This document shows, piece by piece, positions 1-64,000 of a stretch of 64,000 nucleotides of DNA. A program made the position numbers and the translations under genes. Position 1 is the first letter of the stretch. Each line of letters starts with the position of its first letter. Source of the DNA: Planctomycetaceae bacterium (GTDB lineage: Bacteria > Planctomycetota > Planctomycetia > Planctomycetales > Planctomycetaceae); the NCBI GenBank assembly GCA_021732995.1, contig JAKFWA010000044.1, positions 1-64,000 of the forward strand, given 5' to 3'. Under the pieces are notes generated by a model. The model worked only from the letters and a program-made list of their open reading frames with translations, ran no database searches and was not told the origin of the DNA.

Positions 1-615
1 GGGCTGAATACCGATCTCACGCAACTGCTGCACGCTGTGCTGAGTTGGTTTCGTTTTCACTTCGCGGGCGGCCTTCAGATACGGCACCAGCGTGAGGTGA
101 ATGAAGAGGCAGTTTTCTTTGCCGACATCCAGCGGAATCTGGCGAATGGCTTCGAGGAACGGCAGGCCTTCGATGTCGCCGACGGTCCCGCCGAGTTCCG
201 TGATGACGACATCCACATCATCGCCGCCAAGACCGCGAATGCAGTTCTTGATTTCGTTGGTGATGTGGGGCACGACCTGCACGGTCTTGCCGAGATACTC
301 GCCGCGGCGTTCCTTCTCAATCACCTTCAGATAGATCTGCCCGGTGGTGTAGTTGGAGCCTTTGGTGAGCTGACCGTTGGAGAAGCGTTCATAGTGGCCG
401 AGGTCGAGGTCCGTCTCGGAACCGTCATCCAGCACGTAGACTTCGCCGTGCTGGTAGGGGCTCATCGTTCCGGGATCGACGTTGATATACGGGTCGAGCT
501 TCTGCATGCGGACCCGCAGGCCGCGTTGTTCGAGCAGCATGGCAACCGAGGCCGACGTCAGTCCTTTGCCCAGCGAACTTACGACACCACCGGTCACGAA
601 GATGTGCTTCGTCAT
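1..615 (-). CDS. pyrG: CTP synthase, N-terminal part (cut by window edge)
   Basis: CTP synthase makes CTP from UTP, ATP and glutamine in the cytosol. Reading the minus strand from the ATG at 615 gives [20 protein letters not shown], the family's highly conserved N-terminus with its P-loop-like [10 protein letters not shown]. Further on, the synthetase-domain segments around [29 protein letters not shown] and [12 protein letters not shown] are all visible. About 205 codons are present; the rest of the synthetase domain and the glutamine amidotransferase domain lie beyond the left edge. The gene lies 97 bp downstream of kdsB on the same strand, with a strong hairpin between them, so it may have its own promoter. 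Confidence 0.97.
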
Positions 616-640
616 CTCACAACGTCCTGTTTCAAAAGAC

Positions 641-672
641 GAGACCCGGTTTCTACTGCGAAACCGGGTCTC
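641..672 (-). terminator. Hairpin between kdsB and pyrG, possible intrinsic terminator
   Basis: GAGACCCGGTTT (641-652) and AAACCGGGTCTC (661-672) form a perfect 12-bp stem with an 8-nt loop. Read on the minus strand it lies downstream of the kdsB stop (713) and is followed by GTCTTTTGAAA, a short T-rich tail. It could end kdsB transcription or act as a leader structure for pyrG; the weak U-tract leaves this open. Confidence 0.6.
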
Positions 673-712
673 GATTAGCTCACTCTCAATTCCCAAGAAC
701 TCTGATGCAGCG

Positions 713-1483
713 TCACGCGGCGCGTCGTCGCGCGACGAAACGAGCATAGTCATCAGGGGTGTCGATTCCAACCGTGCGGTGGGCGACTTCCGCCACTTGG
801 ATGGTCGCGCCGAGCTCCAAAGCGCGGAGCTGTTCCAGCTTCTCCAGTTGTTCGAGCCGAGACGGCGGTTGCTGCGTCAAATGCAGCAGAAATTCACGCC
901 GATAAGCATAAATGCCCAAATGTAAACGCCAAGGAGTGTCCGCTTTCAGCAAGTCGTCACGATTGCCGTCCCGGACGAATGGAATCGTGCTGCGGCTGAA
1001 GTAAAGCGCGCGCCCATCGGCGGCTTGAACCACTTTGACGCAAGAGGCTTCGTCGCGGACATGAGCCTCGGTGATCGGTGTACACAGCGTCGACATCTGA
1101 GCCGACGGGTTTTTCGCGAGGATATCCACCACTTTGTCGATCGCGGTGGGATCGATGTCAGGCTCATCGCCTTGGATGTTGACGATGATGTCAGCGTCCG
1201 CACAGCACCGCCGGACGACTTCTGCGATTCGGTCGGTTCCGCTGGGATGATCGCCCGTCATTTCGACTTTTCCGCCGAACGCATGCACGGCTCCGACGAT
1301 TTCGAAGCTATCGGTGGCCACAATCAAGTTCGGTTGGCAGCCGGGATCGGCCTGCAGCACTCGCGCGAGAGATGCGGATTCCCAAGTGTGCTGAATCAAT
1401 GGCTTGCCGGTTTCGCTGAGCAGCATCTTGCGGGGCAAACGAGACGACTGCAGCCGCGCCGGAATGAACCCAACCACATTCAT
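713..1483 (-). CDS. kdsB: 3-deoxy-manno-octulosonate cytidylyltransferase
   Basis: The 256-aa protein matches the normal length of KdsB, which activates Kdo as CMP-Kdo for lipid A-core assembly in the cytosol. The N-terminal nucleotide-binding motif [15 protein letters not shown], the [11 protein letters not shown] segment and the metal-binding NIQGDEPDI are all present, as is the C-terminal [11 protein letters not shown]. An AAGGATG Shine-Dalgarno lies 5 nt before the ATG at 1483. The gene implies a Gram-negative, LPS-type envelope, as known for planctomycetes. It precedes pyrG on the same strand, which would supply its CTP, although a hairpin separates them. Confidence 0.96.
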
Positions 1484-1690
1484 GAAGACATCCTTGTCAG
1501 TCTATGAGAACCTCTCGGAAACACCGATGTGGAAGCGTCTTATGACCCGTCCGTGAAACTCGTCAATCCAAATCTCCGATTGTTGGCCTGACCGGCGACA
1601 GAATTCTTGGCGACTGTTTCAATCTGCCGGGCTCCATTTGCGTTGTCGTCGCATTCCAGTGTTGTTTCTCGGTTGTTGAAAGGTTCCTCC

Positions 1691-2821
1691 ATGCGTCGGT
1701 TGTCGGTGACTCCGCGTCAGAATTGGCCAGCCATCGTTGAGTCGCAAGGCATGCTGTATCACTCCATCGACGACGTGCCGTATTGGGACGAAGGCGTCTG
1801 TTACGAATTCACGTCACGTGAGATCGATCAACTGGAAGCGGCCACGCTGGAACTCAACCGCATCTGCCTGAAAGCGGTTCAGCACGTGCTGGACGAGAAC
1901 CGGCTCGAGCAGTTTCTGATTCCGGACGCCTTCCATGACTACGTTCGCGCGAGTTGGAATGATGACGATCCGACGATCTATGGCCGGTTTGACCTCTGCT
2001 TTGACGGTCAATCGCCGCCCAAGATGCTGGAGTTCAACGCGGATACTCCGACGGGAGTAATCGAGTCGGCCGTGATTCAATGGCACTGGCTGAAGGATCT
2101 GTATCCGACTCGCGACCAGTTCAATTCGCTGCACGAGAAGTTGATCGGCGCCTGGACGTGGCTGCGACGCAACTCAGACTTGGGCAGCCAGACGCTTTAC
2201 TTCGCCGGACTGGAAGCGGAACTCGAAGACTTCATGAATGTGAACTATCTCCGCGACACTGCGATTCAGGCGGGCTGGAAGACGGAGTTCATCGACATGT
2301 CGCAGATCGGCTGGCACGACATGCGCCGTCGGTTCCTGGACCTCAACGATCAGCCGATCGACTTGTGCTTCAAGCTCTACCCGTGGGAATGGCTGCAGCG
2401 GGAGAGCTTTGGCGAGAACATCCTCTTTACGCGCACTCAATGGATCGAACCTGCCTGGAAGTGCCTGTTGAGCAACAAGGCCATTCTGCCGATTCTGTGG
2501 GAACTGTTCCCCGGTCACGAGAACCTGCTGGAAGCGTCTTTCGAGCCGCTCGCGTCCGGCGAGTATGTCGCGAAGCCCATCTTCAGTCGCGAAGGTGCCA
2601 ACATCCGCTGGTTCCGGAACCATGAAGAGCACTTTGCGACGGATGGCCCCTACGACGGTCCGTCGGTGTATCAAGAGGTTTGCGAACTGCCCAATTTCGA
2701 TGGCTTCCATCCGTGCCTGGGAAGCTGGATCGTGGGCGATGAAGCTGCGGGGCTGGGCATCCGCGAAGACGAAACTCTGGTGACGGGAAACCTCAGCCGC
2801 TTTGTGCCGCACTACTTTTAG
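1691..2821 (+). CDS. Glutathionylspermidine synthase-like ATP-grasp protein (YgiC/YjfC type)
   Basis: The 376-aa protein resembles the synthetase domain of the glutathionylspermidine synthase family without the amidase domain, as in E. coli YgiC and YjfC (about 386 aa). Visible family segments are YGRFDLCFDG, the ATP-grasp stretch LEFNADTPTG, LCFKLYPWEWL, PAWKCLLSNKAILPILWE, YVAKPIFSREGANI and the C-terminal IREDETLVTGNLSRFVPH. Such proteins ligate peptides or amines with ATP; the real substrate is unknown and YgiC itself has not been shown to make glutathionylspermidine. I take the ATG at 1691 because the family homology begins there and AAAGG lies nearby, although the frame is open further upstream. 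It is divergent from kdsB and convergent with the SUKH-like gene. Confidence 0.85.
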   Translation: MRRLSVTPRQNWPAIVESQGMLYHSIDDVPYWDEGVCYEFTSREIDQLEAATLELNRICLKAVQHVLDENRLEQFLIPDAFHDYVRASWNDDDPTIYGRFDLCFDGQSPPKMLEFNADTPTGVIESAVIQWHWLKDLYPTRDQFNSLHEKLIGAWTWLRRNSDLGSQTLYFAGLEAELEDFMNVNYLRDTAIQAGWKTEFIDMSQIGWHDMRRRFLDLNDQPIDLCFKLYPWEWLQRESFGENILFTRTQWIEPAWKCLLSNKAILPILWELFPGHENLLEASFEPLASGEYVAKPIFSREGANIRWFRNHEEHFATDGPYDGPSVYQEVCELPNFDGFHPCLGSWIVGDEAAGLGIREDETLVTGNLSRFVPHYF

Positions 2822-2840
2822 ATTGTTTTTGCTCGACCTC

Positions 2841-3410
2841 TTACAGATCGGCGATGGGCTCGGCGAGGTTCTCCAGTTCTTGAGTCCAGAATGTTCTCGG
2901 TGCGACCGCACTGGCGTCGATGCGCGTCAGCTCTTGCTTCAGCGTGTCGAGGGCGGTTGCCGGGATCTGATTGAAGAAGAAGGCGTTCTCGCCGTTCGCT
3001 TCGACAGCGGCGCGGACCATGTTGCGATAGGCGAGCAGCGATTCCGCCAACTGGCGGACCGAGCTATTCATGAACGTGCGCCGGAAGTTTTCCTCCTGTT
3101 CGAGTATCACAATCTCGCCACGCTGCTGCTCGTCGACGGCGATCGGGTTGCCTTCAGCGTTGCCGCCCAGGATTCGATAACGCGCGAACTTTGGCAACGC
3201 TTCGTAGGCGTCAGTCACCGTTGGGCATTCGTCTTCAGCCGTCTGGAACTCCAGATACGGCGCTGCGGATGAGGGCAGTCCACACTGCATGAGGAACTGC
3301 TTGTCATCGTCGTTAATCGCAAGGGCCTGAACAGCATTAGCTGGGAAGGTCTGCAGTCGCTCGTTCGGATCTGAACCCCATTGAGCGGCGAATTCTTCGG
3401 GCGTGAGCAT
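2841..3410 (-). CDS. SUKH (SMI1/KNR4-like) family protein
   Basis: This 189-aa cytosolic protein has the SUKH pattern, closest to SUKH-4-type immunity proteins: FLMQCGLPSSAAPYLEF near residues 39-55, then YRILGG, a D-x-x-Q-x-GEIVIL segment, and NSSVRQLAESLLAYR. SUKH proteins often neutralise nuclease or other polymorphic toxins, but some have housekeeping roles. No toxin gene is adjacent; the gene follows the MobA-like gene by 19 bp on the same strand and is probably cotranscribed. No strong ribosome binding site was seen. The family call is by motif and the immunity role is inferred. Confidence 0.6.
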   Translation of the reverse strand: MLTPEEFAAQWGSDPNERLQTFPANAVQALAINDDDKQFLMQCGLPSSAAPYLEFQTAEDECPTVTDAYEALPKFARYRILGGNAEGNPIAVDEQQRGEIVILEQEENFRRTFMNSSVRQLAESLLAYRNMVRAAVEANGENAFFFNQIPATALDTLKQELTRIDASAVAPRTFWTQELENLAEPIADL

Positions 3411-3429
3411 GACGCGCTTTCAACTTAAC

Positions 3430-4098
3430 TTATAGCGAGCCGACCGGCTTCGAAGTGTCGCCGAACCGTTCGAGCAACCGGGCGTAGTCGGCGGGCGTGT
3501 CGAGATCGATCAGCACGGTATCGCTTGCCACCGGAACTTCGAGCACTCGCTCAGGTTTTGATTTCACAAGCCAATTGATTCCCTGATCGGGCGGAATCGC
3601 AGCCACTTCATCGGCCAGGCTCCAGCGAAAAAGCGTGGGGTGGCCGCGCTGTCCGCGATGAGTCGGCAACAGGATGTCCGCATTGTGCTGATGCCAATTT
3701 TCAAGCAGGGTTTTCAGCACATCCGGCTCCAGCACAGGATGGTCCGCCGGGACCAGCAGCCAGCCATCGTCAGGCTGCGGATCGCACTGTTCCACGAGAG
3801 CCTGCAGTCCATGTTGCACACTGGCCCGCATGTCGGGCGGATCGATGTCGGGCTGCACGAGCAGTGCGGTGTGCTGCTTCGCAATCTCCGCAATCTGATT
3901 CTCCGAGCGTCGCGTCACGACCACGATGCCGGACACGCCAGCTTGGTTCAGTGTATCCAGCAGGCGGGACAATACAGGTCGCCCGCCGAGGTCGAGCAGA
4001 AGCTTCGGACATCCCATGCGGCGACTCAGCCCAGCCGCAGGGATCACCGCGAACACTCGCTTTGGATTAGAGACGGCGGAGGCGTCTCGCTCGTTCAC
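3430..4098 (-). CDS. MobA/MocA-like nucleotidyltransferase
   Basis: The 222-aa protein starts with the NTP-transferase signature VIPAAGLSRRMGCPKLLLDL (residues about 18-37) and has a central LVPADHPVLEPDVL with the metal-binding Asp, followed by HPTLF, typical of the MobA-like and MocA (molybdopterin cytidylyltransferase) group. Likely activity is transfer of a nucleotide from NTP to a phosphate acceptor; MocA-like cytidylylation of molybdopterin is one possibility, since a molybdoenzyme lies at 60215. Its ATG overlaps the stop of the HD gene as ATGA, so translation is probably coupled. The substrate cannot be fixed from sequence. Confidence 0.8.
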   Translation of the reverse strand: MNERDASAVSNPKRVFAVIPAAGLSRRMGCPKLLLDLGGRPVLSRLLDTLNQAGVSGIVVVTRRSENQIAEIAKQHTALLVQPDIDPPDMRASVQHGLQALVEQCDPQPDDGWLLVPADHPVLEPDVLKTLLENWHQHNADILLPTHRGQRGHPTLFRWSLADEVAAIPPDQGINWLVKSKPERVLEVPVASDTVLIDLDTPADYARLLERFGDTSKPVGSL

Positions 4099-4673
4099 GA
4101 GGCACCCTCGGCCGGTTGAGGCAACAGTCCCAACTCGGCGGCGTGGGGCTGCAGTGCGGCGATGCAGAAGTCGATGTGTTCGTTAATTTCGACTCCGAGA
4201 TCCGCCGCTCCGCGCGTGATGTCGTCGCGATTCACCGCCGCCGCGAAGGTGATCTGCTTCAGCTTCTTCTTCACACTGGAGGCCGTCAGGCCTTCGAGCC
4301 TTCCGGGGCGAACCAGCGCACAAGCCGTAATGAAGCCGCAGAGCTCGTCGCAGGCGTACAAGGTTTTGTCCAGACGCGAGACGCGCGGGCAATCAGGCAG
4401 GTAGTCCGCGTGAGATTTGATGGCGTAGATGACTTCTTCCGAATAGCCGCGCGATCGCAAAATCTCGGATCCCTTCAGCGGATGGTCTGGGGGATCGGGC
4501 CAACGTTCGTAGTCAAAGTCGTGCAGCAGACCGACCGAGCCCCACTTCTCTTCGTCTTCGCCAAACTTGCGGGCGTAGGCACGCACCGCAGCTTCAACAG
4601 CGAGCATGTGCCGCACCAGACTTTCGCTCTGCGTGTATTCGCGAACCAGGGCCAGATCGTCAGCTCGACTCAC
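4095..4673 (-). CDS. HD-domain hydrolase
   Basis: The 192-aa protein has an HD-type metal-dependent phosphohydrolase layout: SLVRHMLAVEAAV (first His), GLLHDFDYERWPDPPDHP (HD pair), IKSHADYL and LDKTLYACDELCGFI. Members of this group are often annotated as HAD- or HDIG-like hydrolases of unknown substrate. I choose the GTG at 4673, because GAGGAG lies 6 nt upstream and this removes an overlap with the preceding VWA gene, which ends at 4706; the longer reading frame up to 4790 has no such signal. It forms a tight unit with the MobA-like gene (ATGA overlap) and then the SUKH-like gene. Confidence 0.8.
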   Translation of the reverse strand: MSRADDLALVREYTQSESLVRHMLAVEAAVRAYARKFGEDEEKWGSVGLLHDFDYERWPDPPDHPLKGSEILRSRGYSEEVIYAIKSHADYLPDCPRVSRLDKTLYACDELCGFITACALVRPGRLEGLTASSVKKKLKQITFAAAVNRDDITRGAADLGVEINEHIDFCIAALQPHAAELGLLPQPAEGAS

Positions 4674-4705
4674 CTTGAACTCCTCACAGCCCGCGGGCAG
4701 GTTGC

Positions 4706-7195
4706 TCAGACCAGATTCGACAGCTTGCGCAGCGTCCATTCGACCAGCAGCAGACCGATCAGCACGGTGAAGGTCAGCCACGTGCTCCACAGTGGGAACA
4801 CTTCGACGGACGTTTCCGTCAGACGCGGCGGCTTGAACGATGCGAACACGTCGGACACGTTGTCGAGTTCGCAGCTCTGACCGTTCGTTTCAGCGGCGAT
4901 GTTCTGCTGCAGTGATAGGTTGCGAGTGGCACTGCGGCGTTCGATCGAGAGATTCTGTACCTGAAAGTAAACGTCAACCGGTTCTTTGGTGACAGGATCA
5001 TTCACGCGCACGACGTAATCACCGGCATCGCTCACAGGAATGCGTGTTTCGAAGATGCCGGGTCGATACTCGGTCAGCGACAGCGAACGAGTGCGATCCA
5101 GGGCTTGCGTCGATCGGCCTGGTAACCACATATCGCCGGTCAGATGCCGATCCTGCAATGTCTCGCCGGTCAACGGTTCAAAGTTCTCATCGAAGGCTTC
5201 CACCGTCACGAGCACTTGCTCGTCGGGTTGATACTGCTGTCGATCGGTCCGCACCACGAATCGCTTCTGGCTACCAAGAGCGTGACTCAAGCCCAGCCGA
5301 TGAATGAGCTGGCCCCAGAACTGGCGGTAGTACAATTCCCCATAGCGGCGACGCAGACGCCACATTTCGTTGTGAGCGATGTAGACCACTTCGCCGCGGC
5401 CGTACTTGCGGATCGCAATCAGCGGCTGTGGAGTTTTGCCGTCAACGCAGAAGTCGGTGGGATGCTCGGCCAGCACGGTCGTGGAGCTCGTCTCGACGCG
5501 CTTCACCGGCTGATACCACGGCAACTGTCCGAGGTTCGCCCAGGCGCGGGAGTTCTCGGCGGCTGATTGGCCGAGTGTCATGAAGTCGTACTGTGATGCC
5601 ATCGGTGAGAGTCGGAACTCAAATTCGCGGCTGTCGCGCGGCCGGCCGTCGGGATCAACAATGACCGGCAGCATGTCGGCGATGGGCGTTCCGGCGAGTT
5701 CCCCAGGTCCGAAGCGCGGACCAGCCATGACGACCAGACCGCCGCCGAACTTCCCCACGAATTCTTTAGCCATTTCGGCGAACCGAGTGCTCAGCGCCGA
5801 CGCTGGCATGTCGCCGAGGAACAGTACGTCGTGCTCGAAGAACTGATTTCGGGGTAGCGTCACCGTTGGCAGAAACAGCTCGTTGGTTTCACGCACAACA
5901 GGGTCAGACGACCGCAGGTAGGTTCGGAATCCGCGCAGGCCGACCAGTTTGTCGCGATGGAAGACTTCTTTCACGAAGCGCCACTCCCAGGTGGGTTCGT
6001 ATTCCACGAACAAGAGTCGCAGGAAGTCGTCGATGACGGTCACTTCACGCGTCGCGCGGTTGTTCTGTTCAACGATCTCGCCGGGCAACGCTTCGACCTC
6101 GGCCGAGAACACGAATCGACCGGCCTCTTGCGGTGTGAAGGGAAACTCCAGCAGCGTTGAGGGGCCGGTCAGCGTGACCGAGCGGTCGCCGACATTGAGC
6201 TGCTTTGACTGATCGACGGCCTCGCTGCCAGCCTCAATCGGCTGTGCAAGTACTCGAACGGTGACGTTCTGGCCTTCCAGTTCCTGCTGTCGCAGAGTGA
6301 CGGTGACTGTGGATGACTCGGTCTTCTTCATCTTCAGAGAAGTTTGCAGGTCGACCGCGATATCCACCGCGTGGGTCGCGCCGACTCCCAAAGCAAAGAC
6401 CGGAACGCCCAACTTGCGGGCTGTCTCCAGTGGAGCGACGCCCGAGTTGTGATCAAAGTCGCTGACCACCAGCACGCCAGCCAGGTTGGCTACGGGTCGC
6501 CGCCGCAAGTCCTCGAACGCACCGCTTAACGAGGTTGTCTGGCCGGTTGGCGTCAGTTGTTGAGCGATGTGAGCTGGATCGATTGCATGCTTATCCGTGC
6601 CGCCAGCAGGAGCCAGCGACAGCGATTGCACGTCGTCGCTGTTACCGAACTGGAAGACGTTGATGTCGAACTTTTCGTGGAGAGACTTGAAGAGCCCGGA
6701 CTTGTCCTGCTTAAGCCAGCCGCGCACGAGATCGGCGCGCGTGACTTCTGTCGTTTCCGGTTTGGATTCGTTGGCGTCCTTCTCCGTTGAACCGGCGGGT
6801 TTAAGAGCCTGCAGGTCGACGGCTTTCTCGATCTTTTCCTTGAGTTCAGGCGTCAGTTGGTCGGCGATGTTCATACTGTCGGTGCCGTCGAGCAGCACCC
6901 ATAACGCCGGACGCGGATGCGATGAGAAACTCACTTCCAGAATAGGGTCGGCGAGGATCAGCAACAGGAAGCACAGCACGAAACCGCGCAGGAAGCCGAG
7001 TGCGATGCGCTGCGAGCGTTTCGCTCGCGGCTGATAACGCAGATAGAACAGCGCGGCCAGGAAGCTAAGCCCCAGACAGCCGAACAGGACCCAGGCGGGG
7101 CCGTGAGCAGCCCAGTCGGCTCCGAAAGACCACTTCACGTGGTCGATCGATTCCACGTCGCTCCGTCCCAGAAGTTTCGCAATCAGGGTGTGCAT
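4706..7195 (-). CDS. Large membrane-anchored VWA-domain protein
   Basis: The 829-aa protein has two N-terminal membrane helices (about residues 34-52 and 64-83), then a VWA-like domain whose metal site reads DGTDSM at about 103-108, a variant of DxSxS with Thr in the middle. A predicted beta-rich section follows, then the segment LLFVEYEPTWEWRFVKEVF, an amidotransferase-fold-like part (FVGKFGGGLVVMAGPRFGPG) and a C-terminal membrane helix near 805-822. It resembles BatA/YfaS-like planctomycete proteins and the paralogue at 44712-47246. It probably sits in the cytoplasmic membrane with most mass outside. Function is unknown. It lies downstream of the FG-GAP gene with a 153-bp gap. Confidence 0.75.
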   Translation of the reverse strand: MHTLIAKLLGRSDVESIDHVKWSFGADWAAHGPAWVLFGCLGLSFLAALFYLRYQPRAKRSQRIALGFLRGFVLCFLLLILADPILEVSFSSHPRPALWVLLDGTDSMNIADQLTPELKEKIEKAVDLQALKPAGSTEKDANESKPETTEVTRADLVRGWLKQDKSGLFKSLHEKFDINVFQFGNSDDVQSLSLAPAGGTDKHAIDPAHIAQQLTPTGQTTSLSGAFEDLRRRPVANLAGVLVVSDFDHNSGVAPLETARKLGVPVFALGVGATHAVDIAVDLQTSLKMKKTESSTVTVTLRQQELEGQNVTVRVLAQPIEAGSEAVDQSKQLNVGDRSVTLTGPSTLLEFPFTPQEAGRFVFSAEVEALPGEIVEQNNRATREVTVIDDFLRLLFVEYEPTWEWRFVKEVFHRDKLVGLRGFRTYLRSSDPVVRETNELFLPTVTLPRNQFFEHDVLFLGDMPASALSTRFAEMAKEFVGKFGGGLVVMAGPRFGPGELAGTPIADMLPVIVDPDGRPRDSREFEFRLSPMASQYDFMTLGQSAAENSRAWANLGQLPWYQPVKRVETSSTTVLAEHPTDFCVDGKTPQPLIAIRKYGRGEVVYIAHNEMWRLRRRYGELYYRQFWGQLIHRLGLSHALGSQKRFVVRTDRQQYQPDEQVLVTVEAFDENFEPLTGETLQDRHLTGDMWLPGRSTQALDRTRSLSLTEYRPGIFETRIPVSDAGDYVVRVNDPVTKEPVDVYFQVQNLSIERRSATRNLSLQQNIAAETNGQSCELDNVSDVFASFKPPRLTETSVEVFPLWSTWLTFTVLIGLLLVEWTLRKLSNLV

Positions 7196-7348
7196 CTCGA
7201 AAGGCCCACGAGGTCAACGAAGTGGCCGTACTGATTCCACCAGCACAGCCCGCTGCGTAGAGCATGGATGCTGAGCGACCGCAGGGAAAGTCACCGGCGA
7301 CCGCGGCGTGAAATGTTCCGCTGAAGTTGAGTCTCGCTGCGATTCGCG

Positions 7349-10300
7349 TTAGTGACCTCGCCCGACTTTCAGCCGCTCGGGATCGTGAAACAATCGCCAG
7401 AATTTCGCGCGGTCCTGCACACGAACCTGATTGGCGAACACCGGCTGATCCGGGGAACTGCTCTGGTCCGGATAGTTCTGCATGCCGACGAAGGGCAGGG
7501 GGTCGACAGTTTGTCCGAACACGGTGTTGAGGTCGGCGTCTTTGTCCCAGCCGATGTTGTGCAGGATGAAATCCCGCTTCCAGCCTGGCGGCAGTTCGTT
7601 ATTGATTGCCTGAAAGCGCAACTGCATTTCATCACCCGCTCCAACAGTGACTTGCTGATGATCCTGCTTCTGTACGAGCTGCCGCACATCACCAAATCCC
7701 GTCAGCCGACCTTCCATCGGCGGCCAGCTCAGGTGCGCCTGCAGTTGCGAATAGTCGTAGCGATCGGGACCGAAACCGGGATGCGGGATCAACTTACTGA
7801 AGCCGCGCTGTCGCAGTTCAGCAGCGAGCATCGGCTGCTCAGTGATCTTCACCTCGGCGGGCGGCTCATCCATGGTGAAGAAGATGTGGTCCCAGAAGAT
7901 CTCCATCGTGGTGGCGATGCGGACTCGATAGTCATTGGCCGCGAACTGATTCGACAGGTCGACAACGATCGTCTTGGTCTTTCCACCAGGGAATCCCATG
8001 TGCGGCGAGACCTGCTGCCATTCGCCCTTCGCATCCGGAATCCAGACCGATGGTGGCTGGGTGGGCTCCAAGTCAGGACGTTGCGAGATCGCGATGTTCA
8101 GCGAAGTATCGGTGGGCCGCATCCAACCCGTCAGGAACAGTTTGACTTCCTTGGGCTGCGGCAGCTTGCCGAGGTCCAATTCGACGAAGTGCGGTTCGGT
8201 GTAGCCCTGTTTGATGCGCACGTCCCAGGCTCGCAAGTAGTTCTCGTCGTGATCCTTAATCACCGGCAGCACGTCACGCCCGCGTTGATCAACCGCACGA
8301 ACTGGAGAATGTTTGGTCCGCACGGGGTGCAGCTTGAATTCAGAGATACTCGCCGGGCCAACCTTTTCATTGGAGAAGATTTCCGTATCCGCCGGATGAT
8401 CGACAGCCAGCAGCCGGACGGAATCGAAGTAGGTGATCTCCCACAACTCTTCCGTGAGCGACAGGTGGTACTCGCCATTCTTAGGTCGCAGTTTGTCGCC
8501 ATCAACTTTGAGGTATTCCCAGTCGCGGCACGGAGCATGAACGCCCTCTGCGAATTGCAGGCCGATGGGTGCTCCCCACAGGCAATCCGTCACGAAGGTA
8601 AACTTCTCGCCGTCCCACGTGTAGAGGTAGGGACAGGAGCCTTTGAGTCGCTGCTGCAGGCAAATGGCGGTGTTCGGTTTGGGGGCGAGCAACTGGTCGG
8701 GGACGCCGTTGGTCCAGAAGACTCGAGCGGCGTCCGCCTGCGTCTGCTTGCCCATGCCGAAGTGTGTGCATTGCCGAGTCACCACTTGGACCTGATAATT
8801 CAGCCCAGTTTTCAGCTCGATCATGCTGCCGATGCCGTGCATATTGACGCGTTCGTTGCGGCGTTGCGGATCTTTGTCGTCTTCTCCGCGGATCGGCAGT
8901 CGCAGCGAACCGTTGGCGTTGCCGCCATCATTGATGGCCAGACTCACTCGATCCTGAAACGCAATGGCCAAATCGAGATCGCCATCGCCGTCGATGTCTT
9001 CCACGTCGATCGCTTTGATCTCGCTCCCCAAATTCTGCGAGAGGGAATCGCTGCGCTGAAACTGTGCTGCCGGTCCGCCACGCGAGACTTCAGTCATGGC
9101 GCCTGACCAACTCAGGACATCAAGGTAGCCATCATTGTCGTAATCCCAAGTCAGCAGGCCAGTGGCGGTTGCTTTTGCGATCGGCTTGGGCTTCTGAAAC
9201 TTGGTAACTCCCGCATCTGGATTTGTTGTGCCTTGGTACATCACTCCCGCAGAGTTACCGGTAATCAAATCCCATGAAAAGTTCGCGTCGCTATCAGTCA
9301 CTGCGACTGCTTGAACATCTTTGGCAGGACCATCGTCACCCGAGAATGGCTGCCAGCGAAATTGACCATGCAGCAGGTTCTCAAGGTACCCGCTAACTCC
9401 GTTGCCGACGCACACGACGTCGGTCGAGACGTTGCGGTTCCAGTCGACGGCAACAAGCTGATGAATGGCAGTCTCCGCTGGCGGCATTGTCGAGAACTTT
9501 GTCACGTTGACGAAGCTTAGATCGTCCCGATTCTGCCACAGCGTCATGCCAGCTTTGGCCGAGACCACCAGATCGAGGTCTCCGTCATGATCGAAGTCCA
9601 GGGGCAGGGTGGTGATGACGTCAGCAACGCCCTCGAACATGCCCGGAACCAACGGGACCGGTTTTAGTTCAAGACCCATTCCATTCGGACCGGCCTGATT
9701 CAACAGCAGCTTTAATCCGCTATCTCCCCAGACGACGAGATCTAGCCTCGAGTCTGCACACTCGCCACCGTTCGGCGCCTTGAAGCCTTTGAGTTCCGTG
9801 CGGTCGCGATTGATGTCGAACAGCGCGAAACCTCGCGTACCTGCGGGAAGGTCGGCGCTCGCGACTTCGGTGAACTCGGCGCCGTTCTTCGTGACGACGC
9901 TCAGTTTATTATCGGTCACAATAATAACATCGACTTGACTATCGGCGTCGAAGTCGGCCATCCGCACGGCTTGGATCTGGTCCAACTGTTTGATGGGCGC
10001 GCTGACGTTTAGCTTCACGTCAATCGCCGGCGCGAAAGATGGGGCGGGCAGCCGCGTGTGAGCGTAGTATTCCGCGCTAAAGTCGTGCTGCATGTACTCC
10101 AGCAGGTGTCGCTGCACGCGCTTGGAGTCGAGTTGCCAGGCGACCTCAGGGCGCAACACGTTAGTCAGCACCGCGACCATGCCGCGTAGTTGCTGCCAGC
10201 TCTTGGCGTCATCGGCGCCTTTGACAGCTTCTGCCGCGGCAATCGCTTTGTCGACATGCTGATGCAGATTCAACCGCGCGAACTTTTCGACGCGTTCGAC

Positions 10301-11002
10301 GAACGGAGACAGCTTCTCTCGAGCTGCCGTCAGCGTTTCTTTGATCGTCGGATCGCGGCGCTCGACTTGCGTATTCAGCCATTCTGTCAGCACGTAGAGG
10401 TTGTTCGGCAGCAACTCCGCACAGCGTTTTAGATGGGCGGCTGCTTCGTCTGGATGTGAACCCTCGTCTTTGGTGAGTTGATACAACTCGAACTGCAGAG
10501 CCGCGTCGTTGGGTTTCAACTTGGCTGCATTCTTCAGTTCTTCAATGGCGCCTTTCAGATCATGGATCGAGTTCGTAGCCGCGAGGTGAGCCGTCAGCAC
10601 GTGCGTGTCACCGCCCGGGAAGCGAGTCGCCAGTTGAGAGACGGCAGTCTGCGCCTGCTCCAAGGCCCGCCGATCGTCTTCTGCTGTCTGGTCGGCTCGG
10701 CGCTGTTCCGGCAGCAGGGCGATCAGGCGTGAGACCACCAGATTCTGGAATGGCAACCGCTCGGAAGGGACGCGCTTGGAAAGTTCTTCGAATGATTTTG
10801 CGGCTTGACCGAGATCAAGATTCTCGAGTTCGGCGATCGCGACGTTGCGGAGTTCTGCGATTTCCGCGAGTGCTTTTGTATCAACGGCGCCGAAGCGATC
10901 CTGCAACAACCACAGGCCGGCGGCTCCGGCCAAGGCGATCAGGACTAGCAGCGGCTTCCAGACGCCTCGCCTGGCTGGGGTGCTCTCGGCGTTGTCGCTC
11001 AT
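7349..11002 (-). CDS. Giant TPR and FG-GAP/VCBS repeat protein with ASPIC/UnbV-like region
   Basis: This 1217-aa protein has one N-terminal membrane helix (about residues 16-33), a helical TPR-like region to about 300, and then several FG-GAP/VCBS calcium-binding repeats with D-x-D-x-D-G-like loops (DINRD, DFDHDGDLDL, DYDNDGYLDV, DIDGDGDLDL), as in integrin-like beta-propellers. The segment ARVFWTNGVPDQLL is ASPIC/UnbV-like and is followed by SCPYLYTWDGEKFTFVTD and a long C-terminal domain. Such proteins are common in planctomycetes and act at the cell surface or periplasm with unknown ligands. Its start overlaps the plsC-like stop as ATGA, which suggests coupled translation. Confidence 0.8.
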   Translation of the reverse strand: MSDNAESTPARRGVWKPLLVLIALAGAAGLWLLQDRFGAVDTKALAEIAELRNVAIAELENLDLGQAAKSFEELSKRVPSERLPFQNLVVSRLIALLPEQRRADQTAEDDRRALEQAQTAVSQLATRFPGGDTHVLTAHLAATNSIHDLKGAIEELKNAAKLKPNDAALQFELYQLTKDEGSHPDEAAAHLKRCAELLPNNLYVLTEWLNTQVERRDPTIKETLTAAREKLSPFVERVEKFARLNLHQHVDKAIAAAEAVKGADDAKSWQQLRGMVAVLTNVLRPEVAWQLDSKRVQRHLLEYMQHDFSAEYYAHTRLPAPSFAPAIDVKLNVSAPIKQLDQIQAVRMADFDADSQVDVIIVTDNKLSVVTKNGAEFTEVASADLPAGTRGFALFDINRDRTELKGFKAPNGGECADSRLDLVVWGDSGLKLLLNQAGPNGMGLELKPVPLVPGMFEGVADVITTLPLDFDHDGDLDLVVSAKAGMTLWQNRDDLSFVNVTKFSTMPPAETAIHQLVAVDWNRNVSTDVVCVGNGVSGYLENLLHGQFRWQPFSGDDGPAKDVQAVAVTDSDANFSWDLITGNSAGVMYQGTTNPDAGVTKFQKPKPIAKATATGLLTWDYDNDGYLDVLSWSGAMTEVSRGGPAAQFQRSDSLSQNLGSEIKAIDVEDIDGDGDLDLAIAFQDRVSLAINDGGNANGSLRLPIRGEDDKDPQRRNERVNMHGIGSMIELKTGLNYQVQVVTRQCTHFGMGKQTQADAARVFWTNGVPDQLLAPKPNTAICLQQRLKGSCPYLYTWDGEKFTFVTDCLWGAPIGLQFAEGVHAPCRDWEYLKVDGDKLRPKNGEYHLSLTEELWEITYFDSVRLLAVDHPADTEIFSNEKVGPASISEFKLHPVRTKHSPVRAVDQRGRDVLPVIKDHDENYLRAWDVRIKQGYTEPHFVELDLGKLPQPKEVKLFLTGWMRPTDTSLNIAISQRPDLEPTQPPSVWIPDAKGEWQQVSPHMGFPGGKTKTIVVDLSNQFAANDYRVRIATTMEIFWDHIFFTMDEPPAEVKITEQPMLAAELRQRGFSKLIPHPGFGPDRYDYSQLQAHLSWPPMEGRLTGFGDVRQLVQKQDHQQVTVGAGDEMQLRFQAINNELPPGWKRDFILHNIGWDKDADLNTVFGQTVDPLPFVGMQNYPDQSSSPDQPVFANQVRVQDRAKFWRLFHDPERLKVGRGH

Positions 11003-11841
11003 GAGGAAGCCTCGGAACTGGTGACCGGATTTGCTGGCGTGGTGACGTCTTTTGGAGCAACTGTCGGAGAGGGTGTTGCTGGCTCGGGCAACTGTGCCGG
11101 GGCGTAACCCACTTCACCCAGTTCCGCGACGCGACTCCACAGCAGATTTACTACTTCGACCAGTAGCTCAGGCGAAGTGCGTTTCTCGTAATAGGCCGAC
11201 AGATCGATAGGGCGACCGTACAAGACTCGCGTCTTCGTTGTCGTGATAAACGGGGCGACCATGTCGTCTCCGCATTGTGGCGCGTCTTTGATGTAGATCG
11301 GAATCACGGGCACTTTGGCTTTAAGAGCCAGAAACGCGACGCCCGCATTAGGTTCCATCAAGTCGGTGCCGTAGTTCAGGCGGCCTTCAGGAAAGATGCC
11401 GAGAAGTTCGCCATTCTTGAGACGTCGGATGGCTTCGCGAGTCTGGGCGGAATCCTGACCGTTCCGGTTCACCGGAATGTTTCCCATCGTGTCGGACATC
11501 CACTTGATGCCGGGCTTCGCGCAGTACTCGGCGGCGGCCATGAAGCCGATGGGGCGAATGCTGCGGTCGTTGGAGCGAAAGTTGTGATTCAGCCAGATGA
11601 AGAGCGGGTCAACCGGGCTGCGGTGATTGGCCAGTACTAACGCACCACCTTGAGTGGGGAAGGGGGGAGGTCCATTCTTCATGCGGCAGCGAAACATCAA
11701 CGGCACATACAACCGCTCGATGATGTACAGCACCCACACACGCCAGCCGTACTTGCACAGCCGAATGCTGCGGATGACCAATGCGATGGCCACGGCTGCG
11801 TAGAGACATAACACCAGAATCGCAGCAAGATCCGAATCCAT
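10999..11841 (-). CDS. 1-acyl-sn-glycerol-3-phosphate acyltransferase (PlsC family)
   Basis: The 280-aa membrane-associated protein carries PlsC block I as NHRSPVDP (H-x4-D) and block III as FPEGRLN, with an N-terminal membrane helix near residues 5-25. It should transfer an acyl group to a lysophospholipid or related acceptor during phospholipid synthesis. I use the ATG at 11841 (MDSDLAAIL); the longer open frame would overlap the upstream YfcE-like gene. The C-terminus is extended by a Pro/Thr-rich tail. It is in a run with the SUMF1-like and YfcE-like genes upstream and the FG-GAP gene downstream. Confidence 0.88.
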   Translation of the reverse strand: MDSDLAAILVLCLYAAVAIALVIRSIRLCKYGWRVWVLYIIERLYVPLMFRCRMKNGPPPFPTQGGALVLANHRSPVDPLFIWLNHNFRSNDRSIRPIGFMAAAEYCAKPGIKWMSDTMGNIPVNRNGQDSAQTREAIRRLKNGELLGIFPEGRLNYGTDLMEPNAGVAFLALKAKVPVIPIYIKDAPQCGDDMVAPFITTTKTRVLYGRPIDLSAYYEKRTSPELLVEVVNLLWSRVAELGEVGYAPAQLPEPATPSPTVAPKDVTTPANPVTSSEASS

Positions 11842-11884
11842 GTTCCTGACTTCGCTTCCGAGGTTTCTGAGGGCACGGCACCGT

Positions 11885-12373
11885 TCAACGCGGCACGACC
11901 ATGTACCGCAACTCCATTGTATCGAGTTCCAGCAGCGCCACCGTGGGTGTGGAGACTCGGTAGATCGCACCCGGATTCAGCAACCGGGTGCGGCCTGAAA
12001 GTTCCCACGCTTTTTCGTGAGTATGTCCCGAACAGACAAGATCGTATTCGTCGGACGATGCTACGTCCCGATAACGCTGATAGTCATTGCCGTGGAGCAG
12101 GGCGATGCGTTTGTCGGCCCAGGTCAGATCGCCAAACCGATCGTGGCAAACGTGGCCGGCGGACTCGATCGCATCGCGGAGTTCGGACTCGTTGTGGTCG
12201 ACATTGCCAAACACGAAGTGCGTTTCACAGTACGAAAACAGTTCGACAATCTGCGTCGAACCAATGTCTCCACAGTGCAGGACACGTTCGACGTTCGCCT
12301 GCCGGAAGATATCAATGGCCGGCTTGGTCATGGCTACCGCGCCGTGAGTGTCGCTGATGACTCCAATCAGCAT
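11885..12373 (-). CDS. YfcE/MJ0936-like metallophosphodiesterase
   Basis: At 162 aa this matches the small calcineurin-like phosphodiesterase family. All metal-binding blocks are present: GVISDTHG, HCGDIG, FGNVDHN, LLHGND and SGHTHE. Members hydrolyse phosphodiesters in vitro; the physiological substrate is usually unknown. Only 6 bp separate the stop of the SUMF1-like gene from this ATG, and a GGAG within that gene's last codons serves as the Shine-Dalgarno, so the two are cotranscribed. Confidence 0.92.
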   Translation of the reverse strand: MLIGVISDTHGAVAMTKPAIDIFRQANVERVLHCGDIGSTQIVELFSYCETHFVFGNVDHNESELRDAIESAGHVCHDRFGDLTWADKRIALLHGNDYQRYRDVASSDEYDLVCSGHTHEKAWELSGRTRLLNPGAIYRVSTPTVALLELDTMELRYMVVPR

Positions 12374-12379
12374 CGCGCG

Positions 12380-13339
<960 letters not shown>

Positions 13340-13625
13340 ACTCTGCCCCTTGAACGGAAAAAGCTCATCGTGACGAAACAAGCGCGACGTCATCCATGAG
13401 GTCCATATGTTGACAAGTCAGGTACGGCGGCGCGAAGTCGGGAAGGGGCCTGTCTGCGGAGAACATCTCAAGAATCCTGCCCGGCAAGCCAACTCCTGAG
13501 CGTCCTGGCGGACGTTCATCCGGTTCGACCGGCGGATTTCACGAGTTCAACTCGCTGAATCCCGCTCCGCATGTCATGCTGGGCCACCGCTCGACGGCGC
13601 TCGCCCTCAATTCACCAGGTGAGAC

Positions 13626-15152
13626 GTGTTCAATCTGCTGGGCTCGAAGAAACATCTCTGCGATGGTCTGACGCGGCGCGACCTGTTGCGCGTGGGTGGC
13701 ATTTCGTCTCTGGGCGCCGGAGCCTGCGGATTCGGTCTGAGCGATGTCTTGAACTGGCAGACGGCCTCCGCCGAGGAGAGTCCCGCCTCGACGCTGCCGC
13801 ACTTTGGCCGCGCCAAGTCTACGGTCCTGTTGTTCCTGTTTGGCTCGCCGCCGCAGCATGAGACGTTCGATCCAAAGCCGGAAGCGCCTGTCGAGATCCA
13901 GGGCGAGATGAAAGCCATCGCTTCGAATGTGCCGGGAATCAGCATTTGCGAGGGGTTGCCGCACACGTCGCAGATCATGGACAAGCTGACCGTCGTCCGG
14001 TCCATGACTCATCCATACGCGCTGCATGGAGTGGCCTATGCGTTGACCGGCATGCCGACCTACTCACCGGACATCGAAGCCAAGCCGCGAGATTCGCAGC
14101 ACTGGCCGTTCATTGGGTCGGTCGTCGATTACATGGAGCGGCCTCGCTCCGGTCGGCCAGAACCGCTGGCGGTGCCTCGGAATGTCGCCTTGCCGTGGGT
14201 GATGGGTGGCCGAGCTAAGGACTATCCGCCATTGGCAGGTCCGTATGCGGCCTTCCTCGGCAGCCAGTTTGATCCCGTGTGGACCGACTTTGACGGCGTT
14301 GGAACACGAGTCGTCCCAAAACTAAGTGACGGTCAGACGAAAGAAGTTCTGGACCACTTTGCCGGAACAGCACCCGACGGAAAGTTTCGACTAGCTGAGA
14401 CGAACCTCTTGGATGGCATGCATCCGAATCGTCTCGACATGCGGCGAGTGCTCGTGCGGCAGTTTGACGAATCGCGTGAATGGCTCGAGCGGCATCGGCA
14501 CATTGATACGTTCACGGCACATCAGCAGACGGCTTACTCGCTGCTCAGCGGCAACAAGGTTCGAGACGCCCTCGACGTTCAAGCTGAGCCAACGGCAGTC
14601 CGCGAACGCTACGGCATGACCTTGTTCGGCCAATCGTGCCTGGCGGCGAGGCGACTGGTGGAAGCGGGTTCGCGATTCGTTTCGGTGTTTTGGGATCCTG
14701 TCGAGATCTTCGGTGGCAGTTGCTGGGACACTCACGCCAATCACTATCCGCGATTGAAAGAGTACCTGTTACCAGTCTTCGATCAGACATTCGCGGCCTT
14801 CATTCGAGACCTCGATGAACGCGGTCTGTTGGATGAGACCCAGGTGCTGGTATTGAGCGAACACGGTCGCACGCCGCAGATTGATTCCAAGCCGAAAGGT
14901 GCCGCCCGTCATCACTGGTCGCGAGCTTATTCTGCCGTCATGGCCGGTGGGGGAATCGCGCGAGGTAAGGTGGTTGGCAAGACCGACCCAACTGGCGGCG
15001 ACGTCGTCAGCACTCCGATTTCGCCGAAAGATGTCCTCGCGACATCCTTCCATCTGCTGGGCATCAACCCGCACACTACGATGCCCGACCGGCTTGGTCG
15101 CCCCGTCCCAATTGCCGGGGCAGGGGAGGTACGTGGCGAATTGCTGGGTTAA
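13626..15152 (+). CDS. DUF1501 protein with Tat signal
   Basis: The 508-aa protein has a Tat leader (TRRDLLRVGG at residues 16-25) and the DUF1501 pattern, related to alkaline phosphatase/sulfatase folds: KSTVLLFLFGSPPQHETFDPKPEAP, VVRSMTHPYALHG, WDTHANHYPRLKEYLLPVFD and LSEHGRTPQI. In planctomycetes these genes commonly sit near DUF1549/DUF1553 cytochrome-like genes; no such partner is next to this one. The start is GTG at 13626 with AGGTGAG just upstream. It should fold in the cytoplasm and be exported by Tat; the enzymatic role is unknown. Confidence 0.9.
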   Translation: MFNLLGSKKHLCDGLTRRDLLRVGGISSLGAGACGFGLSDVLNWQTASAEESPASTLPHFGRAKSTVLLFLFGSPPQHETFDPKPEAPVEIQGEMKAIASNVPGISICEGLPHTSQIMDKLTVVRSMTHPYALHGVAYALTGMPTYSPDIEAKPRDSQHWPFIGSVVDYMERPRSGRPEPLAVPRNVALPWVMGGRAKDYPPLAGPYAAFLGSQFDPVWTDFDGVGTRVVPKLSDGQTKEVLDHFAGTAPDGKFRLAETNLLDGMHPNRLDMRRVLVRQFDESREWLERHRHIDTFTAHQQTAYSLLSGNKVRDALDVQAEPTAVRERYGMTLFGQSCLAARRLVEAGSRFVSVFWDPVEIFGGSCWDTHANHYPRLKEYLLPVFDQTFAAFIRDLDERGLLDETQVLVLSEHGRTPQIDSKPKGAARHHWSRAYSAVMAGGGIARGKVVGKTDPTGGDVVSTPISPKDVLATSFHLLGINPHTTMPDRLGRPVPIAGAGEVRGELLG

Positions 15153-15496
15153 TGCGGCAACTCGCGCAGATTCACCCAAGACTCTTGAATGAGCTCGCAA
15201 CGTGAGCCGGATTGTCTTCTTCGCGACTCCGCGCCTTCGCGTGGGAATCTCCCCCAATTCGTAGTTTGGTACATTTCACGCGAAGGCGCGGAGCCGCGAA
15301 GAGAACATTGAGTGGAGAGACCTCCAGCATTCTTCAACGAACACCTTGGGCCGATCCTCAACAGAAAATGTCCGATCCACACAAGCCGTCTGATGGAAGG
15401 TCTCGTTAGCTTTTGCGACGATGGCCTAACAGGCGTTCCAAGTTCATCAGATGGCTCCGGTCGCGGAGCCTCACCTTTTTCCCCGAGGAGCTCGTG
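15153..15496 (+). other. Intergenic region with a palindromic repeat
   Basis: This 344-bp gap between the DUF1501 gene and the Gfo/Idh/MocA gene holds the inverted repeat described at 15219-15301 and, at 15485-15490, the GAGGAG ribosome binding site that sets the next start at 15497. I see no convincing reading frame in the rest. Confidence 0.6.
15219..15301. repeat. Dispersed palindromic repeat A, copy 1
   Basis: A 25-nt left arm (15219-15243, core CTCCGCGCCTTCGCGTG) is the reverse complement of the right arm (15277-15301, core CACGCGAAGGCGCGGAG) with one mismatch, separated by 33 nt. The same arm sequence occurs again at 44635-44698. It lies between genes. Confidence 0.85.
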
Positions 15497-16615
15497 ATGG
15501 GTAAGCCGGTCAATGTTGCGATGGTGGGTCTGGGTTTCGGCTCGGAATTCATTCCGATCTATCAGGCATTGCCCGACGCGAACGTGCATGCGATCTGTCA
15601 ACGCGACAAGGTGAAGCTCGACAAGGTGGGCGATCAATTCGGGATCGGAACTCGTTACACAGACTACGCTGATGTGCTGAAGGACCCCAAGGTCGACTTC
15701 GTCCACATCAACAGCCCGATCTCCGAGCACGCCTGGATGTCGATGGAGGCTCTGAAGGCCGGCAAGCACGTCATGTGCACGGTTCCGATGGCGACCAACG
15801 TCGAAGACTGCCGCAAAATCTGCGAACTCGTGAAAGCGACCGGCCTCAAGTACATGATGGCCGAAACCGTCGTTTACAGCCGCGAATTTCTCTTCATCAA
15901 AGATATGTACAAGAAGGGTGAGCTCGGCAAGATCCAGCACGTGGCCGCCTCGCACCCGCAGGATATGGACGGCTGGCCGTCGTACTGGGAGAAGATGATC
16001 CCCATGCACTATGCGACGCACGTCGTCAGCCCATGCCTGGGGCTGCTCGACGGTCGTGCTGAAACTGTGAGCTGCTTTGGTTCGGGCACGGTTCGTGACG
16101 ACATTGCGAAGAAGAGCGGCAACAAGTTCGCTGTCGAGTCGTGTCACATCAAGGTGAAGGACAGCGACGTGACCGCTCACATCTGGCGGTGCCTGTACGA
16201 CGTGGCCCGTCAGTACCGCGAAAGCTTCGATGTCTACGGCACGAAGAAATCATTCGAGTGGACGCTGATCGAACACGAACCTCACGTCATCCACACCGCG
16301 AAGCTTCCAGAGCCGGAAATCGCCTCGAAGGTGACGGTCCCCGACTTCGCGCATTTGCTGCCCGAGCCAATTCGCAAGTTCACTCTGCCATCCGAAATCC
16401 ACGACACGGAGCACCTGAGCTTCATCCAGGGCGGCGGCCACGGCGGTTCTCACCCGCACCTCGTCAACGAGTTCGTCAGCGCCCTCCGCGACAACCGCGA
16501 CCCGTGGCCAAACGCCACGCTCAGCGCCAACTGGACCTGCGTCGGCATCCTGGCCCACGAGTCCGCTCTGCAAGGCGGCACGCCCATCAAGCTGCCCGAG
16601 TTCACGCTGGAGTAA
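15497..16615 (+). CDS. Gfo/Idh/MocA family oxidoreductase
   Basis: The 372-aa cytosolic protein has an N-terminal Rossmann fold with an intact glycine motif (VAMVGLGFGSEF) and the C-terminal alpha/beta domain of the family. The usual EKP lysine motif appears as TVPMATNVED, so the catalytic Lys-Pro is altered (VP). It should use NAD(P) to act on a sugar or cyclitol derivative, but the altered motif makes dehydrogenase activity uncertain. I use the ATG at 15497 because GAGGAG lies 6 nt upstream. A hairpin follows the stop. Confidence 0.85.
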   Translation: MGKPVNVAMVGLGFGSEFIPIYQALPDANVHAICQRDKVKLDKVGDQFGIGTRYTDYADVLKDPKVDFVHINSPISEHAWMSMEALKAGKHVMCTVPMATNVEDCRKICELVKATGLKYMMAETVVYSREFLFIKDMYKKGELGKIQHVAASHPQDMDGWPSYWEKMIPMHYATHVVSPCLGLLDGRAETVSCFGSGTVRDDIAKKSGNKFAVESCHIKVKDSDVTAHIWRCLYDVARQYRESFDVYGTKKSFEWTLIEHEPHVIHTAKLPEPEIASKVTVPDFAHLLPEPIRKFTLPSEIHDTEHLSFIQGGGHGGSHPHLVNEFVSALRDNRDPWPNATLSANWTCVGILAHESALQGGTPIKLPEFTLE

Positions 16616-16629
16616 CGTAACCTGTCACT

Positions 16630-16660
16630 GTGGTGGTTGTGCGTCAAGCACCACCACCAC
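16630..16660 (+). terminator. Hairpin after the Gfo/Idh/MocA gene, possible terminator
   Basis: GTGGTGGTTGTGC (16630-16642) pairs with GCACCACCACCAC (16648-16660) at 12 of 13 positions around a 5-nt loop. It begins 14 bp after the stop at 16615. No T-run follows, so a Rho-independent role is only possible. Confidence 0.4.
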
Positions 16661-16691
16661 TCCCTCTATATCCGCTAAGCGAGGATCAAGA

Positions 16692-17516
16692 ATGACCTCT
16701 TGGAGAATGAGCTTTCGCGAAGGAAAAGGAGGCAGTTCGTTGTGGGATTTGTGTCAAGAAAAGCGTATCGCATTATTTGAGTATGGGCCGGTAGATGGTG
16801 TTGATCTATCGAACTTTGACACAGTTAGTCGACCTCCTAAATGGCACTTGCTAGCGTCCAGTCAGAAGTCGTCCCTAGACAGATTTGTATATGAAATGTC
16901 GGAGGATGATGTCATCTATGTTAAGGATGGCACATGGATAGTTGGTAAAGGGACGGTCGCAAGTGGGTACAGATTTGATCGCGCTAAGCGATTTCTCGAT
17001 TCGAATGATTACCCATGGGAACATTATCGCCGAATGCGATGGGAAGAATTTGAGCCAATCGAAGTGCAAGTTGGTGCTAATCAGCAACCAACTCTAGTTC
17101 CGCTCTCTGAAGAGGATATATCCATCCTTGAGTGGCACTCACCGTCCGATGTTGAGGCGCCGCGCATGGCCAACATCGCGGATATTGAAGGACTACGGAA
17201 GGAAGCAATCTCTTTTCGGCTTACTCGCAGCCCGAAGCTAAGAAAAGCCGCTTTGGACGATTCAAAGGGGATTTGCGCCGTTTGTAATCGAGATTACTCA
17301 CGCCTACTGGGTGGTAGTGGGATTCGTGCACTGCAGGTGCACCACATCGAACTGCTTGCATCGAGGAAGACAGCATCACGAACGAGGCTTCAGGATCTAG
17401 TTGTGGTGTGCGCAAACTGTCACTTGTTTCTACATCTCGATGTCAAGAAGCCGATGAAAGTCGAAAAACTGAAGCGAATGCTGCAAGACTCGGGCTACAT
17501 CGCAAGGGTTTCGTAG
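16692..17516 (+). CDS. HNH endonuclease with N-terminal EVE/PUA-like domain
   Basis: The 274-aa protein ends in an HNH domain with a zinc-binding pair CAVC (195-198), VHHIEL (His 217-218) and VCANCHLFLH (240-248). The N-terminal part (about 15-97) has a hydrophobic/GDxV-like stretch DDVIYVKDGTWIVGKGTVASGYRFD, a pattern typical of EVE/YTH-like modified-base-binding domains found in McrB-type and other type IV restriction enzymes. I therefore infer a modification-dependent nuclease. The gene is visibly AT-richer and uses different codons from its neighbours, suggesting recent transfer. The ATG at 16692 has GAGG 7 nt upstream. Confidence 0.72.
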   Translation: MTSWRMSFREGKGGSSLWDLCQEKRIALFEYGPVDGVDLSNFDTVSRPPKWHLLASSQKSSLDRFVYEMSEDDVIYVKDGTWIVGKGTVASGYRFDRAKRFLDSNDYPWEHYRRMRWEEFEPIEVQVGANQQPTLVPLSEEDISILEWHSPSDVEAPRMANIADIEGLRKEAISFRLTRSPKLRKAALDDSKGICAVCNRDYSRLLGGSGIRALQVHHIELLASRKTASRTRLQDLVVVCANCHLFLHLDVKKPMKVEKLKRMLQDSGYIARVS

Positions 17517-17733
17517 TGACGAAGTGCTGGGCGCTAAATGGTTCAACAGTGCATGACCACGCTCGCGCGACGCCACTCGGACGTATTTGCCACGTTGGCG
17601 GACAGTCGGTCCGAGAGCGGCTCCAGTAGCCCGTACTCGGGGTGCCGGGTTGGCGCAGCCATAAGAAGTTCCACTGGCGTAGATTTGAATCAGCGGCCGG
17701 ACGCGAGATGTGTCCGCCTCGGGAGTTATGGAC

Positions 17734-18999
17734 ATGACAATCGCGAGAGAGGCTGCGAGAGCCATTTTTCATCTTCGCACTCAGTGTGCCGCGTTGTGGT
17801 TGCTCTGCGCTGTCCTTGGTGCAAGCTCATTGCGAGCCGACGAAAAATCCTCAGCCAAAGATGCTCCCGCGATCATCAATCTGGTGGAGCGACCGACGAC
17901 AATCGTTTGTCTCGGTGACAGTGTGACGGGGGTCTACTACCACACCGGCGGCTATCGGGCTTATCCGGAGATGCTGGAGATCGCGATCCGCAAGGTGTTG
18001 CCGAACTCTCGGGTTAAGGTGATCAACGCGGGCATCAGCGGTCATTCGACGACTGAAGGTCTGGCTCGACTGGATCGTGACGTGCTCGCGAAGAAGCCGG
18101 ATCTGGTGACGATCAGCTTTGGTCTGAACGACATGGCTCGCGTGTCCGAGGAACAGTTCCGCAAGAACCTGGACACGCTGGTGGTCCGTTGCCGTGAAGC
18201 GAAGGCTGCGGTTGTGTTGTGCACTCCGAATACGGTCATCACGACCGGTAGCCGACCGATCGAGAAGTTGATGCGATATTGCGACATCATTCGCACCGCC
18301 GGTCGCGATCTGAATGTTCCGGTTTGCGATCAATTCGCGAGCGGTGAGGCATTCCGCCAGAAAGACGCCTGGGCATGGCGACTGACTCTCAGTGACGAAA
18401 TCCATCCGAACATGGACGGCCACAAGCTGATGGCTGAAGAACTGTGCCGTACGATCACCGGCCAGTCGGTGTCACTGTCCGATGTCTCACCACCGTCGTC
18501 TGCGTTGGCGAAGACGTTGTCGCTGCTCAAGGACAACAAACCCGTCAAGGTGCTCGCGATGCCGCCGTTTGACACGCTCATCGCCCCGATTCTCAAACAA
18601 CGATACCCTACCGCGACGATTGAAGTCGTCTCTTGGCCAGTTACTGGGCTCACCTTGCGTGAGCTTGAAGTGACCGCGAACAAGACCGTTCGCGCGATGA
18701 AGCCCAATCTGGTTCTCCTGGCGGTGCATCGAGCCGCCAAGGCCGATGCCGACGAGGAGTTCGCTCGGTCGTACTCCTGGATCATGAACTGGTCACTGAG
18801 TTTTGGGCAGGCCGAGTGGGATTGCATGGTGGTGCATCCGTCGGTTGCCATGCCCGAGGAATCATCGCCCCGCGATGAACTGGTCCGGCGCCTGGTGAAA
18901 GCCCAAGACCTCCATTTGATCGACCGCCCAAAAGCCGACAACTCGTCAGCCGAAACAATCCTGACCCGCTGGATCGAGGCTGTTGCTACTTCGCGATAG
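17734..18999 (+). CDS. Secreted SGNH/GDSL hydrolase
   Basis: The 421-aa protein has a signal peptide (about residues 1-36) and the four SGNH blocks: IVCLGDSVT (Ser nucleophile), NAGISGHST (Gly), FGLNDMAR (Asn) and LSDEIHPN (Asp/His). Likely an esterase or lipase acting on acyl or acetyl groups of carbohydrates outside the cytoplasm. A second C-terminal part (about 250-421) looks like a partial, degenerate repeat of the fold. I use the ATG at 17734 because GGGAG lies 8 nt upstream; the ATG at 17728 is too close. Confidence 0.88.
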   Translation: MTIAREAARAIFHLRTQCAALWLLCAVLGASSLRADEKSSAKDAPAIINLVERPTTIVCLGDSVTGVYYHTGGYRAYPEMLEIAIRKVLPNSRVKVINAGISGHSTTEGLARLDRDVLAKKPDLVTISFGLNDMARVSEEQFRKNLDTLVVRCREAKAAVVLCTPNTVITTGSRPIEKLMRYCDIIRTAGRDLNVPVCDQFASGEAFRQKDAWAWRLTLSDEIHPNMDGHKLMAEELCRTITGQSVSLSDVSPPSSALAKTLSLLKDNKPVKVLAMPPFDTLIAPILKQRYPTATIEVVSWPVTGLTLRELEVTANKTVRAMKPNLVLLAVHRAAKADADEEFARSYSWIMNWSLSFGQAEWDCMVVHPSVAMPEESSPRDELVRRLVKAQDLHLIDRPKADNSSAETILTRWIEAVATSR

Positions 19000-19039
19000 A
19001 GCCACCAGCTCTTGCGTAAAACGGACACGACCCGCAGCT

Positions 19040-19318
19040 TCACTTTTGACTGAGCGGCTCCTTGCCCTGAGTAATTGATGGGCAGGTGGCTGACATCTCT
19101 GCGTTGAGAGCGATGTAGTCGCGCCCCTCGGCGGGGACGTCGTCTTCGGGAAAGATCGCGCTGGTGGGGCATTCGGCCATGCAGGCTCCGCAGTCGATAC
19201 ATTGGGTGGGGTCGATAAATAGCATCTCCGCACCCTCGTGAAAGCAATCGCAAGGACAAACTCCCACGCAAGCGGTGTTTTTGCATCCGAAGCAGGGTTC
19301 CGTCACAACAAACGCCAT
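19040..19318 (-). CDS. fdxA: Ferredoxin, 7Fe-type ([3Fe-4S]/[4Fe-4S])
   Basis: The 92-aa protein starts AFVVTEPCFGCKNTACVGVCP and has a second cluster motif CIDCGACMAECP, matching the FdxA-like small ferredoxins that carry electrons in the cytosol. The ATG at 19318 is preceded by AAAGG at good spacing. It is divergent from the sigma-kinase fusion gene, with about 118 bp between starts, and its stop faces the SGNH gene. The electron partners are not visible nearby. Confidence 0.9.
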   Translation of the reverse strand: MAFVVTEPCFGCKNTACVGVCPCDCFHEGAEMLFIDPTQCIDCGACMAECPTSAIFPEDDVPAEGRDYIALNAEMSATCPSITQGKEPLSQK

Positions 19319-19436
19319 GATTGTACCTTTCCGCAACTAAGTGGTTCGCATTCCTCAAGTGGAACTCGTCCAACCCAAATGCGGTTCGCAGGCACCGACC
19401 GGACACAGAATCCGGAAATTATCATGGAACACATGC

Positions 19437-20936
19437 GTGACGTCTGAATTCCAGTCCTCACCTTTATCGAACAGCGACGCATGCCTTGAGTCGGCTTGGC
19501 TAGTGGCGTGTTTTCGAAAAGGGGACGAACGAGCGGCTGAAACGCTGTTCGACCGGTATTTCGACCGCTTGACGGCTCTGGTTCGAGCGAGGCTCAGCAC
19601 TCGGTTGCAGTCGCGTGTCGACGCCGATGATGTGGCCCAATCCACCTACCGCAGCTTTTTCGTACGCGCTTCTGCAGGACAGTTTGAGATCACTTCGAGT
19701 GGTGATCTGTGGCGGCTACTGGCGCGGATGGCGCTCCACAAGCTGTCGCATCAGATCGGACGCCACAAAGCCGCCAAGAGAGCCGTCTCCGTTGAAGAAC
19801 GACTTTCTGATGCGAATGACCTCACATCGCCCGAGCCTTCCCCGGATGAAGCGGCCGCTGTCGCTGATGAACTTGAATTCGTCATGCGACAACTGAGTGA
19901 AACTGAGCGTCGCACACTGGAACTGCGGTTGCAGGGCGAACTGCTGGAGGACATCGCGGCTCAGTTAGGTCAGTCGGAACGCACCGTCCGCCGCACATTG
20001 GCTCGCGTGCGCGAGATCATGCTGAAGCAACTTCCCGACACCGAGCCCTCGAACAAGGCTCCATCAGGCAACTCAAGTTCTGCGCAGAGATTCAATGCCG
20101 TCGCGACGCTCAATTATGCCGATTTCGATTTGAAGCAACACATCGGCGAGGGGCTGACGGGAAAGGTTTATCGCGCCTGGTGGAAAAGCAGGTCCCGCGA
20201 AGTCGCCGTCAAGTACCTGCGCCGCGAACATCAGAACTACCCTGACCGAGTTGAGCGGTTCTGCGAAGAGGCCGTGCTTGTTGCAGGACTTCAGCATCCC
20301 AATATCGCCGCGGTGCATGGATTGGGTAAGGCACCCCACGGTGGCTACTTCATTGCCCTTGAATGGATCGACGGCTGCGACCTGCAGGTCGTCCTCAATC
20401 AAAGCCGCACTGATTCACGCCCGTTGGTCGTGGCGGACATTGTGAGATGGATGACTGATGCTGCTCGAGCTGTGCAGCATGCTCATGAATCAGGCCTGAT
20501 TCACTGTGATTTGAAGCCCAGCAATCTACTGCTGGCCTCCGATGGGCGAGTGGTGCTGACAGACTTCGGATTCGCGCGGCGTTTGGCGGTCCATGCGAAG
20601 CGATCGACTGATGGCGGAACGCTCGCCTTCATGGCTCCCGAGCAACTTGAGGGCTCTTCAGGAAAGATTGGTCCGCAAGCAGACATCTATAGTTGGGGTG
20701 CCGTTCTTTACGTGTTACTGACCGGTGAAACTCCGCGAACGAATTGCCGCTTGGATACATTGGTAGCCACGTGTCGCTCGCGTTGTGCATCCGGCTTGCT
20801 TCAAATGGCGCCGGGTTTTGATATCGAACAACTCTGCCGAATCTGCATCTCGTGCCTGAATGCAGATCCCATGACTCGGCCAGCAACGATGCTGGAAGTC
20901 CTGGCGATGCAGGATCACATCCGAGAGAAAGCCTGA
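19437..20936 (+). CDS. ECF sigma factor fused to a Ser/Thr protein kinase
   Basis: About 499 aa. Residues 15-110 form sigma region 2 (LFDRYFDRLTALVRARLS, DADDVAQSTYRSFF), and 140-190 form sigma region 4 with a helix-turn-helix (LSETERRTLELRLQGELLEDIAAQLGQSERTVRRTLARVR). A short linker leads to a complete kinase: glycine loop GEGLTGKVY, VAVKYL lysine, HCDLKPSN catalytic loop, DFG, and APE (MAPEQL). Linked ECF and kinase genes are known in planctomycetes (groups named for their STK association); a single-chain fusion could make promoter recognition depend on autophosphorylation. The start is uncertain: the GTG at 19437 fits the domain boundary but has a weak SD, and the frame is open to 19341. 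The catalytic loop Cys (HCD rather than HRD) replaces the usual Arg. Confidence 0.9.
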   Translation: MTSEFQSSPLSNSDACLESAWLVACFRKGDERAAETLFDRYFDRLTALVRARLSTRLQSRVDADDVAQSTYRSFFVRASAGQFEITSSGDLWRLLARMALHKLSHQIGRHKAAKRAVSVEERLSDANDLTSPEPSPDEAAAVADELEFVMRQLSETERRTLELRLQGELLEDIAAQLGQSERTVRRTLARVREIMLKQLPDTEPSNKAPSGNSSSAQRFNAVATLNYADFDLKQHIGEGLTGKVYRAWWKSRSREVAVKYLRREHQNYPDRVERFCEEAVLVAGLQHPNIAAVHGLGKAPHGGYFIALEWIDGCDLQVVLNQSRTDSRPLVVADIVRWMTDAARAVQHAHESGLIHCDLKPSNLLLASDGRVVLTDFGFARRLAVHAKRSTDGGTLAFMAPEQLEGSSGKIGPQADIYSWGAVLYVLLTGETPRTNCRLDTLVATCRSRCASGLLQMAPGFDIEQLCRICISCLNADPMTRPATMLEVLAMQDHIREKA

Positions 20937-20940
20937 GACC

Positions 20941-21828
20941 ATGCAACTCACTACGAAGTTTGATGCGCGTCGGCGAGCCGCCTTAGTGCGCTGCATCGCC
21001 CTGTTGGCATTTGTCTGGTCCGGCAGTGCGTTTGCTGAAGATGCCAGGACTCCGGCGGGGCAGCGGGTGTTTTACACCGGGCACAGCTTCCACATGTTTG
21101 TGGCGCCACAAATTGAGCAACTGGTGAAATCGGCCGATATTCAGGGGCACAAGCTGGTTGGAAGGCAGGGGATTGGGGGCTCGCGAGTGATTCAGCACTG
21201 GGATTTGGCTGACGACAAGAACGACGCCAAGCGGGCACTGGCGAGCGGCGAAGTGGATGTGTTCACGATGGCCGCTCACGTTGCGATACCTGATGACGGC
21301 ATTACGAAGTTCACGGAACTCGGGCTGAAGCACAATCCGAATCTGCGACTGCTGGTGCAGGGATCGTGGTATCCGTTCGACGTGCCGGCACCCGCTCAAC
21401 GGATTCGGGATAACGCGGACCGCGACAACATGAAGATTGCTGACCTGCAGGTTGCGGTCGATGAGTGGCGTAAGAAGTTGGAAACGCAGGTCGATGATCT
21501 CAATCGCCAGCACGGCAAGCGGGCTCTTTACATTGTTCCCGTTGGGGATGCGGTGGTGAAACTGCGGGCCATGATTGTCGATGGCAAGTTTCCAGGTGTG
21601 ACGACTCAATCAAAGCTGTTTCGCGACGCCATCGGCCACGGACAGGGGCATGTGATGGTGCTGACGTCGTATTGCAACTACGCCGCCATCTACCGTCGCA
21701 GTCCAGTCGGCTTGAAGCTCGCTGAACGTGGAGTTGATGATGCTCAGCATGCCATTCTGCAGAAGCTCGCCTGGGACACGGTTTCAACGTACCCCTATGC
21801 TGGCATTGTGGCCGAGCAGAAACGCTAG
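20941..21828 (+). CDS. Secreted protein of unknown function, SGNH-like
   Basis: This 295-aa protein has an N-terminal signal peptide (hydrophobic about 15-32, ending SAFAED). The segments YTGHSFHMF and RQGIGGSRVIQHW resemble SGNH blocks I and II, and a His-rich GHGQGHVMVLTSYCNYAAIY near the end could be a later block; this is only a pattern resemblance. The ATG lies 4 bp after the kinase stop, so the two genes are probably cotranscribed, and this protein may be the first target or partner of the fusion protein. Confidence 0.6.
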   Translation: MQLTTKFDARRRAALVRCIALLAFVWSGSAFAEDARTPAGQRVFYTGHSFHMFVAPQIEQLVKSADIQGHKLVGRQGIGGSRVIQHWDLADDKNDAKRALASGEVDVFTMAAHVAIPDDGITKFTELGLKHNPNLRLLVQGSWYPFDVPAPAQRIRDNADRDNMKIADLQVAVDEWRKKLETQVDDLNRQHGKRALYIVPVGDAVVKLRAMIVDGKFPGVTTQSKLFRDAIGHGQGHVMVLTSYCNYAAIYRRSPVGLKLAERGVDDAQHAILQKLAWDTVSTYPYAGIVAEQKR

Positions 21829-21840
21829 CGGCTCCTCTGA

Positions 21841-21892
21841 AAAGTAAGCCGGACATGCGGTTCGGCTGTCGGACAGGATTGTCCGACCTACA
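21841..21892. repeat. Dispersed palindromic repeat B, copy 1
   Basis: The segment holds GTCGGACAGGATTGTCCGAC, an 8-bp palindrome around 4 nt, together with flanking GCCGGACAT. It is the reverse complement, with small changes, of the sequence at 32521-32571. It lies between the secreted-protein stop and the cupin gene. Confidence 0.85.
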
Positions 21893-21925
21893 AATTTGCG
21901 CTGCCGAACGAACGAGATCTCTGCG

Positions 21926-22264
21926 ATGTCAGAAACTTCTATTGAGCCGTCATCGGCTGATCGTCCGATTTCCAATGCGGTCGGCACGCGGTTGTTGTTT
22001 GAGAACGATCGCGTCCGCGTGTGGGACTTGGCGTTGCCTCCCGGCGAATCGACGGGACTACATCGGCACACGAACGATTTTTTGTATGTCGTAATTGGCG
22101 ATGGCCAACTGCAAACCGGTTTCGCGGATGGTTCGCGAGACCCGGCTCGAGCCATGTCCGATGGCGACGTGCGGTTCCGCGAAGTCACGAGCGAGACGGT
22201 GCATGAAGGCATTAACGTCGGTTCGACGCCTTGGCGCAACATCGTGGTTGAGTTGCTCAGGTAG
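21926..22264 (+). CDS. Small cupin-domain protein
   Basis: The 112-aa protein is a single cupin barrel: VWDLALPPGESTGLHRHTNDFLYVVIGDG contains the H-x-H metal ligands and a Glu-like position taken by Asp, and GINVGSTPWRNIVVEL forms the second cupin motif, although its His is not obvious. Such proteins bind small molecules or metals. I use the ATG at 21926, preceded by GAGA; longer starts run into repeat B. The gene is flanked by repeat B on the left and repeat C on the right. Confidence 0.78.
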   Translation: MSETSIEPSSADRPISNAVGTRLLFENDRVRVWDLALPPGESTGLHRHTNDFLYVVIGDGQLQTGFADGSRDPARAMSDGDVRFREVTSETVHEGINVGSTPWRNIVVELLR

Positions 22265-22296
22265 GGCGGTCACCATCCGCGTGGGCAGCGCGTAAG

Positions 22297-22323
22297 CTGT
22301 GGCCGGTCTCCCGACCGAGCCGC
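22297..22323. repeat. Dispersed palindromic repeat C, copy 1
   Basis: GTGGCCGGTCTCCCGACCGA (22299-22318) plus GCC forms an imperfect palindrome around GGTC-TCCC-GACC. The same sequence occurs at 32341-32369. Confidence 0.8.
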
Positions 22324-22351
22324 GACAGTATAGGTTCCAGAGGATTCTTTA

Positions 22352-23425
22352 ATGACTGTCATGAACCGCCGTGATTTCGTGCTTGCTGGTGCCTCAGGTT
22401 TGCTGGCCGCCACTGCCGGAAGCGCTTTGACCGCGCGTGCTGCGGAGTCCTCTGATCACGCGGCCTTCTTTCTGGTGGGTGACACGCACTACTTCGCGAA
22501 TGAGAAGAGCACCGGTGAACTCACTGAGAAGTCGCGAGCGGCCACCTCACGACTGGTAGACACGTTGAACCGTTTGCCTGGAACCAAGCTTGATGCGAGC
22601 TTGGGCGGTAGCGAGGTGGCTCCGCGCGGCGTGATTCACTGCGGTGACATCATTGATTCCGGCGACAAGAACGGTTCGACGCCTGCGGCCATGCAGAAGA
22701 CTGAGTGGGCGGCGTTCGAGACCGATTTCGGGCTCAGCGGTCGCGATGGCAAACTCAAACTGCCGGTCTATGAACTGCACGGCAACCATGACAGTCCCGG
22801 CGGGACCGGATTAGTGGTTGATGAGATCAAGCGTCGAAATCGTCAGCGCCCGGGATTGGCGGGCGTCTCGCGAAATGGCCTGCACTACTCTTGGAATTGG
22901 GGGCCGGTGCATTTTGTCAATCTGGGGATCGTGGTGGGTGGGCTGAAAGATGTGTCGCGCGCCCGACGGTTTGCTCCGCTCGAAAGTCTGGAGTTTCTGA
23001 CGGACGATCTGGCAACCAATGCCAAGGATGGGCGACCGGTCGTGGTGACTCACCACATTGATGTGCCGCGCTATTGTGTTGACTGCGATCCGTCGGGCCC
23101 AGCTACTGCTGCCGCTTGGGATCCCTGCGATATGCGGGCGTATTACGACGTGCTCAAGCAGTACAACATCGCCGCGGTGCTCTACGGGCACACTCACGCC
23201 CGCGCCGTGTTTCGCTGGAACGGTACGACTTCGACCAAAGCGACGTCCGGCATCTCCGTGTTCAACAACGACAACTCAGCCCACTTCAACAGCGAGACTC
23301 AGGCATTCTTGTACTTCGAAGTGGGCAAGGAAGAAATGGTCGTTCGCGAATACATGACGACCGACGCCTGGCAGACCGGCGCCTGGAATCCGATGTCCTG
23401 GCGCATGCCGTTCAGAGCTGTCTGA
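22352..23425 (+). CDS. Tat-exported calcineurin-like metallophosphoesterase
   Basis: The 357-aa protein has a Tat leader (NRRDFVLAGASG near residue 5) and all metallophosphoesterase blocks: GDTHY, HCGDIID, HGNHD, VVTHHIDVP and YGHTHA. It should hydrolyse phosphoesters in the periplasm, substrate unknown. The ATG at 22352 has AGAGGA 8 nt upstream. A TGA at 23423-23425 ends it 33 bp before the convergent FAD gene. Confidence 0.9.
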   Translation: MTVMNRRDFVLAGASGLLAATAGSALTARAAESSDHAAFFLVGDTHYFANEKSTGELTEKSRAATSRLVDTLNRLPGTKLDASLGGSEVAPRGVIHCGDIIDSGDKNGSTPAAMQKTEWAAFETDFGLSGRDGKLKLPVYELHGNHDSPGGTGLVVDEIKRRNRQRPGLAGVSRNGLHYSWNWGPVHFVNLGIVVGGLKDVSRARRFAPLESLEFLTDDLATNAKDGRPVVVTHHIDVPRYCVDCDPSGPATAAAWDPCDMRAYYDVLKQYNIAAVLYGHTHARAVFRWNGTTSTKATSGISVFNNDNSAHFNSETQAFLYFEVGKEEMVVREYMTTDAWQTGAWNPMSWRMPFRAV

Positions 23426-23458
23426 TGATCGTCAGATCTCATTTGCGCTTTCACGAAC

Positions 23459-25600
23459 CTACTTGACGGGCAGCCATTGGATTCCATCAATGATCACATG
23501 CCCGTTGGTGTCGCGATTGGTGATCGAGACGACTGCCGACGTGCCGAAGTCGAATTCACCCAGCGACACGAACATCCCGTCAATCTTCGGCGCGAGCTGT
23601 TGATTGACTGTCACCGTCTTCGCACCGTTAGCCGCGTGAATCTCGACGGGAACATTGCTGGCGCGGTTGGTGTTGGACGAATAGGCCAACCGAACTTCAT
23701 AACGGCCAGCCTGAGGCAGCTTGGCTTCGAACTTGGCTGTGCACTTGCCGTCCTTGGTTGCTCCGTCGTGGATGTAGGAGCGACCGATCCAGCGACCGTT
23801 GGCGGATGATTCATGCCAATCGCCGGTCAGCTTGGCATCGGAGTCGTCGATGACAACGCCCGATAGAGTTTTGGCATCGATTCCGGCCTTACCGACTTCG
23901 GCAGTTTCGCGAGTGCGGCTGCCTTCGTATTCCAGGATCTGGCCGTCTTTGAGGAGTTGCTCACGCAGCTTGGCATAGGGTACGTCCTGCACGGGCTGCT
24001 TCGAGTCGATCGCCATGACCGCAGCAGTGGCAGCGGACTGGCCGAGGATCATGAAGACCGGTTCCATGCGGATGGAACCAAAGGCGATGTGAGTGCTCGA
24101 AACGCAGATTGGCACCGTCAGGTTCTGACATTGCTCCCTCTTGGGCATCAGCGAACCGAATGCAATTTCGTACGGTCCCTTCAGGCCGACTCCGATATCG
24201 CCTTCGTTCTGCACGTAGCCTTCCGGAGTGATGTAGCGCTGCACGTTGTGCGAGTCGATCGTGTAGGAACCCATGCCGACGGACTCTGGCGTGGGCTTTT
24301 TCTTCAGCAGTTCGTTCTCGGTCATCACATAGGCGCCGATCATGCGGCGGGCTTCACGCACGTAAATCTGGTGCGACCAGTTGCCGTTGTCGGTGAACTC
24401 GTCCTTGGGCAGGCCCCACTTCTGCATAGCCTCGCGCACGTCGGCGGGCACTCGCGGGTCATTGGCGATGAAGTACAGCCAACCCTGCTGATAGGTGCGG
24501 TGCTCGTCCAGAATCTCTTTGCGACGTTCGTAGCTGGCGTCGGGATAGTCGTAGTTCATGCCGATGTTGTCGGTGCTGAACGGGCCGTGGTTGTTGGTGT
24601 CTGTCTTGCGATTAGGGATGGGATCAAACTTGTGGAACGTCTCACGCCAGCCAGCATCGAAGATACGCACCAGCAGTTCGTATTGCTTCGGGTCGTAGCC
24701 CGCTGGCTTTGGGAAGGGGATGCGGTTCGGTTCGTGATTGGTTAGGCACATGCGGTAGCAGTAGGCCTGCACGCGAGCGTCGCTCGCTCCGTATTCGCCC
24801 GGTGACTTCGTGCTGATGCGCGGCAACACGCCGCTCTTGGGGTCGTCCGGGATGATGTACGGGCTGATCCGCTTCTTGCCTTTGATGGCGTCGAAGTGAT
24901 GTCCATGATGCAGGACGCCGGTCTGAATGCCGTTCCATTTCTCGTCGTATGCGGACAGAGCTTCGCGGCCGACGTGATAGGCGACGCCAGCCGCCGCCAT
25001 CAGGTCACCCTCGTACGTGGCGTCGATGAACATCTTCCCGGGGTACGTCTTGCCGCTCAGCGTCGTGATGGCCGTGATGCGACCATCCTTCATGGCCACG
25101 CCCTGAGTGCGCGGCGAGTTCTTCGCGATCGGACGGCGATCCAGCCATTCGTCGCGTTGCACCTCGATCTTGTGCTCCTTGACGAAGTCTTCGAAGACCA
25201 GCTCGGCGACGTGGGGCTCGAAGATCCACATCGTGCGTTGGGTTCCGTCAATCGCAGGAGTGCCTTGGCCCTTGCCGCCGTACTCGTCCTTCTTCATCCA
25301 CTTCCAGGCGTCGACTGAGTCGTAGTGTTGCCAGACGCGGTGATAGAACTCGCGCGAGAGCCCGCCAATCACCGCCTTGTTGCCCGTGTCGGTGAACCCC
25401 AAGCCGCCGCTGCTGAGGCCTCCCAGATGCTTGTCCGGGCTGACGATAACCACCGACTTGCCCATCTTCTTGGCTTGAACGGCGGCAGTGACGCCCGCGG
25501 ATGTGCCGCCATAGACGACGACGTCATAATCAGCGGCGGCGACGATCGTTTGAAAAGTCGCGAACAGGAAGCAGCTGAATGCGTGGACGAGTCTTTTCAT
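23459..25600 (-). CDS. Secreted FAD-dependent oxidoreductase with C-terminal carbohydrate-binding-like domain
   Basis: The 713-aa protein has a signal peptide (about 1-22), then a FAD-binding Rossmann motif YDVVVYGGTSAGVTAAVQAKKMGKSVVIVSP and IDATYEGDLMAAAG, as in the FAD_oxidored family common in planctomycetes and Bacteroidetes. The last 130 residues or so (GRYEVRLAYSSNTNRASNVPVEI onward) look like the golvesin/xanthan-lyase-type beta-sandwich. Function is probably oxidation of a carbohydrate-related substrate outside the cytoplasm; not defined. The ATG at 25600 has AAAGGG 5 nt upstream; M1 at 25624 does not. Confidence 0.85.
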   Translation of the reverse strand: MKRLVHAFSCFLFATFQTIVAAADYDVVVYGGTSAGVTAAVQAKKMGKSVVIVSPDKHLGGLSSGGLGFTDTGNKAVIGGLSREFYHRVWQHYDSVDAWKWMKKDEYGGKGQGTPAIDGTQRTMWIFEPHVAELVFEDFVKEHKIEVQRDEWLDRRPIAKNSPRTQGVAMKDGRITAITTLSGKTYPGKMFIDATYEGDLMAAAGVAYHVGREALSAYDEKWNGIQTGVLHHGHHFDAIKGKKRISPYIIPDDPKSGVLPRISTKSPGEYGASDARVQAYCYRMCLTNHEPNRIPFPKPAGYDPKQYELLVRIFDAGWRETFHKFDPIPNRKTDTNNHGPFSTDNIGMNYDYPDASYERRKEILDEHRTYQQGWLYFIANDPRVPADVREAMQKWGLPKDEFTDNGNWSHQIYVREARRMIGAYVMTENELLKKKPTPESVGMGSYTIDSHNVQRYITPEGYVQNEGDIGVGLKGPYEIAFGSLMPKREQCQNLTVPICVSSTHIAFGSIRMEPVFMILGQSAATAAVMAIDSKQPVQDVPYAKLREQLLKDGQILEYEGSRTRETAEVGKAGIDAKTLSGVVIDDSDAKLTGDWHESSANGRWIGRSYIHDGATKDGKCTAKFEAKLPQAGRYEVRLAYSSNTNRASNVPVEIHAANGAKTVTVNQQLAPKIDGMFVSLGEFDFGTSAVVSITNRDTNGHVIIDGIQWLPVK

Positions 25601-25670
25601 ATGTGCCCTTTGCTTGAAGCGCAAGCGATGGGAGCCAATGGATTGGTGAAGATCAGACAGCAGGCGAAAA

Positions 25671-27287
25671 CTAGCTTGACGACTGAATGGCGATGTGTCG
25701 GGCTTGAGCTGGATCTGGCTTCGGGAAGTCGACGCGCAGATGGACGCCTCGGCTTTCGCGGCGTTCGATGGCGGCGACGACCATCAAGCGTGCGACGAGC
25801 AGTTGATTCTGCAACTCCCAGCCTTTGAGCTGGTTGAACTCGCGACGTGACACGTAACGATCCCAGAACTCCAACTGGTTTGCCGCCTGTAGTAATCCCT
25901 CGGCATGACGGCGAATGCCGACGTTGCGCCACATGAGACTGTTCAGCGAGTTCTCGATGTCCATCAGGTTGAGTTCGTCATCTTCAGCAGCCGGAGTCCA
26001 ATCGTATTGAATCGGCAACGCCTGAAAGGAGTCCGGGATTGCCTGGGCTTGCTCGGAGGCCAACTTGCCAGCTCGCAGTCCAAAGACGAGACCTTCGAGC
26101 AGGCTGTTTGAACCCAACCGGTTAGCTCCATGCAGGCCTGATGCGGTGACCTCACCCGCGCCCAGCAGGCCGGGTAGCGTGGATTCACCGTTCAGGTTCA
26201 CGGTGATGCCACCAATCATGTAGTGGGCACCGGGACGAACGGGAATGCGATCACTCGCGAGATCGAGCCCGAACTTGGCACACACCTGTGTGATGTGCGG
26301 AAAGCGGTCTGCAATGAGTTTGGGATCCAGATGCGACAGATCGAGATACACGCAGGGGTGCTGGGTTCTCGACATCTGCTCGTTGATGGCCTGGCTCACG
26401 ACGTCGCGCGGTGCCAGCTCGCCCGCCGGATCGTAGTCCTGCATGAAGCGGTGACCGTTGCAGTCAATGAGATAGGCGCCTTCGCCGCGCACGGCTTCTG
26501 AAATCAGGTGCCGCGAGCTACCAGCGATGTACAGCACCGTCGGGTGAAACTGCATGAACTCCATGTCGCGTAGCTCGGCGCCCGCACGAAACGCGATGGC
26601 GTGACCGTCGGCGGTCGCAATGTCGGGGTTGGTTGTCTCACGATAGAGCCGCCCGGCACCGCCGGTGGCCAGGATGACTCGCTTGGCCCAGACGATGGTC
26701 TTGCCGTGCTGCTGGTTCCACAGGATCGCTCCGACGCAAGCTCCTTCATGCGTGAGCAGATCGATCGTGAAGGTCTTCTCCCACGCATCGCAGTTGGGGG
26801 CGCTTTTCACGCGGGCAATTAACGCGCGCATGATTTCCTTGCCGGTAGCGTCACCCAATGCGTGCACAACTCGACGATGGCTATGGCCACCTTCCTGAGT
26901 CAGCGCGATCTCGCCGTTCTCTTTGTCGAATTGGGCTCCCAGTTCGATCAGTTCATGAATGCGTTCCGGAGCTTCGTTAACGACTACGTCCACGACCTCT
27001 TTGTCGCACAGACCTTTACCGGCGGCGATGGTGTCGTTGATGTGATTGGAAATGTCATCCAGCGGGTCCAGCACGCCAGCGATGCCACCTTGCGCCCACG
27101 AACTGTTAGACAGCGTGAGGACGTCCTTCGTAACCAGGATGACTCGCTGCGAAGGATCGATCGCCAATGCGGCTCGAGCACCGGCGACACCTCCACCGAC
27201 GATGAGCACATCGGCAAACATGTGCTGCACGCGCTTCGGCGAGAATCGCACGAGGTAGCGGCGACGCAACGGAAGAGTGACTCTCAC
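25671..27287 (-). CDS. nadB: L-aspartate oxidase
   Basis: The 538-aa flavoprotein oxidises L-aspartate to iminoaspartate, the first step of de novo NAD synthesis. The FAD motif VLIVGGGVAGARAALAI, the NSSWAQGGIAGV segment, EGGHSHRRVVHA (active-site His/Arg), MEFMQFHPT, YMIGGITVN and GLHGANRLGSNSLLEG are all present. The GTG at 27287 has AAGG 6 nt upstream; an ATG at 27221 lacks a ribosome binding site but would also be compatible. nadA and nadC are not in view. It lies downstream of fur on the same strand with a 128-bp gap. Confidence 0.95.
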   Translation of the reverse strand: MRVTLPLRRRYLVRFSPKRVQHMFADVLIVGGGVAGARAALAIDPSQRVILVTKDVLTLSNSSWAQGGIAGVLDPLDDISNHINDTIAAGKGLCDKEVVDVVVNEAPERIHELIELGAQFDKENGEIALTQEGGHSHRRVVHALGDATGKEIMRALIARVKSAPNCDAWEKTFTIDLLTHEGACVGAILWNQQHGKTIVWAKRVILATGGAGRLYRETTNPDIATADGHAIAFRAGAELRDMEFMQFHPTVLYIAGSSRHLISEAVRGEGAYLIDCNGHRFMQDYDPAGELAPRDVVSQAINEQMSRTQHPCVYLDLSHLDPKLIADRFPHITQVCAKFGLDLASDRIPVRPGAHYMIGGITVNLNGESTLPGLLGAGEVTASGLHGANRLGSNSLLEGLVFGLRAGKLASEQAQAIPDSFQALPIQYDWTPAAEDDELNLMDIENSLNSLMWRNVGIRRHAEGLLQAANQLEFWDRYVSRREFNQLKGWELQNQLLVARLMVVAAIERRESRGVHLRVDFPKPDPAQARHIAIQSSS

Positions 27288-27415
27288 GGTGGACCTTCAT
27301 CGCAGAGGAACATCAACAGGGCAGGGCGCAGTATTGCCGCTGGAAGCTCGTTCGTCATTCGCTGCGGGAGGCGGACGCGGATCACCGTGCCGGATGGCCT
27401 TGACTCTGCGCGTTG

Positions 27416-27913
27416 CTAGATCATGTCGAGCTTGCGATGGCGCCGCTCTTTGGGCCGACGGCAGGTTTCGCACGTGCCATAGACCTCCAGCCGGTGGGCG
27501 GTTTTGAGGAAGCCGTGCTGGCTGGCGATCTGTTCGATCAGTTCCGCGATTGCGTCGTTATGAAACTCGATCAAGTTACCGCACTGATCGCAGATCAAGT
27601 GATCGTGTTGAGGATAACCGTAGTCGTGCTCGTAGACTTCGCTGCCGTTTGGGCGGGCAACTTTCCGTAGCAGGCCGGCCTCTTCCATTGAGGACAGGGT
27701 GCGATACACCGTCGAACGGCTGACTCGACGGCCGTCCTTGCTATGGCTGACACGCTCGACTAGTTGGTCGGCGTCGAAATGCTCATGCGTCGCAAAGACT
27801 TCTTCGACGATGATCTCGCGTTCGCGAGTGAGTCGGTGACCTTTGGTGACCAGGAACTCGCGAAATTTCTCGGTGGGAGAAACCAGGGGCTCTTCGGATG
27901 ACAGGACGCTCAC
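27416..27913 (-). CDS. fur: Fur family transcriptional regulator
   Basis: The 165-aa protein has a winged helix (RLTREREIIVEEVFATHEHFDADQLVERV, then SRSTVYRTLSSMEEAGLLRK) and the metal/dimerisation domain with HDHLICDQCGNLIEFHND and the C-terminal CETC, so both CxxC zinc pairs are kept. Family members sense iron, zinc, manganese or peroxide; the sequence alone does not tell which. The GTG at 27913 has GGAGG 5 nt upstream. Its position directly upstream of nadB on the same strand may mean read-through. Confidence 0.93.
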   Translation of the reverse strand: MSVLSSEEPLVSPTEKFREFLVTKGHRLTREREIIVEEVFATHEHFDADQLVERVSHSKDGRRVSRSTVYRTLSSMEEAGLLRKVARPNGSEVYEHDYGYPQHDHLICDQCGNLIEFHNDAIAELIEQIASQHGFLKTAHRLEVYGTCETCRRPKERRHRKLDMI

Positions 27914-28028
27914 TCAAACCTCCACTGACCGGCAGACACTGCGATCAGACCTGCTCAGAACGAGCAATGAACGGCAATTGACGGGTTGTGACCGAACCGT
28001 TCCGACTGAAACCCGGATGTAGGCCAGA

Positions 28029-28313
28029 CTATTCCGATCGCATTCGCTCGAGCATGCGATCGACAGCCGCGTCCAGCTTCTCCGCGGTTTCGTACGTGCC
28101 ATCCTCGATCTGCTGCCGAATCTGAGCCAAACGTTGGGCTCGAAAATCAGCTTCGATCTCCAGCTTTCCCGACACGGACGAAGTCGAACTGATTTCGACG
28201 ACATCCTTCGGGACGACAGGGCGAGCTTCCATGGGCTGTTGAGCCTGCATGGGTTGCGACACCTTGCGAATCGGCATGCCTCCGCCGACGGAACCAATAC
28301 TGTTGACGTCCAT
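28029..28313 (-). CDS. flgM: FlgM-like anti-sigma-28 factor
   Basis: The 94-aa protein has the FlgM signature near its end: FRAQRLAQIRQQIEDGTYETAEKLDAAVDRMLERM, with the preceding VEISSTSSV typical of the family. FlgM binds FliA (sigma-28) until it is exported by the hook-basal body, so flagellin genes are held off. The ATG at 28313 has GGGAGGG just upstream. No other flagellar gene is in this window. Confidence 0.85.
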   Translation of the reverse strand: MDVNSIGSVGGGMPIRKVSQPMQAQQPMEARPVVPKDVVEISSTSSVSGKLEIEADFRAQRLAQIRQQIEDGTYETAEKLDAAVDRMLERMRSE

Positions 28314-28559
28314 GTCTGCCCTCCCAGCTAGACGATGACAAGAACTCGGTCGGCCTGACCAAGCTCCCGGAACGCGGTCAATCTTAGGCAAAAAGCCGAA
28401 AACGCTTCAACTACGGTCTGCAGGTCGCGCGCCGCTAGACTATTTGCCTGGCTAAATACTAATCAGCGCAACCATTTGGCGGACAGGTGAGTCTGCGCAA
28501 TCTTCAGCAAAAATACATTTGCGAACGCTGATGGCAGACGAGAGCAGTCTGACGCGTCT
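28314..28559 (-). other. Gap between ftsK and flgM
   Basis: The 246 bp upstream of flgM holds its ribosome binding site and probably its promoter. I could not recognise a clear sigma-28 or sigma-70 site, and saw no further reading frame. Confidence 0.4.
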
Positions 28560-30962
28560 CTACGCGACGGCTTCTTCGACGTCCTGAGATTCGCGCAAGG
28601 CTTCCCATTGCTCGACGGTGTAGAGCACCTCTCGGGCCTGTGAGCCGTTGTAATCGCCAACAATCCCGTCTTCAGCCATGAAGTCGACGAGGCGGGCGGC
28701 GCGGCCGTAGCCGATGCCGAGAGCTCGCTGCAGGAGTGAAACGCTGCCTCGGCCTTCACGCACGACGACGTCGATGGCCTGCTCGTACAACTCGTCGCGG
28801 TCAGAAAGTTTGCCGGTGCCTTTCGCTCCAGCCGTGCTGATCTGAGCCAGCTCAGCGCTGTACTCGGGCTCAAAGTCGCCAAAGAAGTCGATGACGCTGT
28901 TCACTTCGTCGTCACTGACATAGGTGCCTTGCGAGCGAATCAGGTTGCTGGTGCCGGGAGCCAGGAACAGCATATCGCCGTTGCCGAGCAGTTTGTCTGC
29001 ACCGTTCTCATCCAGCACGACGCGGCTGTCCGTGCGGCTGGCGACTTGGAACGAGATTCGCGCCGGCAGGTTCGATTTGATCAGACCGGTGATGACGTCC
29101 ACTGTTGGCTTCTGAGTCGCCAGAACCAGATGGATGCCAACGGCACGCGACTTTTGAGCCAAGCGGATGATGTGATTCTCGACTTCCTTGCCGGAGGTCA
29201 TCATCAGGTCGGCCATTTCGTCGGCAACGATCACGATGTACGGCATGCGTTTGGGAATCAACGCTGCTTCTTCAGAAGCGAGGTCGATACCCATGCGGTC
29301 CATGCGGGTTTCGTGATCGAGCTTGTTGTAGCTGTCGAGGTGTCGGACGCCGACTCGCGCCAACAGGTCGTAGCGTTCTTCCATCTTGTCGACGGCCCAG
29401 GCCAGCACTGCTTCCGCCTTCTTCATGTCCGTGATCACGGGGTGCATGAGATGCGGAACGCGCTTGTACGGGCTCAGTTCGACCATCTTCGGGTCGATGA
29501 GCAGCAGCTTTACTTGCTCGGGCGTGCGAGTCATCAGCATCGACAGAATCAGTGTGTTCAAACACACGCTCTTGCCAGTACCGGTGCGGCCCGCGATGAG
29601 CAAGTGCGGCATCTTGCACATGTCGACAACGAGCGGCCGACCGCTGACATCCTTACCGAGGAAGATCGGAATCCGCTTGTCTTCAAGTTCTTGAGGGCAG
29701 GCTTCAATGAGTTCGCGCAACCGGACCATCACCTGCTTGTCGTTAGGAACTTCGACGCCAACGGTGTTCTTGCCAGGAATTGGAGCCACAACGCGGACGG
29801 CTGGAACTCGCAGAGCAATGGCGAGGTCGTCAGCCAGGCTGGTGACCTTCGACAGACGCAAGCCTGCTTCCAGTTCCAGCTCAAACTGAGTGATAACCGG
29901 ACCGGTATCGATCTCAACGACTTTCACGTTGAGTCCGAATTCCTGAAAGGTCTTCTCGAGCACCACGGCCGCCACGCGCGCCTTCTGAGCGAGCAGTTCG
30001 TAAGGGAACTCTTCGGACTCCGACAGCATGTCAAGCGGCGGCAGTTCGTAAACCTTGCCTTCCTCTTCTTCTGATCGGCAGGCGGCTTCGAGTTTCTCCA
30101 TCACAGCGTCGATATGCGAACCCGCAGTGATTGGCGGATTGATCTTGATACCGTTGGGGTCGATCTCAGCGGCGGTCGGAACCAATTCAGGCTTTGCTTC
30201 CGCGACGGCAGGCTTCGGCGTGGCCGGAGCCGCAGGCTTTGCAGCCGGGGCTGGCGCGGTGACCTTGGGCTCAGCTTTGGCTGGCTCAGCCTTTTCCTTC
30301 TTCTTTTTCGGACCGGCCGGTTTGGGCTCGGTCTCTCGCTGGCTGAGCGCGCCGCGGTGGTCGAGTTCTGGCTCATCATCAGTGGTCTTGTGGCGTTTCC
30401 CGAAGGCGACTCGATTCAGCACCGTCACCGGCAGCAGTGTCAGCTTGAAGGCCCACACCACGAACGACATCTCGGTGACCAGCAAAGCACCAGCGGTCAT
30501 CGCCGAGCCGAGCAGCAGCAGTGTGCCGGTCGACGCGAAGTGTGTCTGGCAGATGATGGAACCCCAGGCGCCGACGTAACCGCCGCTGCCGACGATCTGA
30601 CCTCCGGCTAAACCGGGAGCCGCCATCTGCAACAGCACACAAGTGGGGACGAGTAGCAAGCTTAGACCGAACGTCTTCTGCTGCACGTGTTCTTCGGGGC
30701 CTCGGAATAGCATTTTGGCGGCGAGGCCAACCATGCCGCCGATCAGCATCCACGCTCCCAGTCCGAAGACGGAACGCAGGCCGAACGCAAGTTTGGCACC
30801 GACTGGACCGCACCAGTTCAGCGGCTCTGCGCGCAACGGGTACGCCATTCGAGCCGGCGGATCAGCCGGATCGAAGCTGAGCATGCTCAACGCGACAAAC
30901 ACCGTGACCGCGAAGAGTGCCAGTCCGGTGAGGTCGTTTTTGAGTCGGCGAAGGTCCCACAT
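28560..30962 (-). CDS. ftsK: FtsK/SpoIIIE-type DNA translocase
   Basis: The 800-aa protein has four to five N-terminal membrane helices (to about residue 185), a Pro/Ala/Lys-rich linker (about 205-265), the alpha/beta motor domain with Walker A GRTGTGKS (458-465) and Walker B LLLID (486-490), and a gamma winged helix at the end (DELYEQAIDVVVREGRGSVSLLQRALGIGYGRAARLVDFM), which in FtsK reads KOPS sites. It pumps chromosomal DNA at the closing septum or division site. This is noteworthy in a planctomycete, a group that lacks FtsZ. It is upstream of flgM on the same strand, across 246 bp. Confidence 0.95.
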   Translation of the reverse strand: MWDLRRLKNDLTGLALFAVTVFVALSMLSFDPADPPARMAYPLRAEPLNWCGPVGAKLAFGLRSVFGLGAWMLIGGMVGLAAKMLFRGPEEHVQQKTFGLSLLLVPTCVLLQMAAPGLAGGQIVGSGGYVGAWGSIICQTHFASTGTLLLLGSAMTAGALLVTEMSFVVWAFKLTLLPVTVLNRVAFGKRHKTTDDEPELDHRGALSQRETEPKPAGPKKKKEKAEPAKAEPKVTAPAPAAKPAAPATPKPAVAEAKPELVPTAAEIDPNGIKINPPITAGSHIDAVMEKLEAACRSEEEEGKVYELPPLDMLSESEEFPYELLAQKARVAAVVLEKTFQEFGLNVKVVEIDTGPVITQFELELEAGLRLSKVTSLADDLAIALRVPAVRVVAPIPGKNTVGVEVPNDKQVMVRLRELIEACPQELEDKRIPIFLGKDVSGRPLVVDMCKMPHLLIAGRTGTGKSVCLNTLILSMLMTRTPEQVKLLLIDPKMVELSPYKRVPHLMHPVITDMKKAEAVLAWAVDKMEERYDLLARVGVRHLDSYNKLDHETRMDRMGIDLASEEAALIPKRMPYIVIVADEMADLMMTSGKEVENHIIRLAQKSRAVGIHLVLATQKPTVDVITGLIKSNLPARISFQVASRTDSRVVLDENGADKLLGNGDMLFLAPGTSNLIRSQGTYVSDDEVNSVIDFFGDFEPEYSAELAQISTAGAKGTGKLSDRDELYEQAIDVVVREGRGSVSLLQRALGIGYGRAARLVDFMAEDGIVGDYNGSQAREVLYTVEQWEALRESQDVEEAVA

Positions 30963-31000
30963 GGTCGGGATCGGCTCAGTTGGAGGCAGGAATGAAACGT

Positions 31001-31924
31001 CTAGTTGGATGAGGTCTTGTGTTGAGGATCGGCGGTCCCTTCGTCTTCGGGCTTCGGCCGGGATGCGATCACGGCTGGATCGCGACGTGGGTCGAGGCCT
31101 TCAACGGAAGGAACTCCGGGTGGTGGTGCTTGCGTCAAAGACTTATTGCTGCGCGTTGGTGGACGCACTGGCGACGTCTTCGGCCGGACGAAGGAGGGCT
31201 TCACCGGCGGTTCATCCACGGTTGCCGCTGGAGTAGCCGCAGTAGGTTTCTCGGTAACGCTGGTGGCTCCTGTTTCCGGAGTGGCCATGGCCGACTTCGG
31301 AACGGTCGGAGTTACTGGCGTTGCCGCAGCCGAATTATCAGCGGGCGGAATCTTCAGCTTCATGCCGAGCCGCAAATCATTCGGAGTCCGCAGGACGTCT
31401 TTGTTGAACTCATAGAGTTCTTGAAAACGTCGATGGGTTCCGAAGTACTTGAACGAGATGCTGCTGAGCGTGTCGCCAGCCACAACTTCGTGACTGGTGG
31501 CATTGCCCGTACTCGGACCTTTAGTGCTGTCGGGCTTGTTCGCCGTTGGATTGCCAGCGAGAGCGCGATCCAGCCCCGCCGCATCACTGGATGGGTTCGG
31601 CAGAGGAGCAACTTTATCCAACTCACGCGGCGCGTTGGGACGGATTGGTTCAGGCACTGGCCCGTTCGAACCCGAAGGCACACGCGGCGCAACGTCGGCC
31701 ATGAACGCGTCAGGTATCTTGTTGGCGTCAGCCTTCTGTTTGTCACTGGTGGGCAAGTAGGGCGCATGACGCTGAACCCCGATACGCTTATCGAGTTCAT
31801 CGCCGTGAGCCAACACGGGGACCGCACTCTCCGGATTCGGGGCTTCGTTCCTGAAGAAGAACGCGCCGACGATTCCGATGAGCAAGATGCCCAGTGCGAG
31901 TCCGACCTTCTTGTCCGGATGCAT
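31001..31924 (-). CDS. Membrane-anchored LysM protein
   Basis: The 307-aa protein has one N-terminal membrane helix (about 7-24), a Pro/Ala-rich spacer, and a LysM domain at about 144-193 (HEVVAGDTLSSISFKYFGTHRRFQELYEFN ... LRLGMKLKIPP). A Thr/Pro-rich tail follows. LysM domains bind peptidoglycan or related N-acetylglucosamine polymers, so it probably links membrane to wall. It lies 38 bp upstream of ftsK on the same strand, consistent with a division or envelope role. The start is the ATG at 31924; a GTG at 31954 is an alternative. Confidence 0.83.
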   Translation of the reverse strand: MHPDKKVGLALGILLIGIVGAFFFRNEAPNPESAVPVLAHGDELDKRIGVQRHAPYLPTSDKQKADANKIPDAFMADVAPRVPSGSNGPVPEPIRPNAPRELDKVAPLPNPSSDAAGLDRALAGNPTANKPDSTKGPSTGNATSHEVVAGDTLSSISFKYFGTHRRFQELYEFNKDVLRTPNDLRLGMKLKIPPADNSAAATPVTPTVPKSAMATPETGATSVTEKPTAATPAATVDEPPVKPSFVRPKTSPVRPPTRSNKSLTQAPPPGVPSVEGLDPRRDPAVIASRPKPEDEGTADPQHKTSSN

Positions 31925-32294
31925 GACTCGAGTCCCGCCAGGAAACAACCTCACCGTGTGGCGACACCGGCCGATGAGGTAACTGTCCTCGACCCTTGAC
32001 GATTACGAACCCTGAAATCGCAGTCGTCGTGAGCCGAGGGGAATCAAAGCGCGGCGACCTTCAGACGCACTCCGCCCCATGCGGCGTGAGTCTGATGCCT
32101 GCTTTGCCGCTTAAGCATGCGCTACGCGGCGGCTGACGGTAGGCGAAGATCTCAACTGCCCCATTTTCCGGGGGAGGTCCGACAGTTCGTTCGGATCAGG
32201 CAAACCCTGCGGGGGGTATTACAACCGTCACAATCCGCGCGATTGAATCAACTTGAGGCGCGCCGTTGTTTGGAATGGTCGTGAGCATCGTGGC

Positions 32295-32318
32295 GGACGC
32301 GTCTCGCGTCCGTCTTTT
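32295..32318 (+). repeat. GC-rich hairpin with T tail
   Basis: GGACGCG (32295-32301) and CGCGTCC (32305-32311) form a perfect 7-bp stem with a 3-nt loop, followed by GTCTTTT on the plus strand. It looks like a terminator, but no plus-strand gene ends nearby, so I class it with the surrounding repeats. Confidence 0.5.
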
Positions 32319-32337
32319 GGGTCTCAAGCGTTGGTAA

Positions 32338-32461
32338 CTGTTGTGGCCGGTCTCCCGACCGAGCCACAAAGCGCGACCGCAAGTCTCCCGAGTGACGCTA
32401 GACGCGCGATTGGAGACCTTCGGGCAGTTGGATGTGGCTCGGTCAGACAGCGGCCACAACC
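32338..32461. repeat. Dispersed palindromic repeat C, inverted pair
   Basis: GTTGTGGCCG...GACCGAGCCACA (32340-32368) and its reverse complement TGTGGCTCGGTC...CGGCCACAAC (32434-32461) face each other across about 65 nt; only the six central bases differ. The left unit is the same as the copy at 22297-22323. Confidence 0.85.
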
Positions 32462-32520
32462 AGCGCGCCGTCACCAGTTCGAATCGGCGAGTGGATTATT
32501 TAGGGGCGAGGTGGTCGTTC

Positions 32521-32571
32521 TGTAGGTCGGACAATCCTGTCCGACAGCCGGATAAGATGTCCGGCCTACTT
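32521..32571. repeat. Dispersed palindromic repeat B, copy 2
   Basis: GTCGGACAATCCTGTCCGAC plus a flanking GCCGGATAAGATGTCCGGC-like second palindrome. It is the reverse complement, with few differences, of 21841-21892. Confidence 0.85.
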
Positions 32572-32587
32572 GAGGTAAGTCAGTCGA

Positions 32588-33409
32588 CTACGCAGGCCAA
32601 CATTGTGTTCCGCCGTCGACTCGCAAGACCTGCCCCGTGACGAACTGTCCGAGGGGACCAGCGAAGAACTCCACAACGCGGGCGACTTCATCGACAAGCG
32701 CGATGCGTTCCAGCGTGCCCTCTTCGATCATGCGCTTGGTGTCGACGGTGCGGGTGCCGAGGAATCGGCCGGTGCGCGTGTCGCCGGGGGCGAGGCTGTT
32801 CACGGTCACGTTGTACGGTCGCATCTCCGCAGCCAGGCAGCGTGTGTACTCGACGACGGCGGCTTTGGCCGTAGCGTAGATGCAGGACTGAGGGATACCT
32901 GAGAAGGCTGCGATCGAACTGATCGTGACGATTCGGCCGGTCTTACGTTCCATCATGCGGCGACCGACCTGCTGGCAGGTGTAGATGGTGCTCATGAGGT
33001 TGCGATCCAGCACCGAGCGGACGTCTTCCTCTTTAATCATGACGGCGTCGTTGGGGTTCGGCTTGCCACCCGCAGCCGCGATATCGCCGCCGGCGCTGTG
33101 AATCAGAATGTCGATCGGTCCCAGTTCTTTGGTCACGCCGTCCACAACTTGAATGACCTGATCGTTCTTGGTGAGGTCGCCCAGCACGCGGCAGGTTTTG
33201 ACGTTGAACTCCTGACCGATCTGCTTGGCGGTTTCAGTGAGAGTGGTGCCTTCACCGTATTCGGCAGGGCCGTTTTCGCGCATGCCGTGAATACCAACGC
33301 TGCAGCCGAGGTTGGCCAATGTCTCTGCGAAGGCTCGTCCCAAACCGCGACCGGCGCCGGTGACCAACGCAACTTTGCCTTCCAACAAACGTGGTGCTGA
33401 GGAACTCAT
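32588..33409 (-). CDS. Short-chain dehydrogenase/reductase
   Basis: The 273-aa protein has the classical SDR layout: cofactor motif TGAGRGLGRA near residue 18, HSAGG in place of NNAG, the catalytic Ser in TISSIAAFSG, YATAK for the Tyr/Lys pair, and LAPGDTRTG. It should be a cytosolic NAD(P)-dependent oxidoreductase of the FabG/3-oxoacyl type, substrate unknown. GGAAAG lies 8 nt before the ATG at 33409. Confidence 0.92.
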   Translation of the reverse strand: MSSSAPRLLEGKVALVTGAGRGLGRAFAETLANLGCSVGIHGMRENGPAEYGEGTTLTETAKQIGQEFNVKTCRVLGDLTKNDQVIQVVDGVTKELGPIDILIHSAGGDIAAAGGKPNPNDAVMIKEEDVRSVLDRNLMSTIYTCQQVGRRMMERKTGRIVTISSIAAFSGIPQSCIYATAKAAVVEYTRCLAAEMRPYNVTVNSLAPGDTRTGRFLGTRTVDTKRMIEEGTLERIALVDEVARVVEFFAGPLGQFVTGQVLRVDGGTQCWPA

Positions 33410-33457
33410 GGGTGTCTTTCCAAGGTGTGATGAACGGCGCTGCTGGCGGGTGGATGT

Positions 33458-33946
33458 CTAGCGGACGAATGCCATGTAATAAAACAGCAGGCCGGTTACG
33501 GATGTCAGAGTCAGATCGAGCGTCGACGCCCATCCGAGCGTCTTATGTAACTTGCTGGCCGCTGCGGGGGCGGGTGGCTTTGGGAACTTCTTGAGAGCAT
33601 GAACGATCGTGACGGCCCAGAGAACCGGGCTGGAGACTGCGAACACGAGGTGAATCCACAGCACGGTGCGTACTGTGGCAAGTTGTTCGGTCGAGAGCGG
33701 GACGGCTCGTTTCGCGACGACGTTCTGCCAACCGCCCTGAATCTGCTGCATGTCGACTTCAAAGGCGACGACTGCCAGCAGCAGGACGACCGCTAGGCCG
33801 AGCTGAATGTTGCGATGAGCAACAAACTTCGCTCGAAACTTAACCAGATAGATGCTGTAGACCAGTGTGGGCACCACCAACACGAGCGCGCACACGACCG
33901 CATCGAGCATGAATGAAGTGCGGTAGCCGAGGAATCCATCCGTCAT
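33458..33946 (-). CDS. DUF420-type membrane protein
   Basis: The 162-aa protein has four hydrophobic segments (about 14-34, 46-66, 96-118, 138-158) and the His/Asp-bearing loops of DUF420 (KFVAHRNIQ, EVDMQQIQGGW, HLVFAVSSPVLW, KLHKTLGW). DUF420 proteins are often near cytochrome oxidase assembly genes and may bind haem, but no oxidase gene is near here. The ATG at 33946 has GGAGG 7 nt upstream. It lies 48 bp upstream of the SDR gene on the same strand. Confidence 0.72.
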   Translation of the reverse strand: MTDGFLGYRTSFMLDAVVCALVLVVPTLVYSIYLVKFRAKFVAHRNIQLGLAVVLLLAVVAFEVDMQQIQGGWQNVVAKRAVPLSTEQLATVRTVLWIHLVFAVSSPVLWAVTIVHALKKFPKPPAPAAASKLHKTLGWASTLDLTLTSVTGLLFYYMAFVR

Positions 33947-34125
33947 TCGAGTGCCTCCGTGATGAGTGCAAGCTGTCCCTGCGAGGGAGTTTTAGGCACT
34001 GACTGCGGAATCATCCAAGGCCATGTGAACAAAGTAATAGAATGGCGCGTCGCCGCCTCGTGACGCTTCACCAACGACCAGCAGAGTGTGGTCGTTGCGC
34101 GAAAAACCGCCAGTGACTCAATCGT

Positions 34126-35394
34126 TCAGCCTTCGATCTGGAAGCCAACCGGAACGAGAACTTTTGAAGCGACCGGTCTGCCTCGATATGTGGCTGGTTG
34201 GAATTTCCAGTCTCGAACCGCTTTCAGCGCCGCCTGATCGAGAGATTCGAAGCCGGACGAGCGATGAACTTTCAACGTCGCGACTGTGCCTTGGCCAGTA
34301 ACACTCACCAGCAACTGCACAACACCTTCCTGACCTTTCTCGTAGGCTTCAGGCGGGTAGGGCGGCGGAGGGTTGAGTGGTAGTTTGGACGGATACTGAT
34401 CCGGCCGACCGCCCGGTGGCAGCCCATCGCCCGGAGACGCGACACTGGCTGCCGACATCGTCGCCTGCAGCGCCTGCCCCTTGGAGCTTCCAGCGAGTTT
34501 TCCGGTTTCGTCCTCACCCTTCCGAGCGGAGGATGTTCCTGACTTTTCAGCGGGAGCTGATGATTCCGCCTTGGCTTGCGCGTTTACCGATGCCTCTGCA
34601 CTGCTTGCGTGGGCGGACGGTGGACTCGGTCGTTCTGCGAGTTGCTCGGGCTCCGGCGGAGGTTCCGCGCCGGGGCGGCTTTGAGTTGCGACCGATTGAG
34701 CTAACGGAACGGCCGGTGCTGATGGCTCAGAAGCGGTCGCTGGCAGTTTCGCCGCTTGCGGTTGCTCTTCCGGTTTCGGAGTTTCGACTGGAGCTGCCAG
34801 TGTCGACGGCGCTTCCGTTCGCGGCGGTTCAGTTGGCTTTGACTCGGGCTGGGGTTTCAGAGCCTCAGCTTTAGGCTCTGGCTCCGGTTGTCTCACCTCG
34901 TCCTTTGTGTCCTTTACGTCCTCTTCCTTCGCCGGTTCTTCGGCAACGGGCTCAGGTTCGGGTTGTTCCAACGCCTCAACGATTGGTTCCGGCAAACGAA
35001 TCGGATTAGCCAGCGCGACAAGCGACCGAGGCTCATCGACAAGCCTGCGCGGTCTCGCTGCCGGCGCGTGAACGACGACCTCGGTCGGTTCGATCTTCAG
35101 CACATCGAGCGCCGTGGGATCAACGTCCGAAACATCGAAGCCGAGCGTCGTGCCGTCGTCGCCTTTCAGTGTTGCGACCTCACCGAAGTCGAACAGTGAT
35201 TCCAGGTGAGGCGAGTTGATTGTCCCGCCCGCACCTGGATTGCCGCCCGCTTGGATGCCATAGCCGGGCGGCACGAAGCCCCCGGCCCAACCCACAAATG
35301 CCAAGCCCGCGGCCGACACGTGGATGACACCACTCAGGAGATAGCTGGAAAGAATCTGACTACGAACCACGACGGCTGCTGATCCTCGCGACAA
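34126..35394 (-). CDS. TonB-like energy transducer
   Basis: The 422-aa protein has an N-terminal membrane helix (about 14-34), a long Pro/Glu/Ala-rich periplasmic spacer (about 110-330), and a TonB C-terminal domain ending PPYPPEAYEKGQEGVVQLLV ... DQAALKAVRDWKFQPATYRG. It should couple the proton gradient to outer-membrane receptors, with ExbB/ExbD elsewhere. The start is uncertain: the frame opens with TTG at 35394; a GTG at 35370 is an alternative. It follows the RraA-like gene by 24 bp on the same strand. Confidence 0.85.
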   Translation of the reverse strand: MSRGSAAVVVRSQILSSYLLSGVIHVSAAGLAFVGWAGGFVPPGYGIQAGGNPGAGGTINSPHLESLFDFGEVATLKGDDGTTLGFDVSDVDPTALDVLKIEPTEVVVHAPAARPRRLVDEPRSLVALANPIRLPEPIVEALEQPEPEPVAEEPAKEEDVKDTKDEVRQPEPEPKAEALKPQPESKPTEPPRTEAPSTLAAPVETPKPEEQPQAAKLPATASEPSAPAVPLAQSVATQSRPGAEPPPEPEQLAERPSPPSAHASSAEASVNAQAKAESSAPAEKSGTSSARKGEDETGKLAGSSKGQALQATMSAASVASPGDGLPPGGRPDQYPSKLPLNPPPPYPPEAYEKGQEGVVQLLVSVTGQGTVATLKVHRSSGFESLDQAALKAVRDWKFQPATYRGRPVASKVLVPVGFQIEG

Positions 35395-35418
35395 TGCGCC
35401 AATCTGAAATGACTGAGA

Positions 35419-36168
35419 CTAACCAACAACCAGTTTCTTGGACTTCAAACGGTTGGCCAGTTCCGCAATCTTTGCTCCACAGGCCTTACGCGCTTCTGCG
35501 AAGCCCTTGGGATTGATGTTCGGACCTTTGACGTAGTCCAGAATAATCTTTTCCGCTGCAGCCAATTCGTCGCAGGCATCGGGCACTTCGGACGCCACTT
35601 CGACGGGAATCGTGGTGATGCCGTTGAGGTCTCCGTGCAGCAACTCGCCGGGGAAAATCGCCATGCCGCCGACGGTGACGGGCACGTTGATATGCAACAT
35701 GTGGCAATAGCCGTGAGCACAGATGGAACCGCTGGTGAAGCACGGGAAATCGAGCGGCGCCACTTGCTCCAGATCGCGGCCGGTTCCCGACGTGATCAGG
35801 CCCGATGCTCCGAATTGCTTGTACGTGGTGCACATGACTTCGCCGAACGTCGCGGAGGCACAGGGTTGGTCCAGGTCTTGAAAGACCAGCACCGGAGGGC
35901 CGGAGAATTGATCAAAGACTTCCAGTTGCCCGGCAATACCGGCATAAGCGTCAAGGCCCTTCGGTGGTTCCATGCTGCGGAAGGTGGTCGTCAGGGCGTA
36001 GCCAACCATCGGCGGCAGCTTGGGATAGCAGGCCATGATGCTCTTATCCATATAGCCGCGGCTGCGCGACCGCATGTCCCACAGTTCAACGACATTGCAG
36101 ATGGTGGGTGTGTCGTACTTCTTCAACTTGGCGAGAGTCTCGGGCGAGACGCCGGCATACTTCGGCAT
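35419..36168 (-). CDS. RraA/HMG-aldolase-like protein
   Basis: The 249-aa cytosolic protein has the RraA fold pattern: [11 protein letters not shown] at the start, [29 protein letters not shown] (GE...RD motif of 4-hydroxy-4-methyl-2-oxoglutarate/HMG aldolases) and [13 protein letters not shown] near the end. Proteins of this family are either metal-dependent aldolases or RNase E regulators; the intact GE...RD motif favours an aldolase. AGGA lies 8 nt before the ATG at 36168. A second RraA-like gene sits at 36992. Confidence 0.85.
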
Positions 36169-36290
36169 GGCGGGTTCCTAAGGAGAGGTTCAACGGTCAA
36201 CGCGGGCGAGCGGCGGAAGGTTAGGGCTTTGCCGGGCGGGTTGCCAATCTCTACCGTTTACTGTCTTCAAGTCGCTCTCTGGAGAGAATC

Positions 36291-36980
36291 GTGCTGTCAC
36301 AACTTCTGGTCTGTGCCGCTCTGACGTTTGGATTTGCCGAAGAACCCAAGACGGGTGCTCTGTTTCAAACGTTGCCCGAAGACGGCGTGTGGGCGAAATA
36401 CGAGGTGGCGTTGAAGATCAACAATCAGGAGACGAAGCCCATCTGGTACGCTCGGTCAGTGGGGAAAGTTTTTCATGACGGCAAAGAGTGCCGTTTCATC
36501 GAGTTGGAGCAGGAGAGTGACGGCTCGGAAACCCCGCACTTGCAGTGGCGATTCGTTATTCCCGAGGCTGAATTCGGCAACGATAAGAATCCGTTGAACA
36601 AGGCCGTCCGCATCTGGCACAAGGAGGGCGATGGCGAAACTGAACGACTGGCGAATCTGGCTGACAAGAATCCGCTGATCGCTTCGTTCTTCGGCGGACC
36701 GGAGGTGGACCGCAAACGCGAGTCCGACAAGTACAAGTTCAGTTGGCAGCGCGGCGAACTGGAGTGCGAAGTCATTTCTGGTCGCAGTGAGGCGATGCTC
36801 GGCACTGCCAAGATCACGATGCACCACCGCATTCTGCGTGAGAAGTCTATTCCCTTTGGATTTGCCGGGGCGTTGGAAGAACTCAAGATCGAAGGCGACA
36901 ATCAGCAGATCTCGGCGAAGTTTCTGCTCGTGGATCACGGCAAGGGAGCGATGCCGAAACTGCCACAACTGCAGCCGTAA
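36291..36980 (+). CDS. Secreted protein of unknown function
   Basis: The 229-aa protein has a short signal peptide (about 1-17, ending GFAEEPK) and no motif I recognise. Its predicted structure is mostly beta: several repeats of charged Gly-poor strands, such as WAKYEVALKINNQETKPIWYARSVGKVFHDGKECRFIELEQ. It starts with GTG at 36291, preceded by GGAGAG. It lies divergently from one RraA-like gene and converges on another. Confidence 0.6.
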   Translation: MLSQLLVCAALTFGFAEEPKTGALFQTLPEDGVWAKYEVALKINNQETKPIWYARSVGKVFHDGKECRFIELEQESDGSETPHLQWRFVIPEAEFGNDKNPLNKAVRIWHKEGDGETERLANLADKNPLIASFFGGPEVDRKRESDKYKFSWQRGELECEVISGRSEAMLGTAKITMHHRILREKSIPFGFAGALEELKIEGDNQQISAKFLLVDHGKGAMPKLPQLQP

Positions 36981-36991
36981 GGTTCGCCGTT

Positions 36992-37654
36992 CTACAGAAC
37001 GCCATATTTCGCATAGGCATCGGCCGCGAGCATCCCGGCTTTGATGGCATCACGAGTGATGTTCTCGGCGTGGACTTTGTCCCAGGCACGCTGGATGGCT
37101 TCTGCTTCGACCTCTTGAGGCACGACGACAACCCCGTCGCCATCAGCAAACACGAGATCGCCGGGGCTGAATCGCACGCCGTCAATCTCGACCGGGACAT
37201 CGATGTCGATGACGCGCTGCCGGTTCTGACTGTCATAAATGCAGCGACCGCGAGCATAGACGGCGAAACCCATCGCGCGCATTTGCCGTGTGTCGCGTAC
37301 CGCTCCGTCGACGATTGCACCGATGCAGCCACGATTGCGAGCCGCTGTCGAAAGCAGTTCACCCCATACACCTGATCGAGTCGATCCCTGTGCTGCCGCA
37401 ATGACAATGTCATCGGGACGGCAAGAATCGACGGCCTTCAGTTCAAGTTCGTAGGGGCTCGGGTCGACGTGCGCCATGTCAGCCCACAAGGTGGTCTTGC
37501 AGCGACCAACCAGGAGCCCGTCTACCGTCTGCGGCAGCAACGACACTCGCGGCGACTGATGAGTAAACCCGAGGCCGTCGAGCGCATCGCAAACGACAGC
37601 ACAGTGCAGCTTTTCACGCATCATCGGGAGAGTGATTGATGGCGACTTGGACAT
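36992..37654 (-). CDS. RraA/HMG-aldolase-like protein, second copy
   Basis: The 220-aa protein has the motif WGELLSTAARNRGCIGAIVDGAVRDTRQM, which is closer to canonical RraA and HMG aldolases than the copy at 35419, and a conserved PGDLVFADGDGVVVVP. It probably cleaves a 4-hydroxy-2-oxoacid with a divalent metal. The pair with 35419 is only distantly similar, so it is not a recent duplication. Confidence 0.87.
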   Translation of the reverse strand: MSKSPSITLPMMREKLHCAVVCDALDGLGFTHQSPRVSLLPQTVDGLLVGRCKTTLWADMAHVDPSPYELELKAVDSCRPDDIVIAAAQGSTRSGVWGELLSTAARNRGCIGAIVDGAVRDTRQMRAMGFAVYARGRCIYDSQNRQRVIDIDVPVEIDGVRFSPGDLVFADGDGVVVVPQEVEAEAIQRAWDKVHAENITRDAIKAGMLAADAYAKYGVL

Positions 37655-37723
37655 TGGGCCTCGCTCACGTTGGTGGATTAGATGGTGAGATTCGTTGACG
37701 AGTATTCCGTGGGCGATGATAGC

Positions 37724-38194
37724 TCATTGGGCGTCGAGTTCACCGACGGCTCGCAGTGCCGATTCGATGATGTCCGTTGCAACGAAGAATCCTGTTTCGA
37801 CTAACTCTTCCAACGCGTCACTGAGATTTGGAATCAAGCCTTGCCTTCTCGCTGCGACGAGAACCGCGACAGTTCCGATGACATTCAGTCCTAAGGACTT
37901 CGCGGCAGATCTCGCTCGTCGATCGTCCAGGATGATACGGTCTGCAGTGAGTTCAACGGCTAAGGCGATCGCGTCTGACTCTCCATTTCCGAGCCGACTT
38001 CTGAGCGACATCGCAAGCTGAGGCGAAGACGGATTCTTGACCAGCATCCAATTTGCCGGTTGGAGTCTGCACTCCGCCTCAACGGATGCCGGAATAGTGA
38101 CCGTGCCAAAAAGTTCGTGCAGCAATTCCAGCTTTCCCATCTGGGTGAGTGAAATCACACACGCGCTGTTCGTGATCACCTTGAGCTCAGACAT
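37724..38194 (-). CDS. PIN-domain toxin, DUF3368 type
   Basis: The 156-aa protein has the PIN-ribonuclease pattern: VITNSACVISLTQ (first acidic position), GNGESDAIALAVE (Glu/Asp), DRIILDDRRARSAAKSLGL (Asp pair). It should be the VapC-like toxin that cleaves RNA. I use the ATG at 38194, which overlaps the upstream antitoxin gene by 8 bp. UPF0175/DUF3368 is a known toxin-antitoxin pairing. Frame before that start is open but not conserved. Confidence 0.85.
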   Translation of the reverse strand: MSELKVITNSACVISLTQMGKLELLHELFGTVTIPASVEAECRLQPANWMLVKNPSSPQLAMSLRSRLGNGESDAIALAVELTADRIILDDRRARSAAKSLGLNVIGTVAVLVAARRQGLIPNLSDALEELVETGFFVATDIIESALRAVGELDAQ

Positions 38195-38408
38195 GCCGCA
38201 GGTCTTCTTCGAATTCACTACTGGTATAGTTGAAGACCGGAATGCCTTGCTTGCTGAGAAGCTCCATGAATGTCGGTTTTGTGTAGCCCGCGATCTCAGC
38301 GGCTTTACCGCATGAGACTTTTCCAATCTGGAACAGCCGAACTGCCAGTTGGAACTTGGCCTCGTTCTCAGTGAGGTCGTCTGGCAGTTCGAGTGTTACT
38401 TGGGCCAT
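38187..38408 (-). CDS. UPF0175-family antitoxin
   Basis: The 73-aa protein has the UPF0175 pattern: MAQVTLELPDDL, KFQLAVRLFQIGKVSCGKAAEIAGYTKPTFMELLSKQGIPVFNYT. The middle part is a DNA-binding helix-turn-helix-like stretch, the end binds the toxin. It begins 4 bp after the zinc alcohol dehydrogenase stop, with GGGATAGG just upstream, so it may also be transcribed from that operon. The overlap with the PIN gene couples translation. Confidence 0.86.
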   Translation of the reverse strand: MAQVTLELPDDLTENEAKFQLAVRLFQIGKVSCGKAAEIAGYTKPTFMELLSKQGIPVFNYTSSEFEEDLRHV

Positions 38409-38412
38409 GGTC

Positions 38413-39390
38413 CTATCCCTTCTTCCAACTTGGGAACTCCACCACCACTTTGAGCGCTCCATCCTTCTTTGCCAAGAAGACTTCGAAGGCTTCCTGAATC
38501 TTGGCCAGCGGGAAGCGGTGAGTCACCAGCGGCTTCATGTTGAGGCGACCTTCGCCGATCCAGCGCATTGCCAGCGGGAAATCGCGGGCGAAGTCTGGGC
38601 CGAGGCTGGTATGGACGCTGACGTTCTTCCACAGCAGGTCGCGCCAGGCGACATCGACTCGCGGTGGGGGAACTCCGAAGTACAGAATCGAACCGAACGG
38701 ACGCACGAGTTCAATGCAGAGGTCGAAGCATTGGTCGTAGTGTCCGACGGCTTCGATGATGACATCAGGCAACTGGCCGCCGAGAATTTCTTTCACACGG
38801 GCTGCGGGATTTACCTGACTGTTGTTGATCGTCGCGTTGGCACCGAACTTGTGACTCTGATCGAGCCGCGATTGCACTTTGTCGATACCGATGATGTGCC
38901 GTGCTCCGAGGTTCCGCAGGCACATGTTGAAGATCTGGCCCATCGGACCCTGACCGATGACGACCACATCTTTGTCGATCAGACTGGGCAGCTTCTTGAG
39001 TGCGTAGATCGCCGTCCCCAACGGCTGCGCGAGCATCGCTTCCTCTTCGGAGACTCGCGTGTCGATCGGAATCGCGTTGTTCTCGGAGACCACGTAACGC
39101 TCGAAGAGACCTTGTTGAGCGACTGGCACACACAAGACGCGTTCGCCGGGCTTGTAGCGTTTGCCGTTAGTGGCGATGACGGTGCCGGTCATCTCATGCA
39201 GCGAATGACCAACTTCGATTGGCCACTCGTCCGTACCTTTGAAGTACGGCAAGTCGGATCCGCAGAGACAGGTGCATTCCGGCTGAAAAATAATCTGGCC
39301 GGGACCGCTGGCGGGTGCTGCGGGAAGCACGGGTTCGGGAACGTCGACCAGTTCAATACGACACGGACCGAGGAATTTTCCGGCGAGCAT
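38413..39390 (-). CDS. Zinc-type alcohol/sugar dehydrogenase (MDR family)
   Basis: The 325-aa protein has the catalytic-zinc segment CTCLCGSDLPYFKG and EVGHSLHEMTG, NAIPIDTRV, and a Rossmann motif VVVIGQGPMGQIF. The structural-zinc four-Cys loop is missing. The second catalytic-zinc His-Glu appears as GHSLHE, a shifted form. Likely a NAD(P)-dependent polyol or sugar dehydrogenase. The ATG at 39390 fits the family start; a longer frame to 39762 looks like chance. It follows a Tat Gfo/Idh/MocA gene across 92 bp. Confidence 0.85.
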   Translation of the reverse strand: MLAGKFLGPCRIELVDVPEPVLPAAPASGPGQIIFQPECTCLCGSDLPYFKGTDEWPIEVGHSLHEMTGTVIATNGKRYKPGERVLCVPVAQQGLFERYVVSENNAIPIDTRVSEEEAMLAQPLGTAIYALKKLPSLIDKDVVVIGQGPMGQIFNMCLRNLGARHIIGIDKVQSRLDQSHKFGANATINNSQVNPAARVKEILGGQLPDVIIEAVGHYDQCFDLCIELVRPFGSILYFGVPPPRVDVAWRDLLWKNVSVHTSLGPDFARDFPLAMRWIGEGRLNMKPLVTHRFPLAKIQEAFEVFLAKKDGALKVVVEFPSWKKG

Positions 39391-39424
39391 GGGGTTCAGA
39401 TTTCCGAAGGGATGATTGCAAAGC

Positions 39425-39460
39425 GAGGCTGCGCGCACTCGATCCGAGCACGGCAGCCTC
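39425..39460 (-). terminator. Hairpin between Gfo/Idh/MocA and alcohol dehydrogenase genes
   Basis: GAGGCTGC (39425-39432) pairs with GCAGCCTC (39453-39460), and an inner CTCG/CGAG pair extends the structure. On the minus strand it follows the Gfo/Idh/MocA stop and precedes the dehydrogenase start, with only a weak TTTG tail. It could be a leaky terminator or an mRNA-stabilising structure. Confidence 0.4.
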
Positions 39461-39482
39461 AACAGTGGTGACGAAATGAATC

Positions 39483-40811
39483 TCAGACGAACTTCGTAAT
39501 GCCGGGACGTGGCTGCGAGGGGAATTCGACCTTCGAGTTCCAGCCGTCCTTCAGATCGGGAGCCAAGTTGATCTTCGAGTTCACAATCTGCTCCCAGGTA
39601 ATCTGAGCACCGGTGTAACCCGCCGTGCGGCCAAGAATGCCGGCCAGCGTGCTCTTCACCATGCGATCGCCATCGTTGATCAGTTTGCCCGAGCGAATCG
39701 ACGCAAAGAATTCTTCGTGTTCGACCAGATACATGTCGCGAGTTGGGCCATCGTACTTCCACACGACTTTGCCATCGAGATCGCTGATGGTCACGCCACG
39801 GGCACTGATCTTGGCGGTGCCCTTAGTGCCGTTCATGTAGAAGAAGTTTTCGTTGTGACAGCCGGGAATCTGCCGCTGAGCGATGAAGCCGCGGGCGTCG
39901 TTGTCGTAGAGGTAGTTCACTTCGATGTGATCGAAGATGTCGCCGCCCTCAGCGGGAATCTGGCGGCCGCCGCAAGCCGTCGCGCTCACCGGGTCGGCAT
40001 CCTTGAACGCCCATTGCAACCAGTCGACGGTGTGGATGGCTTGCTCGACCAGTCCGTCACCGGAGAGCCACGTGAAGTTGTACCAGTTGCGAACTTGCCA
40101 CTCCAAATCCGTCATTCCGGCCGGACGGGTGTTGGCTGCCGGCATCGGCTTCACCGGGCTGGTGAGGTACGTGCCGTAGGCCATCCGCAGTTCGCCGATG
40201 TCGCCCTGATGCACGCGTTCAAAGATTGCTCGCTTGGCATAGTCGTAGCGCCAGCAGAATCCCGCGCACAGAGCGATCTTCTTGGTCTTCGAAATCGCGA
40301 CAGATTCGGCGACCGAGCGGGCACCTTCAGGATCGGTGGCCATCGGCTTTTCGCTGAAGATGTGCTTGCCAGCTTCCACTGCATATCTCAAGTGGGCAGG
40401 GCGGAAGCCTGGCGGAGAAGCCAGCAGCACGACGTCGCACTTGTCGATGACGTGCTTGTAAGCCTCTAGACCGGCGAACTTGCTGCCATCCTGCACTTTG
40501 ATACGGGCAGCGATCTTGGGGTAGTTCGACAGGTTCTTGACGCTGGAGTCGATCTGCTCCGTGAACGCATCGGCGCAAGCGATGAGTTCGATGTTCTGGT
40601 CGGCGTTCATCGCATTGCTGGCGGCGCCCGATCCGCGTCCACCGCAGCCGACGAGGCCGACTTTCAAGAGATCGGAACCTTGAGCGTGAACGGCGGGTGC
40701 CAGCGTGGTGAGGTTCGCGGCCAGCGTCACAGCGGTGGCTGCAACAGTGCTGGTCTTCAGGAAGTCACGTCGAGACGTCTCTGCGGACTGTGGGACGTGT
40801 TGATCGCTCAT
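39483..40811 (-). CDS. Tat-exported Gfo/Idh/MocA oxidoreductase
   Basis: The 442-aa protein has a Tat leader (SRRDFLKTSTVAATAV near residue 13), a Rossmann motif VGLVGCGGRGSGA, the catalytic EKP (IFSEKPMATD) and a C-terminal substrate domain with HTVDWLQW. Like glucose-fructose oxidoreductase, it probably acts in the periplasm with a tightly bound NADP. GGAGAG lies 7 nt before the ATG at 40811. It is the first gene of the run to the dehydrogenase and the toxin-antitoxin pair. Confidence 0.9.
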   Translation of the reverse strand: MSDQHVPQSAETSRRDFLKTSTVAATAVTLAANLTTLAPAVHAQGSDLLKVGLVGCGGRGSGAASNAMNADQNIELIACADAFTEQIDSSVKNLSNYPKIAARIKVQDGSKFAGLEAYKHVIDKCDVVLLASPPGFRPAHLRYAVEAGKHIFSEKPMATDPEGARSVAESVAISKTKKIALCAGFCWRYDYAKRAIFERVHQGDIGELRMAYGTYLTSPVKPMPAANTRPAGMTDLEWQVRNWYNFTWLSGDGLVEQAIHTVDWLQWAFKDADPVSATACGGRQIPAEGGDIFDHIEVNYLYDNDARGFIAQRQIPGCHNENFFYMNGTKGTAKISARGVTISDLDGKVVWKYDGPTRDMYLVEHEEFFASIRSGKLINDGDRMVKSTLAGILGRTAGYTGAQITWEQIVNSKINLAPDLKDGWNSKVEFPSQPRPGITKFV

Positions 40812-41027
40812 GGCCTAACTCTCCGAAGGAATTCAGAAATCACGTAGCCCGAACGTGCCGGGCCTGCAAAGTTTGCACGCGCAATATAGTTGAACCGGTT
40901 TTGAATCCGCGAGCGTCTCATGACTCGGCGCTGATCTGAGGCGTTTCGGGCGCCGTCGCTTTACGGAACGCGAGTCACGTTCAACACTGCGGTCTGCTTG
41001 ACCAGCTTTACACCCCGAGCCGCCTGC

Positions 41028-42953
41028 ATGACTTTGGAAACACTCTTCATCGCCGCGACGTTTGGGGTTCCGCTTGTCGTGGCGGCGCTGCGGGCGGGCA
41101 CGAATCGAGCCTCATCAAACTGGATCCTCGGCTCGTTCGTGGCCAGCCTGATTGTGCTGATCGGGTTGCTGCCGCTGGAACTTGCCGCGACCGCACCTAT
41201 TTGGCCGGGTTTCCGGCTGCCCTCTGCGGATGTCCTGGCGACGGGTGTTGAGCTGGCCGTCGTCACGAGTGGGCCGTCACTGTTCGTCTGTCTCGCCGTT
41301 TTGATTTCAATGTGCGGTGTGGTTGCAAGCGGAGCCTCGTTTAACGCTGCACAACCAGAATCCAGCGAGGATCAGCGCGAAGGTGCCCGGCGTCGCGATT
41401 TGATGGTGCTCGGTCTGCAAGGCTTGATCTGTCTGGCGAGTCTAGCCACGAATTTCATTGTGGTATTGGCCGCCTGGTTTGCGATTGATGCGTTGATTGA
41501 GGCGGGACGACGACCTCGTTGTCAGCAGGCCGAAGATGAGCCTGCATCGCCGTTGGTGCCGCTGCGACTGGCTGGAATTGTCCTACTGGCTGCTTTGGGC
41601 TGGTTCGATGCGCGCTACTTCGAAACAGGAGTGGCGGAGTTGCAACTGGCGATTGGCACCGATCAGCGGGTCGACGCGGCAGTTGTCACATCCGGGCTGG
41701 TGATCGTTCTGGCAATCGCTTTGGTGATGCGTTGCGGCCAATTCCCCGCCATCGTCTGGATGCACCGGCTGGTTTCCGCAGGTAAGGCGGCTGGCGGCGA
41801 CCAGTCGCACTGCGAGTCGCTGCTTAATCCCTGGATCTGCTGTTTAGCGGTCGTGGGCTCGGCATTGGCCTTGATCGGTCGTCTGCAAGGTCTCTGGGCA
41901 TCGCATGTTGATGCCGCGTTTCTGATGGGGGCCTTGGGAGCGTTGACGGCCGTCGTGGCGGGTTTGAACGCATGCCTGGTGTCACGGGACGATGCGGGAG
42001 AGCAGGGGCTCAATTGGGTGACGGTCAGTTGGGTTTTGATTGCCACGATCGGTCAAGCCTTCATCGGAGTAGCCGCCACAAGCGATCGAGCACTCAGTTT
42101 TGGCGCCCAGACATGTGTTTGGGTGATGATCCTGTTGAGTGCATTTGCGTGGTTGTCTTCCAGCTCCTTTGCGTCTCTCAATGGGCAAAACCGAACCCGC
42201 TTAAAAATCGTTGCGATACTGGTGTGTCTGATGATTGCTTCCGGTTGCTGGTGTCAGGCGGACGCTCTGGAGATCGCTCAACAACAGGCCGTTTGGTCTC
42301 CAGAAGAGCATACAATCATGGGGTTCAACCGCCGTCGAGCTTTCCTGGGACTGTGGCTGGGCGGGATGATCGGGCAAGTTTGCGTTGGTTTTGCACTGAT
42401 GCGTGCAGTGTGCTTGTCAGGCAACAAGGCCGCACATCCAATTGCCGCACAGTCGCGCGGAATCACCTTTTGGCTGGCGGCCGGGATTTTGGCTTTAACA
42501 GTCGTGTGGTTGCTGCTGTTGCCGTTTGGACTGAAGCCACTGATGTTTGAGACCGCGCTTGGAAATTCATTGCCTCATGTCGTGATTGGCGCGGCGTTGC
42601 CGGCGGGATGGTTGGGCTGCTTGCTGGCGTGGCTGAGCTGGTCAGCGATGCCGCAATTGGTTCCCCTGGCCGAGAAACTCCTCGGTCCGTTGCTGCGGCT
42701 GGCACGGAATGGTTGGTATCTGGAATCGGTCGTCTTATTCGGTTGCCGAGTGCCGTGGCTGGGTTTGAGCCATTTTTTTGAGTTTTTTGATCGACGTTTG
42801 CTGGGTGGTGGCAAGGAAGGTGCCTGGAGTGCGCCTGCCGAGCGGGCGGCGGAATTCATGGATGAGGTGCGAGCGACGCAGGCTCGCTACTACGCGCTGG
42901 CCATCGTGGGCGCGGCGGTTGGGTTGTTGTTCGTGATTGGCTGGGGACGCTGA
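41028..42953 (+). CDS. NuoL-like membrane protein, divergent
   Basis: The 641-aa protein has about 14-16 hydrophobic helices and no signal peptide. It ends like NuoL: NGWYLESVVLFGCRVPWLGLSHFFEFFDRRLLGGG, then ATQARYYALAIVGAAVGLLFVIGWG. By eye the TM5 stretch LATNFIVVLAAWFAIDAL aligns with the NuoL GWEGVG region, so Glu144 (E. coli NuoL) becomes Phe; the TM7 Lys229 aligns with Arg in VMRCGQFPAIVWMH; His254 aligns with Asn. It begins 217 bp divergently from the Gfo/Idh/MocA gene and is followed by the NuoM-like gene. I use the ATG at 41028; a TTG at 40998 is possible. Confidence 0.72.
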   Translation: MTLETLFIAATFGVPLVVAALRAGTNRASSNWILGSFVASLIVLIGLLPLELAATAPIWPGFRLPSADVLATGVELAVVTSGPSLFVCLAVLISMCGVVASGASFNAAQPESSEDQREGARRRDLMVLGLQGLICLASLATNFIVVLAAWFAIDALIEAGRRPRCQQAEDEPASPLVPLRLAGIVLLAALGWFDARYFETGVAELQLAIGTDQRVDAAVVTSGLVIVLAIALVMRCGQFPAIVWMHRLVSAGKAAGGDQSHCESLLNPWICCLAVVGSALALIGRLQGLWASHVDAAFLMGALGALTAVVAGLNACLVSRDDAGEQGLNWVTVSWVLIATIGQAFIGVAATSDRALSFGAQTCVWVMILLSAFAWLSSSSFASLNGQNRTRLKIVAILVCLMIASGCWCQADALEIAQQQAVWSPEEHTIMGFNRRRAFLGLWLGGMIGQVCVGFALMRAVCLSGNKAAHPIAAQSRGITFWLAAGILALTVVWLLLLPFGLKPLMFETALGNSLPHVVIGAALPAGWLGCLLAWLSWSAMPQLVPLAEKLLGPLLRLARNGWYLESVVLFGCRVPWLGLSHFFEFFDRRLLGGGKEGAWSAPAERAAEFMDEVRATQARYYALAIVGAAVGLLFVIGWGR

Positions 42954-43025
42954 CTTTTGCGACGGGCATTGGAAGCTTGGGATTGAGACCGGCGGATACT
43001 GTTCTGGAAATGGAAACTGACACAC

Positions 43026-44597
43026 ATGGGTGCGGGATTCGCCCAACTACTGACGACGATCGCCGACAACGCGGTACTGCTGATGGTGGTGCTGCCGCTG
43101 CTGGGGGCGATCATCGTGCGGGCGATCGCGCGGTTTTCTCCGGAAGCCGTGAAGCCGACAGCGATCACGAACGTCGGGCTGAACCTGGCGCTCTCACTGG
43201 TCGTGCTGGCGAACTTTCAGCCGTTGGGATCGCCAGAGTATCAACCGTGGCAAATGGTGAGTTCGCTCCAATGGTTGGGTTCAGGGGGCTCATTGTCGTT
43301 GCTGGGATCTACGCTCGCGACCGGGCGAGAAGTCGGCGGACATATTGGTATTACCGTTGGAGTGGATGGAGCAGCTTTGCCTCTGCTGTTGCTACTCACC
43401 GCTGTCACGCTTGTGGCGGTGCGGTTAACCCCGAACGAATCACCGCGACTGGCGAGCCGACTCTCGCACCTGCTGGTCGCTCAAGCGGCGCTGGTGGCCA
43501 CTATCACTGCTCTGGACGCGGTGTTTCTGAGCTTTTCGGCGCTGCTGGCAGCGGGCGTGCTGACGCTGCTCATTGGTGAAAGTGGGGGAACAGATCGTCG
43601 TCCGGCAGCGCGGCGGTTTGCTCTGACTCAAGTGTCGAGCGCATTGCTGGTCGGTGTGGCGGTGGTCGGCTTGGCTATCCTGCACTGGTGGATGAGTATT
43701 CGCGTGGCCGGGGCACCACCGTTGACGTTCTACCTGCCGCGTATCGCCTTGCGACTACCGAAACTGGCCTTAGCGAATCAGGCGGCGCTGAGCGTTTGGG
43801 AAACGATGTCGTTCGTGCTGGGACTGCTGCTGTTGCTGGGGGCCTTGCTGCGAGTGCCGCTGGCACCAATGCATCACTGGTTCTATTCCACGTCGGACCA
43901 GGCGGATCGTGGAGTCACGGCCATGATCGTGGCGGGCTGGATGCCGTCCGGGCTGTTAGTCGTGACGCGATTCATTCTGCCGTTGTTCACCAAACTGGTC
44001 GCGGACCTCTCCGCGAGGTTCGTGATGTGGAGTGCATTGGCGGCGGCGTTGCTGGCGCTGTCCACACTGGCCATGACGAGTTGGCCGCGTCGTCTGGCGG
44101 CTTATGCACTGGTCGGTTCTTGCCTCGCTTTTGGTTGCTTATGGCAGGGGACCGATGCGGGCACCTCTGCGAGCTTGCTGCTGATGTTAGGGCTCAATGG
44201 GTCAGCCGCGCTCGGGCTGCTGTTGTGCTCAGGACCGGCGGGTGATGCGTCGCCTGTGGACTCTGCCGATCGCCGCTCCGATGCTCTTAACTCATGGGTT
44301 GTCGCCGGGCTCTGGGCACTGCCGTTGACGGCAACATTCTCTGGATTCTGGCTGCTGATGCAGCAAAGCTTTCAAACCGGCAGCAGCGACACAAGATGGC
44401 TGCTCGCGGCGTTTGTGATGTTGGCGTGGTCGGTTCTGGACGGACGCCGGCTGATGGTTGATGCACGGAACCCCGCCGTGAACTGGAAGACGGTCTGGCC
44501 GGTGGTGCTCGCTCTTCTGGCAATCGGAATTGCGCCGCAGTTCGTGGTGACGCGCCTGCAGACGGCGACGCTCACCGAAGCGGTGGATGTTGATTGA
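43026..44597 (+). CDS. NuoM-like membrane protein, divergent
   Basis: The 523-aa protein has about 14 hydrophobic helices and the NuoM-like core LRVPLAPMHHWFYSTSDQADRGVTAMIVAGWMPSGLLVVTRFILPLF. Aligned by eye to E. coli NuoM, Glu144 of TM5 becomes Leu (LDAVFLSFSALLAAG), Lys234 of TM7 becomes Arg, and the TM8 Lys265 position has no Lys. It follows the NuoL-like gene by 72 bp, so the two are probably one operon. No other Nuo subunit, and no DabA-like (DUF2309) partner, is near. Confidence 0.72.
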   Translation: MGAGFAQLLTTIADNAVLLMVVLPLLGAIIVRAIARFSPEAVKPTAITNVGLNLALSLVVLANFQPLGSPEYQPWQMVSSLQWLGSGGSLSLLGSTLATGREVGGHIGITVGVDGAALPLLLLLTAVTLVAVRLTPNESPRLASRLSHLLVAQAALVATITALDAVFLSFSALLAAGVLTLLIGESGGTDRRPAARRFALTQVSSALLVGVAVVGLAILHWWMSIRVAGAPPLTFYLPRIALRLPKLALANQAALSVWETMSFVLGLLLLLGALLRVPLAPMHHWFYSTSDQADRGVTAMIVAGWMPSGLLVVTRFILPLFTKLVADLSARFVMWSALAAALLALSTLAMTSWPRRLAAYALVGSCLAFGCLWQGTDAGTSASLLLMLGLNGSAALGLLLCSGPAGDASPVDSADRRSDALNSWVVAGLWALPLTATFSGFWLLMQQSFQTGSSDTRWLLAAFVMLAWSVLDGRRLMVDARNPAVNWKTVWPVVLALLAIGIAPQFVVTRLQTATLTEAVDVD

Positions 44598-44634
44598 GGA
44601 CGCTATCGCCGTTTGCGTCCTTCCGGCCAGAATT

Positions 44635-44698
44635 TCACGCGAAGGCGCGGAGTCGCGAAGCAGAGCATGAACCTTCGCGCCTCCGCGCCTTCGCGTGA
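44635..44698. repeat. Dispersed palindromic repeat A, copy 2
   Basis: TCACGCGAAGGCGCGGAG... (44635-44660) and the reverse-complementary arm (44673-44698) match at 25 of 26 positions, with a 12-nt loop. The arm sequence is the same as in the copy at 15219-15301. It lies between the convergent NuoM-like and VWA genes and may end transcription of both. Confidence 0.9.
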
Positions 44699-44711
44699 GG
44701 TTCGTAATCGT

Positions 44712-47246
44712 CTATGGCAGGCCGTTGAGTTTTCGTACGACCCATTCGGTCGTCAGCAGGGCGAAGAAGATCAGCATTGTCAGCCAGTGGTCCCAGAGGG
44801 TTTGTTCTTCGCGCGTCTCGTTGCGGCGGTCGGGCGGCTGGATCAGGTCCGGAATGCGGCTGGCTTCATCCGGCATTACCAGTTGGCCATGCCCCGCTTC
44901 GGCGATCTTCGTGAGCAGATCGCGGTTGGCACTCAGGTCTGAGAGTTCACCAGTTGTCGGTTCCTGCACATACAGCATGGTGATGACCGGCTCAGGGCCG
45001 AGGTCCGCACCTTCTGCGACAAGCTTGAGCTTGTAGGCTCCCGAGAGAAGACCACCGACGCGACCTTCACTGACTCCGGCTCTGCCTTCGGCGAACTGCA
45101 GCGGTTGTCGTGCCAGCGGCTTTGACATCGCCGCATCGTTCTCGGCATAGACTTCGATGTAGCCTTTCAGAGCTGGGTTCTGCTGATGGAAGCGCGGTTC
45201 CCAGCGAGCCGTGATGAACGCATCCTGTCCCGAAGGCACGGGGTTTTCACGCAGATTCACGCGAACAAAAGAATTGCCCGCCGACGATTTATTCTCGGCA
45301 GCCCAACGTGCGAGTTGTCCCCAGAAACGATGGTGGTACTGATCGCCGATGCGATGCCGCCAGCGCCAAGTACTGTCGATGCCCAGCCACAAGATCTGTC
45401 CAAAGCCATAGAATTGATGCACGGCCACCGCGTTGCGACGTTCGTCGGCCAGATCGGGCTGTTCGTTCGGTTTTACGGTCGCCAGCACCGTGGTGCCGGG
45501 GCGAGCCTCGCCGAGGATGCCCCAAGTGTGACCAGGCAACTGGTTCCAGATGTTGCGGTTGTCGATCACGTCCGTGTCGAACTGGAACATCGTGTACTTT
45601 TCACCGTCGGGCGTCAGCTTCAAGCGAAAGCCACGTTCAGAAGGCGGACGTTCGGCAGTCGCCGTCGTCAGATCAACGATCCGCAAATCCTTCATCGGAA
45701 ACATGCGACCCAGCGCGGCCGACTTGTGGTTCTTGGGAAACTCATTCTTGCCCGCCATGATGACCAGCGTGCCGCCTTCATTCCTGACAAAGTTTTCGAC
45801 CTGATCCCAGATCGCATCCGTGAACTGCGTAGGAGCGACGTCTCCAATGACGATCAAATCCAGGTTGTTGAAGAGCGTCGGGCCTGCCGGTTGGGCGAGC
45901 GCATTGGTGATCGTGCGCGGGAAGAACGTCTCAGGCAGGATCTTCAGAAATGGTTGCTCGAAGACGACCCGCTTCAATTCAACCCGTTCATCGCGAGCGT
46001 ACGCGTTGTTGATGAAGCGGAATTCCCAGCGAGCCTCGTTCTCAGCCAAAAAGACTCGGGCCTTGTCGTCGACAATCTGCAACGAGAACGACCGCTGGTT
46101 GTTGTCGTCGCGCGTTTCGTCCGGGCGAGCGGCTGTGCGAATCGTATAGTTGTGCCGTCCCAGCTCGGGTGCTTTCAGCGTGAATTCAACATCCAGCGTC
46201 GCATGCTGGCTGCCGGCCGGAATGTGCAGCGTCTTCGTTTCCGGTTCGCCCGCAGGGTTCTCCAGCGTGACGGCCAGGTCCTGATTCTCGTAACCGTCCG
46301 CGGTGATCTTGGCTCGCACGACCGGCGAATCACTCTTGAACGCCGTTTGCGGTGCATCCACCGTCAGAATTGCGATGTCACGCGGACGCCGTTCTGACCC
46401 GATCATGAGCGGAAAGACCGGCACGTTGATGGAACCTAAACGACCGGCAATGGGCACAGGATCGCGGTCTGTGTTGTGTCGACCGTCCGAAACCAGCACC
46501 GCGCCGATGACCTGAGTGGCTGTGTCGGCGGATGAGACATCCAGAGCGACACCCAAATCGGATTGCTTCACCGCGATGTTGGCTGGCGGATCGGCGAGGT
46601 CCTTGAACACGCTCGCGTCTATCGGCTCGATCTGACCACCGAAGAGCTTGAGTTCCACGTTCCCAACCTTGCCGAGCTGGTCCAGCAGTGGATTGGAACC
46701 CGCCGTCAGCAGTCGCTTGACGATTTCGCGCCGCGGCAACTGCCGGACCTGCTCAAGAATCTGCTCGACGTTGTCTTTGCGAAAGGCGGTCAGTTCCTGC
46801 CGTTTGGCATCGGTGGTGGCTTCGGCATCGCTTACCCAGACAGGTTCTTTGCCAGCTTCGTACGCCTTGATCCAGTCAGCGATCTGCGCATCGGTCTGAC
46901 GGTTGCCGATCATCTCCAGCGCGCGAGCCCACCGCAGGAGCTCCGCCTTCGATGCGAAGCGGTCGGGCGTGTTCATGCTCTCGGATAGATCGACAGCAAC
47001 GACGATCCGGCCCGCTTTGCTTTTGTCGAACGTCCACGAACTGACCGGCTCAAGGAACGTGATGAAGAGTGCGACGACAACCGCCAGACGGAGGAACAGG
47101 AGAAACATGCCGACTGGTTTGGAGACCAGTTGGCGTTCGTACTTCAGCAACGTGATGATCAGACCCGCCGCCACGAGACAACACAGTGTCGTGAACCAGA
47201 ACCACGGTGAGTTCGTAAGACCTTGAAAAATGAGGTCGCGTTGCAT
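44712..47246 (-). CDS. Large membrane-anchored VWA-domain protein, second
   Basis: The 844-aa protein has two N-terminal membrane helices (about 10-30 and 42-64), a VWA domain with intact DLSES (DxSxS) at about residue 86, a beta-rich middle with ARVFLAENEARWEFRFINNAYARD, an amidotransferase-like part (NEGGTLVIMAGKNEFPKNH) and a C-terminal hydrophobic segment (TLWDHWLTMLIFFALLTTEWVVRKL). Its plan is the same as 4706-7195, but sequence identity is low by eye. The start is the ATG at 47246; longer frame to 47318 overlaps the divergent methyltransferase. Function is unknown. Confidence 0.75.
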   Translation of the reverse strand: MQRDLIFQGLTNSPWFWFTTLCCLVAAGLIITLLKYERQLVSKPVGMFLLFLRLAVVVALFITFLEPVSSWTFDKSKAGRIVVAVDLSESMNTPDRFASKAELLRWARALEMIGNRQTDAQIADWIKAYEAGKEPVWVSDAEATTDAKRQELTAFRKDNVEQILEQVRQLPRREIVKRLLTAGSNPLLDQLGKVGNVELKLFGGQIEPIDASVFKDLADPPANIAVKQSDLGVALDVSSADTATQVIGAVLVSDGRHNTDRDPVPIAGRLGSINVPVFPLMIGSERRPRDIAILTVDAPQTAFKSDSPVVRAKITADGYENQDLAVTLENPAGEPETKTLHIPAGSQHATLDVEFTLKAPELGRHNYTIRTAARPDETRDDNNQRSFSLQIVDDKARVFLAENEARWEFRFINNAYARDERVELKRVVFEQPFLKILPETFFPRTITNALAQPAGPTLFNNLDLIVIGDVAPTQFTDAIWDQVENFVRNEGGTLVIMAGKNEFPKNHKSAALGRMFPMKDLRIVDLTTATAERPPSERGFRLKLTPDGEKYTMFQFDTDVIDNRNIWNQLPGHTWGILGEARPGTTVLATVKPNEQPDLADERRNAVAVHQFYGFGQILWLGIDSTWRWRHRIGDQYHHRFWGQLARWAAENKSSAGNSFVRVNLRENPVPSGQDAFITARWEPRFHQQNPALKGYIEVYAENDAAMSKPLARQPLQFAEGRAGVSEGRVGGLLSGAYKLKLVAEGADLGPEPVITMLYVQEPTTGELSDLSANRDLLTKIAEAGHGQLVMPDEASRIPDLIQPPDRRNETREEQTLWDHWLTMLIFFALLTTEWVVRKLNGLP

Positions 47247-47491
47247 GAGCGAGCGGGATCCAGAAGTCGAGACGGGTGAACCGAAAGGCTGATGGGTCAG
47301 AGGCCGAGTGGCAAGCACGGAACCGCCAAGTGAAATCGTTCATCCGCGACTTTTCTGTCGGAGGATTCCGGAGATTCCTGCCCGCGACAGTCCGCATTCA
47401 GACTCAGATAACTATGATGGGCAGTGTTCTGTCGCTGCTGAATGCTGACGACACATTGTTAGAGAGTGCGTTTAGAGGTTGCTTGCTGTTC

Positions 47492-48697
47492 ATGAAACAT
47501 CGTCACGCCCGTCCGAAAAAACAGGTCCGTCCGGCCCCCGGTCAGCAGGGAAAGCCTGAGAAAGCCCTGAAAACGACCGAAGAGCTGCTGCTCGGCGCCG
47601 CTGCGGAAATTTCCGGCCAGCGAATCGTGATGACGTCCTCCGGAGCTGCTCAGGCGGCCGCCGAGGTGGCGCGGCTGAATCCATCGTCGAATGTGGAATG
47701 CTACTTCCTCGACGTTTTTCTCGCAGACGCCGCGCGCGTCCGAAACGCTGGCGTTGAGAACTTGAAGATTCTTTGCGAACCGGACTTCGCGGCTGGCGGC
47801 GCGGACGTTGTCGGTTTGACGTTAGCGGCCGGCGCGGAAAGCGATCTGTCTCGGGATTTGATCCAGCAGGCGCACCAGCAGCTTGGCCCGGAGGGCCGTT
47901 TGTTCGTCGCGACGGATAATCCGCACGACCACTGGGTTCACGAACATCTGAAAGAGATGTTTGAGAAGGTGACCAATCGAGGTGACAAGCACGGGCGACT
48001 TTACATCGGTTCAAAGCCGATCGAGCTGAAGAAGCTGAAGGATTATTCGTGCTGGTTCGCATTCCGCGATGGTGAGCGGTTGATCGAAGCGATGAGCCGC
48101 CCCGGTGTCTTCAGTCACCGCAAGCTGGACCTCGGCGCGCGGGCCTTGATCGAATCCCTGACCGTGCCGGAGGGGGAGTTTGCTGGTGAGGCTGTGCGCG
48201 ACGGGATGCGCGTTCTGGATATTGGTTCCGGCAGTGGAGTTGTCAGCTTTGCAACCGCATTTCGAGCCGAGGGTGTCCACGTGCATGCCATGGACGCGAA
48301 CGCACGGGCGATTCAATGCACACGGCTCGGCGCCGAGAAAAACGGCATCACGACGCTGACGACTCAGTTGGAAGCCGCCGGCCGCGTCGCTGAGCCGGAA
48401 ACTTATGACCTGGTGCTGGCGAACCCGCCGTACTTCTCGAACTTCAAGATCGCTGAGATATTCATCAAGGCGACGCAGGACGCGCTCAAGGTCGATGGCC
48501 GGACGCACTTCGTGACGAAGCAACCGGAATGGTTTGTGGACGCTTTCACGAAAAGCTTTGTGGATATCAGCGTGCGCGAGATCCGCGGCTACTACATCGT
48601 GAAGGGCACTCAATGCTCACGCATGCCCGACGTTTCTGGTGAGGATCGCGCCCCAAGCAAAAGCAAGGATCGCAAATCCGCCCGGAAGCGTCGTTAG
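47492..48697 (+). CDS. RsmC-like class I SAM methyltransferase
   Basis: The 401-aa protein has a C-terminal methyltransferase domain with motif I VLDIGSGSGVVS, MDANARAIQ and NPPYF (the NPPY motif of N-methyltransferases), and an N-terminal degenerate copy, as in RsmC (16S rRNA m2G1207). It ends in a Lys/Arg-rich tail that may bind RNA. The ATG at 47492 starts the conserved Lys/Pro-rich N-terminus; the open frame upstream to 47276 is less likely. Its last 4 bp overlap the convergent aldo/keto reductase stop. Confidence 0.82.
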   Translation: MKHRHARPKKQVRPAPGQQGKPEKALKTTEELLLGAAAEISGQRIVMTSSGAAQAAAEVARLNPSSNVECYFLDVFLADAARVRNAGVENLKILCEPDFAAGGADVVGLTLAAGAESDLSRDLIQQAHQQLGPEGRLFVATDNPHDHWVHEHLKEMFEKVTNRGDKHGRLYIGSKPIELKKLKDYSCWFAFRDGERLIEAMSRPGVFSHRKLDLGARALIESLTVPEGEFAGEAVRDGMRVLDIGSGSGVVSFATAFRAEGVHVHAMDANARAIQCTRLGAEKNGITTLTTQLEAAGRVAEPETYDLVLANPPYFSNFKIAEIFIKATQDALKVDGRTHFVTKQPEWFVDAFTKSFVDISVREIRGYYIVKGTQCSRMPDVSGEDRAPSKSKDRKSARKRR

Positions 48698-49614
48698 CAG
48701 AAGGCTGCTACTTCCTTCACATGGCTGGTAGCTCCGAGGCCGATGATGGCTGAGCTTACGGCGGGGTGAGCGAGTACGAATCGCAAAGCGAACGCGGTCA
48801 GGCTTTCGCCGTCGCGGAGTTCTTCACGCAGTTGTTCTGCGCGAGAGGCGTCTCGCTGATACAGGTCGAGCGGGAAGTAAGGCGTTTTCAGCGTGTGGGC
48901 ACTCGGGGCTTGGCCCAGCAACGCGCCTGCGGCAAACACTCGAATGGCGAAGACACCCATTCGCTGCGCGGCGCAGTCCGCCAGAATGTTGCCGTAGTCA
49001 GTTTCTCCGGCGGGTGCTGATGGTGCACCCGCGCTCGGATTGAGGGCGTTGTAGGGCGTCTGCACGGTGTCAAACCGACCCGAGCGGATCACGTCTTTCA
49101 TCGCGGTTGGTAGGCCCGTCCCTGTTAGACCGGAATGGCGAATGGTGCCCTCATCACGCAACCGGTCGAACGTGTCTGCGACGCCGCCTCGCGACAGGAT
49201 CTCGCCAGGAGTGATCGACGCCGGTTCGTCACCGCGCGCACTGGTGATGCCGTTGTGCAATTGCAGCAGCGAGACCGAACTTACTCGCAGTCGCTGTAGG
49301 CTTTCTTCGACCGAGCGTCGAATGATGTCACTGATGGGCTGTGTAGCATCGAGCGGGATCCGAACCTTGGTCGCGATATGAATCGGCTCAGTTAGTTCCA
49401 ACTCAGACAACGTCCGGCCAAGGTTCGTTTCAGAACTGCCCGCGCCGTAGCCCGGCGCTGTGTCGAACCAGTTGACTCCCGCCGCGATGGCTGCCGCGAC
49501 AACCGCCGCTTGAGCCGCTTGATCGTTGCCGGTCATCAAGCCAGACACCGGGCCCGCTCCGAACGCGACCGCGGAAACCTGAATCCCCGTTCGTCCCAGC
49601 GTCCGGTATTCCAT
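48694..49614 (-). CDS. Aldo/keto reductase
   Basis: The 306-aa protein has the AKR fold markers: GRTGIQVSAVAFGAG, the catalytic Asp/Tyr stretch WFDTAPGYGAGSSE, the Lys-bearing IHIATKVRIP and a C-terminal SSAIIGLGATSHVKEV. The expected catalytic His of HNG (LLQLHNG) is kept. It should reduce aldehydes or open sugars with NADPH in the cytosol. AAGGAAG lies upstream of the ATG at 49614. It follows the kelch gene by 24 bp. Confidence 0.92.
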   Translation of the reverse strand: MEYRTLGRTGIQVSAVAFGAGPVSGLMTGNDQAAQAAVVAAAIAAGVNWFDTAPGYGAGSSETNLGRTLSELELTEPIHIATKVRIPLDATQPISDIIRRSVEESLQRLRVSSVSLLQLHNGITSARGDEPASITPGEILSRGGVADTFDRLRDEGTIRHSGLTGTGLPTAMKDVIRSGRFDTVQTPYNALNPSAGAPSAPAGETDYGNILADCAAQRMGVFAIRVFAAGALLGQAPSAHTLKTPYFPLDLYQRDASRAEQLREELRDGESLTAFALRFVLAHPAVSSAIIGLGATSHVKEVAAFC

Positions 49615-49638
49615 GACGATGCTTCCTTGAACCTGCTG

Positions 49639-51564
49639 CTACTGATGCCACTCGCCCACAAAGGGAGTGTAGAAGTCGCGCCATTCACGCTGGAACCAGA
49701 CGGGAGATGACGGGAATCCTTCCTGGCCCAACGCGTCAACGGCGACGATGTAGTAGCGGCGTGCTGACTTACCAGCGGTTTCGTCTGTGAACGTAGTTTC
49801 TGACCGCGGTTCAAGCGTCAGACGCGACACCGGGTCTTTGTCATAACGTCCATCCATGCGGTAGACGCGGTAGCCGGCGATGCCTTCCTCAGGATTCGCG
49901 GCCCATTTGAGTTGGCAGGTCTTACCGTCCTCGCGGCTGAAGACGTGCTGCGGCGACGATGGAATCGTGAACAGAGCTGGGGACGGGCCGCTTTCTTTGC
50001 CCTGGTCGTCCACCGCGCGGATGCGATAAACAAAAACGGCCTTGCGGTACTCTCGGCCTGAATCCTCAAGGTGTTCGCGATGCAGCGGGCGATCGAACAC
50101 TGGATCGCCTTCGATAGCCAAGGGCTCATTCAGATTGACTGTCGTGTCGACGAACGAAGTTACTTTGATCGGCTCCTGCGTCAGTCGCTGAAACGGTCCG
50201 ATGCGGCGGATTGCTCCCACCGTGGGTTCTGCCAGTGGCGGCGTGCGCGACTTCAGTCGCTTCAATTGATCGTCGCTATAGACCTCAACCGCAGCACGTT
50301 CGACGTGGTAACCGGCTGGCGTGCTGCCACTGGAAGGTGCCGTCCACGTGATCTCGACCCGTTGAGCGTTGATCACCGAGACCACACCATCTTCCACCAG
50401 CAAGCTCGCCGGGCGCGATGTGACTGCCGGGGCTGCAGTCTGCTTGGCAGCGGCAGTGTCCGGAAATCGATAGGTCCAGACCTGCTGTTCGCGAGGCTTG
50501 CTCGTGCAGTTCTCGAGAATGGCGAGGTTCAATTCTGGAGCGAAGATCAGGTTCCGCGCGCGGTTGCTGGATGACTCAGGCTCAGCGGTCGGATTCATGC
50601 GCTGCCAGCGGTTGGCTCCAGCGTCGTAGGCCCACGTCTGCAGCTCGTGCTTCGCGTCTTCGTCTTTGCCCAGCGTGATCTTGATGATGGCCAGTACGAC
50701 GCGATGGATCGGATCGTAGGTCAGAACCGCGTCGTTCTTGTCGGTTGGTGGCTGAACTTCAGGCTTCATGTCCCGCCATTCATTGCGGCGGACGTCGTAG
50801 GTCCACGTGTGTTGATCGTCCGTGAACTGCGATCCGAACAGCACGTGCAGCTTACGAGCTTCGTCATAGGCCATATTGCCCCCGCTCCGTCCGGGCGGCT
50901 CGGTGGTCGGCTTCGGCCAGCGCCATTCATTCCGGGCCGGATCGTAGATCAACGTGCCTTCGTTGCTGCCCTCACCGCCGAAGACCACGGCAACCTGTTC
51001 GTCGCTGTCCCACGATGCGCAGCGAAGCCCAGCCAGTCGAGGCGTCGGCAGCGGGCGACGATTTCGCCAGCGGTTCTCGCCGAGGTCGTAGGTCCACACG
51101 GATGAGTCATTCAAATACAGCTCGCGAGCCCATTGCCACCCGTGGTTGCCGCTGAACAACGGAAATCGCAAGTAACGCCCGCTGCCGGGATCAAAAACAT
51201 TCTGAGCATTGCAGCAGACGCCCGGCGGCGATGTGTTCGGCTCTTTATGCGTCCACTTAGCTGTTGCCAGATCGAACGTCCAAACTTCTGCGCCTTGTTC
51301 GCCACCTCCACCCTGATTGTGGCCACCGTACCGGACGACCAACTGGTGCCGTCGGTCCCAGACACATGCTCCTTCGTAGCCGAGTCGCGGCGATGGTGGT
51401 GCATCGGGCAGCGGCGTGCGTTTGACCCAGATATTCGGCGTCTGACTCTGAAGATCAGGCGGGGCAGCGGAAGCGTCGACTGCCATATTCACGCTCAATG
51501 AGAGCACGGCCACGACGCGCAAGAACGCTCGGTGGAATCTGGTTGCTTCCGGTCGGTCGTGCAT
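49639..51564 (-). CDS. Secreted kelch-repeat protein with fibronectin type III domains
   Basis: The 641-aa protein has a signal peptide (about 1-34, ending ASAAPPD), five or six kelch blades with repeated VWTFDLATAKWTHKEP / VWTYDLGENRWRNRRP / TWTYDVRRNEWRDMKP motifs (about 60-370), and two fibronectin type III-like modules (about 400-520 and 540-640, the latter with CQLKWAANPEEGIAGYRVYR). It probably binds a polymer or another protein outside the cell. The ATG at 51564 has GGAGG 7 nt upstream. It precedes the aldo/keto reductase. Confidence 0.85.
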   Translation of the reverse strand: MHDRPEATRFHRAFLRVVAVLSLSVNMAVDASAAPPDLQSQTPNIWVKRTPLPDAPPSPRLGYEGACVWDRRHQLVVRYGGHNQGGGGEQGAEVWTFDLATAKWTHKEPNTSPPGVCCNAQNVFDPGSGRYLRFPLFSGNHGWQWARELYLNDSSVWTYDLGENRWRNRRPLPTPRLAGLRCASWDSDEQVAVVFGGEGSNEGTLIYDPARNEWRWPKPTTEPPGRSGGNMAYDEARKLHVLFGSQFTDDQHTWTYDVRRNEWRDMKPEVQPPTDKNDAVLTYDPIHRVVLAIIKITLGKDEDAKHELQTWAYDAGANRWQRMNPTAEPESSSNRARNLIFAPELNLAILENCTSKPREQQVWTYRFPDTAAAKQTAAPAVTSRPASLLVEDGVVSVINAQRVEITWTAPSSGSTPAGYHVERAAVEVYSDDQLKRLKSRTPPLAEPTVGAIRRIGPFQRLTQEPIKVTSFVDTTVNLNEPLAIEGDPVFDRPLHREHLEDSGREYRKAVFVYRIRAVDDQGKESGPSPALFTIPSSPQHVFSREDGKTCQLKWAANPEEGIAGYRVYRMDGRYDKDPVSRLTLEPRSETTFTDETAGKSARRYYIVAVDALGQEGFPSSPVWFQREWRDFYTPFVGEWHQ

Positions 51565-51914
51565 CGTTTCAACCTCCGACATGTGTGATCTTGGTCGCGT
51601 GAGCATTCCCTGCAGGCTCAGCGACGAGTCATGCCATCAAACATATTCAGATTTGCAGATGGAGCGATGCATTCCAATCAAACGGCATGATTCTGGTGAC
51701 GTGACGGCTTCGCAGGCTGCTTTTGTGGCGGTACGTCGCCGGGTGAAATTCGTGTCGGTGTTCGTTCGAGTTTGTATGCGGGTTGTTGCGAATGAAATTG
51801 CCTTAACCATTCCGGCGCTGGCCATTGCTTGCATCGCCGTCAGGGTCTACGTTCCCAATTCGCAGCGCCGCTGCGATGCAAGGCTGCTTCGAATCTGGTT
51901 ACGAGTGACGCTCC
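51565..51914 (+). other. Divergent promoter region before the decarboxylase
   Basis: 350 bp separate the kelch and decarboxylase genes. A plus-strand frame from 51581 runs into the decarboxylase in another frame and looks like chance. I found no clear operator or riboswitch. Confidence 0.4.
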
Positions 51915-54191
51915 ATGAAGTTTCGTTTTCCTATCGTCATCATCGACGAGGACTTTCGGTCAGAGAACACGTCGGGACTCGGCATTCGCGCGCTGGCAGA
52001 TGCCATTCAAAGTGAAGGCGCGGAAGTGCTGGGAGCGACTAGCTATGGCGACTTGTCACAGTTCGCCCAGCAGCAAAGCCGAGCGTCTGCCTTCATTCTG
52101 TCGATCGACGACGAAGAAGTGACGACCGGCCCCGAGGTCGATAAGGCGATCGAGAAGCTGCGAGCGTTCATCACGGAGATCCGTTTCAAGAACGCGGACA
52201 TTCCGATCTATCTCTACGGTGAAACGCGCACGTCGAGCCATATTCCGAACGACATTCTGCGTGAGCTGCACGGCTTCATTCACATGTTTGAGGACACGCC
52301 GGAGTTCGTGGCCCGGCACATCATCCGCGAAGCTAACGCTTACACGAACAGCTTGGCTCCGCCGTTCTTCCGGGCGCTCGTCGAGTACGCGAACGATGGT
52401 TCGTATTCGTGGCACTGCCCCGGACACTCGGGTGGCGTGGCGTTTTTGAAAAGTCCCGTCGGCCAGATGTTCCATCAGTTCTTTGGTGAGAACATGCTGC
52501 GAGCGGACGTCTGCAACGCGGTGGAAGAACTCGGCCAACTGTTGGATCACACCGGCCCGGTCGCCGCTTCGGAACGCAATGCCGCGCGTATTTTCAACGC
52601 TGACCACTGCTTCTTCGTGACGAATGGTACGTCGACGTCCAACAAGATGGTGTGGCACTCGACGGTCGCTTCGGGCGACATCGTGGTTGTCGATCGCAAC
52701 TGCCATAAGTCGATTCTGCACTCGATCATCATGACGGGTGCTGTCCCGGTCTTCCTGATGCCGACGCGCAATCATCTCGGCATCATTGGGCCGATTCCGC
52801 TGGATGAGTTCAAGCCTGAGAACATCCAGAAGAAGATCGAGGCGAATCCGTTCGCTCGCGAGATCAGCAAGCTGCATCCCAATCGCAAGCCACGCATTCT
52901 GACGATCACTCAGAGCACGTATGACGGCATCATTTACAACGTTGAAACGCTGAAGAAGCTGCTCGACGGTCAGATCAATACGCTGCATTTCGACGAGGCC
53001 TGGTTGCCTCACGCCGCGTTCCATGATTTTTATAGGGACATGCACGCGATCGGTGGCCGCGACCGTCCGCAGCCTAAGGAGTCGTTGATCTTTGCAACGC
53101 ACTCCACGCACAAGCTGCTGGCGGGAATCTCGCAGGCATCGCAGATTCTGGTGCGCGAGTCCGAGACTCAGAAGCTGGACAAGAACACGTTCAATGAGGC
53201 GTACCTGATGCACACCTCAACGTCGCCTCAGTACGCGATTATCGCGTCATGCGACGTAGCCGCCGCGATGATGGAGCCGCCAGGCGGAACGGCACTCGTT
53301 GAAGAGTCAATTCTCGAAGCCCTGAACTTCCGCCGCGCGATGCGCAAGGTGGAAGACGAATACGGAACCAACGGCTGGTGGTTCAAAGTGTGGGGGCCGG
53401 ATTATTTGGCGAGCGAGGGTATCGGCGAGCGCGACGACTGGATGCTGCGAGCGGATGAGGACTGGCATGGCTTCGGCAACCTCGCGCCGAACTTCAACAT
53501 GCTGGACCCGATCAAGGCCACGCTCATCACCCCCGGCCTGGACGTCTCTGGCAAGTTTTCGGACAAGGGCATCCCGGCGTCGATCGTGACTCGCTATCTG
53601 GTGGAGCACGGCGTCATCGTGGAGAAGACGGGGCTGTACTCGTTCTTCATCATGTTCACGATCGGCATCACGAAAGGCCGCTGGAACACGCTGGTGAGCG
53701 CGCTGCAGCAGTTCAAGGACGACTACGACAAGAACCAGCCGATGTGGCGCATCCTGCCCGAGTTCTGCCAGCAGTATCCGCAGTACGAGAAGATCGGCCT
53801 CAAGCAACTGTCTCAGCAGATTCACGACACCTACAAGGCCAACGACGTCGCCCGCGTGACGACTGAGATGTACCTGTCTGTGATGCAGCCGGCGATGAAG
53901 CCGTCTGATGCGTTTGCGATGATGGCTCACGGTGAAATCGAACGCGTCGCGATCGACGATCTCGAAGGTCGCGCGACCAGCGTGTTGCTGACACCCTATC
54001 CACCGGGCATCCCGCTGCTGATTCCGGGCGAGCGGTTCAATAAGACCATCGTCCAGTATCTGCAGTTCGCCCGCATGTTCAACGAGCGATTCCCCGGCTT
54101 CGACACCGACATTCACGGCTTGGTCGAAGAAGTCATCGAAGGCAAACGCACCTACTTCGTGGACTGTGTTCAGTCGACTGCGACGAAGTGA
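51915..54191 (+). CDS. Orn/Lys/Arg decarboxylase, group III PLP type
   Basis: The 758-aa protein has the length and plan of inducible arginine (AdiA) and lysine decarboxylases: an N-terminal wing domain (to about 130), a PLP fold with YSWHCPGHSGGVAFLKSP, VVDRNCHKSILH, LHFDEAW and THSTHKLLAGISQAS (PLP lysine at residue 400), and a C-terminal domain with PYPPGIPLLIPGE. It decarboxylates one of the three basic amino acids, consuming a proton and making agmatine, cadaverine or putrescine. No antiporter gene is adjacent, so an acid-resistance system is not shown. The ATG at 51915 lacks a strong SD. Confidence 0.93.
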   Translation: MKFRFPIVIIDEDFRSENTSGLGIRALADAIQSEGAEVLGATSYGDLSQFAQQQSRASAFILSIDDEEVTTGPEVDKAIEKLRAFITEIRFKNADIPIYLYGETRTSSHIPNDILRELHGFIHMFEDTPEFVARHIIREANAYTNSLAPPFFRALVEYANDGSYSWHCPGHSGGVAFLKSPVGQMFHQFFGENMLRADVCNAVEELGQLLDHTGPVAASERNAARIFNADHCFFVTNGTSTSNKMVWHSTVASGDIVVVDRNCHKSILHSIIMTGAVPVFLMPTRNHLGIIGPIPLDEFKPENIQKKIEANPFAREISKLHPNRKPRILTITQSTYDGIIYNVETLKKLLDGQINTLHFDEAWLPHAAFHDFYRDMHAIGGRDRPQPKESLIFATHSTHKLLAGISQASQILVRESETQKLDKNTFNEAYLMHTSTSPQYAIIASCDVAAAMMEPPGGTALVEESILEALNFRRAMRKVEDEYGTNGWWFKVWGPDYLASEGIGERDDWMLRADEDWHGFGNLAPNFNMLDPIKATLITPGLDVSGKFSDKGIPASIVTRYLVEHGVIVEKTGLYSFFIMFTIGITKGRWNTLVSALQQFKDDYDKNQPMWRILPEFCQQYPQYEKIGLKQLSQQIHDTYKANDVARVTTEMYLSVMQPAMKPSDAFAMMAHGEIERVAIDDLEGRATSVLLTPYPPGIPLLIPGERFNKTIVQYLQFARMFNERFPGFDTDIHGLVEEVIEGKRTYFVDCVQSTATK

Positions 54192-54225
54192 TCACCGCAC
54201 GCGGTTACCCTGCGTCTTGAAACGA

Positions 54226-54269
54226 ACAGCCGTCGTGCCTCTTGATCGCACGACGGCTGTTTTTCTTTG
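54226..54269 (+). terminator. Rho-independent terminator of the decarboxylase gene
   Basis: ACAGCCGTCGTGC (54226-54238) pairs perfectly with GCACGACGGCTGT (54248-54260) around a 9-nt loop and runs into TTTTCTTT. It begins 35 bp after the stop at 54191 and faces the convergent Gfo/Idh/MocA gene. Confidence 0.95.
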
Positions 54270-54281
54270 GCCCCCAGTGGA

Positions 54282-55595
54282 CTATGCGCCCTTTGGTTTC
54301 GCCCAATGATCACGATACTCGCGGCGGGTGAGGACGTTCGCTTCATCATCGCCGACGAATTGTTCCTTCTGCGGATCGAAGGTCAGCGAGCGTCCGAGGC
54401 GCGTGGCGATGTTGCCGAGATGGCACAGCGTCGTTGACAGGTGGCCGGTGAGCGCATCGGCGTTGAGCTTCGCGCCTATACGGATGGAGTCGCAGAAGTT
54501 CTGCACATGAGCCGCATCGTTCTGCGGTTCCGGCTTGAAGCTGACCGGGATCGGCTGATTGCGGTCTGACAGGATCTCGATCTTGCCGCGACGGCTGAGA
54601 TACATCTGGCCTTTGGTGCCATAAAACTCGGCTCCGCTGTCGGTGTTGTGCGGATAGTTGGAAGACCAGAGTCGCTGCTCATAGATGAACAGCTTGCGAT
54701 TGCCTGGCTGCCCGTCGCCGGGGTACTCGAAGGTGACCTGCTGCGTGTCGGGAAATTCCTGATCGTCGTCATGCATGAACTTGCCGCCAAGCGCGGCGAC
54801 CTTCGTCGGATGCGTGTCGACGCCCAGACCCCAGCGGGTGTAGTCGATGTCGTGCACGCCATCGTTACCCATGTCGCCGGTGCCGAAGTGGTACCACCAG
54901 GTCCAGCGGTTGTGGACGCGGTTGGTGCGATAAGGAACCATCGTCGCGGGGCCGACCCAGGTGTCGTAGTCGAAGCCGGCGGGCGGGGCGGAATCCTGGC
55001 CCTTTCCAATCGTACCGCGACGCTGAATGTTCCAGCATTTTGCGACCATTACGTTGCCGATGACGCCTTCACGCAAGAGCTTCATAGCCTCGATCATCAT
55101 GTTGGTGCTGCGGCTTTGCGTTCCATGCTGCACCTGCATCTTGTTGCGAGCCGCCGCTTCGATCAGTAGCCGACCTTCGCGAATGTTGTGTGAGATCGGC
55201 TTCTCAACATAGACGTGCTTGCCCGCGTCACAGGCCAGAATCGCGGCAATGGAGTGCCAGTGATCCGGCGTAGCGATGACCACGGCATCGACCGACTTGT
55301 CGTCCAGAATTCTTCGTAGATCGGCGAAGGACTTGTCCGGCTTGATATCAAGATTCTTCGCCGTATTGGCGCGGCGGTTGTCATCGACGTCGCTGATGTA
55401 CGCGACTTCGACATTCGCAGTTTTGCGAAACAATCCAGAGACGTGATTGCCACGACCTCCACAGCCAATCAAGCCGACGACGAGTTTGTCGTTCGCGACC
55501 TTGGGAGCGGCTTGAGCGGTGCCAATTGCGGATGCGGTCAGCAGACCGGCGGATGTCAGTTCCAGAAACTCGCGGCGATTGGGTTGAGCGCGCAT
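54282..55595 (-). CDS. Tat-exported Gfo/Idh/MocA oxidoreductase
   Basis: The 437-aa protein has a Tat leader (NRREFLELTSAG near residue 6), a Rossmann motif VGLIGCGGRGNHV, the EKP motif (VEKPISHN) and a C-terminal domain with HDIDYTRWGLG. It is the type with a GxxxD/H pair common in planctomycete sugar metabolism. Substrate unknown. The ATG at 55595 has AGGAGATCCT directly upstream. It is divergent from the pyruvyltransferase-like gene. Confidence 0.92.
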   Translation of the reverse strand: MRAQPNRREFLELTSAGLLTASAIGTAQAAPKVANDKLVVGLIGCGGRGNHVSGLFRKTANVEVAYISDVDDNRRANTAKNLDIKPDKSFADLRRILDDKSVDAVVIATPDHWHSIAAILACDAGKHVYVEKPISHNIREGRLLIEAAARNKMQVQHGTQSRSTNMMIEAMKLLREGVIGNVMVAKCWNIQRRGTIGKGQDSAPPAGFDYDTWVGPATMVPYRTNRVHNRWTWWYHFGTGDMGNDGVHDIDYTRWGLGVDTHPTKVAALGGKFMHDDDQEFPDTQQVTFEYPGDGQPGNRKLFIYEQRLWSSNYPHNTDSGAEFYGTKGQMYLSRRGKIEILSDRNQPIPVSFKPEPQNDAAHVQNFCDSIRIGAKLNADALTGHLSTTLCHLGNIATRLGRSLTFDPQKEQFVGDDEANVLTRREYRDHWAKPKGA

Positions 55596-55845
55596 AGGAT
55601 CTCCTGCAGTTTGAGCGGCAGAGCGTGGCAAGCAGTCATCCAACGGGTGAGCAGCCTTGCGAGCAATGCTCAGTCGGACAGGCGGTTCACTGCGCGGAGC
55701 ATTGAGGACGACTTCAGAAAACTCCAGCGACCCATGACTCACACCATCCGTTTTGGACAGACTTGGCTGTAGGATTTTGACGCCAAGTCGTGCTTGGTGA
55801 CGCGGTGAATCAAACGCTCGGACTCATCTCACAACGGTTATCAGC
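55596..55845. other. Divergent promoter region
   Basis: 250 bp between the Gfo/Idh/MocA gene (minus) and the pyruvyltransferase-like gene (plus). The frame upstream of 55595 is open on the minus strand but lacks conserved content. I see no recognisable operator. Confidence 0.4.
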
Positions 55846-57126
55846 ATGAATACATCACAGTTTGAGGGTCTCGATCGCCGGACGTTTCTTGCGGCAGCAT
55901 TGGCGTCACTGGCCACGAGCTCGATGGCTCAAGAAAAACGCCCGCCGCGTATTGTGCTGAGGTCTTCGTGGCAGACAGTGAATATCGGCGACATCGCTCA
56001 CACACCCGGTGTGTTGAAGTTGCTTGAGCAACACCTGCCGCAAGCGGAAATTCGATTGTGGCCCAGCAAGGTGGATAACGGTGTCGAAGAGATGCTGCTG
56101 GCACGCTTCCCCAAGCTGACCATTATCAAGGGGCAGGACGCGATCAAAGCCGCCTTCGATGAATGCGACTTCCTGCTGCACGGGTCGGGGCCGTCACTGG
56201 TCGCTCAGAACGATGTCGCCAAATGGGCTGCCGCGACGGGGAAGCCGTATGGGATTTATGGCATCACCGTGTCGATGATGGGTTCTACGGCGACCAAGCC
56301 AGCGTCCGACGCGGCGATTTCCAAGACGATGGAAGTGCTGAGTGGTGCGCGGTTCGCGTTGTTCCGTGATTCGGTCTCAATGCAACTGGCCAAGGACAAG
56401 GGCTGCACGTCGCCGATCATGGAGTTCTGCCCCGACGGCGCCTTTGCGACGGACCTGCGAGACGACGCGAAGGCCACCGCGTTCCTGAAGGCTAACAAGC
56501 TTGAAGACGGAAAGTTTCTGTGCTGCATCCCTCGCTTGCGCTACACACCCTACTGGACCATCCCCAGCAAGAAGGGGGCGTTTGATGCAACGAAGCACGC
56601 CCGCAACGAAGCGTTGAAGGAGCACGATCACGCTCAGCTGCGGCAGGCGATTGTCGAAGTGGTGCGTCAGACATCCTTGAAGGTTCTGGTCTGTCCGGAA
56701 GACCAGACTCAGATGGCCGTCGGCAAGGAACTGTTGGTGGACCCGCTGCCGGATGATGTGAAGGCACGGGTGGTGTGGCGGCCGGATTACTGGCTGACGG
56801 GGGAAGCTGTCAGCACTTACGTCCGCAGCGCGGGACTCTTCGGGAATGAGATGCACAGCCCGATTATGTGCATCGGCAACGGTATTCCCGCCATCGTGTG
56901 CCGCTGGGCCGAGCAGACCAGCAAGGGAATGATGTGGCGCGATATCGGACTCGGTGACTGGTTGTTCAACTTGGACAATGAGGACGAAGTCAAAGGCATT
57001 GTGCCGGCAGTGCTTGCATTGGCGAAAGATCCTGCTGCGGCGACGGCCAAAGCGGCGAAAGCGCGGGCGTTCGTGGAACAGCGGCAACGTGAAACGATGG
57101 CCGTGCTGGCGAAGCAACTCGGATGA
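55846..57126 (+). CDS. Polysaccharide pyruvyl transferase-like protein with Tat leader
   Basis: The 426-aa protein matches the PS_pyruv_trans family, which transfers pyruvate from PEP to sugars of exopolysaccharides: [18 protein letters not shown] at the start, [36 protein letters not shown], and [24 protein letters not shown] near the end. Unlike the usual cytosolic members it begins with a Tat leader ([20 protein letters not shown]). It heads a plus-strand run of five genes. The ATG at 55846 has only a weak SD. Confidence 0.82.
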
Positions 57127-57255
57127 GCTGCCTCCGGCGGTGCATGGACGCGGCTCGATCCTCTTTGCAAGATCTGCTCGCAGGTCTTGGCTTTGAGGCC
57201 TCAGCGTTCACTGACGTATTTCGTTTCGGCGGAACTTGGCCATCGGAAGATTGTC

Positions 57256-58158
57256 ATGCTGCGTTTTGCTGTGGTTCAGCCCGGTCCGCGCGCCGCTGCG
57301 ATCGTTCGCGTCGCTTCGCGATTGCGGGGTGGAGTCGTCAGCGCGGTCGTTGATCATGACGACGCGGCAGCTCAGAGCCTCGCCAAGCAACTCGGCGCGA
57401 AGGTTGTGGCGAGTTCCGTGGAGCAACTGCATCAGCAGTCTGGTGAGCACTTTGACGCTTGGGTTCTGGTAACGTCCGACGCGCTGGTGGTTGTGCCGCA
57501 TGCACAGCGTCCGGTCGAGACTTCGTCCGAGAAATGGCTCAGCAATCCTGAAGGCTGGCTGTGGGGCCATTCCTATCGTTTTCTGCCGAGTGTCCGCGCT
57601 CTGAAGGACAGTTTGGCTTCCGGGAAGCTCGGTGCACCTGGACTGGTGCGCATTCATCAGTGGCAGGCTACGGGTTGTGACCTCAAGCAGGCTCTCATCC
57701 AACAACTGGATGTAGCGTGTTGGCTGGTTGAGCAACCAGTTTCTCTGGTGTTCGCTCAGCGGCGTTCGATTCCTGAGGCGAAGGAATCGACGCTTCGAGA
57801 CTATGTGCAGGTGCATCTGGGCTTTGAAGATGACCGCATGGCTGTGATTGATTGCACGACATCACTACCGGCGGGGGACGACTATTACTCGCTGAGTGTG
57901 ATCGGATCGACCGGCGCGGCTTACGCGGATGATCATCACAACATGCAGTTGGTGTTTGGTGGTTCGCAGCCTCGCGCGTTCCGCACGTCGCAGGGTGACT
58001 TCGCACTGCTCACGGCCTGGCAGGAATTCATCGACGCCACCGATAAGAAACGGCAGCCTCTGTGTGATGGTTCTGCGTGGAAGCGGGCGATGGGGTTGCT
58101 TGCTGCGGTTGAGGGTTCTTTGACGACCGGACAGCCGGTGACCGTGAAGGACGCTTAG
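57256..58158 (+). CDS. Degenerate Gfo/Idh/MocA-like protein
   Basis: The 300-aa protein has the C-terminal half of the family (GHSYRFLPSVRALKDSLASGKLGAPGLVRIHQW, LDVACWLVEQP), but its N-terminal fold has no GxGxxG (FAVVQPGPRAAAIVRVASRL) and no EKP motif. It may not bind NAD(P), and could be a regulatory or partner subunit of the next protein. The ATG at 57256 has GGAAG 7 nt upstream. The next gene starts 24 bp after its stop. Confidence 0.72.
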   Translation: MLRFAVVQPGPRAAAIVRVASRLRGGVVSAVVDHDDAAAQSLAKQLGAKVVASSVEQLHQQSGEHFDAWVLVTSDALVVVPHAQRPVETSSEKWLSNPEGWLWGHSYRFLPSVRALKDSLASGKLGAPGLVRIHQWQATGCDLKQALIQQLDVACWLVEQPVSLVFAQRRSIPEAKESTLRDYVQVHLGFEDDRMAVIDCTTSLPAGDDYYSLSVIGSTGAAYADDHHNMQLVFGGSQPRAFRTSQGDFALLTAWQEFIDATDKKRQPLCDGSAWKRAMGLLAAVEGSLTTGQPVTVKDA

Positions 58159-58182
58159 TTTGAACCTGAAGGAAAGACGCTT

Positions 58183-59298
58183 ATGACCGAGCCAAAGCGA
58201 TATCGCTGTGCGGTACTCAGCGTTGTGAAGCACGAGTACGTGCCGCGCGGTGTGGCTGCGCATCCTCGCTGCGAACTGGTCGTCGTGGCTGACGATGCCA
58301 ATCAACCGGATTGGGTGCATCAGCGCAACCAGCGTTTTGCTGACGAATACAAGATCCCTTACGTGCGCGACGTCGAACGGGCGATTGCTGAATACAACGT
58401 GCAGGTGGCGATTGTCAGTTCGCAGGTGGAGCGGCATTGCGATCTGAGTCTGCGGGCCATCAATCGCGGCCTGCATGTCATTCAGGACAAGCCGATGAGC
58501 AACTCACTGGCGGACTGTGATCGCGTTGTCGCCGCATGTCGGCAGAAGCGAACCAAGTTCCTGATGTGGAATCGCAATTTTCTACCAGCTGTGCTGCATG
58601 CGAAAGAATTGATCGCGGCGGGCGAGATTGGCAAACCGTACGCGGTGCATGTTGATTTCTATTTCGCCAAAGACGCAGGGCCGCCGAAGGGAACTCGACC
58701 ACTCGAACAGAAGCCGATGGATTGGCAGGCTCATCAAATTGCGGCTCACGTAGACGGCTCGGATGGTGGCCTCGGTCAGCGACCGTTGGGCGAGCTGGAG
58801 ATCGAGGGCGTCTACCCGCTGGCCTACATCCGCATGCTGACGGGGGCCAAGGTGCAACGCGTCTTTGCTCGCACCGCGCGACACTTTCATCAGGTCAATG
58901 TCGACAACAACGTCGAAGACCTTGGCAGTCTGTCGTTGGAGATGGATCAGGGTGTCACGGGTACCCTGTGCATCGGCCGCATCGGCAAGGCGAGTCATCC
59001 CGATATTGGTGAGATCAAGCTGCATGTTCTGGGTGAACGCGGCGGCTTGGTGATCAGCGAAGCTCGCCCTGAAGTGGCTGTTTATTACCGCAATCAGCCC
59101 GCGGCCGAGTTCCGTCACAAGCGTCTGGCGAATGACTACGACTACCTGTTACTCGAAGATTTTCTGCACGCGATCGAGACCGACGGCGACACGATTCTGA
59201 ATGCCTTGGCCAGTCGAGACATTTGTGCGACGGTTGAATCTGCTCTGGAATCTGCTCGAAATGGTCGTTGCGTGACCGTGCCTGTGTCGGCCGGCTGA
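58183..59298 (+). CDS. Gfo/Idh/MocA oxidoreductase
   Basis: The 371-aa cytosolic protein has the family's middle motif as QDKPMSNSL (DKP) and the substrate domain (MTGAKVQRV, LHVLGERGGLVIS), but its N-terminus (CAVLSVVKHEYVPRGVAAHP) again lacks a GxGxxG. It is cotranscribed with the degenerate homologue upstream and the aldolase downstream. It could act with the upstream protein as a hetero-oligomer. AAGGAAAG lies upstream of the ATG at 58183. Confidence 0.83.
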   Translation: MTEPKRYRCAVLSVVKHEYVPRGVAAHPRCELVVVADDANQPDWVHQRNQRFADEYKIPYVRDVERAIAEYNVQVAIVSSQVERHCDLSLRAINRGLHVIQDKPMSNSLADCDRVVAACRQKRTKFLMWNRNFLPAVLHAKELIAAGEIGKPYAVHVDFYFAKDAGPPKGTRPLEQKPMDWQAHQIAAHVDGSDGGLGQRPLGELEIEGVYPLAYIRMLTGAKVQRVFARTARHFHQVNVDNNVEDLGSLSLEMDQGVTGTLCIGRIGKASHPDIGEIKLHVLGERGGLVISEARPEVAVYYRNQPAAEFRHKRLANDYDYLLLEDFLHAIETDGDTILNALASRDICATVESALESARNGRCVTVPVSAG

Positions 59299-59344
59299 GG
59301 CACGTCAGCGGAAGTTCATTCATCCTGCTTCATGGAGTTGAGTT

Positions 59345-60133
59345 ATGCCTACCGGTCACGAAGTTCGTCAGGCGTTGCACGCCGGTCGTCATGTCTTTTC
59401 GACAGCGATCGTGTCCGCATCGACCTTCTGGCCGCAGATCATCAAGCAATCGGGCGTAGACTTCGTCTTTATCGACTCCGAGCACGTGCCCGCTGATCGA
59501 GAAACACTCTCGTGGATGTGTCGCACGTATTCAGCGCTGGGCATTCCGCCGGTGGTGAGAATTCCACAGAACGATCTGTATGAGGCTTCGAAGGTCCTGG
59601 ATGGCGGCGCGAGCGGCATCATTGGCCCGTATCTGGAGACCGTTGAGCAAGCGCGGGCTCTTGTGGGCGCCGCGCGCTGGCGACCGCTGAAGGGCACGCG
59701 GCTGCAGGCTGCTCTGGACGATCCGAATTCTCTGGAGCCCGAGTTGCGCGAGTATCTGGAGAAACGCAATGCGGACACGCTGTGTGTCGCCAACATTGAA
59801 AGCACGACCGCCATTCAGAACTTGCCGGACATTGTGCGAGTGCAGGGGCTGGATGCGGTGCTCATCGGGCCGCACGATCTGTCCTGCAGTCTGGGTATTC
59901 CGGAGCAGTACACTCACCCGAAGTTTGATGAGGCGGTGCGGACCATCTTTCGGATTGCTCGCGCGGCTGGCGTCGGTGCGGGGATTCATTTCTGGGAGAG
60001 CATCGATCACGAAGTGGCCTGGTCGCAGGCGGGTGGCAATCTGATGATGCACAGCTCCGACCTGGCTATTTTCCGTCAGAATCTGAAGAGCGAACTGGAT
60101 ACTCTGCGAAGCCGTCTGGGCTTGATGCTCTGA
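59345..60133 (+). CDS. HpcH/HpaI-type class II aldolase
   Basis: The 262-aa protein has the family motif VDFVFIDSEHVPADRE (Glu/Asp metal and His), GGASGIIGPYLETVEQA, VANIESTTAIQNL (Glu ligand) and VLIGPHDLSCSLGIP (Asp ligand). It should cleave or form 4-hydroxy-2-oxoacids such as 2-keto-3-deoxy sugar acids, giving pyruvate. It follows the Gfo/Idh/MocA gene by 46 bp, with GGAG before the ATG at 59345. Together they suggest sugar-acid breakdown. Confidence 0.92.
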   Translation: MPTGHEVRQALHAGRHVFSTAIVSASTFWPQIIKQSGVDFVFIDSEHVPADRETLSWMCRTYSALGIPPVVRIPQNDLYEASKVLDGGASGIIGPYLETVEQARALVGAARWRPLKGTRLQAALDDPNSLEPELREYLEKRNADTLCVANIESTTAIQNLPDIVRVQGLDAVLIGPHDLSCSLGIPEQYTHPKFDEAVRTIFRIARAAGVGAGIHFWESIDHEVAWSQAGGNLMMHSSDLAIFRQNLKSELDTLRSRLGLML

Positions 60134-60214
60134 TGGGGCTTGTCGGATGTGTTGCTGGCGGCGTCGAACTGGCTGAAACGTGGCTTGTGGAGCTTCGAGA
60201 AGGAGGGCGGTGCT

Positions 60215-61468
60215 ATGGCTGACTCGTTCAACGCAGACCATGTCCGTGTGATGCGGCGCTTCTTCCTCAAACGCGGAGCGATCGGTCTGGCCGCGTGGCA
60301 GTTATTGCCGTGGTCAGTGTTGGGGGCTGATGTATCCGACGCCGCGCTTGATGATGCCATCCGGAAGCTGTCCTACCTGACTCAGCAAGATGCGTTCGGC
60401 ACGGTCGAACGGGGAACTCCGCTGCCCTATACGCATCCCGAAGAGAAACTGCGCGCCGTGGGGATGACGCGCGATACCTGGAAACTGGATGTCGTTTCAG
60501 ATCCGGCAGCTCCCGCGAAGTTGGGGGCTCCGTTGTCCAAAGAGGCGGGTACGGCGCTGGACTGGAACGGCTTGATGGGGCTGGCTGAAAGGCACGCTGT
60601 TCGATTCTTGAAGGTGATGACCTGCAACAACGGCGGCAGCCCATTGGGAGTAGGTCTCTGGGAAGGCGTGCCGCTGCGGACGATTGTGTGGATGACCAAG
60701 CCCGACAGCGATCTGCGGCGCGTGTTCTACTATGGCTATCACAACGATGACCCCAAGCAGCTCTTCCAGAGTTCACTGCCGATTGGTCGAGTGCTGGAAG
60801 ACCCGCCGGGGCATCATCCGGTCATCGTGTGCTACAAGCTCAACGGCGAGTTTCTGACTGGTAAGCGAGGCGGGCCGGTGCGCATGGTGGTCCCCGAGTG
60901 CTACGGCTTTAAGTCCATCAAATGGCTGCAGCGCGTGGTGCTGACGAACGCGCCGTATGCCAACGACACGTACGCGAACGGCAACAACGACGTTGACAGC
61001 TGGATGAAGACTTTCGCCAGGTTTGTCTCCACTCCTGCGAAGGTCGCGTCGGGACAACCGATTCCAATCACCGGCATGGCGCAAGTCGGGATCTCGGGTT
61101 TGCAGAAAGTGCAGTATTGGCTTACCCGAGCTGACGCGGCGTTGCCTGCGGATGATCCGAACTTCACACAGGCGGACTGGAAGGACGCGAAACTGCTGGC
61201 ATCCCCGAAGAATTGGGGCGGCGGTCTGCCTGACGGACCGTTCCAAAAGGACGTGCTCGGTTTCGATGCGCAAACTCAGCAGCCGACAACATGGCCCATG
61301 CGCTACGCCCTCGCGCATTGGGCCGCGATGCTCACCGACGTGGCTCCGGGGAGTTATCACTTGCGCTGCCGCACGATTGATGTGAATGGAGCCGCTCAGC
61401 CCATGCCGCGACCTTTTGCGAAGTCGGGACGCAACTTCATTCAGAAGGTCGATCTGACTGTCGAATAG
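60215..61468 (+). CDS. Molybdopterin-dependent oxidoreductase, sulfite-oxidase fold, Tat-exported
   Basis: The 417-aa protein has a Tat-like leader (MRRFFLKRGAIGLAAW near residue 13) and the sulfite-oxidase/nitrate-reductase-type Mo domain: LKVMTCNNGG with the Mo-ligand Cys at about 137, then GVPLRTIVWM, RGGPVRMVVPECYGFKSIKWL and a dimerisation domain with GQPIPITGMAQVG. It probably oxidises a small molecule in the periplasm; electrons would go to a cytochrome not seen here. The ATG at 60215 has GGAGGG 7 nt upstream; the longer frame from 60140 is unlikely. Confidence 0.9.
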   Translation: MADSFNADHVRVMRRFFLKRGAIGLAAWQLLPWSVLGADVSDAALDDAIRKLSYLTQQDAFGTVERGTPLPYTHPEEKLRAVGMTRDTWKLDVVSDPAAPAKLGAPLSKEAGTALDWNGLMGLAERHAVRFLKVMTCNNGGSPLGVGLWEGVPLRTIVWMTKPDSDLRRVFYYGYHNDDPKQLFQSSLPIGRVLEDPPGHHPVIVCYKLNGEFLTGKRGGPVRMVVPECYGFKSIKWLQRVVLTNAPYANDTYANGNNDVDSWMKTFARFVSTPAKVASGQPIPITGMAQVGISGLQKVQYWLTRADAALPADDPNFTQADWKDAKLLASPKNWGGGLPDGPFQKDVLGFDAQTQQPTTWPMRYALAHWAAMLTDVAPGSYHLRCRTIDVNGAAQPMPRPFAKSGRNFIQKVDLTVE

Positions 61469-61491
61469 CCACCCACAGGATGATCGACAAA

Positions 61492-62757
61492 TCAGCTCAA
61501 GAGGTCGCCGACTACTTTTGAGCCGAACGGCGCCAGCGGAATCGGGCGCACTCCGGCGAGGTTCTCCAGTTTTGGATCAATCGACAGCGCAGAGTAAATC
61601 GTCGCGAAGAAGTCGCCTTCCGTCACCGGATTGGACTTCACGTCGTGGCCGTCAGCGTCCGATTCGCCGTAGACCAATCCGCCTTTGACACCGCAACCAG
61701 CAAGGGCAGTGCTCCAACTACGAACGTAGTGATCTCGGCCAGCACGGTTGTTGATCTGAGGCGTGCGGCCAATCTCCCCGGTCCAGACGACGAGCGTTTT
61801 ATCGAGCAGCCCTCGCTGTTTGAGGTCGGTCAGCAGGCCCGCCCAAGCGTGCTCCATCGGTGGGACAAGGCCCTTGTGCCAACTGAAGTTGTCGGCATGC
61901 GAGTCGTAGCTGCTCTGGCCGACTTCAATGAACGGCACTCCTGCTTCGACCAGACGGCGCGCCATCAGGCAGCGACGCCCGAAGACGCTGTCTCCGTAAA
62001 GCTCGCGGTGCTTGTTCCAGTCTTCATCAGTGTTGAAGACGCCGCGAGAACTCTGCAGGCGCCGTGCGGCTTCGTAGGACTCGCGATGCATCCGCGCGAC
62101 ATCGGACTTGTGCTCAAGGGCGAAGCGTTCCTCAACAAATGACCGCAACGCGTGCCGCTTGGCCTCGATCTGCGGCTCCATGCTGGAAACCGAGAACGGT
62201 GGCAGGCTGCCTTCGGAACCAATGCCGAAGGGCTGGTACTTGGGGCCCAGGAAGCCCGCTCCGGCATCGCCCTGCGAACTGATTTTCACGAAGTTCGGCA
62301 GGTCGGCGGAATCGCGACCCTGATACTTGGCGACGATGGCTCCAACTTCCGGGAAGCGAACATTGGCAGACGGACGATAACCCGTATGCATCAGGTAAAT
62401 GCCGCCCGGGTGATCGACCTCAGAGGTCCGCATTGAACGAATCACAGCAATCTGGTCCATCTGCTGAGCCATCTTGGGCATCAGCTCGCAGATCTGAGTT
62501 CCGTCCACATTCGTATTGATTGGACGAAACAATCCGCCCGTCCGACGTCCAAGCTTCATATCCAGCGTCTCAAACTGGCTGATGCCGCCATTCATCCACA
62601 GCAGAATGCAGTGCTTCTGTTGACGTTGGACCTGATCGGCGAAGGCAGTCGTCAGTCCGCCCCAGTTCATGACCGCACCGCCCGCCGCCGTGGTGAGCGA
62701 TCCCTTTAGCCAGGCGCGACGTGAGATGTGCTCAATGCCGTGTGCTGTGGCATTCAT
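61492..62757 (-). CDS. DUF1501 protein with Tat signal, second copy
   Basis: The 421-aa protein has a Tat leader (SRRAWLKGSLTTAAGG near residue 11) and the DUF1501 blocks: KHCILLWMNGGISQFETLDMK, VIRSMRTSEVDHPGGIYLMHTG, SYDSHADNFSWHKGLVPPMEHA, and VVWTGEIGRTPQI. It is shorter and only distantly similar to 13626-15152. The ATG at 62757 has GGAG 7 nt upstream, and the upstream GTG (62772) is less likely. It converges on the molybdoenzyme gene and is divergent from the repeat protein. Confidence 0.9.
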   Translation of the reverse strand: MNATAHGIEHISRRAWLKGSLTTAAGGAVMNWGGLTTAFADQVQRQQKHCILLWMNGGISQFETLDMKLGRRTGGLFRPINTNVDGTQICELMPKMAQQMDQIAVIRSMRTSEVDHPGGIYLMHTGYRPSANVRFPEVGAIVAKYQGRDSADLPNFVKISSQGDAGAGFLGPKYQPFGIGSEGSLPPFSVSSMEPQIEAKRHALRSFVEERFALEHKSDVARMHRESYEAARRLQSSRGVFNTDEDWNKHRELYGDSVFGRRCLMARRLVEAGVPFIEVGQSSYDSHADNFSWHKGLVPPMEHAWAGLLTDLKQRGLLDKTLVVWTGEIGRTPQINNRAGRDHYVRSWSTALAGCGVKGGLVYGESDADGHDVKSNPVTEGDFFATIYSALSIDPKLENLAGVRPIPLAPFGSKVVGDLLS

Positions 62758-62923
62758 CGAAAGTCTCCGCACGATCGGACGAACAGGGTGGCTACTGGCT
62801 GCGGCTGATCCGCCGCCGTGCCGGGAAGTCAGGCGAGTAACTCGGTATACTTTGAACGCTACTGATGCGATTTGAGAATCGCTGCATCAGGAAGACATTA
62901 ACGTCAAGACGTTGGATTGAGTG

Positions 62924-64000
62924 ATGAAGTTATCGTGGTTGAAACTGGTGTTGTGTTTCGCAGTCCTGCTGGTCGTCTCTGCTACGGGAGCGCAGGACGT
63001 CACGAAGTCGTTGATCGGTAATGGCGACTTTGAACTCGACCGAAACTCGGATCAATGGCCGGATGGCTGGGCTCGCCCCAAAGCCGGCGGAAGTTGGGAA
63101 GTCGAAGGCGGCAATCACTTCCTGCGGCTTGCGTCACCCAAGCCGGGTGAAATGGTCCTGTTGCATCAGGAATTGAAACTCCCGGCGGACGTTCGCGCGG
63201 TGGAACTGAGCTGGAAGCAGCGGATCACGAATCTGAAGCCCGGCAAGCAGGCGTGGTTTGATGCTCGCGTGATGATCGAGTTCAAGTCTGGTTCGGGTGA
63301 GAAAGTCAAAGGCGCACCGTCCGCTCCCTATGCTCGAAAGAACACGGACGGCTGGGTTGAACGCAAGATCCAGTTCCTGATTCCCGAAGACGCGCGGACG
63401 ATGGAGCTGATGCCCACTTTGTTCCAAGTGGAAAGCGGCACGTTTGATCTGGACGACATCGCGCTGAAGTCGGTCGACGCGGCACCGCTGCAGGAAGCTG
63501 CGCAGATCGCTGCGGCTGCGACGAAAGAGAAGCAGATGAAGGCTGCGGCCGGTCGTCGCGCTAAAGCCGATGCCGCATTGAAAGCGACCGGTTCGCTCAT
63601 CTCCAACGGCAACTTTGAGCTGGATCAGAAGAGCGATAGCTGGCCCGACGATTGGGGACGCCTCAAGTCGGGCGGCAGTTGGGAAGTGGAAGGCGACGAC
63701 AAGAACCACTTCCTCAGGCTGACTTCTGACACGCCCGGCCAGACAGTGCTGCTCTATCGATCGATTGATCTCTCGACCGGCGTGCAGGCGCTAGAGTTCT
63801 CCTGGCGGCAGCGCATCACCAATCTCAAACCCGGCAAGGAACCGTACTTTGATGCGCGGATCATGCTGGAGTTCAAAGACGCAGCCGGGGCCAAGCTAAA
63901 CCAGAAGCCTTCGCCGCCGTACGCTCGTGGCGATTCCAAGGGCTGGGTTGAGAAGCGAGTTCAGTTCCTTGTCCCGGATGACGCGCTGACTCTGGAATTT
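62924..64000 (+). CDS. Secreted protein with tandem beta-sandwich repeats (cut by window edge)
   Basis: The frame from the ATG at 62924 stays open to the window end (359 codons). A signal peptide (about 1-22, ending TGAQ) is followed by two copies of a domain of about 150 residues: copy 1 begins NGDFELDRNSDQWPDGW, copy 2 begins NGNFELDQKSDSWPDDW, and both share GGSWEVEG, WKQRITNLKPGK/WRQRITNLKPGK, YFDAR and GWVE. An Ala/Lys-rich coiled linker joins them. The domain looks like a carbohydrate-binding jelly roll; any catalytic domain lies beyond the edge. Confidence 0.85.
   Translation, partial: MKLSWLKLVLCFAVLLVVSATGAQDVTKSLIGNGDFELDRNSDQWPDGWARPKAGGSWEVEGGNHFLRLASPKPGEMVLLHQELKLPADVRAVELSWKQRITNLKPGKQAWFDARVMIEFKSGSGEKVKGAPSAPYARKNTDGWVERKIQFLIPEDARTMELMPTLFQVESGTFDLDDIALKSVDAAPLQEAAQIAAAATKEKQMKAAAGRRAKADAALKATGSLISNGNFELDQKSDSWPDDWGRLKSGGSWEVEGDDKNHFLRLTSDTPGQTVLLYRSIDLSTGVQALEFSWRQRITNLKPGKEPYFDARIMLEFKDAAGAKLNQKPSPPYARGDSKGWVEKRVQFLVPDDALTLEF

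Follow-up and report, generated by a model that had tools for sequence, protein, structure and literature searches.

Membrane modules of respiratory complex I are reused elsewhere, in Mrp antiporters, Dab complexes and hydrogenases. The Mrp antiporter has no redox arm and combines antiporter-like proteins of the L type and of the M/N type (MrpA and MrpD), and to our knowledge the reused complex I modules described so far retain an intact ion path. In isolated Thermus modules, loss of any one residue corresponding to NuoL K399, NuoM K265 or NuoM E407 (E. coli numbering, mapped in the present analysis) is reported to block proton conduction, and exchange of the TM5 glutamate for glutamine to speed it (PMC11496545). 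According to a second study, DabB2 naturally carries an isoleucine (Ile151) at the TM5 glutamate position and still works (PMC13144422).

Here, we describe two genes from a Planctomycetaceae bacterium, located in a stretch of 64,000 nucleotides (positions 1 to 64,000 of contig JAKFWA010000044.1, assembly GCA_021732995.1; hereafter the window), which encode strongly diverged relatives of the antiporter-like subunits.

Identity and surroundings of the two genes

The genes are adjacent and share the plus strand:

41028–42953, plus strand: P0001, NuoL-like, 641 aa (open reading frame, tree, NuoL-like C-terminal part)
43026–44597, plus strand: P0002, NuoM-like, 523 aa (open reading frame, tree, predicted NuoM/ND4 fold)

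P0001 starts with the ATG at 41028, with an alternative TTG 30 bases upstream, and 72 bases separate the two genes. Both reading frames are open, and the assignment proposed by the first-pass annotation is borne out by a tree of 81 of 84 sequences (three shorter than 350 aa were omitted), in which P0001 falls within the NuoL fork (32 rows, support 99) and P0002 within the NuoM fork (32 rows, support 97). Both lie on very long branches. The clades of P0001, P0002 and a third protein, P0003, have a support of 100 each.

No Pfam or NCBIfam model matches P0001 above its cut-off. The protein is most NuoL-like in its C-terminal part, and it matches the canonical NuoL of five genomes (G033, G073, G107, G041 and G049) through residues 514–639 only. 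P0002 reaches 21.5 bits with PF00361, exactly the cut-off, and 69.3 bits with TIGR01972 (E 2.6e-19; cut-off 263.8). Its predicted structure (pLDDT 77.6) has the NuoM/ND4 fold and superposes on the E. coli membrane domain (3rko_C; VIA Z 38.5, rmsd 3.1 over 460). Structure prediction, proposed earlier as a check on both proteins, was thus informative for P0002 and gave no usable model of P0001, whose pLDDT of 46.9, from a four-row alignment, is too poor to show a lateral helix or the overall shape. On sequence grounds, P0001 and P0002 are best described as diverged paralogues of NuoL and NuoM.

A Pfam scan of the four flanking genes revealed no other Nuo gene, and profiles of H, J, K, L, M, N and A found no credible extra Nuo gene among the window ORFs of at least 70 aa, the three weak additional matches (E 0.09–0.4) being considered chance; within this scope, the isolation of the pair noted from the sequence alone holds. 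Likewise, no window ORF matches the hydrophilic proteins encoded on contig C26 of the same genome at E 0.01 (query set without NuoF). C26 carries NuoB, C, D, E and G together with H–N, and contig C111 a second H-J-K-L-M-N set. As each of these clusters has its own L, M and N, the pair is not part of a normal nuo operon split elsewhere, the outcome that had been named as decisive against it. A further contig, C85, encodes DabA and two antiporter-like genes. The gene at 44712–47318 is a weak candidate for a linked partner, with 24–28% identity to its matches and a second, paralogous copy inside the window.

Residues of the proton path

To map residues, the proteins were aligned by MAFFT to NuoL and NuoM of E. 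coli together with intermediates and further copies from planctomycetes. In P0001, R175 and D303 of NuoL are retained (R180 and D322). The proton-path residues K229 and K305 are replaced by R235 and G324, and H334, H338, K342, K399 and D400 by T362, V366, L370, Q410 and A411, single letters being uncertain in the weakly aligned TM9–14. E144 corresponds to F151 and D178 to G183. At H254 there is no histidine; C271 aligns here, not the asparagine first read by eye, and an insertion at this place leaves the exact letter unsure. In P0002, H241 of NuoM is retained (H283) and K173 corresponds to R197, H322 to G364 and H348 to L390. The signature residues of NuoM, namely the glutamate of TM5 (E144), the lysines of TM7 (K234) and TM8 (K265) and the glutamate of TM12 (E407), are replaced by L173, R276, P307 and F441. 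The alignment thus reproduces the remaining by-eye readings (NuoL Glu144 to Phe and Lys229 to Arg; NuoM Glu144 to Leu, Lys234 to Arg and no lysine at 265), and the channel glutamates and lysines sought as evidence of an intact path are replaced. The positions most telling within the clades are the following:

41487–41489, plus strand: Asp154 codon; this TM5 acid lies three residues past the lost NuoL Glu144 site, with Asp or Glu in 9/9 clade rows with a letter, the tenth row being a fragment
41730–41732, plus strand: codon of Arg235, at the NuoL Lys229 site in TM7; Arg in 10/10 clade rows and 20/21 divergent L rows
43851–43853, plus strand: codon of Arg276, at the NuoM Lys234 site in TM7; Arg in 10/10 clade rows
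43944–43946, plus strand: codon of Pro307, at the NuoM Lys265 site in TM8; Pro in 10/10 clade rows

Among the divergent NuoL-like rows, just one of 613 columns is more conserved than the TM7 arginine, a degree of conservation beyond chance. Each subunit has one channel-lysine site occupied by arginine throughout its clade, in TM7 of L (10/10) and M (10/10) and in TM8 of N (11/11). Nevertheless, the TM7 exchange of lysine for arginine carries little weight alone, because the genome's own NuoN on C26 also has arginine at this site and is intact at the six further NuoN positions checked. Loss of the TM5 glutamate is not diagnostic either, given the working DabB2 with isoleucine and the faster conduction of the glutamine variant in isolated modules (PMC13144422, PMC11496545). 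As aligned, the losses in the conduction path (K342 and K399 of NuoL, K265 and E407 of NuoM) are the stronger evidence. None of the NuoL K305, H334, H338, K342 and K399 sites holds a conserved base in the L clade. The loss is uneven, however, since NuoM E407 remains a glutamate in 5 of the 10 M clade rows, those from genomes of genus g31, and P0001 retains NuoL R175 and D303.

The L, M and N genes are under purifying selection. In the pairs examined dN/dS ranges from 0.12 to 0.34 (M, 0.12–0.21 in 10 pairs; L, 0.23–0.28 in six; N, 0.15–0.31 in 15; a single pair per gene from a second genus, 0.34 for L, 0.26 for M and 0.27 for N), the ratios being rough since dS exceeds 1 in many pairs. These values make random decay unlikely; that conclusion of the first-pass annotation holds, although the paired TM7 exchange alone is weak support for it.

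The C-terminal region of P0001 is also preserved:

42723–42878, plus strand: residues 566–617 of P0001, present in all 9 rows and in a natural 385-aa relative without the protein middle

Its position suggests that this segment corresponds to NuoL's lateral helix region. In two natural L variants the central portion is missing (model positions 317–541 and 402–520 of 617 are unmatched) and the C-terminal part is kept.

A third gene and the distribution of the set

Among 170 genomes of the order, members of the L-like and M-like clades are confined to one shared set of 10, with clear gaps in score (L, lowest 278 bits, next genome 95.9; M, lowest 641, next 219). All 10 genomes also carry a degenerate NuoN-like gene, represented here by P0003 on contig C56, which starts about 85 residues late relative to NuoN models. 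The N-like clade has 11 rows (support 100/99), those of the 10 genomes and of G123 (59% complete), in which a 34-residue piece of L is present as well. L and M are non-adjacent in 6 of the 10 genomes, and in one (G093) L is split over two frames. The proposed two-gene unit is therefore better regarded as a set of three genes. In a scan of genome contigs, P0002 alone found 0 loci and an alignment query nine, taken as the genomes already found. Among 392 genomes drawn from the phylum, with at most three candidates scored per genome, no further match came up to the scores of the P0002 clade, and the best match outside the family reached 119.8 bits.

The distance matrices of L, M and N agree (Mantel r 0.94–0.96, nine genomes), for which shared species history alone would suffice; G093 was omitted from this test, and its L from dN/dS, owing to the two frames. 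In a search of the 10 genomes for degenerate H or J genes, matches below E 0.001 were limited to places in G000 (on C26) and G026; very diverged A, H, J or K genes could escape such a search. The search for the pair in other planctomycetes, suggested at the outset, thus yielded co-occurrence and no conserved neighbor informative across genera; nor was a partner gene for the three proteins found. PSCyt1/DUF1553 and DUF1501 genes beside the M-like gene in g31 have relatives in other loci as well, and are not regarded as a functional link. A sulfatase family recurs in the vicinity of the N-like gene in genomes from two genera (G026, G077, G043); sulfatases are a very large family in planctomycetes, and we take this as chance.

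Gene arrangement varies among relatives, with "headless" A-H-J-K-L-M-N clusters at one end and dispersed genes at the other. The headless clusters of the same family (L078, L213, L148 and L080) contain divergent L, M and N and, as here, no recognised hydrophilic nuo gene nearby; an apparent NuoD match upstream of L078 is a DUF58 protein. Unlike P0001 and P0002, their L, M and N remain together in a cluster that includes A-, H-, J- and K-like genes, and L078 and L080 lie outside the P0001/P0002 clade, their M retaining NuoM K265. The wider series may instead reflect independent decay of several nuo copies grouped by long branches, but the P0001, P0002 and P0003 clades themselves have full support.

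Proposed role of a putative L-M-N assembly

We interpret the set, with a probability of about one half, as a divergent duplicate of the complex I membrane arm in which the known path no longer carries protons and which is kept as an L-M-N membrane assembly with a structural-scaffold or a docking/regulatory task. P0001, P0002 and the unlinked P0003 would be the remainder of a duplicated arm of the type that, in relatives, has no recognised hydrophilic (NADH- or quinone-reacting) genes beside it. Within the membrane, the three proteins would be neighbors, held together by the lateral helix at the C-terminus of the L-like protein. With central and exit residues gone, protons would probably not flow by the complex I path, a reading based on the block of conduction by single losses at corresponding sites in the Thermus study (PMC11496545). 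The arginine left in each subunit may secure the fold, and that of L might form a pair with the relocated TM5 aspartate. The assembly itself could have a structural role as a scaffold in the membrane, or offer a further partner a platform for docking and regulation. A strictly kept buried arginine is not obviously needed by a pure scaffold and may hint at an active role.

It is also conceivable, though unlikely, that ion transport persists along an altered path, with the TM7/TM8 arginine and the relocated TM5 acid forming a new ion pair and water or other residues replacing the lysines. The invariance of the arginines (10/10, 10/10 and 11/11 rows) and of the acid (9/9 L rows with a letter) would fit this, as would NuoM E407 in half of the M rows, the helix break after Arg276 retained in the P0002 model, and a working DabB2 without the TM5 glutamate (PMC13144422). 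Against it stand the missing conserved base at five NuoL sites, the two L variants without their middle, proline at NuoM K265 in 10/10 rows and the block by single losses at such sites in the Thermus modules (PMC11496545). Of the two functions first suggested, a modified ion-translocating module looks less likely than the non-conducting one.

Somewhat less probable is that the proteins join the canonical complex I as extra or alternative distal subunits and alter its pumping or assembly. Nine of the 10 genomes have a NuoH (PF00146) match, which, like the kept lateral helix region of L, is consistent with this, but G093, 91% complete, has no NuoH match, and both other clusters of the present genome have L, M and N of their own.

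That the genes are functionless leftovers in slow decay is improbable. Their very long branches, the late start of P0003, the two cut-down L variants and the G093 L in two frames would agree with it; dN/dS well below 1 in all pairs examined, new residues that are invariant clade-wide (e.g. Arg276 and Pro307) and three genes kept in 10/10 genomes, often non-adjacent, argue otherwise. A Dab-type inorganic carbon pump subunit pair, of the same superfamily and with DabA and two antiporter-like genes present on C85, is very improbable, as DabA (PF10070) is absent from the four flanking genes scanned and P0001 and P0002 do not group with the C85 genes.

If the non-conducting reading is right, one planctomycete family may, as we tentatively suggest, have made a non-pumping L-M-N assembly from a duplicated complex I membrane arm after loss of the redox arm, with genes scattered over the chromosome and one buried arginine per subunit instead of a proton path. 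Such an assembly, serving a structural or signalling task, would constitute a new class of machines derived from complex I.

Comparison with known systems

The set resembles NuoL, NuoM and NuoN (ND5, ND4 and ND2) in its clades, the L-M order, the predicted NuoM fold of P0002 and the kept C-terminal region of L. In contrast to these subunits, most of the channel lysines, glutamates and histidines are lost, with one lysine site per subunit turned to arginine, and unlike the nuo genes of complex I there are no recognised hydrophilic genes alongside and the N-like gene lies elsewhere. Relative to Mrp, no small Mrp subunit is found among the four flanking genes scanned, the trees being without Mrp rows. 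DabB2 of the DAB2 inorganic carbon complex is likewise a NuoL relative active outside complex I with its TM5 glutamate replaced; it retains the proton-path residues and works with DabA, neither of which was found for P0001 and P0002 (DabA among the four flanking genes) (PMC13144422). A literature search of open-licence PMC papers found no paper on such genes. Annotation as "NuoM" or "proton-conducting transporter" in planctomycetes need not denote a proton pump. A natural series in which selection retains L, M and N as first the redox arm, next A, H, J and K, and finally linkage and most proton residues are missing would help to separate the residues of complex I that serve pumping from those that serve fold and assembly.

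Identity and fold of the two genes

The two open reading frames that the first-pass annotation placed at 41028-44597 are present there.

41028-42953, plus strand: P0001, NuoL-like, 641 residues
43026-44597, plus strand: P0002, NuoM-like, 523 residues

P0002 matches Pfam PF00361 at 21.5 bits, exactly the cut-off, and the NuoM model TIGR01972 with E 2.6e-19, at a score far below that model's cut-off. No family in the Pfam and NCBIfam searches exceeds its cut-off for P0001. An 81-row tree places P0001 within the NuoL fork and P0002 within the NuoM fork. The AlphaFold model of P0002 (pLDDT 77.6, pTM 0.83) adopts the predicted fold of NuoM/ND4, with VIA Z scores up to 39.1 (38.5 for 3rko_C, a chain of about NuoM length from the E. 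coli membrane domain), and Foldseek gives the same result for the model. The tree forks and the P0002 fold bear out the annotated resemblance to NuoL and NuoM; statements on fold refer to P0002, the P0001 model being of poor quality. In the P0002 model, the helix break at Arg276 persists (helix 252-276), the next helix is predicted to start at 284, and the TM12 motif would lie inside one helix (residues 413-451).

Elsewhere in the window, the minus strand encodes a UPF0175 protein and, after it, a DUF3368/PIN-like one (Pfam families; 37724-38462), presumably a toxin-antitoxin pair, and two diverged RraA-like genes near each other (35419-36168 and 36992-37654).

Proton-path residues

By alignment to E. 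coli, P0001 carries E144F, D178G, K229R, H254C, K305G, H334T, H338V, K342L, K399Q, and D400A at the NuoL sites, and retains R175 and D303; single letters in its weakly aligned TM9-14 part are less certain. P0002 carries E144L, K234R, K265P, H322G, H348L, and E407F at the NuoM sites, and retains H241. The earlier assignments of Phe and Arg at NuoL sites 144 and 229 in P0001, and of Leu, Arg, and no Lys at NuoM sites 144, 234, and 265 in P0002, agree with this alignment; at NuoL His254, where Asn was proposed, a Cys aligns, the exact letter being uncertain beside an insertion, although no His is present.

Arg occupies the NuoL 229 site in all 10 rows of the P0001 clade and in 20/21 of all divergent L rows. 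In the P0002 clade, Arg at the NuoM 234 site and Pro at the 265 site are each found in 10/10 rows. The TM7 Lys-to-Arg change, which had been taken to speak against random decay, is present in both proteins, but carries little weight by itself, because the NuoN encoded on contig C26 of the same genome likewise has Arg at this site. The 22 divergent M rows lose different residues, with K265 and E407 each kept in nine. The nine L-clade rows that have a letter three positions past the lost TM5 Glu all carry an acid there (eight Asp, one Glu), which may reflect a shift of the TM5 acid by one helical turn.

With TM labels transferred from the aligned E. coli sequence, the nine L rows have 11 invariant residues in the TM4-TM8 part, nine in the stretch that begins with the lateral-helix region and runs to the C terminus, and three in the TM9-14 part, where conservation is lowest, in part since deletions count against it. 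Short variants of 385 residues (G006) and 465 residues (G026) leave positions 317-541 and 402-520, respectively, of the 617-position L model unmatched and retain the C-terminal part. NuoL-like proteins of this kind, with large natural internal deletions and the C-terminal part present, are encoded at L066:11101-12255 and L068:10425-11819. The similarity of P0001 to the canonical NuoL of G033, G073, G107, G041, and G049 runs via residues 514-639 only. The anatomy of the L-like protein favours a bracing role.

A NuoN-like third member

A profile from NuoN rows identifies a third gene on another contig of the same genome.

C56 31247-32533, minus strand: P0003, degenerate NuoN, 429 residues

P0003 matches the NCBIfam NuoN models at E 2.2e-10, under the cut-off, and no Pfam family up to E 0.1; the genome search with PF00361 gives 22.9 bits at its location. 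Eleven N-like rows form a single clade (support 100/99) in a tree with 30 other N rows. Membership is defined by this tree and not by search score, the sequences being highly divergent: some N genes outside the clade outscore two clade members against P0003. All 11 rows have Arg at the NuoN K247 (TM8) site and lack E133, K217, and K395, the last replaced by Trp in P0003.

Distribution and selection

Of 170 genomes from the order, 10 encode L-clade proteins, with a lowest score of 278 bits compared with 95.9 for the next genome. The identical 10 encode M-clade proteins, where the lowest score is 641 bits and the next 219. N-like genes occur in these 10 and in G123, a 59% complete genome containing an L-gene fragment of 34 residues. 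L adjoins M in 4/10 genomes (the own genome G000 as well as G006, G077, and G043) and is non-adjacent in G026 and five genomes of genus g31; "apart" largely means on different contigs, as most genomes are drafts, and in G093 about 256 kb of a single contig separates the two genes. None of these genomes showed an N-like gene next to L or M. NuoH matches number two in G000 and G026, three (uncertain) in G116, none in G093, and one in each of the remaining six. The G093 NuoL-like gene (L063:9477-11322) is split over two overlapping frames, by frameshift or assembly error. A small gene without a Pfam match directly follows the NuoL-like gene at L065:10782-11279, with relatives likewise placed in three g31 genomes.

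L, M, and N are all under constraint, as judged from Nei-Gojobori dN/dS (in-house script; many dS > 1). Relative to adjoining g31 genes, L is looser, M is similar to the PSCyt1 family, and N lies in between.

dN/dS of L, M, and N genes and of yardstick neighbours
M-like, g31: 0.115-0.209 (10 pairs)
L-like, g31: 0.226-0.277 (6 pairs)
N-like: 0.153-0.313 (15 pairs)
L, M, N, g43: 0.344, 0.258, 0.265 (one pair per gene)
PSCyt1 family, g31: 0.130-0.229 (10 pairs)
Cyclophilin, g31: 0.062-0.105 (6 pairs)
Phosphatase-like, g31: 0.097-0.116 (3 pairs)

Headless and scattered relatives

Four genomes of the same family as the own genome contain headless membrane-arm clusters, and other genomes contain shorter or dispersed sets.

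L078:5093-12596, L213:6900-14665, L148:1909-9547 (genus g24) and L080:5460-13243 (G001): A-H-J-K-L-M-N
L073: J-K-L-M-N
L075, L076, L088, L089, L143, L151, L160 (genus g56): L-M-N
G102, G147 (g56): N elsewhere
G010: K-L-M, N elsewhere
G148: J-K-L, M, and N at three separate places

No relatives of the C26 NuoB, C, D, E, G, or I were found among the open reading frames of the four headless clusters at E 0.01; the search with C26 hydrophilic proteins did recover E, G, and I relatives in other nuo loci. H, J, and K of L148 exceed the Pfam cut-offs (28, 44.2, and 30.8 bits). Those of L080 match no Pfam family and are assigned by profiles that contain those very sequences; NuoA in the headless clusters is assigned by position, size, and a profile of the same kind.

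Since some genomes with diverged clusters also hold an intact NuoH, the series is not merely decay of a sole copy. The common grouping of these clusters could be an artefact of long branches as opposed to one duplication. Two intact nuo types, C26-like and C111-like, seem to exist in the order. C111 (L099, 15.8 kb) carries a second H-J-K-L-M-N set, in which the channel residues of L and M are intact, and no hydrophilic nuo genes were recognised on this contig. On C85 (L097:5093-11178), DabA precedes two antiporter-like genes (447 and 503 residues), which may encode the two membrane subunits of an inorganic carbon pump.

Functional reading

By descent, P0001, P0002, and P0003 belong to the NuoL, NuoM, and NuoN lineages; they do not pass the residue tests for these families. 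No account of such planctomycete genes was found among open-licence papers.

According to PMC11496545, isolated Thermus antiporter modules conduct protons; single K385I (Nqo12), K235M, or E377Q (Nqo13) substitutions abolish conduction, and E-to-Q changes in the TM5 ion pair accelerate it. By homology, in our mapping, the blocking sites would correspond to NuoL K399, NuoM K265, and NuoM E407; P0001/P0002 retain none of these residues. Given these losses and the Trp at the K395 site of P0003, conduction along the known path appears unlikely in the three proteins. Glu persists at the E407 site in 5/10 P0002-clade rows, all from g31, which counts against a non-conducting reading.

A folded, non-conducting L-M-N set is most likely: the three proteins would assemble in the membrane and may serve a structural or docking role. 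This reading follows from the improbable known-path conduction and from the comparison with DabB2, a working relative that, according to PMC13144422, lacks the TM5 Glu and retains the path residues.
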